Translations under genes and position numbers: made by a program
Source: Candidatus Margulisiibacteriota bacterium
Lineage (GTDB): Bacteria; Margulisbacteria; Termititenacia; Termititenacales; Termititenacaceae
Direction: 5' to 3'
Assembly: GCA_031267055.1 (NCBI GenBank)
Contig: JAIRZV010000069.1
Location: forward strand, 1-32,720
Length of the DNA stretch: 32,720 nucleotides
Shown: one piece after another, positions 1 to 32,720 of the stretch
Layout: every line of letters starts with the position of its first letter
How positions within the stretch are numbered: position 1 is the first letter of the stretch
The notes under the pieces: model-generated
Database searches by the model: none
What the model was told of the DNA's origin: nothing
What the model saw: the letters and a program-made list of their open reading frames with translations, nothing else

Positions 1-192
1 GAGATTTTTGGTTCGGGCACAGCGGCGGTCATCTCGCCGGTGGGCGCGCTGTATCACGAAGGCCGGGAATATGTGGTCGGCGGAGACAAGACCAAAGTCG
101 GCGCGCTGACGCAAAAACTCTATGATAATCTGACCGGCATTCAATACGGCAAGATTCCCGATCCTTTTGGCTGGCTGGTCAAGGTTTTGTGA
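1..192 (+). CDS. ilvE: Branched-chain amino acid aminotransferase, C-terminal part (5' truncated by window)
   Basis: Frame 1 reads [63 protein letters not shown], typical of the C-terminus of class IV BCAT. Confidence 0.85.
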
Positions 193-552
193 TTACTCAA
201 CAATATCATTCTTATGGATTTCCAGAATTTTAGCTAGATTCCTAGCGATAAGATGCATTGTCCTATTCGACAGACTGCCAACTAGTTTGCCAAGCAAGCT
301 TTTTTCAACAGTAACAATTTTTTCGGTCATGACATAACTAATTTTTTTAAGTCCGTTTTCGGAGTTCGGATTAATTTTAACCCTAATCGAAATATTGTCC
401 GATTCAAAAGATGTAAGCAAACACAGAATTACGGAATTAAAATTATCATCAAGATTCGCCTGGACGATCACGACAGGACGGGCTTTTGAGGCATAATTAC
501 CGTCCTTTAAAGTCCAAATTTCACCGCGTTTCACGCAATATCCTTTCGGCAT
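193..552 (-). CDS. MazF/PemK-like endoribonuclease toxin (likely start at internal Met, MPKGYCVKRGEIW)
   Basis: VKRGEIWTL...ARPVVIVQ...VMTEKIVTVEKSLLGKLVGSL resembles the MazF/PemK family; overlaps the upstream small antitoxin-like ORF. Confidence 0.75.
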   Translation of the reverse strand: MPKGYCVKRGEIWTLKDGNYASKARPVVIVQANLDDNFNSVILCLLTSFESDNISIRVKINPNSENGLKKISYVMTEKIVTVEKSLLGKLVGSLSNRTMHLIARNLAKILEIHKNDIVE

Positions 553-736
553 AATGGTTCGCAAAATCCAGAGCTTCACGCTCGTTCTCAAACGGCTCGG
601 CATCTTCCCGACCTGTCAAAGAAGCTGGTAAAGAATCAGGGCGCTTCAGAAAAAGCACAAAAGAATATACACTCTCCTGTTGGGTTGGAGAAAGATTTTC
701 AATCTCTTCGAACAACTTGTCGATTGGCATATTCAA
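521..736 (-). CDS. Putative antitoxin partner of the MazF-like toxin
   Basis: 71-aa acidic ORF (MNMPIDKLFEEIENLSPTQQESVYSFVLFLKRP...) directly upstream of and overlapping the toxin, as in DUF2281-like antitoxins. Confidence 0.6.
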   Translation of the reverse strand: MNMPIDKLFEEIENLSPTQQESVYSFVLFLKRPDSLPASLTGREDAEPFENEREALDFANHYAERILRETR

Positions 737-799
737 CTTCCTTATTTAACGATTATATCATATTCAGGCCAGCACGCGCTCCGCTGCCTGTCCCTTGTC

Positions 800-1339
800 C
801 TAAAGAGCAGTGCCTTTTTTGGGGATAAAAAACGCTCCCATATCAATGCCCTCAAACTCCAGCAGCTTGTATTTAGTCCCGATACCGCCTGCGTAGCCGG
901 TCAAACTTCCATTTGAGCCTACAACCCGATGGCAGGGGATAATGATAGAGATAGGGTTATGCCCGACCGCGCCGCCAACAGCCTGTGCGGACATTCTTGC
1001 TTTGCCTGACTTTACCGCCATCTTTTTGGCAATGTCGCCGTAAGTGGTAACTTCGCCGTAGGGAATCGACCGCAGAATATCCCATACACCCTGACGGAAC
1101 TCGCCGCCGATCGGGGCTAACGGCAGCTCGGACACGTCCGGTTTTTTACCCGCAAAATAACGGTCAAGCCAGTTCTTCGTTTCGCTGAACACAGGTAGGT
1201 CATCCTGTTCGTCTGCCTTTTTAGGTAATGTGTCTCTATGATATTTCTGCCCTTCTATCCAGAGACCCACGAGATTCTGCCCATCGCTGGCGAGTGTGAA
1301 GTTGCCTAACGGCGATTGATAAGTCGTGGAATAATACAT
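800..1339 (-). CDS. ogt: Methylated-DNA--[protein]-cysteine S-methyltransferase
   Basis: IPCHRVVGSNGSLTGYAGGIGTKYKLLEFEG active-site signature (PCHRV). Confidence 0.93.
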   Translation of the reverse strand: MYYSTTYQSPLGNFTLASDGQNLVGLWIEGQKYHRDTLPKKADEQDDLPVFSETKNWLDRYFAGKKPDVSELPLAPIGGEFRQGVWDILRSIPYGEVTTYGDIAKKMAVKSGKARMSAQAVGGAVGHNPISIIIPCHRVVGSNGSLTGYAGGIGTKYKLLEFEGIDMGAFFIPKKGTAL

Positions 1340-1348
1340 TGCCTGTCC

Positions 1349-2218
1349 TTATGATCGATTATACACCACATCATCAGCGTCGGTAGAATAAGCTAATTCT
1401 TTTTGCGCTTCCAATTCCGCCAACCTTGATGTTAAGGCAGCTTTTATATCCGCATAAGCGTCACTGCCCAGCGCCAGACGCAACGGGCCGTTTCCATCGT
1501 CAACGCACTGAATAATTACCTTTGCCATTTTCTGCGGATCGCCAGGGATCAAATCCCGATCCACAACTTCTTTGGTATGCAAGCTCTGATGAACTCTTTT
1601 AAAATTTCTGGCGGGTTGATCGTTGTAGGCAGCCAATTCCGGACCAAACACGCCGCGATTGGCAAAAAATCCAGTACGAATTCCGCCGGGTTCCGCCAGC
1701 GTGATTGTTATATTAAATGGAGCGGCTTCTTTCGCCAGCGTTTCAAACGCTCCCTCCACCGCCCATTTTGTAGCGCTATACAATCCTTGACCCGGATTGG
1801 CGAGATGTCCTACTTCACTGGAAATTTGAACAATGTGCCCTTTACCTCGCGATCTGAAATACGGCATGAAAGTGCGTGCAACCCGCAGCGAGCCAAAAAA
1901 ATTCGTTTGAAATATGTGTTCAATTTGCTCGTCGCTCACTTCTTCCACAGCCCCAAACAGTCCATATCCGGCATTGTTTACCAGCACATCAATGGTTCCA
2001 AAAGTTTCTATTGCCTGGCTTACTACCTGCTTGATAGCCTGTGGATCAGTTAAATCAAGGCTTGTCCGCCATAGACTTGAACCATATTTTTCCTGCAATT
2101 CATCAAGCGCTTGAGGTTTGCGTACAGTGGCGGCAACACGATCACCTCTTCCAAGCAATATTTCAAGCATTGGATAGGCCAGTCCGCCATTTGCGCCTGT
2201 AATAAACCATGTTTTCAT
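1349..2218 (-). CDS. SDR family NAD(P)-dependent oxidoreductase
   Basis: TGANGGLAYP Rossmann motif, NNAGYG, YSATKWAVEG catalytic YxxxK. Confidence 0.92.
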   Translation of the reverse strand: MKTWFITGANGGLAYPMLEILLGRGDRVAATVRKPQALDELQEKYGSSLWRTSLDLTDPQAIKQVVSQAIETFGTIDVLVNNAGYGLFGAVEEVSDEQIEHIFQTNFFGSLRVARTFMPYFRSRGKGHIVQISSEVGHLANPGQGLYSATKWAVEGAFETLAKEAAPFNITITLAEPGGIRTGFFANRGVFGPELAAYNDQPARNFKRVHQSLHTKEVVDRDLIPGDPQKMAKVIIQCVDDGNGPLRLALGSDAYADIKAALTSRLAELEAQKELAYSTDADDVVYNRS

Positions 2219-2288
2219 CAGAAATCATCCATTTTAATTTTTACTTTTTTAATTTATCGCTTATTTTATGACGCGCGGGAATACATCA

Positions 2289-2519
2289 TTATTTTATCTT
2301 ATGCGCCGTAATTATTGTATAACTGTGCGCATTAACTGTTATTATACAATCATCTATATACACATACCAATTTTTTCCTTTTCTTGTTATGCGGCTGTGG
2401 GGATTTTTAATTTTTTTCCTGCACCAATTTACAATATCAACGGGATCAATACAGAGATTTTTCTTTATCCGCAACGCACCCAATGGCGTCGTATGAATTT
2501 TATCTACATTTGAGATCAT
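2289..2519 (-). CDS. DUF3781-like small protein
   Basis: DKIHTTPLGALRIKKNL...RKGKNWYVYIDDCIITVNAHSYTIITAHKIK resembles DUF3781 (from memory). Confidence 0.6.
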   Translation of the reverse strand: MISNVDKIHTTPLGALRIKKNLCIDPVDIVNWCRKKIKNPHSRITRKGKNWYVYIDDCIITVNAHSYTIITAHKIK

Positions 2520-2551
2520 ATTTAAGTTTCAATTTTAGCAGAAAGCCAAAA

Positions 2552-2668
2552 CTATTTTTTAGATTTCTTCAGCCTTTTGTGAAACAAACGGTTGACGCCG
2601 AAAGCGACGATCAGTTTTTCGGTTTCCTTTTTCGTTGTATAAATATTTTTTAATAAACTAGCCGACAT
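2552..2668 (-). CDS. Putative 38-aa basic microprotein (MSASLLKNIYTTKKETEKLIVAFGVNRLFHKRLKKSKK)
   Basis: Own translation of the minus strand; GGAGGGGT Shine-Dalgarno-like sequence just upstream; not in the supplied ORF list because of length. Confidence 0.35.
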   Translation of the reverse strand: MSASLLKNIYTTKKETEKLIVAFGVNRLFHKRLKKSKK

Positions 2669-2840
2669 CATACCCCTCCAGTTACTTGGTTGCCGAATAT
2701 ATACCCGTTTTCCGCGCAAATATACGCGCGAATACAGCGAAAAAAATTGTTGCGTTTAGGTTGGGCAAAAGTTAAAAAACGGCTTGCTTTTTGCGACAGC
2801 CAAATGTTAGAGTACCGCATCATTTTTTGGGCGGTGCGGC

Positions 2841-5288
2841 ATGGTCAGTTACGGCTATTTTGATGATAAAAACAAAGAGTACGTGATCACCGATCCCAAA
2901 ACGCCTCTCAAGTGGATTAATTATATCGGCACGCTGCAATTCGGCGGTTTTGTCGACCATACCGGCGGTGCGCTGCTTTGCAAAGGCGATCCGGCGCTCA
3001 ACCGCATCACCAAATATATTCCGCAAATGCCGGCCGCGGAATTCAAGGGCTCTACATTATACGTGCGTTTCAAAACCAAAGATGGATATAAAGTTTTTTC
3101 GCCGTTTTTTGTGCCGACGCTGGATAAATACGATTTGTTCGAGTCGCATGTCGGCTTGAGTTATCAAAAAATCGTTTCGGAGTTTTACGGCATTCGCGCC
3201 GAGGTTACGATTTTCGTGCCCAATGGCGAGCCGGTGGAGATTCGCGACATCACAATTACCAATAAATCCGGCCAGCCGCTGGAGATCGATGCGGCGCCAG
3301 TTGTGGAGTACACGCATTTTGACGCGCTGAAACAATTGACCAATGCGGACTGGGTGCCGCAGACTATGACCGCCCGTCTCAATGACCAGCACGGTTTCAA
3401 AATCGTAACGCAATATGCGTTTATGAAAAAAGACACGGCGGTCAATTATCTGACTTCCAATTATCCGATCTCGTCTTTTGAAACTGACCGCAAGAAATTT
3501 TTGGGCGACAATGAATACGGCTCTTGGGCCAATCCGCTCGCTCTGCAAAATGCCGAGTTGTCCAATTACGAAGCCAACCGCGGCAACAATATCGGCGCGC
3601 TGTTGCAGCATCTCGGGGTTTTGGCGGACGGCGAGAGCAAGCGGCTGATCGTCCTGCTCGGTCAGGACGAATCCGTCGAAAAAGCCTTGCCGTTGATCAA
3701 GAAATATCAAGACGTGAAAAATGTCGACGCGGCGTTTAAGGCGCTGGCGGATTTCTGGGACAAATATTTGGCGATCTTGCAGATCGAAACTCCCGACGCC
3801 GGATTTAATTCCATGGTCAATGTGCACAATCCGCGGCAATGTCAGGTGACCAAAAATTGGTCGCGCGATCTGTCCTACAATCAGCTGGGTTTCGGTGGCC
3901 GCGGCATCGGCTATCGCGATTCGTCGCAGGACATTATCGGCGTCATGGCGCACATGCCCGAGGAAGGCCTGGCGCTGTTGCGCAAAATTTTGAGTGTGCA
4001 AAAACCCGACGGCTCAGCCATGCATCAATTTTACGCTTCCACTATGGAGGCCAATGCCGGCGACAGCCGCGAAGAAAAAGGCCACGACTGGTATTCGGAC
4101 GATCATCTCTGGCCGATCTATCCGGTGACCGCGTATATCAAAGAAACCGGCAATACTGAAATCCTCGCTGAGGAAATTACCTTTTACGACAAGGCCAAAC
4201 CGCTCGAGCAGCGCGAAAAAGCCACGGTTTTTGAGCATCTCGACCGCGCGCTGGAGTTTACGCGCGCGCATGTCGGGCAGCACGGCCTGCCGCTGTTGGG
4301 TTTTGCCGACTGGAATGACACGGTCAATCTCAAAGGTGACGCGGAGTCCGTGTTTACCTGCTGTCTGTACGGACGCGCTTTGCTCAAGATGATCGAGCTG
4401 TGTGAATTTTTGCAAAAAAAAGAATACATTTCCAAATACAAAAAGTATTACGCGGAAATGAAGCAGGCTTTTCAAAAATCGACCTGGGACGGCGAATGGT
4501 TTGTGCGCTGGTTTGAAGCGGACGGCACGCCGCTCGGCTCGCACAAAAATGAAGGCAGCAAACTTTTTATCAATGCGCAGTCTTGGCCGCTGCTGTCCGG
4601 TTTTGCCGAGCCGGAAAAAGCCAAAATTGCTCTGGAAAGTCTGCGCCAAAAACTCAACACCAAGTACGGCGTGAAAATCAGCTGGCCGTCTTACAACGGC
4701 TTTGACTGGCGCAAAGGCGGCGTGACCACTTATCCGCCGGGCGCCAAAGAGAACGGTGGAATTTTCCTGCACACTAATCCTTGGGTTATGTTTGCCGAGA
4801 CACTGATGGGCCACGGTGACAGGGCGTTTGAATACTACAATCAAGTCAACCCCGCCACCAAAAATGAGATTATCGATATTTTTGAAGCCGCGCCGTACAA
4901 TTACCCGCAGAATATTTTGGGCGACGATCATCCGCAGTTCGGCCTCGGCCGCAATAGCTGGCTGTCCGGTACGGCGTCGTGGATGTACACGGTCAGCACG
5001 AAATATATTTTGGGCGTAATACCGACTTACGCCGGTTTGCAGATCAATCCCTGTATACCGCAGTCCTGGCCGGAGTTTAAGATGACCCGTGTTTACCGCG
5101 GCATTGCTTACCGTATCACGGTCAAAAATCCGGAAAAGGTCAGCAAGGGCGTGAAGAAAATCTTAGTCAACGGCCAAGAAATTAAAGGCATCGTGGTGCC
5201 GATCCAGTCTCAGGACGCGGCGGTCGAGGTCATTATGGGCAAAGGCGGAGAGACCGACGAATTGTCTAAAATTTATTGGCAAGTGTAG
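2841..5288 (+). CDS. GH94 family glycoside phosphorylase (cellobiose/chitobiose phosphorylase-like)
   Basis: YGYFDDKNKEYVITDPKTPLKWINYIG N-terminus; NWSRDLSYNQLGFGGRGIGYRDSSQD; GLPLLGFADWNDTVNLKG; GRNSWLSGTASWMYTVSTKYILG; all GH94 hallmarks. Confidence 0.92.
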   Translation: MVSYGYFDDKNKEYVITDPKTPLKWINYIGTLQFGGFVDHTGGALLCKGDPALNRITKYIPQMPAAEFKGSTLYVRFKTKDGYKVFSPFFVPTLDKYDLFESHVGLSYQKIVSEFYGIRAEVTIFVPNGEPVEIRDITITNKSGQPLEIDAAPVVEYTHFDALKQLTNADWVPQTMTARLNDQHGFKIVTQYAFMKKDTAVNYLTSNYPISSFETDRKKFLGDNEYGSWANPLALQNAELSNYEANRGNNIGALLQHLGVLADGESKRLIVLLGQDESVEKALPLIKKYQDVKNVDAAFKALADFWDKYLAILQIETPDAGFNSMVNVHNPRQCQVTKNWSRDLSYNQLGFGGRGIGYRDSSQDIIGVMAHMPEEGLALLRKILSVQKPDGSAMHQFYASTMEANAGDSREEKGHDWYSDDHLWPIYPVTAYIKETGNTEILAEEITFYDKAKPLEQREKATVFEHLDRALEFTRAHVGQHGLPLLGFADWNDTVNLKGDAESVFTCCLYGRALLKMIELCEFLQKKEYISKYKKYYAEMKQAFQKSTWDGEWFVRWFEADGTPLGSHKNEGSKLFINAQSWPLLSGFAEPEKAKIALESLRQKLNTKYGVKISWPSYNGFDWRKGGVTTYPPGAKENGGIFLHTNPWVMFAETLMGHGDRAFEYYNQVNPATKNEIIDIFEAAPYNYPQNILGDDHPQFGLGRNSWLSGTASWMYTVSTKYILGVIPTYAGLQINPCIPQSWPEFKMTRVYRGIAYRITVKNPEKVSKGVKKILVNGQEIKGIVVPIQSQDAAVEVIMGKGGETDELSKIYWQV

Positions 5289-5297
5289 TTTTTAAAA

Positions 5298-6407
5298 TTA
5301 AATTGGCGGCAGATTTAATTCGTAGCGCACACTGCGGCCTTGACCGAATTGTTTTAATATTTTCCGGCGGTAAAGATAAGCGATTTCTCGGGCGGCGGTG
5401 GCCGTGCTGGTCTTGGTCATGGCCGTGTATTTGCGCGTGGTCAAGCCTCCCTCAAACTGGCCAAGGTCCAGCATTTTTTGTATAACTTTGCGCTGTCTGG
5501 CGGTGAGCACGACAGTTTTGATCGTGTTCCAAAAAGCGGCCTTGCGAAAAGCGGCGGAAATTATTTCCTGCGAATTTTGCAGGGCGTTGCAAAACATTTT
5601 TAGAAACCAGACGCGCCAATCGTCAAGTTGCCGCGCGCCGCATTGCGTGTTTCCCAGTATTTGATAATAAGCTTTGCGCTCGCGCATGATTTGCGCGGAC
5701 AGGCTGTAGGCGCGCAAAGCGGTTTTTTCGTCCTGCGCCATAGCCATATCTGTAATCGCGCGCGCCAATCTGCCATTGCCGTCGTCATAGGGATGAATAG
5801 TTATAAATTTGAGATGCGCGTCAGCCGCGCGCAGCAGGCCGTTGCTTTGTCCGGTGCTTTGCTTAAACCATTTAAGAAAAATGGCCAATTCTTTTTTGGC
5901 CTGTTTAGGCGGCGGCGCCATGTAATGGATTTTTTCATGCCCCAAATAACCGGACACGACCTGCATGTTGCCTTGCCGCGGCGCGCCGGCGGAAATGCGC
6001 CGCAAGCCGGAAAATCCTGTTGGGAAAAGAGCCGCGTGCCAGCCGTTCAATCTGGTCAGAACCAGCGGTCGCGCGTGCTGCCGCGTGGCGTCCAGCAGGA
6101 CTTCCACCAGACCGTCGACACTGCGGTCAATAGGCCGGCCAAATCCCTGCGGCAGGCCGAGCTTGGCCGCCACGGACGAACGCACGGACTCGACATTTAA
6201 TTCCATTCCTTCGATTTTGGCAGTTTGTAAAGTTTCGGCTATCAAAAGTTCGCCCTGTGCTTCGGTTTGCAGGCGCAGATCCAGAGCGGATATTTTGCCC
6301 AAAAGCTGTCCCTGCAAAAAACGCGCGCGGGCGACTAGCTCGGCCAGTTCTGGGCCGGCCAGCGCAAAATTTTGCCAGTTGGCATTCTGCCAGATGTACC
6401 GCCGCAT
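5298..6407 (-). CDS. Fic family protein with N-terminal inhibitory motif and C-terminal region resembling a wHTH
   Basis: HPYDDGNGRLAR Fic motif; TAKIEG fits the (S/T)xxxE(G/N) inhibitory motif; C-terminal TTRKYTAMTKTSTATAAREIAYLYRRKILKQ wHTH-like; AAGGAG SD. Confidence 0.93.
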   Translation of the reverse strand: MRRYIWQNANWQNFALAGPELAELVARARFLQGQLLGKISALDLRLQTEAQGELLIAETLQTAKIEGMELNVESVRSSVAAKLGLPQGFGRPIDRSVDGLVEVLLDATRQHARPLVLTRLNGWHAALFPTGFSGLRRISAGAPRQGNMQVVSGYLGHEKIHYMAPPPKQAKKELAIFLKWFKQSTGQSNGLLRAADAHLKFITIHPYDDGNGRLARAITDMAMAQDEKTALRAYSLSAQIMRERKAYYQILGNTQCGARQLDDWRVWFLKMFCNALQNSQEIISAAFRKAAFWNTIKTVVLTARQRKVIQKMLDLGQFEGGLTTRKYTAMTKTSTATAAREIAYLYRRKILKQFGQGRSVRYELNLPPI

Positions 6408-6418
6408 GTTTACTCCTT

Positions 6419-6497
6419 GATATGATTAGCTGGTCTAATCATATCATATTGTGATATGATTAGCAAGATTAATCGTATCGATTTTTGATATGATTTA
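6419..6497. promoter_or_regulatory. Operator array: two 11-5-11 inverted repeats plus a third half-site, 34-bp period
   Basis: gatatgattag-ctggt-ctaatcatatc (6419-6445, perfect); gatatgattag-caaga-ttaatcgtatc (6453-6479, two mismatches); gatatgattta (6487-6497). Left arms start at 6419, 6453, 6487. Confidence 0.85.
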
Positions 6498-6509
6498 GTG
6501 GCTGCGAAC

Positions 6510-6848
6510 TTAGCCGGTGCGCAGCGCACGCAGCAGCCGGAGCGAAATATGCTTTTTCTCGGAGTTGAGTCTGCGGAATTCAGTCAGGAGTTTTAGCTCA
6601 GCCAAGTTCTTTTTGTGAGGCTTGTCAAAATCTTTAAAAAAATAATCCAACGGGACGCCGTAAAATTCCGCTAGCTTGAACAGTGTTTCTAATTTGGGCG
6701 CTCCTTTTTTGCCCTTTTCTAAATATAGATAATTGGGAAAAGCCATGTCCAGCCCTAGAGCCGCATCTTGAATAGTCAGCCCCTGATTGACCCGTAATTC
6801 TTTTAAGAGTTTGCCGATATGTGTTTTCAGCTGATTGAGGTCTTCCAT
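6510..6848 (-). CDS. XRE family helix-turn-helix transcriptional regulator
   Basis: IGKLLKELRVNQGLTIQDAALGLDMAFPNYLYLEKGKKGAPKLETLFKLAEFYGVPLDYFF. Confidence 0.9.
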   Translation of the reverse strand: MEDLNQLKTHIGKLLKELRVNQGLTIQDAALGLDMAFPNYLYLEKGKKGAPKLETLFKLAEFYGVPLDYFFKDFDKPHKKNLAELKLLTEFRRLNSEKKHISLRLLRALRTG

Positions 6849-6935
6849 AAAACTTCCTATTCTTTGTAGAGCCTTATACTGTGTAGTTTATGATTATGTT
6901 TCCCAAAAATATATTTTTTATAATTAATAGTAATA

Positions 6936-6964
6936 TTGCTTATAGTTAATAATAGTGTTATAAT
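6936..6964 (+). promoter_or_regulatory. Sigma70-type promoter for the tail-collar-like gene
   Basis: TTGCTT (6936-6941), 17-nt spacer, TATAAT (6959-6964). Confidence 0.6.
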
Positions 6965-6992
6965 GGATATATCAAACACGGGAGGTATGTTT

Positions 6993-8027
6993 ATGGCCAA
7001 TAATTACACAGATAGTTTTGAGGGAAATCCATATTATATTAAAAAAGGCAAACAACTTTCGGCGGCAGGCATGACCGCGGCGTTGAATACCAAAGAAAAG
7101 GTGGCGAATAAAGTAACCACTATAAATAACCAATCAACCGACGCGCAATATCCGTCGGCCAAAGTGGTTTATGATACTTTGAGCGGGACAAACAACGACA
7201 TATTGCATAAAGCCAGCGCGGAAACTATAACTGGCGTAAAGACTTTCGGTACGACGACCGCGGCGGCTGAACCGTTGTTGGGTGTGGCCAAAACAACTGA
7301 CGCTACCAATAGTGGCACAAAATTTGCCACTGAAGCACAGGTCTATGCCGTAAGCGACGCGGCCAGCGGCAAGCAGGATAAGATCGGCGCCGGCACAGCC
7401 AAAAATATCGTGGCTTATTCCGGGACGGCAGGAACATTTGGCGCACTGACCAGAACCACAGCTATAAATACCAAAAAAGAAGATCTCAGCGACGACAAGA
7501 TACCCACAGAAAGAGCGATAGCGAACTATCTTGCGGATCTTATTTTGCCAAAAGGCACAATATTGGCTATGGAAAGCATGTTTTATTACAATAGTGCCGA
7601 CGACGCATTCAAGGCCAAATGGAAAGTCTGCGACGGCAACAACAACACGCCAAATTTACAGCATAAATTCCTGCGTGGTTTTCTGTCTGGCGATACGGCG
7701 ACCGGCGGTGCGGACAGCCAGAATATAGCTTTGCAAACAAAACATATGCCGAAGCACACACATGGATTTACCGGTGATAAACAAACTGGTTATGTCAATA
7801 TTACAACGGGTAGTGTTGATGGTAGTGTTTTTAGTCATGGGACAACAACTAGTGTATATAATAACAATGGTTCGGCTTCCGAATCGCGTTTGGATTTTTC
7901 TATGACCCCAAGCGGTACTATCGGCGAGACTGGCGGTGGTAGTGCGGCTTCTGGTTATGGCGAATCTTTCAATGTCCAGACAGTACCAAGTTATTATACG
8001 GTGATTTATATAATGAAAATGGCATAA
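6993..8027 (+). CDS. Phage tail collar/tail fiber-like protein
   Basis: LPKGTILAME...WKVCDGNNNTPNLQHKFLRG...ADSQNIALQTKHMPKHTHGF...NVQTVPSYYTVIYIMKMA; start chosen after GGGAGG SD instead of ORF start 6936. Confidence 0.8.
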   Translation: MANNYTDSFEGNPYYIKKGKQLSAAGMTAALNTKEKVANKVTTINNQSTDAQYPSAKVVYDTLSGTNNDILHKASAETITGVKTFGTTTAAAEPLLGVAKTTDATNSGTKFATEAQVYAVSDAASGKQDKIGAGTAKNIVAYSGTAGTFGALTRTTAINTKKEDLSDDKIPTERAIANYLADLILPKGTILAMESMFYYNSADDAFKAKWKVCDGNNNTPNLQHKFLRGFLSGDTATGGADSQNIALQTKHMPKHTHGFTGDKQTGYVNITTGSVDGSVFSHGTTTSVYNNNGSASESRLDFSMTPSGTIGETGGGSAASGYGESFNVQTVPSYYTVIYIMKMA

Positions 8028-8112
8028 AAATTTCCACTACTTACACCCTCGAATTTTTGAGAAGTAATGATTTTTAAGCCTCTTTTGGATAACGTCGCTT
8101 CGCTTGTTGCCC

Positions 8113-8298
8113 TCACTTAACTTCGCTGGCGCTTGTTAAGTTCGGGTCGTGTTTTTCGACAAATTTTTTGATTTCTTCGATCGCCCCCAGCACTTTCTTG
8201 GCTTTGGCGAGGCCAAAAGAAAAAGGAAAACGGTCGTTTTCGTCGTTTTTGAGGCTCAACATCGGTTTGCCCATGTATTCGGTTTCTTCTATCAGCAT
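8113..8298 (-). CDS. Small hypothetical protein (61 aa)
   Basis: ORF with plausible composition; C-terminus is encoded inside a dispersed palindromic repeat. Confidence 0.55.
   Translation of the reverse strand: MLIEETEYMGKPMLSLKNDENDRFPFSFGLAKAKKVLGAIEEIKKFVEKHDPNLTSASEVK
8115..8152. repeat. Dispersed palindromic repeat, copy 1
   Basis: ctcacttaacttcgctggcgcttgttaagttcg; stem acttaac/gttaagt; near-identical core is present in reverse orientation at about 31811-31844. Confidence 0.7.
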
Positions 8299-8419
8299 GA
8301 CACTCCTTAACGTTTGGATTATACCATACCGGTTGCGCGTTTTGCCAGCCTGTGTTATACTAGATTTATATTTCAGCTAATTTTAGTCTTTTTAGGAAAT
8401 TTCACTTGAAGGAGAAATT

Positions 8420-9805
8420 ATGGCAGGCAGACCACCCAGAGAACAGGATAGTCCTGTGTCGGAAAAAAGAGAAGTAGAGGTAAAAGAAGAGCTCCCCAAA
8501 ATCGAAAAAATTAATGAAAAACCGGCCGAAAGGAACGGCGACAAAAGCAACGAGAAACTGATCGCCTCGCTGGATATTCCCGCACTGCAGCGCATGAAGA
8601 TTTCGGAATTGTACGCGATTGCCAAAGAATTGAAGATCGAAGAGATGACCACGCTGGAAAAAGGCGATTTGATCTACAAGATCATGCAGCTCAAAACCGG
8701 CGACGAGGGCGCGGTAACCTGCGAGGGCGTGCTGGAGCGTTTGCCGGACGGCTATGGTTTTCTGCGCGTTAACAATTATCTGCCGTCGAGCGAGGATATT
8801 TATGTGTCCTCGGCGCAGATCCGTCGTTTTTCACTGCTGACCGGCGATCGCGTGAGGGGCTTGGGGCGTAAACCCAAAGAAGGCGAGAAATATTTTTCGT
8901 TGGCGCGCGTGGACGAGATCAACGGTTTGACGCCGGAGGGCGCGCGCAAACGCACTTTTTTCAGTAATCTGGTGCCGATTTTCCCCGACAAAAAAATGAG
9001 CCTGGAGTCCAGCCAGCACAATATCACGACGCGTTTGATCGACATGGTCGCACCGATCGGTTTTGGCCAGCGCGCGATGATCGTGTCTCCGCCCAAGGCC
9101 GGTAAAACGACGATACTGAAAGACATTGCCAAGAGCATCGAACTCAATCACCCGGAAGTGGTGATCAAAGTGTTGTTGGTCGACGAGCGTCCTGAGGAAG
9201 TTACCGACATGCGCCGTTTTGTCAAAGGCGAGGTGGTGGCTTCGACTTTTGACGAGCCGCCGGAACAGCATGTCAAAGTTTCGGAATTACTGCTGGAGTC
9301 TGCCAAACGTTTGGTCGAGCACGGCCGCGATGTGGTGATCCTGCTGGACAGCATCACCCGTCTGGCGCGCGCACACAATATCGTGGTGGCGCCGTCTGGC
9401 CGCACTTTGTCCGGCGGTCTGGATCCGGCCTCGCTGCACAAACCCAAAAGATTTTTCGGCGCGGCGCGCAATATCGAAGGCGGTGGTTCGCTGACGATTA
9501 TCGCTACGGCGCTGGTCGACACGGGCAGTCGCATGGACGATGTGATTTACGAGGAATTCAAAGGCACAGGCAATATGGAACTGCATCTCGACCGCAAACT
9601 GGCCAACCGCCGCGTCTATCCGGCTATCGATGTGGTCAGTTCCGGCACGCGCAAAGAGGAGCTACTGCTGGCCGACGATGTTTTGAAGAAAACGATCATG
9701 CTGCGCAAGAGCATTGATTCCGATAACGCTACTGAGGAGCTGGTCAATCTGCTCAAGAAAACGAAAAATAATCACGAGTTTCTAAATTCGGGCATTTTCG
9801 GCTGA
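8420..9805 (+). CDS. rho: Transcription termination factor Rho
   Basis: GFGQRAMIVSPPKAGKTTILKDIA, DERPEEVTDM, LLDSITRLARAHN, SGGLDPASLHKPKRFFGAARNIEGGGSLTIIATAL. Confidence 0.98.
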   Translation: MAGRPPREQDSPVSEKREVEVKEELPKIEKINEKPAERNGDKSNEKLIASLDIPALQRMKISELYAIAKELKIEEMTTLEKGDLIYKIMQLKTGDEGAVTCEGVLERLPDGYGFLRVNNYLPSSEDIYVSSAQIRRFSLLTGDRVRGLGRKPKEGEKYFSLARVDEINGLTPEGARKRTFFSNLVPIFPDKKMSLESSQHNITTRLIDMVAPIGFGQRAMIVSPPKAGKTTILKDIAKSIELNHPEVVIKVLLVDERPEEVTDMRRFVKGEVVASTFDEPPEQHVKVSELLLESAKRLVEHGRDVVILLDSITRLARAHNIVVAPSGRTLSGGLDPASLHKPKRFFGAARNIEGGGSLTIIATALVDTGSRMDDVIYEEFKGTGNMELHLDRKLANRRVYPAIDVVSSGTRKEELLLADDVLKKTIMLRKSIDSDNATEELVNLLKKTKNNHEFLNSGIFG

Positions 9806-9810
9806 GAATT

Positions 9811-10218
9811 ATGAATATCCTGATCGTCGGCTGCGGCCGGGCAGGTTCGGAGTCCGCGCAGGTTTTGAGCGCGGCTGGCTGCAATGTCACAGTGCTGGAT
9901 AAAAATGAAGTTTCCCTGCAAAGATTGGGCACGGATTTCAACGGTGCGACATTGGTTGGCAATGGTATCGACATGGAGACGCTCCGCGAAGCCGGTGTGG
10001 AAAAAGCTGACGCCGCGGTCGTGGTGACCGACGGCGACAATACCAATGTAGTGGCTGCGCAGGTTATCAAAAAAATTTTCCGGGTACCAAAAGTGATAAC
10101 GCGAGTGTACGATCCACGCCGCGCTTATATTTACAAACAAATGGGATTGGATGTGGTCAGCGGAACGACTTTGTTTGCGACGCTAATCCGCGACAAGATT
10201 TTGGAGGAGCAAAAATAA
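9811..10218 (+). CDS. TrkA-like K+ transport regulator, RCK_N domain only
   Basis: MNILIVGCGRAGSESAQVLSAAGCNVTVLDKN...VVVTDGDNTNVVAAQVIKK. Confidence 0.88.
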   Translation: MNILIVGCGRAGSESAQVLSAAGCNVTVLDKNEVSLQRLGTDFNGATLVGNGIDMETLREAGVEKADAAVVVTDGDNTNVVAAQVIKKIFRVPKVITRVYDPRRAYIYKQMGLDVVSGTTLFATLIRDKILEEQK

Positions 10219-10883
10219 TGTTTATCGTGGTCATCGGTGTGGGCAATGTTGGCCGGCAGTTGGCCGCCAATCTGGCCAAGGAAAAACATTCGCTGGTTTT
10301 GCTCGACCGTCAGCCGGAAGTCTGCGCGCGCATGGCCGAAAGTTTTCCGGGCGCATTGGTCGTCTGCGGAGACGGCTGTGATCCGGGCATTTTGGAGCAG
10401 GCTTGTTTGGACAGGGCAGAAGTGGTGACTGCGCTGACCGGCGATGACGAAGACAATATTGTGATTTGCCAGTTGGCCAAAGAGCGTTTCAATGTGAAGC
10501 GCACAGTCGCGCGGGTCAATGATTCGCGTAACGCCAAGACTTTTGCCGCATTGGGTGTCGACGTGCCGGTAGACAGTGGCGCGATCATCACCAGCCTGAT
10601 CACGCAGGAAGTTTCTTCGCTAGAGATGTCTACTTTGTTTACCTTGAAACGCGGCAAAATGGCGATCGTACAGGTGGCCGTTTCGCCGTATTCGCCCGTC
10701 ATTGCCAAAAAAGTCATGGATTTGTCTTTGCCTAAAGACACGGTTTTGATTTCTATCCTGCGCGGTGAAGAAGTGATCGTGCCGCGTGGTAGCACTGTTT
10801 TACAGCGCGGAGACGATGTGATCGCACTGACTTCGGACAGCAGCCGGCAGGCGATGCTCGACCTGCTGGGGGCTAAAGAATAA
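10218..10883 (+). CDS. trkA: TrkA family protein (RCK_N + RCK_C)
   Basis: VVIGVGNVGRQLAANLAKEKHSLVLLDRQ; C-terminal RCK_C LKRGKMAIVQVAVSPYSPVIAKKVMDLSLPKDTVLISILRGEEVIVPRGSTVLQRGDDVIAL. Confidence 0.92.
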   Translation: MFIVVIGVGNVGRQLAANLAKEKHSLVLLDRQPEVCARMAESFPGALVVCGDGCDPGILEQACLDRAEVVTALTGDDEDNIVICQLAKERFNVKRTVARVNDSRNAKTFAALGVDVPVDSGAIITSLITQEVSSLEMSTLFTLKRGKMAIVQVAVSPYSPVIAKKVMDLSLPKDTVLISILRGEEVIVPRGSTVLQRGDDVIALTSDSSRQAMLDLLGAKE

Positions 10884-10885
10884 CC

Positions 10886-12388
10886 ATGCTGATCAAGCCA
10901 TGTCTGGCCGATCATAAAGTTGTGGGTTTTTATCTTGGTTCTATTTTGATTGGCGTCGGCTGTGTTATGATTTTTCCGTTGCTGACCGCACTGGTTTTCC
11001 GCGAGTGGGCGGTACTATTCAATTATCTTTTGAGTGGTTTGTTTACGGTTGGTGGGGGTTTAGTCCTGCGGCTGCTGTGTTTTACCAAAAAAGAAATTGA
11101 CTGGCTGCACGGCTTGGCTATCGCCGCGTTGCTTTGGCTGGCCGCCGCCGCTGTGGCTGCGTTGCCGTTTTTTCTCGGTGGCAATTACGGTTCGTATCTG
11201 GATGCTTTTTTTGAAGCGATGAACGCGCTGGCCACCGCGGGATTTAGTTTGGCGCGCGATCTTGATCATATTTCTGCAGCTGACAATATGTGGCGGCATT
11301 TGCTGATGTTTGTCGGCGGACAGGGCATCGTGGTCATGGCTTTGAGTTTTCTGATGCTGCATGGCAGCGCCGGTTTTAAACTCTACACTGGGGAAGCACG
11401 CGAAGAACGCATTGTGCCGAATATCATTAGTACCGCGCGCCTGATCCTGCAGATCAGTCTGGTGTTTTTGGCGGCAGGGACCACCACGCTAACTTTGATC
11501 TTGCACTGGGACGGCCTGTCTTGGACGCAGGCGTTTTGGCACGGGCTGTGGCTGTTTATGTCCGGCTTTAGCACCGGCGGTTTCGCTCCGCATACGCAAA
11601 GCATTTTGTATTATCACAGTTGGCGACTAGAATTGGCGTTGCTTTTCTTTATGTTTTTGGGAATTTTGAATTTCCGTTTGCACTATGCTGTTTACACCGG
11701 CAACCGCCGAGAACTGCACCGCAATATCGAAACTGTGGTTTTGTTTTTTTCGTTTTTGCTGACGTTTTTTTTAGTCTGTGCCGGTTTGCTTTATTTCCGC
11801 GTTTATCCCGGTCTCGAGGCGGCGCTACGCCGGGGAATTTTTCTGCTGGGGTCTAGCCATTCGACTGCGGGTTTTACGACAATCTATACCGGACAGCTTT
11901 TCCGCGAATGGCCGCAGCTTTCTCTGCTGGCTTTAATGGCGGCGATGGCGATTGGCGGCAGCGCTTGCTCAACCGCCGGTGGTATCAAGGCTTTGCGCGT
12001 CGGTATTCTTTTTAAGGCTCTACGGCAAGACATCAAACGTCTGCTGTTACCGCCAAGCGCTGTGGTGGCTGAGCGTTACCATCATATCAAAAATTATTTT
12101 CTTGACGACAAAGTGGTACGCAGTGCAGCGATCATAACTTTGTTGTATTTGGTGGTCTTTGGCCTCGGCGCGCTGGCCGGAGTTTGTTATGGCTATCCGT
12201 TTCTGCCGGCTTTATTTGAGTCGATCTCAGCTGCGACAAACACCGGTTTGTCTTGCGGAATTATCACACCTGGCCTGCCTGCCGGCCTGAAATTGATTTA
12301 TCTGCTGGAAATTTGGGGTGGCCGTTTGGAATTTACCGCGGTATTGGGTTTGCTGGCGTATGGCTGGGCTTGCCTGAAAGGAAAGTAG
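10886..12388 (+). CDS. trkH: TrkH family potassium uptake protein
   Basis: Multi-TM; FEAMNALATAGFSL, GGQGIVVMALSFLMLHGSAGFKLY, FMSGFSTGGFAPH, GGSACSTAGGIKALR, SAATNTGLSCG selectivity-loop repeats. Confidence 0.96.
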   Translation: MLIKPCLADHKVVGFYLGSILIGVGCVMIFPLLTALVFREWAVLFNYLLSGLFTVGGGLVLRLLCFTKKEIDWLHGLAIAALLWLAAAAVAALPFFLGGNYGSYLDAFFEAMNALATAGFSLARDLDHISAADNMWRHLLMFVGGQGIVVMALSFLMLHGSAGFKLYTGEAREERIVPNIISTARLILQISLVFLAAGTTTLTLILHWDGLSWTQAFWHGLWLFMSGFSTGGFAPHTQSILYYHSWRLELALLFFMFLGILNFRLHYAVYTGNRRELHRNIETVVLFFSFLLTFFLVCAGLLYFRVYPGLEAALRRGIFLLGSSHSTAGFTTIYTGQLFREWPQLSLLALMAAMAIGGSACSTAGGIKALRVGILFKALRQDIKRLLLPPSAVVAERYHHIKNYFLDDKVVRSAAIITLLYLVVFGLGALAGVCYGYPFLPALFESISAATNTGLSCGIITPGLPAGLKLIYLLEIWGGRLEFTAVLGLLAYGWACLKGK

Positions 12389-12391
12389 CTG

Positions 12392-12862
12392 GTGAGAAAG
12401 ATTGTTTTAGTTTGTCTACTGGTGGTTAGGGTTTGGGCTGCGCCGGCTGCACAGGAGCGTTTGTCCAGTGAGCTGCTCGCTCTGCCGCGCGAGTGTGACA
12501 ATATTCCGACGTTATACCGCGGCGAAGTGATCGGCGATATTCTGACGCGCGGTGAAAAGGTCTGGTTCAATGTCAGCGACGGCGAAAACGTGATCGGTAT
12601 TTTTGCACCGCGGGAATTGGCGGCGGAAATTCAGATCACCGGAAAATATTTGCGGCGTGGCGACACTGTGAAAATTCTCGGCGAATTTAACCGCGCTTGT
12701 TCCGAGCACGGCGGCGAGACGGATATTCATGCCGTGCGGATCGAAAAAATTGCCGCAGGATATGCGCTGACGCAGCCGGTCAGCAAATTCAAAATTGTTT
12801 TGTCCGTGGTTTTGGCTTTGGGTGTTTTGGTCTTGGGCATTTTAGACCGGAAGCGCAGATAA
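12392..12862 (+). CDS. Hypothetical exported/membrane-anchored protein, possible OB-fold
   Basis: N-terminal signal peptide, C-terminal TM (FKIVLSVVLALGVLVLGILDRKRR); 4 nt downstream of trkH. Confidence 0.75.
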   Translation: MRKIVLVCLLVVRVWAAPAAQERLSSELLALPRECDNIPTLYRGEVIGDILTRGEKVWFNVSDGENVIGIFAPRELAAEIQITGKYLRRGDTVKILGEFNRACSEHGGETDIHAVRIEKIAAGYALTQPVSKFKIVLSVVLALGVLVLGILDRKRR

Positions 12863-13016
12863 CAATTGTTTCAACTGTCCGAGCAAATATCTTGTGCAAC
12901 AAAATATTTGCCGCGCTAATGTTGAGCGAGCGCCTCTTGCCAAAACCAAAAGACGGGTTATAATTACTCACATGACAGATAAATACAATTATGTAATAAG
13001 TGCCTTTGCGGTAAAT

Positions 13017-13030
13017 CCCCCCCCCCCCCC
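13017..13030. repeat. Poly-C homopolymer tract (C14)
   Basis: aaat + 14 c + aacg. Confidence 0.95.
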
Positions 13031-13182
13031 AACGTTTTTGGCGTACCTGCGCTAAAAATCTCCCCTCGGCTGGTTGCCTTCGGGGATTCCTTCGCGCGCA
13101 AAGAATAACGCGCTCAGTCATAGCATTTCCTGTATTTAAACATTTAACAAATTTCTCCTGCGTGACGTAACTCCGGGCTACA

Positions 13183-13267
13183 ACCCCACCAACCAAAATT
13201 TACTTCGCAAATTTTGGTTTGCCTCCCCTTACTAAGGGGAGGCCAGCAGCGTTAGCTGCGGTGGGGT
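13183..13267. repeat. Cloverleaf-shaped intergenic element (closing stem plus three hairpins)
   Basis: accccacc (13183-13190) / ggtggggt (13260-13267); aaccaaaattt-acttcgc-aaattttggtt (13191-13219); gcctcccctt-act-aaggggaggc (13221-13243); gcagc-gtta-gctgc (13246-13259). Confidence 0.85.
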
Positions 13268-13285
13268 GTTTCGCGTAAGCGAAAC
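13268..13285. repeat. Additional perfect hairpin adjoining the cloverleaf element
   Basis: gtttcgc-gtaa-gcgaaac. Confidence 0.8.
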
Positions 13286-13330
13286 ATTGGAACGAAGAAA
13301 GAAAATAAAAATCACACAAGGAGAAAAAAT

Positions 13331-14575
13331 ATGAAAAAAATAATTTTAGCGATTTTCACAATCATGCTGACGCTGGCCATATTCGGCTGCGGCAAAACGC
13401 AGCAGACCAGTAGCGGCGGTTCGTCCGGCGGTGGTGGCGGAGGCGGCGGCGGGACACCGCAGACTTTTTCGATCAGCGTTGTATCAGATTTGTTAGATGG
13501 ATATACAGTATCTGGACTTTCTGTTATGGGTGCGGATGATATTACAGTAGCGCTGCTTGATCTTATAACTGGCACGACGGTAAATGCCGTCGGAAAAATA
13601 GAAAACGGCAAATATTCTGTAGACGGATTGGACGCCACAAAGACTTATGAAGTGCGTTTAAAAAAGGGCGAAACCACGCAGAGTAATCTGGCTGCCAAAC
13701 CGCGCTTTTCCGATACAGAGATAGTACCCGTTAATGCGTCAACCACGACTTTTGTGGGAAAGGTTCTGGAAAAGAAAGACGACATAAAAGACGCGCTGTC
13801 TGCCGGCAATGTAGCGGCTGGCAAGGTGAATGAATTGTTTGCGGTGGCCAAAGATAATCAAGCAAAGCTCGTCGACTACGCGGAGCAGCTAAAAAATTCT
13901 AAACAGAATAATCTCACTGTGCTGGCTTGGGACACTAAAAATATTAACGGCGACATTGACGATTGGGGAAGTAATTATACTGTCTTGTTTGACGCGAGAT
14001 ACCCTCTGTCTGGCAACGACAACAGCCCAAATAACAACGATAAAAACCAGTATCTGAAAGTAAAAAGCCTCAAAGTGGCTAGGGACACGGAAAACCTTTA
14101 CTTCTTATGGGAACAAGATGAAGCTGGATTTTATACTGATTATGCTGATTATGGAGCGAATACAGTAGAGTACGTAGTGGGAACTTACATTGCCGGCACG
14201 GGTTGGGACACAGATGACAATACGCGCCCGCCATCATATGTGGAAACACCAGTGCTTGCGAAAGTAATGATGAGTAATAAGGAAGGATCTGGAAATGGTT
14301 TTTTTGATGCTGAGATTTGGGATGAGGCTGACCCGGAAAACAACATCCATATAGATGATAAAATGCAAGGTAAATTGAGCGGCGATAAGAAATTTCTGGA
14401 AATTGCCGTGTCAATAAATTCAATCAAGGAAAATTGCGAAGCATATTTAAAGCCAGAATATGATAGCGCTTATACTATTGGCATCAAGATTTTCGGTAAT
14501 TATGAACATGACAATAACAATTATATTGGTCATAACTATAGTTTTATATCCAATATGTTGTTCGTGAAGTTTTAG
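13331..14575 (+). CDS. Lipoprotein with poly-Gly linker
   Basis: MKKIILAIFTIMLTLAIFGCGK lipobox; GGSSGGGGGGGGGTPQ linker; DIDDWGSNYTVLFDARYPLSGN...ENLYFLWEQDE resembles CBM9/DOMON-like segments. Confidence 0.85.
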   Translation: MKKIILAIFTIMLTLAIFGCGKTQQTSSGGSSGGGGGGGGGTPQTFSISVVSDLLDGYTVSGLSVMGADDITVALLDLITGTTVNAVGKIENGKYSVDGLDATKTYEVRLKKGETTQSNLAAKPRFSDTEIVPVNASTTTFVGKVLEKKDDIKDALSAGNVAAGKVNELFAVAKDNQAKLVDYAEQLKNSKQNNLTVLAWDTKNINGDIDDWGSNYTVLFDARYPLSGNDNSPNNNDKNQYLKVKSLKVARDTENLYFLWEQDEAGFYTDYADYGANTVEYVVGTYIAGTGWDTDDNTRPPSYVETPVLAKVMMSNKEGSGNGFFDAEIWDEADPENNIHIDDKMQGKLSGDKKFLEIAVSINSIKENCEAYLKPEYDSAYTIGIKIFGNYEHDNNNYIGHNYSFISNMLFVKF

Positions 14576-14581
14576 GCTTTG

Positions 14582-14601
14582 GGGGCGGAGCAATCCGCCC
14601 C
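14582..14601 (+). terminator. Hairpin after lipoprotein gene
   Basis: ggggcgga-gcaa-tccgcccc, 8-bp stem, weak T-tract. Confidence 0.5.
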
Positions 14602-14613
14602 TAAACTATATTA

Positions 14614-14641
14614 TTGCAAAATTTTTGGTCTGTGTTATAAT
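14614..14641 (+). promoter_or_regulatory. Promoter for rpsB-tsf
   Basis: TTGCAA (14614-14619), 16-nt spacer, TATAAT (14636-14641); followed by an approximately 150-nt leader. Confidence 0.65.
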
Positions 14642-14797
14642 GCGCTTCCTTTAGGCTCTGGTGAGTTTGAAGGAATAAACATCGTTCTGTTTCTGTCTTG
14701 TGGTTGCCCGTTCGGGGTTGAAAGACGGATTTGAAAAGCGGAGCGAGAAGCAAAAACCGCCGGAAAATTCTTTTTTTCGGCAAAAAAGGGGCTCAAT

Positions 14798-15610
14798 ATG
14801 GCATTTGACGTAAGTATGCGGCATTTACTGGAGGCTGGTGTGCATTTCGGCCATCAGACCAAGCGCTGGGACCCGCGCATGAAGCCGTTCATTTACACGG
14901 CGCGCAACGACATTCACGTGATCGATCTCAAGCAGTCGCTGGAGAGGCTGGAGGCCGCGTACAATTTTGTCCGCGATCTGGTGTCCGACGGCGGCAAGGT
15001 TTTGTTTGTCGGCACGAAAAAACAGGCGCAGGACGCGGTGCGCGACGAAGCTCTGCGCTGCAAGATGCCGTATGTCACCAATCGCTGGCTGGGCGGCGCG
15101 CTGACCAATCTATCGACGATACGCAAATCTGTGCGCAAATACAAAAAGCTGCTTGAGCGAAAAGAAAAAGGCATTTTTGCCAAACTGCCGGCCAAGGAAG
15201 TTTCCAAATTGACCAAAGAAATGGCAAAGCTGGAGACAAATCTGGGCGGAATTTTGGAGATGACCAAATTGCCGGAAGCGATTTTTGTGGTGGACACGGT
15301 GAAAGAAAATATCGCGGTGCATGAAGCGCGGCGTCTGGGCATCAAGGTTGTGGCTATTGTCGACACCAACTCCAATCCGCAACTGGTCGATGTGCCGATC
15401 CCGGGCAATGACGACGCGATACGCGCGGTCAAGCTGATCGCCCAGACTGTCGCCAACGCCTGCAACGAAGGCACGAAAATTTTCATCGAGAAAAACGGCG
15501 GCGTTTACGAGGAGAGCGCTTATATGTCGCCGGACGACGCGCTGGAAGCCGCGGCCAGACTGGAAAAAGAAGAAGAGATTTTAGAAACCGAAGCGATCGA
15601 AAAAGATTAG
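14798..15610 (+). CDS. rpsB: 30S ribosomal protein S2
   Basis: MRHLLEAGVHFGHQTKRWDPRMKPFIYTARNDIHVIDLKQS; RWLGGALTN; VVAIVDTNSNPQLVDVPIPGNDDAIRAV. Confidence 0.98.
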   Translation: MAFDVSMRHLLEAGVHFGHQTKRWDPRMKPFIYTARNDIHVIDLKQSLERLEAAYNFVRDLVSDGGKVLFVGTKKQAQDAVRDEALRCKMPYVTNRWLGGALTNLSTIRKSVRKYKKLLERKEKGIFAKLPAKEVSKLTKEMAKLETNLGGILEMTKLPEAIFVVDTVKENIAVHEARRLGIKVVAIVDTNSNPQLVDVPIPGNDDAIRAVKLIAQTVANACNEGTKIFIEKNGGVYEESAYMSPDDALEAAARLEKEEEILETEAIEKD

Positions 15611-15620
15611 AGGAGAAAAA

Positions 15621-16475
15621 ATGGCTGAAATATCCGCCGCGACAGTAAAAGAACTGCGCGAAAAAACTTTTGCCGGCATGATGGACTGCAAAAAAGCTTT
15701 GCAGGAAACTAACGGCGATTTTGAAGCGGCCGTCAAATGGCTGCGCGAAAAAGGCCTGTCTACCGCCGCCAAACGTTCGGACCGCGCGGCTTCGGAAGGC
15801 CTCATCGACGTGAAATTTAACGACGAGCGCAATTTGGCCGCTTTGTTTGAGCTGAATAGCGAGACGGATTTTGTGGCGCGCAACGCTAAGTTTCTCGCGC
15901 TGCTCAATCAACTGCTTGACCAAGTATTGACTAAGCAGCCCAAAGATATTGCCGAACTGGAAGGACAGCCTTTTCTGGGCGATGAGTCCAAGAAAATCAA
16001 TGAGCTGATCACCGACGCTATCGCGGTGATCGGAGAAAATATCGTGGCGCGGCGTTTTGCTCTGTACAGCGCGCCGGCCGGCAATGTATTGGAGAGTTAC
16101 GTGCACAACGGACGCATCGGTGTGCTGGTCGAGCTGACCGGCGCACAGGCGAACAGCGAGCTGGCCAAAAATATCGCCATGCACATCGCAGCGGCCAATC
16201 CTGCGCCGCAGTATTTGCAGCGCGCTGATGTGACCGCCGAGCATCTGGCTGGTGAGCGCGAGATTTACAAAACACAGATTTTGCAGGACGAGAAAAACGC
16301 CAAAAAACCGGCCAATATTATTGAGAAAATAATCGACGGCAAAGTTAATAAATTTTATCAGGATGTTTGTCTGCTGGAGCAGAGTTATATCCGTGACCCG
16401 GACAAAACAGTAAAAGATATTTTGCCAGAAGGCGTGTCGATAGTGCGCTTTGCCCGTTTTGAGCTGGGCGCTTAG
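15621..16475 (+). CDS. tsf: Elongation factor Ts
   Basis: VKELREKTFAGMMDCKKALQETNGDFEAAVKWLREKGLSTAAKRSDR; ELNSETDFVARN; MHIAAANP. Confidence 0.98.
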   Translation: MAEISAATVKELREKTFAGMMDCKKALQETNGDFEAAVKWLREKGLSTAAKRSDRAASEGLIDVKFNDERNLAALFELNSETDFVARNAKFLALLNQLLDQVLTKQPKDIAELEGQPFLGDESKKINELITDAIAVIGENIVARRFALYSAPAGNVLESYVHNGRIGVLVELTGAQANSELAKNIAMHIAAANPAPQYLQRADVTAEHLAGEREIYKTQILQDEKNAKKPANIIEKIIDGKVNKFYQDVCLLEQSYIRDPDKTVKDILPEGVSIVRFARFELGA

Positions 16476-16521
16476 TTTTTCACCCAAAAGCAGATCTGTA
16501 GCATTGTGTTATAATAAATCA

Positions 16522-16980
16522 GTGGGTATTTATAATTTGATTTTATCACCTTGGTTTTGGCTGGGTTTAGTCATAATTTTTTCCTTGATTGAATTAGCTT
16601 GTGCGCTTAATCTCATCACAATATGGTTTGCTGCTTCAGCCTTAATTATGGTTTTTGTTCCCGAAGCCACCAAAGGATTTTCCGTTCCTGTGCGTTTTAA
16701 TCTGCATATTATTATATTTTTACTAATCGCAGCCGCTTTGCTTATTTTTACACGCCCTCTAGTTATCAAAAAGCTAAAGATCGGAAAAACCAAAACGAAT
16801 GTTGATGATTTAATCAACCGCACCGCGCTTGTTACAAAAAGCATCAGCAAATTCAGCCCAGGTGAGATAAAAGTAAACGGCCAAATCTGGACAGCAATAT
16901 CAGAGAACAACGACTTGGAACAAGGAACAGAATGTACGGTAGTAGAAATTGTTGGCGTTAAAGCAATAGTAAAAAAATAA
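16522..16980 (+). CDS. NfeD family membrane protein (start refined to GTG; ORF begins 16450)
   Basis: TM helices followed by an OB-like domain LINRTALVTKSISKFSPGEIKVNGQIWTAISEN..GTECTVVEIVGVKAIVK; upstream TATAAT. Confidence 0.85.
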   Translation: MGIYNLILSPWFWLGLVIIFSLIELACALNLITIWFAASALIMVFVPEATKGFSVPVRFNLHIIIFLLIAAALLIFTRPLVIKKLKIGKTKTNVDDLINRTALVTKSISKFSPGEIKVNGQIWTAISENNDLEQGTECTVVEIVGVKAIVKK

Positions 16981-16999
16981 AACAATTAAGGAGTTCAAT

Positions 17000-17884
17000 A
17001 TGCTGAGTGTAATTTTGGTTTTGTTTGTTCTGGCTTTGACATTGTTAATTAGCGGGATAAAAATTGTGCCACAATCTTATAACTATGTAATAGAAAGACT
17101 GGGAGCTTTTCATACAACGTGGAAAGTTGGTTTTCATTTTAAGATTCCGTTTGTTGAGCGAGTCGCTAATGTAGTCTCTTTAAAAGAAGCGTTATTTGAT
17201 TACGAGCCACAGCCGGTGATCACCAAAGACAACGTAACCATACTTGTAGACACAGTGGTTTTTTACCAGATTTCTGATCCTAAACTTTATACCTATGGTG
17301 CCGAAAATCCCAGGCTGGCTATCGAGAAATTAACGCTGACTACTTTACGCAATGTGATCGGCGAGCTTGAACTGGACGAGACTCTGACCAGCCGCGACAC
17401 AATTAACGGCAAGCTGCGCAGTATTCTTGACGAAGCCACCGACGCTTGGGGTATAAAGGTGAATCGCGTCGAGGTCAAAAACATCGATCCGCCAGCCTCG
17501 GTAAAAGAAGCCATGGAAAAACAAATGCGCGCCGAGCGAGAAAAACGTGCTGCAATCCTTACGGCCGAAGGATTAAAAGAAGCAGCAATCCTTAAAGCCG
17601 AAGGAGAAAAACAGGCGCTTATTTTGCAAGCAGAAGCTCAAAAGAAATCCACTATATTAGCAGCTGAAGGCGAAGCGCAGTCTATTCTGGAAGTACAAAA
17701 AGCCACTGCGGATGGTCTGACTGCAATTAAAAAAGTTCTTGGCGACGAAGGGGTTATTAAATTAAAGAGTCTGGAAACCATGCAAAAAGTCGCGGACGGC
17801 AAGTCAACCAAAATAATAATACCATCGGACATGCAAAGCCTAGCGGGACTGATTACCAGTGTTACAGAAATAGCAAAACCATAA
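17000..17884 (+). CDS. SPFH/band 7/stomatin-like protein
   Basis: IKIVPQSYNYVIERLGAFHTTWKVGFHFKIPFVERVANVVSLKE...; coiled AEGEKQALILQAEAQKKSTILAAEGEAQS. Confidence 0.95.
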   Translation: MLSVILVLFVLALTLLISGIKIVPQSYNYVIERLGAFHTTWKVGFHFKIPFVERVANVVSLKEALFDYEPQPVITKDNVTILVDTVVFYQISDPKLYTYGAENPRLAIEKLTLTTLRNVIGELELDETLTSRDTINGKLRSILDEATDAWGIKVNRVEVKNIDPPASVKEAMEKQMRAEREKRAAILTAEGLKEAAILKAEGEKQALILQAEAQKKSTILAAEGEAQSILEVQKATADGLTAIKKVLGDEGVIKLKSLETMQKVADGKSTKIIIPSDMQSLAGLITSVTEIAKP

Positions 17885-18025
17885 GCTGGATACCAAAGTA
17901 TATTGAGCATAGCAATCTACTCTTTCCGGCAGAGTTATAGAGTAAAAAAAGACATACCCGAAAATACTCCTAAGTGTTAGCAGATTGCATTAAAAGGTTG
18001 TCTCAAGTAAAATATTTTTGTTTGT

Positions 18026-18100
18026 TCCCCGATCGTCTAATTGGTAGGACGACAGATTCTGGCTCTGTTAATCGAGGTTCGACTCCTTGTCGGGGAACCA
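18026..18100 (+). tRNA. tRNA-Gln (anticodon CTG), CCA encoded
   Basis: Acceptor tccccga/tcgggga; D-stem gtct/ggac; anticodon arm acaga-ttctggc-tctgt; T-arm cgagg-ttcgact-ccttg; ends acca. Confidence 0.93.
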
Positions 18101-18129
18101 ATCCACCCTGATGTCAAAGTCCGGTGAAT

Positions 18130-19207
18130 CTAGTATTTTACGGTTTTTGACACCAATAGGTGCATCTTTATTTTCGCTAGCGAGTCCTTAGTGTTTTCTT
18201 GGGGATAAATGCGGATTTCGTCAATTATATTGCCTAAGAGTCTTTCTTTAATTTGCAAAATCTAGTTTATCGTATATCTTGTAAAAGATTCTAAGAGTGT
18301 CTCTTATGTCTTCCTCTCTTGCTTTTTCTTGTTCTTTTTCAGCAACCAAGTTATCGAGGTTCGACAAATCTCTGTCGTAGCTGGCAATGTCTTTTTTATA
18401 GCCTTTGGCTAGGTCTTTTGAGCTTGGATGGTCAGGATTTAGTTATTTTCTACACCGATTTTTCTGTTCAATAACCCCCTTCTTTTATTAACTAGGTCTA
18501 TCTTCTCTTCGCTTTGTTGCTTTCTGGCTGAAATGAGGATTTTCTCAAAAGCCAAATTGTCCTTAAATAATTTTTTTAATTCATCTGCCAAAGCGTTTTC
18601 AATTAGAGTATCACTAATCCGTATCCTTTTCTTTGTTTCATCCTTAATATAGGTATGCACATAATAATGGCCGTTCCCTTTTCCTTCTTTGTGATAACTC
18701 ATTTCTTTCTCGGAATCTTCATAAAAGATTAAGTTGCTGAGAAGCCCTTTAGAAGCGGCAGATTTCTTTATATTTCTCAAAAAGTAAGATAACAATAAAG
18801 CATTCTTTTTCGTTGATTGTTAAGCATTCACCTATTATATCATAACCAAAAACTTCGTGTCCACCATTAAATTTGCCTTCTTGAATTCTACGATCCATAC
18901 CTGTTCTCGTTCATATTCTACAAAAGTTAAAATAATATTCATCATCATACGACCAGCGGCTGTCGCAGTAGAAAAATCTTGTGTTAGGGAAAAGCCGAAA
19001 GACAAGTCCTACATAGGGGAGCTAAAGCAAAGAGAAAAGGTAAGGTTTACCCTGCCAGAATGAATTTGCACCCGTCTCACCCTCATCACTGGGCATTTCA
19101 ATATTTATTGTGTAGATTGAGAAACCTTGTTTTGCAAGGCTCGCCAATGCTTTAACAAAGCAGTTTATCTCTCTGCACAAATGCTGAAAGGCGGTGAGAG
19201 AGGACAA
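18130..19207 (-). pseudogene. Degraded large serine recombinase
   Basis: Minus-strand fragments in different frames: FVKALASLAKQGFSIYTINIE; FSTATAAGRMMMNIILTFVEYEREQ; TGMDRRIQEGKFNGGHEVFGYDIIGEC; 118-aa ORF 18439-18795; coiled KDIASYDRDLSNLDNLVAEKEQE...; GNIIDEIRIYPQENTKDSLAKIKMHLLVSK. Confidence 0.85.
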
Positions 19208-19296
19208 TACTAATTTCTTAAATATATAAAAGTCAATTTATTGGCAAAAAACAGTACAGTTTGTACATGAATGTTGAGATAAACAAACAACCTTCT

Positions 19297-19319
19297 TGCC
19301 TGCCGTATATCGGCAGGCA
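19297..19319. repeat. Perfect 9-bp hairpin, REP-like
   Basis: tgcctgccg-tatat-cggcaggca upstream of the 19374 ORF. Confidence 0.7.
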
Positions 19320-19373
19320 GGACTTGTACTGTGTTGTGCTGTATAAAAATTTTATAGAAAGGTTGGTGTCTAT

Positions 19374-19796
19374 ATGACAACAGCAGTAAAAGTAAAAAAT
19401 AATAGTAAAAACAAGGAGAGAAGTATGAAGCGGTTTGTTGAAGAAATTTTTGCTAAAGATTTGAGATTATGTGAAAACCTTCAAGACGGATGGTTTGGCA
19501 ATAGTGGTGGTGGCGGTTATAGCTATGTCAAAAAGAATGGACTCAAAATGTACTATGTAAACGCGAGGAAGGATGGTAATAATAAATATAGAACTGAAAA
19601 CAGTTATGTGTACAATATGATTAAAAAACACCGTACGAAGAAAGTCAGGATAGTGTTGATGGATGACGTGCTGGCTTACTGGAAAGAACTCGCTGATTTG
19701 TATAAAAGCGGTAGGCTTAGAAAAACAACTTCCTTAGCGATAGAGATGTACAATAGGGAAAAAGAAACCGAACATTGTGGAGTGCCTCATATATGA
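19374..19796 (+). CDS. Hypothetical plasmid/island protein
   Basis: 140-aa ORF with plausible composition; ends in ATGA overlap with next ORF. Confidence 0.6.
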   Translation: MTTAVKVKNNSKNKERSMKRFVEEIFAKDLRLCENLQDGWFGNSGGGGYSYVKKNGLKMYYVNARKDGNNKYRTENSYVYNMIKKHRTKKVRIVLMDDVLAYWKELADLYKSGRLRKTTSLAIEMYNREKETEHCGVPHI

Positions 19797-20029
19797 TTCA
19801 GGATATGTTCGGAATGAAAGAGCAGAGTGTCAAAAATTATCGAGAGATTGCAATGTTTCTCCTAGACAAAAGCCTAGCTAGTAACCATCGAGAAGACTAT
19901 GGAAAATGGTTTGATAAGCTCGGACTGAAAGATTCTATTTGCTTGAAACAAGAGCTTTCTTGGATGAGAAGTTACTACAAGATGAAAGAAAAAGAAGCCA
20001 AAGAACGGGAAAGTAAGAGTAATTCATAA
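19793..20029 (+). CDS. Hypothetical protein with possible HTH (FGMKEQSVKNYREIAMFLL), translationally coupled to or frameshifted from upstream ORF
   Basis: ATGA stop/start overlap at 19793-19796; ORF listed from 19775. Confidence 0.5.
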   Translation: MIQDMFGMKEQSVKNYREIAMFLLDKSLASNHREDYGKWFDKLGLKDSICLKQELSWMRSYYKMKEKEAKERESKSNS

Positions 20030-20046
20030 CCATTGAATTATTCGGC

Positions 20047-20066
20047 AGGGTGTCGCAAGACACCCT
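20047..20066 (+). terminator. Hairpin after 20029 ORF
   Basis: agggtgtc-gcaa-gacaccct, 8-bp perfect stem followed by actcttta. Confidence 0.5.
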
Positions 20067-20278
20067 ACTCTTTATCTCAAGAAATGACAAACCCAGGACA
20101 CAAAGATACATCAAGGGCAGAGAGTAAATTCCCGATCATCCACACAAAATATATCTAAGAAATCCCTTAAAAACAGGCGTTCCAATGCAACAAACGGTAA
20201 ATAGTAGTATTAGAGAAAATCCGGATGGTTTCTTTTAATTTTTAGTCCAGTATTTCAAGGATAGATACTGGCGTAGTT

Positions 20279-22753
20279 TCAACTTGTTTGTATCTTGCTC
20301 GTGAAATTTTTTATGATACCACTAGGGGTTAATTCATGGTGTTCCAATAGTCCTTGGATTTTTTTCAAATCGTGATGATTATCAATGATTGCTAGAACAC
20401 AATCTTTCAGCGATTTTTTAAATTTTACAAGCATTTCTTCAGTCATTACTCTTGATTTACTGTTTGGTGATGCAGCACGCTCGCAACGATCACTGCGATG
20501 AATTATAAGTAAACAATAGTCATCTCTTTTATATTCCGATTGGAACCAATTTGCTGATCCATTTAATTGATTTATATGATCCTTAGATATTTTTTCTACA
20601 GTTTCCTTGCATTCGGTTTTGCATTCAATTACAAAATATTCATTGTCTATAGTCCATAATAAATCAGGCCCTCTTCCTTCCTGCTCTGGGCGAGAGCTAT
20701 CAAAACCGATATATTTAATTATATTTTTTGCTGTTTCTTCAAATCTTGTTGCTGATCCTTTAGAAAACGAAAACTGGTCTAATAATGCTTCTAGGTCCAT
20801 AATTACTTTGTTTTTATCTCCATCACGACAAGCATTTTGTATGAAATTCATACAGTTTTGTGCTTGTGAAACAAGACTAGTTAATTTGTCATAACTAGGT
20901 CTATGTTGTGGATTTAATACACGTCTATTATCTTCTTTGGCTTTCTGTAATATTTTCTGTGATTCAGATTGGTCTTTGTAATTTGTATATTCAGCCAAGA
21001 TTTGTCTTAGCCATCCGTTTGTATTTTTCCCATTTTCTTCATTAACTAGTCCTTGTATGATATTTATAGCTTTTTCGTAATTTCTGCTAAGTGCAGAGTC
21101 ATATGCTTCTCGCAAGCCAATAGCAATAATATCATTATGACAAAGGTTGTCGTATTTTAGTGATGCCAGTACGCTTTTACTTGCCTTAATCCAACTAACG
21201 TCTCTTTTTAAGCAAGAATTTATGGCTTCTTTCCATTCTTCGCGTTTACTTTTTAATTGTACTGCTAGTTTTTCAGATAATTGCATTTGGGCGTTTGTTC
21301 CAGGAGAAAGCTTTGAAAAACCATCTTTATTATAAAGGTGATTTACTAAAGATTGACCCATGAGGCAAACTACACAATAATCATCATTAGCTCTAATCCC
21401 ACGTCCCATACCTTGTTCTATTTTCTGTATTCTTTTGTTTAGTAAAAAACCACTATCTAATAGTACTTCTTCATTGTATTCATCGATTCTTCTTCTTACA
21501 TCAGGCAATCCGTCAATAACAAGAACACGACAAGCATCTTGCGGCAAATCTATTCCATCATATCTGTTTATTAAGACTACTAATCCTGTGTGAGGACTTT
21601 TTTTTAATTGTTCAATACCTTGCTGGATGTTAGATTTATTTAAAATAATATCTGCTACATCTCCCCAGAAAGATGCTCTGTGGAGAGATGGTACGATGAC
21701 AACAACATTATGGTGCAAGGATAGTTCTTTATAAAACGATTTTAAATCGTTATCATGTATTATTGGATTTAATGCCTTTGGGACAAGAATCATTCTATCG
21801 CCTATATCACCAGCAGTTTCTGGGGTTATACTTTTTGAAATATCTTCTTTTTTTAACCCAAAATGACTTGATAAAATACTATTATCTACCAATGTTGCTG
21901 TCATAAATATTTTTCGCGTTGCTTGTTCTATACTGGGGATCATATGTATTGGAATACAATGTGGAGATATTTCTATTTCATTTGCTGAAACCATACAATG
22001 ACAGAGGTTCAAATTGTCCTCTAATAGAGGTAAAGTAAACATTAGCTCATCGGTGTTTTTATGTTTTTTTAAAATTGCTGTTATTTGTGGGAGAGAACGC
22101 TGCCATACCCAAAAAGGGACAAGCATACTCTTTTGGCTATCATCATCGACATATATGTCATAATGCTTTGCTTCATTTTGATTTTTCAATGATTCAGAAA
22201 ACAAAGAGGCTAGTTCTTTGTATGCATCGATTGTATTGGGAATCCTTATCGTAAATTGTTGTTCTATATTATCAATACAGGCGTGTGCATCATCGATAAG
22301 CAAGCTTCCTATTTCAATTTTTTGACTACCAACACCAAAAACAGACAATCCATTAATTAGTTTATAAATATTTGTAACAAGGATAGCTTTACCACGTATG
22401 AAATCTGTAGATTTTTCGTTTTCTGTTACGTCTAATCCTAAACGATTGGCTTCTTCAATTACTTGTTCTACTAATTGCTTGTCTGGAGCTACATAGACAG
22501 CAGGCAACCTTCCTTCATTAAGACAACTTTTTAGTATTAGCAATCCTACAACTGTTTTTCCACTTCCGGTATTCATTTTAATTATGAGATTTTTTTCATT
22601 ACGTTTATCAAACCATTGGCTCCACACCTGTGCTTGGACATCTCTAGGGTACTGATACTTAGGATCGTTTTTCAATAACGCGTTAAATAATTCTCTTGGA
22701 GAAATGAGTGTTTCTGTTGTGTTTCCTGAATTCAGTGCTTCAAAATCTAACAT
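20279..22753 (-). CDS. SF2-type DEAD/DEAH helicase fused to C-terminal PD-(D/E)XK nuclease-like domain
   Basis: MNTGSGKT Walker A, LLIDDAHA (DDAH), MTATL, QGMGRGIRANDDYCVV motif VI; C-terminal GRGPDLLWTIDNEYFVIECKTE matches D-x(n)-ExK. Confidence 0.85.
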   Translation of the reverse strand: MLDFEALNSGNTTETLISPRELFNALLKNDPKYQYPRDVQAQVWSQWFDKRNEKNLIIKMNTGSGKTVVGLLILKSCLNEGRLPAVYVAPDKQLVEQVIEEANRLGLDVTENEKSTDFIRGKAILVTNIYKLINGLSVFGVGSQKIEIGSLLIDDAHACIDNIEQQFTIRIPNTIDAYKELASLFSESLKNQNEAKHYDIYVDDDSQKSMLVPFWVWQRSLPQITAILKKHKNTDELMFTLPLLEDNLNLCHCMVSANEIEISPHCIPIHMIPSIEQATRKIFMTATLVDNSILSSHFGLKKEDISKSITPETAGDIGDRMILVPKALNPIIHDNDLKSFYKELSLHHNVVVIVPSLHRASFWGDVADIILNKSNIQQGIEQLKKSPHTGLVVLINRYDGIDLPQDACRVLVIDGLPDVRRRIDEYNEEVLLDSGFLLNKRIQKIEQGMGRGIRANDDYCVVCLMGQSLVNHLYNKDGFSKLSPGTNAQMQLSEKLAVQLKSKREEWKEAINSCLKRDVSWIKASKSVLASLKYDNLCHNDIIAIGLREAYDSALSRNYEKAINIIQGLVNEENGKNTNGWLRQILAEYTNYKDQSESQKILQKAKEDNRRVLNPQHRPSYDKLTSLVSQAQNCMNFIQNACRDGDKNKVIMDLEALLDQFSFSKGSATRFEETAKNIIKYIGFDSSRPEQEGRGPDLLWTIDNEYFVIECKTECKETVEKISKDHINQLNGSANWFQSEYKRDDYCLLIIHRSDRCERAASPNSKSRVMTEEMLVKFKKSLKDCVLAIIDNHHDLKKIQGLLEHHELTPSGIIKNFTSKIQTS

Positions 22754-23023
22754 TGCCTATCCGGTATAGAAATATATTTAATTCATAGCCATTATCTTAG
22801 TAGTATAGCATAGCCAATATTACATATGGTAGCCTTGTAATGTGGATTTTCTTGTTAATACACCGTGTTTTGCTAACCCTATCAGACTAGATAATCTAGC
22901 CAGTAAACACACAAAATATGTCATGGTTTTTTATAGATATTTCTCTATAATTTCTCTTGTTTTGTATCAAGAGTGGTAATATCAGAATACTCAATTCTTC
23001 AAATATTTACCCCCATTTACATA

Positions 23024-24452
23024 TCAAGTGAAGCCCCGAAACACATCTAAGACCTTATCAAGCCTAGAATCTAATTCATATTCTAAATCAGGATTACTTT
23101 TAGATATTTCTACCTGACAAATAGGACTTACTGTCCAATTTGTATCAAGAATATATTTATTGTTCTATTATCTTTTTTATTCATCATTTCATTGTATAAA
23201 TCATAAGCAGCAGCCCTGCATACCACTATCTTTTCCATTAACTTGATAAGGGTAATTCTTTTAGAACAATTTAAGGATAGGGTAAAATCTAATTTGTCAG
23301 AATGATCTGCCTTTCTGACTATAATAGATTTTTCTCTATCCTGATCTGTCCAAAAACTACCACTCGTACCGTTCTTATCCAATTTTGTGGAGCAAAACCA
23401 AGCAATCTGGTGAGCTGATGCTGGCAAAGCGTCCTCTAGTCGTGAAAAGTCTGGGTCTGCGGCCAGTCTTTGTAAAGCAAAATTCAGGACAAGAGAATGA
23501 TCATAACCATTTTTTCTGGCAAAACTGTATGCTTCTCTGACAACTCTAAAGAAACCACTATCGTTTCTCCCGGCACAAGCATATCCTGTTTTCTTATGAC
23601 AGGTCTTTTTTGAGGGTTGGCTTTGGAGTAACTGTATAGATCACTTAACGTTAGTGTGTTATCAGATATGTTAATTATTGTATGCCCTTTATAAAACGGA
23701 TTGCGAACAAAATAACCAGCATAACTGGGGTCTCCATTTAATGGTTTAGTAAGATAATCTTTGGCAAGCCTGTAATTCCGCTCTGCTTTCTGGCCAACAG
23801 TAATAAAATTTTTTAACTGCCAGATAATATGACAGTGATTTGTCGCAGGATTAACTACGATCCATCTGGGTTTTAAGTTATCCGGTAATAAATCTATTTT
23901 CTTAACCGCTTCTTGATAATCATAATCGCAGTCCAGGGAGAGAACATATTTAGCTTTGCCGGTATTAAAATTTATATGCTTAAAATTACTGGCTTTATCG
24001 GGGCTGCAATATGTGTGGCGGTCAAACTCATTACAGACACGCAGTTTTTTTCTGTTTGTCAGCAATGGGTCTGGAATATTCATTGCTTCAGTATCAGCAT
24101 GAACAACAGCCGCAGCCCTAGTGATGTTTTTTAATGCGAGATATTCTTCTTTGGTAATGTTCCTATATCCCACAAAATCTGTATTACTTTTTTGATAATA
24201 TCTGAAAACCCTTTTTCCAGTATTATCATAACCGTACTCTCTCCAAAACTGCCGATCCTTTTTCTTTTCCGCATCTAGTTTGATAAAGAATCTTATATCC
24301 TGCCTCCGTTTATCCGTCAGAGCAGGTTTTTTATTTTTGTCTTCCGGGTAGTCTGTCCAGAAAGGCATAAGCCTACAGGGCTTACCATCTGAGTCAATGT
24401 CTGGATATTCAGCGGTTAAGTTAGAGAGAATGTTTACACTGCCTTTCTTCAA
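23024..24452 (-). pseudogene. ColE2-type/RepA-like plasmid replicase, disrupted by at least two frameshifts
   Basis: RWIVVNPATNHCHIIWQLK; LNGDPSYAGYFVRNPFYKGH; the -1 frame continues GYACAGRNDSGFFRVVREAYSFARKNGYDHSLVLNFALQRLAADPDFSRLEDALPASAHQIAWFC; a later frame continues NNKYILDTNWTVSPICQVEIS..DVFRGFT*. Confidence 0.8.
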
Positions 24453-24467
24453 AAATAGCTGTTTGTT

Positions 24468-24773
24468 TTATGTTTCACGAAGTTTCTGAATATAATCATT
24501 GTGTCTAGCTTTTATCGTGGATAGGTAAATTTCGGCTTCTTCTATGGTATTAAACTCCGCATAGAATTCTTCTCCATTCTTTTCAAAGGAAACCTGATAC
24601 ATGATCGAGCTTATTGTGGCCGCCTTCCGTCCGAATATGTTTTGAATATCTACAGCGATTCTATCTCCGAGTGCCTGGTTGTCAGTTATTGCAAACACAT
24701 ACTCCGAGTTACTCTCGATTATCATAGTATCTGTTACTCTGCTTAAAACCAGATTTTCGATGTTATCTCTCAT
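24468..24773 (-). CDS. Hypothetical island protein (101 aa)
   Basis: ORF overlapping next gene start by 4 nt (operon-like). Confidence 0.6.
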   Translation of the reverse strand: MRDNIENLVLSRVTDTMIIESNSEYVFAITDNQALGDRIAVDIQNIFGRKAATISSIMYQVSFEKNGEEFYAEFNTIEEAEIYLSTIKARHNDYIQKLRET

Positions 24774-25183
24774 TTCTTTCTCCTGCTTGTTTTTCTGTGC
24801 TGGGCATCTTCAAAAACGAAATCTCTCAATAAACCGATTACTTCAGTTATCAATATGTGCTTGGCTTCCCACATCTCAATTACCTTTTTATCTATAGCAT
24901 TCCAGATCATTGTGTCGATTTCTTTATAGAGAGCCAATAAATCCTTACTGGGCTTTTCCTCAATATCCATTGCTCTTTTCCGGTAAGAGGGCAATTCCTC
25001 TCTCTTGTCCTTCTTCAGCCTGACCAGCTCAACATCTGTTGCAATATACGCTAAAACTTCCTCAATTTCTTCTTCCGGTATATTATCTGCGGCTTCTCCG
25101 GCAGCACAGTAGATTTCAAATTTTGGTTCCGCATCTGCCAAATTCTTTTCCGCCGCTGCTCTGGCTTGTTTTCTAGTTGTCAT
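24770..25183 (-). CDS. Hypothetical island protein (137 aa)
   Basis: AAGGAG SD upstream of ATG; overlaps preceding ORF end. Confidence 0.65.
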   Translation of the reverse strand: MTTRKQARAAAEKNLADAEPKFEIYCAAGEAADNIPEEEIEEVLAYIATDVELVRLKKDKREELPSYRKRAMDIEEKPSKDLLALYKEIDTMIWNAIDKKVIEMWEAKHILITEVIGLLRDFVFEDAQHRKTSRRKK

Positions 25184-25511
25184 AATTTTTCACTCCTTTA
25201 TTAACAATCAGCACTTTATTATCTTTTTCCAGTAACCTTTCTATGAGATGTAAACAGGTCGACAAATTGTCTGGCGTAATATCGTGAGCAGACGGGAACA
25301 TTACCTCTTTTCCTTTGCAGACCTGCTGGTTTATTTTCTCCGGGTCAAATAAACCTTTTTGCCAATCAGTAACGGTACTTCTCCCAAATTTGATGGCCAT
25401 ATATTTAGCGTAGCAGTATAGGCAGTCGTTTGGGCAGCCGGACGCTTTGTTGGAACTTAAATTACGATTTATCTCTGCCCATTCTTTTGTGCCAGTTTTA
25501 GACTTGCTCAT
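25173..25511 (-). pseudogene. N-terminal half of a radical SAM protein (truncated)
   Basis: SGCPNDCLYCYAKYMA carries CxxxCxxC; ORF ends at KVLIVNKGVKNYDN*, well short of a full radical SAM domain. Confidence 0.65.
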
Positions 25512-25526
25512 AATTTTATTGCCGCC

Positions 25527-25664
25527 TTAAATTTTATTTTGTTTACGATTTAACCGCTTCAGGTTTGCCTGAGCTTCAGCAATTACATAACGACAAATAA
25601 TCTTTTCTACCTCTCTGGCTCTTTCTTCCGGGGTTACGTCCACAATCCTTAATAAAAAAAGCAT
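25527..25664 (-). CDS. Putative 45-aa small protein (MLFLLRIVDVTPEERAREVEKIICRYVIAEAQANLKRLNRKQNKI), first gene of the leftward operon
   Basis: Own translation; AGGAAGGA SD; directly downstream of palindromic operator. Confidence 0.5.
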   Translation of the reverse strand: MLFLLRIVDVTPEERAREVEKIICRYVIAEAQANLKRLNRKQNKI

Positions 25665-25682
25665 AATTCATCCTTCCTATGT

Positions 25683-25722
25683 ACTAGCATTTGCTTGTAT
25701 ATTTATACAAGCAAATGCTTGT
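25683..25722. promoter_or_regulatory. Divergent-promoter operator: 16-bp perfect inverted repeat made of two related palindromic sites
   Basis: agcatttgcttgtata (25686-25701) / tatacaagcaaatgct (25704-25719), 2-nt spacer; sub-sites actagcatttgcttgt (25683-25698) and acaagcaaatgcttgt (25707-25722). Confidence 0.85.
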
Positions 25723-25753
25723 AATATGTCAAGGGTTATGATATGCTTATCCT

Positions 25754-26299
25754 ATGGAAATGAAGCAGAAACAGGGGAAATATTTTGGAGAGTTATTAGC
25801 CCGACAAGGTGTTAATTTTACACAAATGAGTGAAAATCTCGGTGTTAGCTATCAACTTGTACAACAATATACTACTGGTCGCAGTACGCCTACTGAAGAA
25901 AAAATGGCAAAAATTGCTGAAATTCTAAAGTTACCGTTATGGTATATGTATGAGGATCATCAAAAGAAATTAGTTCAGATTATTAAATCGATGTTTGTAA
26001 CACGGGGATATTTTATTATAGAACAACCAAATGTAGATAATATTCAGGTGGATTTGTTATGTTTACACATAAACCCACAACTTATGGCTGCTATTGAGAT
26101 AAGTAAAAACCCAAAAAACCAAAACAAAATTTACCTTAATAAGATCAAACAAGTCTTAACTGAAAAATATAAGATAAATAATATTTGTGTGTTTGGCCTT
26201 ACCATTGGTAATGGTGAGGTAGAAATGGCCTGTGTTGGCAAAAAATCCAAAGAATTGCCAGATAAAGAGGAATTTTTACAAGTAATAAATAAGGTATAA
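25754..26299 (+). CDS. XRE-family regulator with extra C-terminal domain
   Basis: FGELLARQGVNFTQMSENLGVSYQLVQQYTTGRSTPTEEKMAKIAEIL HTH; C-terminal IQVDLLCLHINPQLMAAIEISKN is reminiscent of a nuclease-fold core. Confidence 0.85.
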   Translation: MEMKQKQGKYFGELLARQGVNFTQMSENLGVSYQLVQQYTTGRSTPTEEKMAKIAEILKLPLWYMYEDHQKKLVQIIKSMFVTRGYFIIEQPNVDNIQVDLLCLHINPQLMAAIEISKNPKNQNKIYLNKIKQVLTEKYKINNICVFGLTIGNGEVEMACVGKKSKELPDKEEFLQVINKV

Positions 26300-26306
26300 T
26301 TGAAGT

Positions 26307-27296
26307 ATGACAAAAGAACTTCAATTTTTAATGTACAGCACTCCGCAGGGAGACACAAAAATCAATGTGGCGGTAAAAGATGAGACGCTTTGGCTGACCC
26401 AGAAGGCTATGGCAGAACTTTTTGGCGTAGATAGAAGTGTTATTACAAAACATCTTCAGAATGTTTTTGAAACAAATGAATTAGAGGAAAATTCAGTATG
26501 TGCAAAAATTGCACATACTGCCACAGACGGAAAGAATTATCAGACACAGTTTTATAGCCTTGATGCGGTTATCTCTGTCGGTTATCGGGTAAATTCTGCT
26601 AAAGCAACACAGTTTAGAATTTGGGCGACCAAGACGCTTAAAGAATTTATCACTAAAGGCTATGTGCTTGATGATGAGCGATTGAAACAGGGACAAACGG
26701 TATTTGGTAAGGACTATTTTCGTGAACTTTTGGAGCGTATCCGTTCTATCCGGGCAAGTGAAAGGCGTATTTATCAGCAGATTACGGATATTTTTGCCGA
26801 GTGTAGCATTGATTATGACGCCAATTCTCCTTTGACCAGAGATTTTTATGCAATGGTGCAGAATAAATTTCATTTTGCGATTACGGGCAATACTGCTGCT
26901 GAAATTATTTATACCAAAGCGGATAGAAACAAAAAGAATATGGGTTTAATGACCTGGAAGAATTCACCGGAAGGCAGAGTTTTGAAGTCCGATGTGCTTG
27001 TTGCCAAAAATTATTTACAGGAAAAAGAAATTAAACGCTTGGAACGCACAATATCCGGTTATTTTGATTACCTTGAGGATTTGGTGGAGAATGAGACTAC
27101 TTTTACAATGCGGCAATTAGCGGACAGCGTAAATGATTTTCTGAATTTCAGGAAGTTCAAGATTTTGCAGGGCAAAGGTAAGATTTCTAAAACCCAGGCC
27201 GAGCAAAAAGCCATTGCGGAATATACGGAGTTTAATAAAACGCAGAGAATTATCTCTGATTTTGACAAGTATATTGCTGAATTGAAGGACAGGTAG
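26307..27296 (+). CDS. RhuM family protein
   Basis: LWLTQKAMAELFGVDRSVITKHLQNVFETNELEENSV...HTATDGKNYQTQFYSLDAVISVGYRVNSAKATQFRIWATKTLKEFITKGYVLDDERLKQG. Confidence 0.93.
   Translation: MTKELQFLMYSTPQGDTKINVAVKDETLWLTQKAMAELFGVDRSVITKHLQNVFETNELEENSVCAKIAHTATDGKNYQTQFYSLDAVISVGYRVNSAKATQFRIWATKTLKEFITKGYVLDDERLKQGQTVFGKDYFRELLERIRSIRASERRIYQQITDIFAECSIDYDANSPLTRDFYAMVQNKFHFAITGNTAAEIIYTKADRNKKNMGLMTWKNSPEGRVLKSDVLVAKNYLQEKEIKRLERTISGYFDYLEDLVENETTFTMRQLADSVNDFLNFRKFKILQGKGKISKTQAEQKAIAEYTEFNKTQRIISDFDKYIAELKDR
26494..26520. repeat. Perfect 12-bp inverted repeat inside RhuM coding sequence
   Basis: cagtatgtgcaa-aaa-ttgcacatactg. Confidence 0.95.
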
Positions 27297-27404
27297 TTAT
27301 CTCAAATCTCTGGCTACTAATTTTTTTCTCTTTTCGTAAGCCCACAGATTATAGTGTTTAAGACACAATCCTTTTCCGTGATGAGGTTCATTGCAATTTG
27401 GCAT
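27297..27404 (-). CDS. Small zinc-motif ORF, possibly HNH-associated remnant (MPNCNEPHHGKGLCLKHYNLWAYEKRKKLVARDLR)
   Basis: Own translation; C..C..H..GLCxxHY pattern; the frame is open further upstream. Confidence 0.35.
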   Translation of the reverse strand: MPNCNEPHHGKGLCLKHYNLWAYEKRKKLVARDLR

Positions 27405-27564
27405 AGTACATATTTTAATATAGGGGATAGGAAAGAGGTTTCTCCAGGGTACCAGCAACTCATAAATTGGCCGCGTATTACAACAGGGTGGAATGGGGAA
27501 CCACTTTCTATGATGGGCTCGGGTTGAAGTTTAAGGTTTTAGTAATCAATGATATTCTTGTGCC

Positions 27565-27834
27565 ATGGCCGGTAAACAAGAAAAAGACAATAATAATGTT
27601 ATTCAACCCTTTGAAGGCAGGAAGATCCGTACCGCTTGGAATGAGGAGCAGGAAGAGTGGTGTTTTTCGATTGTCGATGTGGTCGGTTCGTTAACTAATC
27701 AGCCAACGCCGCGCAACGCGAGTACCTACTGGGCAGTATTGAAAAAACGGCTTATTGAGGAAGGTTACAAGTTGCTTACAAATTGTAAGCAACTGAAAAT
27801 GCAGTCTGCTGATGGCAAGTTTTACAATTATTGA
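27565..27834 (+). pseudogene. Truncated BRO-N family (antirepressor-like) protein
   Basis: IRTAWNEEQEEWCFSIVDVVGSLTNQPTPRNASTYWAVLKKRLIEEG...LKMQSADGKFYNY*, truncated within the BRO-N domain. Confidence 0.8.
27770..27794. repeat. Perfect 25-nt palindrome inside BRO-N coding sequence
   Basis: agttgcttacaa-a-ttgtaagcaact. Confidence 0.95.
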
Positions 27835-27934
27835 GGATAACCATGTTAAATTGGTTAAGTATTTTGAATAATAAATTCAGTCATGATTTAAAACTTGTTT
27901 CACTTTGAGGTGAGAATATTCTAAAATAAAATAT

Positions 27935-28099
27935 ATGCGTAAATTACTCAAAAGATTATTAAAACTCAAAGCGCGTGACGAGATTTTGTTGCGCCACATC
28001 ACCAGCGGCAAGATCGGCTGCGGGCCGCACAAAAATAAAACAAAATATGACCGCCAGCGCAGCAAGCTGGAGACTAAAAACGCCGCTGTCGAGGAATAA
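27935..28099 (+). CDS. Putative 54-aa basic protein (MRKLLKRLLKLKARDEILLRHITSGKIGCGPHKNKTKYDRQRSKLETKNAAVEE)
   Basis: Own translation; GC rises to host level across this ORF; not in supplied list because of length. Confidence 0.5.
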   Translation: MRKLLKRLLKLKARDEILLRHITSGKIGCGPHKNKTKYDRQRSKLETKNAAVEE

Positions 28100-28196
28100 A
28101 ATGCCGGCGCTAGCGACATATCCAGAAAACGCGCTTTGTTAGGTTTAAAATAAACACAAACAGCGCAATAATAATATTGACTTGGGCGGCTGAATA

Positions 28197-28649
28197 ATGT
28201 GGCATTCTAAATTTGTGTCTGACAACGGTTCTGCGCGCAGACTTTCAGACAAAATGATCCTGGCGCACGGAAGAGAGTTATTGCATGTGCGCAATTCTCC
28301 TTTTGTAGACAGACAGCATTACCATATATTAGTTGATGGCGCCCAGGCTGGAGATATTCTTTTGTACAGAGGAAATGAGGCGTTGCTATTGACTTATATA
28401 AATATAGATCGGGAATACCGCGGCACGGGATTAGCAAAAAATATCTTCAAGAGCTGCCAGGTCGCGGCGCGCTTTTTAGCTTTAAAGCAACTGACAATTT
28501 TCCACGTGAACAATTACAACCTGATCCAGATCGGCTCTAAAATTAAAAACTTAAAATATCACTGGCCTAAAGAAAATATGTTTCTGACTGCCGCGCAAAT
28601 CTTGTCGTTGGCCGAGAAAATGAAGATAGAATTTTATAATGAAGAATAG
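28197..28649 (+). CDS. GNAT-like N-acetyltransferase
   Basis: LLLTYINIDREYRGTGLAKNIFKSC resembles the acetyl-CoA binding motif. Confidence 0.65.
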   Translation: MWHSKFVSDNGSARRLSDKMILAHGRELLHVRNSPFVDRQHYHILVDGAQAGDILLYRGNEALLLTYINIDREYRGTGLAKNIFKSCQVAARFLALKQLTIFHVNNYNLIQIGSKIKNLKYHWPKENMFLTAAQILSLAEKMKIEFYNEE

Positions 28650-28724
28650 CAACAGGAACTTGTTTTTAACTAAAATGGAAATGATGACTATATTTGCGAG
28701 CAAAACCCAAAATATTTTATTGAA

Positions 28725-28907
28725 GTGGATAACAAAAACAAAGTACAGCTATATTACAAAAAACTGTTCGGTAAAAAAGAAGAAATAAAACAGATCAACG
28801 TAGTTATTCCTGATTTAAATGTTAATATGCATATACCTGTTGCGGACGAAAAAATAAATCCGAACGTGTTGCCCTCGCTTGTGAAAATAAGAATTACAGG
28901 CCGATAA
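28725..28907 (+). CDS. Small hypothetical protein (60 aa)
   Basis: ORF with plausible composition; convergent 14-bp overlap with thrC. Confidence 0.4.
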   Translation: MDNKNKVQLYYKKLFGKKEEIKQINVVIPDLNVNMHIPVADEKINPNVLPSLVKIRITGR

Positions 28908-29949
28908 GTTTTGCTATTTCCTGAATATCCGCGCTGCTTTTGCTGACCGGCGGAGCGACCGCAATGGCGCGGTCCGGGTCTTTGAGTCCGTGACCGGTGA
29001 GCACACAGACGACGGTTTCTCCGTTCTGAAAAAATCCTGCCCGCGCTTTTTTGAGCAGACCGGCGATGGACGCGGCGGAAGCCGGCTCGCAAAATATGCC
29101 TTCGCGCGCGGCCAGTTTTATCTGGGCGGACGTGATCTCCTCGTCGCTGACTTTTTCTATAGAGCCGTGCGATTCGTCGCGCGCGGCCTCAGCTTGTCGC
29201 CACGAAGCGGGATTGCCGATCTTGATCGCCGTGGCGATAGTGTGCGGATCTTTGATCGGCTGGCCGTCGACTATTGGCGCGGCGCCTGCGGCCTGAAACC
29301 CCAGCATTTTGGGCAAAGTTTTTATGTGTCCGGCGGCCTGCCATTCTTTGTAGCCTTTCCAGTAAGCGGTGATATTGCCGGCATTGCCGACCGGCAGGCA
29401 ATGATAATCCGGCGCGCGGCCGAGCTGTTCGGCTATTTCAAAAGCGCCGGTTTTCTGGCCTTCGATGCGAAAAGGATTGAGCGAGTTGACCAGCGTGACC
29501 GGATATTTCTCGCTGATAACTTTTACCGCGTCAAGCGCGTCGTCGAAATTGCCGTCGATGGCGATGACTTTTGCGCCCTGGATCATGGCCTGCGCCAATT
29601 TGCCCAGTGCAATATTGCCGTCAGGTATCAGGACGAAACATTGCAAACCGGCGCGCGCCGCGTAAGCCGCCGCGGAAGCCGAAGTATTACCAGTCGAAGC
29701 GCAGATCACCGCCCGAGAACCGGCTTCCGCAGCTTTGCTGAGCGCCAGAAACATGCCGCGGTCTTTGAAAGAGCCGGTGGGATTTAGCCCCTCAAATTTG
29801 ACATAAACATTGAGATCAAGGCCGATCTCTTCCCGCACACAATTTTGCAGTTTGATAAGCGGCGTGTTGCCTTCGTGCAGTGTGATGTTCGGCGTTTTAT
29901 TGGTGACAGGCAAATGTGCCCTGTATTTGTCCATTAAGCCGGTCCACAT
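28894..29949 (-). CDS. thrC: Threonine synthase
   Basis: NTPLIKLQN, FEGLNPTGSFKDRGM (PLP Lys), ASTGNTSASAAAYAARAGL, LPVGNAGNITAYWKGYKEW. Confidence 0.97.
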   Translation of the reverse strand: MWTGLMDKYRAHLPVTNKTPNITLHEGNTPLIKLQNCVREEIGLDLNVYVKFEGLNPTGSFKDRGMFLALSKAAEAGSRAVICASTGNTSASAAAYAARAGLQCFVLIPDGNIALGKLAQAMIQGAKVIAIDGNFDDALDAVKVISEKYPVTLVNSLNPFRIEGQKTGAFEIAEQLGRAPDYHCLPVGNAGNITAYWKGYKEWQAAGHIKTLPKMLGFQAAGAAPIVDGQPIKDPHTIATAIKIGNPASWRQAEAARDESHGSIEKVSDEEITSAQIKLAAREGIFCEPASAASIAGLLKKARAGFFQNGETVVCVLTGHGLKDPDRAIAVAPPVSKSSADIQEIAKLIGL

Positions 29950-30098
29950 AGAAATGCTCCTTGTTTGTAGGTGGCGGCATTATAACAATTGTATTAAGAA
30001 AGGGACAGGCAAGATTCATCCATGACCCGCCATCCACTTGTCAAAACTTTTTCAAGCCTACAATAAAAAAAATGGTAAAATACTACTTGGGTGATTTT

Positions 30099-30428
30099 AT
30101 GCTGCCGAAATATCAAAACGAATTAAAAATAATCGTAAATACTTTAGCTGCCACAGGGTTGGTCTCTAAGCTGATTTTATTCGGTTCTTTAGCCCGCGGT
30201 GATCAGACTGTGGACAGTGATATAGATTTGTGTGTGCTTACGCCAATAACTGACAGACGTCCATTAGAAATTTCTCGGGAACTACGCAATAAATTGAATG
30301 GCAAACGCACATTGCCCTTAGATATATTGACTTTTAACCAGGTTAAATTTTATGCAGATGTTGAGCGCAAAACATCTTTTGCCCATCTTATTGAGAAAGA
30401 AGGAAAGGTTCTATATGAGGCAAGATAA
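30099..30428 (+). CDS. MNT-type nucleotidyltransferase (antitoxin of HEPN-MNT module)
   Basis: ILFGSLARGDQTVDSDIDL (GSxxRGxxxxxSDxD); start refined to MLPKYQ. Confidence 0.9.
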   Translation: MLPKYQNELKIIVNTLAATGLVSKLILFGSLARGDQTVDSDIDLCVLTPITDRRPLEISRELRNKLNGKRTLPLDILTFNQVKFYADVERKTSFAHLIEKEGKVLYEAR

Positions 30429-30807
30429 TTTAGATATTGCGGAATGGATCCGTTATGCTAAAGGAAATTATGATGCTGCTCGAAAAATGGCGGAACAATT
30501 TCAGCCTGTGCCGTTAGAAATAGTCTGTTACCATTGCCAGCAAAGCGCCGAGAAAATCCTAAAAGCCTATATTCTGGCAAATGGAGATGAGTTGATAAAA
30601 ACCCACGATATTTATACTTTGCTGGAGCGTTGTAAATCATTTAACCCTGATTTTGAAAAGCTTGTAAAGACAGGAGCTGATCTGTCGGACTATGTGGCGC
30701 TTTCTCGTTACCCTGCTTTTGACACTATCACCATTGAAGATATGGAACAGGCTTTGGTTGCCGCCAAAAGTATTCTAGATTTTACTATTGGGCAGATCAG
30801 ACAATAG
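30415..30807 (+). CDS. HEPN domain protein
   Basis: WIRYAKGNYDAARKM...VCYHCQQSAEKILKAYILANGDELIKTHDIYTLLERC; start refined to MRQDNLD, overlapping MNT gene by 14 nt. Confidence 0.92.
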   Translation: MRQDNLDIAEWIRYAKGNYDAARKMAEQFQPVPLEIVCYHCQQSAEKILKAYILANGDELIKTHDIYTLLERCKSFNPDFEKLVKTGADLSDYVALSRYPAFDTITIEDMEQALVAAKSILDFTIGQIRQ

Positions 30808-30896
30808 AGATTTATACTTAAAATGCATGGTGTATAGATTTTATATAATAAGTTTAGGCTGAACAGGCCTGCCCCTTTCTTTGCTAAAATACCCCC

Positions 30897-31763
30897 ATGC
30901 GCAAAATAACTTTGGTTGCCGGACCTACCGGTGTTGGCAAATCAGAATATGCTCTAAAACTGGCCAAAGAGCAGGACGCCGCGGTTATTTCCGTCGATGC
31001 TTTTCAAGTTTATCGCGGTCTGGACATTGGCACGGCCAAATTGACATTGGCCGAGCGGCAGGGCGTGCCGCATTACGCTATAGACATTGTCGAACCGACG
31101 CAGGATTTTTCTGTGGCGGATTATGTGCAGTATGTAGAAAATCTTTTGACCGGAGAATTGACGGAACGGAATATTATATTTTGCGGCGGCACAGGATTTT
31201 ATTACAACGCGTTGCTCAACGGCCTATCCCTGCCCATCGCCGCGAAAGACGAAACACTGCGCCGGAGATTGCGCGCGAGGGCCGCAGAAAATGGGCGGGA
31301 GTGGCTGTGGGACAAGTTAAAAAAAGTCGATCCGGCAGCCGCCGCGAAAATCCACGCCAACGATTTATTTCGGGTAGTACGTGCGCTGGAAGTCTATGAA
31401 CTGACCGGCCAAAAAATTTCCGTACAGCAGAAAAAACGGCCGTCGATTTTGGGACAGGATTACCGTATTATCGGCCTGACCATGCCGCGCGCGGAACTTT
31501 ATGCCAGATTGGACGCGCGTGTGGAGCATATGTTTGAGCACGGGTTGCTGGACGAGACGCGCGGCCTGCTTGCGCGCGGCTGTACGCCCGAGTTATCATC
31601 TATGCAGGCGATCGGCTACAAAGAAGCGTTGCGTTATTTGCAAGGATTGAGCGATCGAGAAAAAATGCTCGCGGAAATTAAACAAAACCCGCGCAATTTT
31701 GCCAAACGACAGTACACGTGGTTCCGCGCGTTTAAGGATGTACACTGGCAAGAAGTGAATTAA
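30897..31763 (+). CDS. miaA: tRNA dimethylallyltransferase
   Basis: TLVAGPTGVGKSEYALKLA, ISVDAFQVYRGLDIGTAK, GVPHYAIDIVEPTQDFSVADY, MQAIGYKEAL, FAKRQYTWFR. Confidence 0.98.
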   Translation: MRKITLVAGPTGVGKSEYALKLAKEQDAAVISVDAFQVYRGLDIGTAKLTLAERQGVPHYAIDIVEPTQDFSVADYVQYVENLLTGELTERNIIFCGGTGFYYNALLNGLSLPIAAKDETLRRRLRARAAENGREWLWDKLKKVDPAAAAKIHANDLFRVVRALEVYELTGQKISVQQKKRPSILGQDYRIIGLTMPRAELYARLDARVEHMFEHGLLDETRGLLARGCTPELSSMQAIGYKEALRYLQGLSDREKMLAEIKQNPRNFAKRQYTWFRAFKDVHWQEVN

Positions 31764-31777
31764 GTATTAAAATAGCA

Positions 31778-31879
31778 AACAGTGAATATTTTGCCGGTGC
31801 GCGGTTTGGCTCGAACTTAACAAGCGAAGCGAAGTTAAGTGAGAGGCCACGGCGCGCGAAGGCAAAGATATTCACTGTT
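31778..31879. repeat. Approximately 102-bp imperfect inverted repeat between miaA and dapF, core matches the 8.1-kb repeat
   Basis: aacagtgaatattttgcc (31778-31795) / ggcaaagatattcactgtt (31861-31879); core tcgaacttaacaagcgaagcgaagttaagtgag. Confidence 0.85.
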
Positions 31880-31903
31880 GGTTTATCAGGAGGAAAATAA
31901 GTA

Positions 31904-32720
31904 ATGAACTTTATCAAGCTCGAGGGACTGGGCAATGATTTTATTTTGTTTGACGCGCTGAAGAATGATTTAAGCGCAGTAAATTTTCATGAGCTGGCGC
32001 CAAAACTCTGCAACCGGCATTTCGGCATCGGCGCGGACGGACTGCTCATCGTGCGCAAATCCGAGAAGGCCGATTTTTATATGCAGACCATCAATGCCGA
32101 CGGTTCGGAGCCGCAAATGTGCGGTAACGGCATACGCTGTTTCGCGCGTTACGTTTACGAAAATTACGAGAAAAAAAGCATGATCTCGGTGGAAACTCTG
32201 GCCGGCATTATGCTGCCGGTGCTTGATCCGCAAAACAATATTATCGAAGTCGATATGGGTGAGCCGATCTTGGAGCCTGTTAAAATTCCGGTAAACTTTA
32301 CCGGCGGGAAAATGCTAAATGCGCCGGTGCGTATTTTAGACCAAACTTTTGCGATCACCGCGGTCTCGATGGGCAATCCGCACGGCGTGATCTTTGTCGA
32401 GGATGTCTCCGCCGTGAATGTGCCTGCTTACGGCGCGGCGCTGGAGACGCATGAGCTATTTCCCGAAAAAGCCAATATCGAATTTTGCCAAATCTTAAAT
32501 CGCGGCGAGATCAAAATGCGTGTCTGGGAACGCGGCGCCGGAGAAACTCTGGCCTGCGGCACCGGGGCCTGCGCCGCAGTAGTGGCCGGTGTCCAGACCG
32601 AACGTCTGGAGCGTGATGTCACAGTGCATCTGGCTGGCGGAGTTTTAAAAATTTCCTGGGACGCTGACGATAATCATGTGTCGATGTCCGGCCCGGCTTT
32701 TGAGGTTTTTAAAGGCGAGG
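31904..32720 (+). CDS. dapF: Diaminopimelate epimerase (3' truncated by window)
   Basis: MNFIKLEGLGNDFILFD, INADGSEPQMCGNGIRCFARY, ERGAGETLACGTGACAAVV. Confidence 0.98.
   Translation, partial: MNFIKLEGLGNDFILFDALKNDLSAVNFHELAPKLCNRHFGIGADGLLIVRKSEKADFYMQTINADGSEPQMCGNGIRCFARYVYENYEKKSMISVETLAGIMLPVLDPQNNIIEVDMGEPILEPVKIPVNFTGGKMLNAPVRILDQTFAITAVSMGNPHGVIFVEDVSAVNVPAYGAALETHELFPEKANIEFCQILNRGEIKMRVWERGAGETLACGTGACAAVVAGVQTERLERDVTVHLAGGVLKISWDADDNHVSMSGPAFEVFKGE

Follow-up and report, generated by a model that had tools for sequence, protein, structure and literature searches.

The DNA that we analysed, referred to here as the window, is a stretch of 32,720 nucleotides from a Candidatus Margulisiibacteriota bacterium (contig JAIRZV010000069.1). 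It carries a large minus-strand gene within an integrated island next to a tRNA-Gln gene (table 1). The gene had been described, in a reading of the sequence alone, as an uninterrupted frame for a single-gene fusion of a superfamily 2 (SF2) helicase and a PD-(D/E)XK nuclease, and reading the frame from its ATG start confirmed that it is intact. At the base composition of the window, an 824-codon open run would arise by chance with a probability of about 2e-21. The G+C content of the gene is 33%, versus 44% for the whole window. The SF2 motifs named in the sequence-only reading lie at the expected positions, with DDAH and TATL starting at residues 154 and 285, and Pfam recognized two SF2 domains (ResIII/DEAD, residues 36-169; Helicase_C_2, residues 376-477). 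In the nuclease region, where GPDLLW and IECK start at residues 695 and 709, Pfam gave a weak Hjc match below the cut-off (residues 694-738, E 0.037).

Table 1. Features of the window and of the protein encoded by the hna-family gene.
Feature	Position in window	Strand	Residues	Basis or remark
tRNA-Gln (CTG)	18026..18100	+		last 9 bases GGGGAACCA (18092-18100) form the left junction
Integrated island, 9.4 kb	18101..27503	.		G+C content; absence from G002
Serine-recombinase-like fragments	18430-19240	-		broken by stops and frame changes; Pfam Resolvase E 0.045
hna-family gene	20279..22753	-	824 aa + stop	ATG start; family, fold and motif evidence
HEL1 SF2 domain			about 20-300	
HEL2 SF2 domain			about 320-480	
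Helical linker			about 480-660	AlphaFold2 model
PD-(D/E)XK nuclease domain			about 665-824	
N-terminal loop and Q motif DPKYQYPRDVQ	22634..22666	-	30-40	
Walker A (motif I) MNTGSGKT	22553..22576	-	60-67	includes K66
Motif VI QGMGRGIR	21392..21415	-	447-454	XPD/DinG type
PD-(D/E)XK catalytic core	20618..20671	-	GPD 695-697, ECK 710-712	
Replicase-family gene	23484-24452	-		PF03090
HTH gene	25754-26299			precedes RhuM gene; HTH part resembles RmrA-model proteins
RhuM-family gene, intact	26307..27296	+		PADLOC candidate PDC-S05, E 4e-152
Second GGGGAACCA copy, right junction of island	27495..27503	+		direct repeat and empty site

The island has a G+C content of 36%, against 47-48% in its flanks. 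A genome of the same genus (G002, locus L111) provides an empty site: there, the tRNA-Gln gene is joined directly to the sequence that lies right of position 27503 in the window. The neighbouring threonine synthase is 97% identical between the two genomes. The full-length hna gene thus resides in a mobile island, as had been proposed. The sequence-only reading had further placed it alone in a decayed element. This is largely correct, given the 9.4-kb insertion, the empty site in the relative and the recombinase-like remnants, but an intact RhuM-family gene and a replicase-family gene are also present. The RhuM-family gene is a putative second defence candidate of the island, and the PF03090 match of the replicase-family gene suggests an integrated plasmid as the origin of the island. 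No intact integrase was seen on the island. Intactness of hna had been taken as a sign of retention under selection; it is also compatible with recent acquisition. On the other side of the tRNA-Gln gene, two plus-strand genes at 16484-18024 separate it from tsf (16450-16980): one begins close to where tsf ends, and the other is an SPFH/Band_7 gene. In G002 tsf is followed directly by tRNA-Gln, which indicates a second indel beside the island.

Profile searches assigned the protein to a known family. The PADLOC model PDC-S28 matched it over its full length (E 2e-300, 997 bits). A phmmer search against the PDB returned one strong chain, the 845-residue Hna protein (10uj/9yhn/9ykj), aligned to residues 3-822 of the window protein at 31% identity (E 4.9e-121). 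Entries 10UJ and 9YKJ are the Hna monomer and dimer according to the data statement of the structural study (PMC13381803). A protein encoded on pSymA of Sinorhizobium meliloti 1021 (L003) matched the PDB chain with 1929 bits over 844 of 845 residues, and its T30, D31, P34, R36 and Q39 agree with the published numbering (PMC13381803). This S. meliloti Hna scored 1020 bits on the same PDC-S28 model. Since both proteins match PDC-S28, PDC-S28 and Hna are one family, and the candidate label can now be equated with Hna. The window gene is, by sequence, a member of the Hna family, an already described one-gene anti-phage defence protein whose biochemistry and structure were worked out in 2026 (PMC12445080, PMC13381803). 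The proposed single-gene helicase-nuclease architecture was right, and what looked like a new fusion is now placed within a family of known mechanism.

We modelled the protein with AlphaFold2 from an alignment of 33 homologues, with plasmid-record sequences left out (mean pLDDT 87.7, pTM 0.71). A Foldseek comparison with the PDB, one of the checks suggested alongside the sequence-only reading, placed the Hna monomer 9yhn first along the whole chain (E 1e-65, 837 columns, 32% identity, TM 0.69). Both Hna dimer chains came next, followed by DinG, CasDinG and XPD with E-values of roughly 1e-11 to 1e-9. The TM-score to Hna is only moderate, which a differing placement of domains in the model would explain. 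The long helical middle noted earlier appears in the model as helices at about residues 467-660. The C-terminal PD-(D/E)XK core was upheld both by the full-length alignment to Hna, in which the nuclease domain has been solved, and by the best PDB match of the model.

We then compared the residues that have been mutagenized in Hna. Hna P712, D713 and E727, together with K729, are required for normal nuclease activity, and R36 and Q39 take part in ATP handling (PMC13381803). In the alignment, these columns hold P696, D697, E710 and K712 of the window protein, and its R37 and Q40 form the Q-motif pair. All 72 homologues compared retain the nuclease D, E and K; 69 of them retain the P and 58 the Q-motif R. 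Among 11 homologues, Walker A residues G63, G65, K66 and T67 were invariant, as were Q40, D154-D155, E446-Q447-G448, R451 and R454. Because all published nuclease and Q-motif residues are present, the catalytic sites of the window gene are, as far as its sequence can show, all intact.

Within the phylum, the gene was found in only one of 74 genomes searched, that of the window, which is an incomplete bin (74% complete). Scanning genome contigs with the single sequence yielded no homologue, while scanning with an alignment yielded 80 loci. Homologues are present on many plasmids (238 records), and one lies among genes of an integrative-conjugative element. An all-against-all comparison of neighbours revealed no conserved partner gene in 82 homologous loci. 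Only serine recombinases (10 of the 82 loci, in different hosts: L002, L009, L018, L022, L023, L031, L085, L096, L100 and L101) and genes of a shared Legionella plasmid recurred, and none of the other island proteins was found beside hna elsewhere in the 82 loci (E 1e-4). The recombinases are perhaps linked to the mobility of hna. Several large neighbour clusters were discarded as partners, as they appeared to be antisense frames of hna itself. The lack of any cross-host neighbour except serine recombinases fits a stand-alone system. The search for homologues and neighbourhoods that had been proposed for this gene placed members of the Hna family in plasmid and mobile settings; of the candidate stand-alone defence system, the stand-alone character likely holds, and the implied novelty does not. 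One homologue, of the S. meliloti type, is encoded on Lactococcus lactis pMRC01 (L007, 4001-6532). This plasmid confers abortive infection, for which its hna gene is a candidate.

A departure from the studied protein was observed in its regulatory loop. In S. meliloti Hna, the nuclease is inhibited by an ATP-stabilized dimer formed through residues T30, D31 and P34 of a HEL1 loop. Mutating all three makes the enzyme hyperactive, and AlphaFold3 predicts that the phage SSB which activates Hna sits at this dimer interface (PMC13381803). The loop is a mechanistic trait of the type member and does not serve to define the family. The window protein has D, P and Q in these columns and so does not share the loop. 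A deep split separates two clades of homologues (support 100, in a quick tree with long branches). One clade, including S. meliloti Hna and members from E. coli, Salmonella, L. lactis pMRC01, P. aeruginosa, Spirosoma and Niallia, contains all nine of the 83 homologues with the pattern [TSA][DE]xGPxRxxQ, among them an E. coli plasmid homologue. The other, which contains the window protein and accounts for most of the sampled homologues, has this pattern in none of 68 members and an alternative form, [FYW]x(0-2)[PL]xDxQ, in 59; these proportions are biased and are not population estimates, since the window protein led the search that supplied 80 of the loci, and the loop position moves by about one residue between alignments. 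Hna's only structurally defined regulatory contact is thus confined to one clade of the sampled homologues.

The absence of the dimer-loop motif from the window clade means that control or trigger may differ there, and the published on/off switch of Hna may not apply to the remainder of the family. We tentatively entertain, at somewhat less than even odds, that the window clade is a functionally distinct Hna subtype, in which the same helicase-nuclease engine would be restrained and triggered through another surface or by another phage factor. This is a refinement of the Hna explanation, not an alternative to it. It draws on the sharp division of loop forms, with the S. meliloti form present in nine of nine members of its own type and absent from the window clade, most of which has the alternative form, on the depth of the split, and on the double role of the S. 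meliloti loop as inhibitory dimer contact and predicted SSB interface. A different set of residues could, however, build the same dimer in the same place, so that function could stay the same despite the altered loop, and both the quick, long-branched tree and the shifting loop alignment weaken the distinction.

Two other explanations would place the gene outside Hna-type defence. The QGMGRGIR motif had been taken to recall HamB, which suggested a one-gene Hachiman variant with a HamB-type helicase fused to a HamA-type nuclease. The logic of an SF2 helicase combined with a PD-(D/E)XK nuclease is indeed alike, and a HamB profile did match weakly. This match was restricted to residues 39-104 around Walker A (E 0.0044) and ranked below the PDC-S28/Hna, DinG, PbeA and SngC models, while HamB was absent among the 50 Foldseek matches listed for the model. 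Motif VI is of the XPD/DinG type, and the DDAH box and DinG/XPD fold neighbours of the window protein contrast with Ski2-like HamB, which has DEGH and WH*/NAH domains. HamA (DUF1837) had no match in the hna frame or the scanned island frames. With a trace HamB match, a fold that matches Hna first and a different type of helicase, we rejected the fused Hachiman and give it next to no credence. The other explanation is that the protein serves DNA repair in the host as a DinG/XPD-like helicase-nuclease and plays no part in defence. In its favour are the Helicase_C_2 match and DinG and XPD being the closest fold neighbours after Hna, and ExoDinG proteins are likewise 3'-5' ssDNA exonucleases (cited in PMC13381803). 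It is, however, disfavoured for a sporadic gene that sits on an island missing from a congeneric genome, has plasmid-borne homologues and encodes a protein far closer to Hna than to DinG. We consider it very unlikely, if a little less so than the Hachiman fusion.

We are therefore highly confident that the product of the gene is an anti-phage protein of the Hna family with, by homology, an Hna-type mechanism, and that the gene was brought by the mobile island integrated at tRNA-Gln. Hna is a one-gene abortive-infection system with 3'-5' ssDNA exonuclease activity, held off as an ATP-bound dimer and triggered by phage SSB (PMC13381803); abortive infection and the SSB trigger are also stated elsewhere (PMC12445080), and no unwinding was seen for its helicase core (PMC13381803). 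By analogy, the two RecA-like domains of the window protein would bind ATP and ssDNA and would restrain the C-terminal PD-(D/E)XK domain. A phage factor, probably SSB, would engage the protein and free the nuclease, which would then degrade DNA from 3' single-stranded ends. The infected cell would cease phage production, followed by death or dormancy. We infer defence activity, exonuclease polarity, inhibition by ATP and the SSB trigger from the studied Hna. Inhibition and trigger are the least secure of these steps for the window protein, its loop being different; as the dimer contact is not conserved, inhibition in this subfamily may involve a different surface. Against the Hna reading stands that the only biochemically studied member found is just 31% identical, belongs to a different deep clade and has a dimer loop that the window protein lacks. 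Given the incomplete host bin and the single occurrence among 74 genomes of the phylum, function and expression in this host are putative.

Among known systems, Hachiman HamAB is alike in outline, as an SF2 helicase there regulates a PD-(D/E)XK nuclease in abortive infection. It differs in having two genes, a Ski2-like HamB with a DEGH box and a DUF1837 HamA, and it senses DNA ends and damage (PMC12278908). The helicases DinG, ExoDinG, CasDinG and XPD share the fold of the helicase core and the form of motif VI with the window protein, and the typeIV_DinG profile matched it at E 2e-17. Hna itself is without the canonical iron-sulphur cluster of DinG and XPD (PMC13381803). The window protein shows no material difference from PDC-S28, the PADLOC candidate single-gene system that is a provisional label for the Hna family. 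To our knowledge, none of the DinG, ExoDinG, CasDinG and XPD helicases has a PD-(D/E)XK C-terminus. Compared with S. meliloti Hna (SMa2245; 10UJ/9YHN/9YKJ), the window protein is 21 residues shorter and lacks a short insert before Walker A as well as the T30/D31/P34 dimer loop; it is 31% identical to it and belongs to a separate deep clade. The two are otherwise alike in length, in their two SF2 domains with a DinG/XPD-like core, in the helical linker and C-terminal PD-(D/E)XK domain, in all mutagenized nuclease residues and the Q-motif R/Q, and in being encoded by a single gene in a mobile context.
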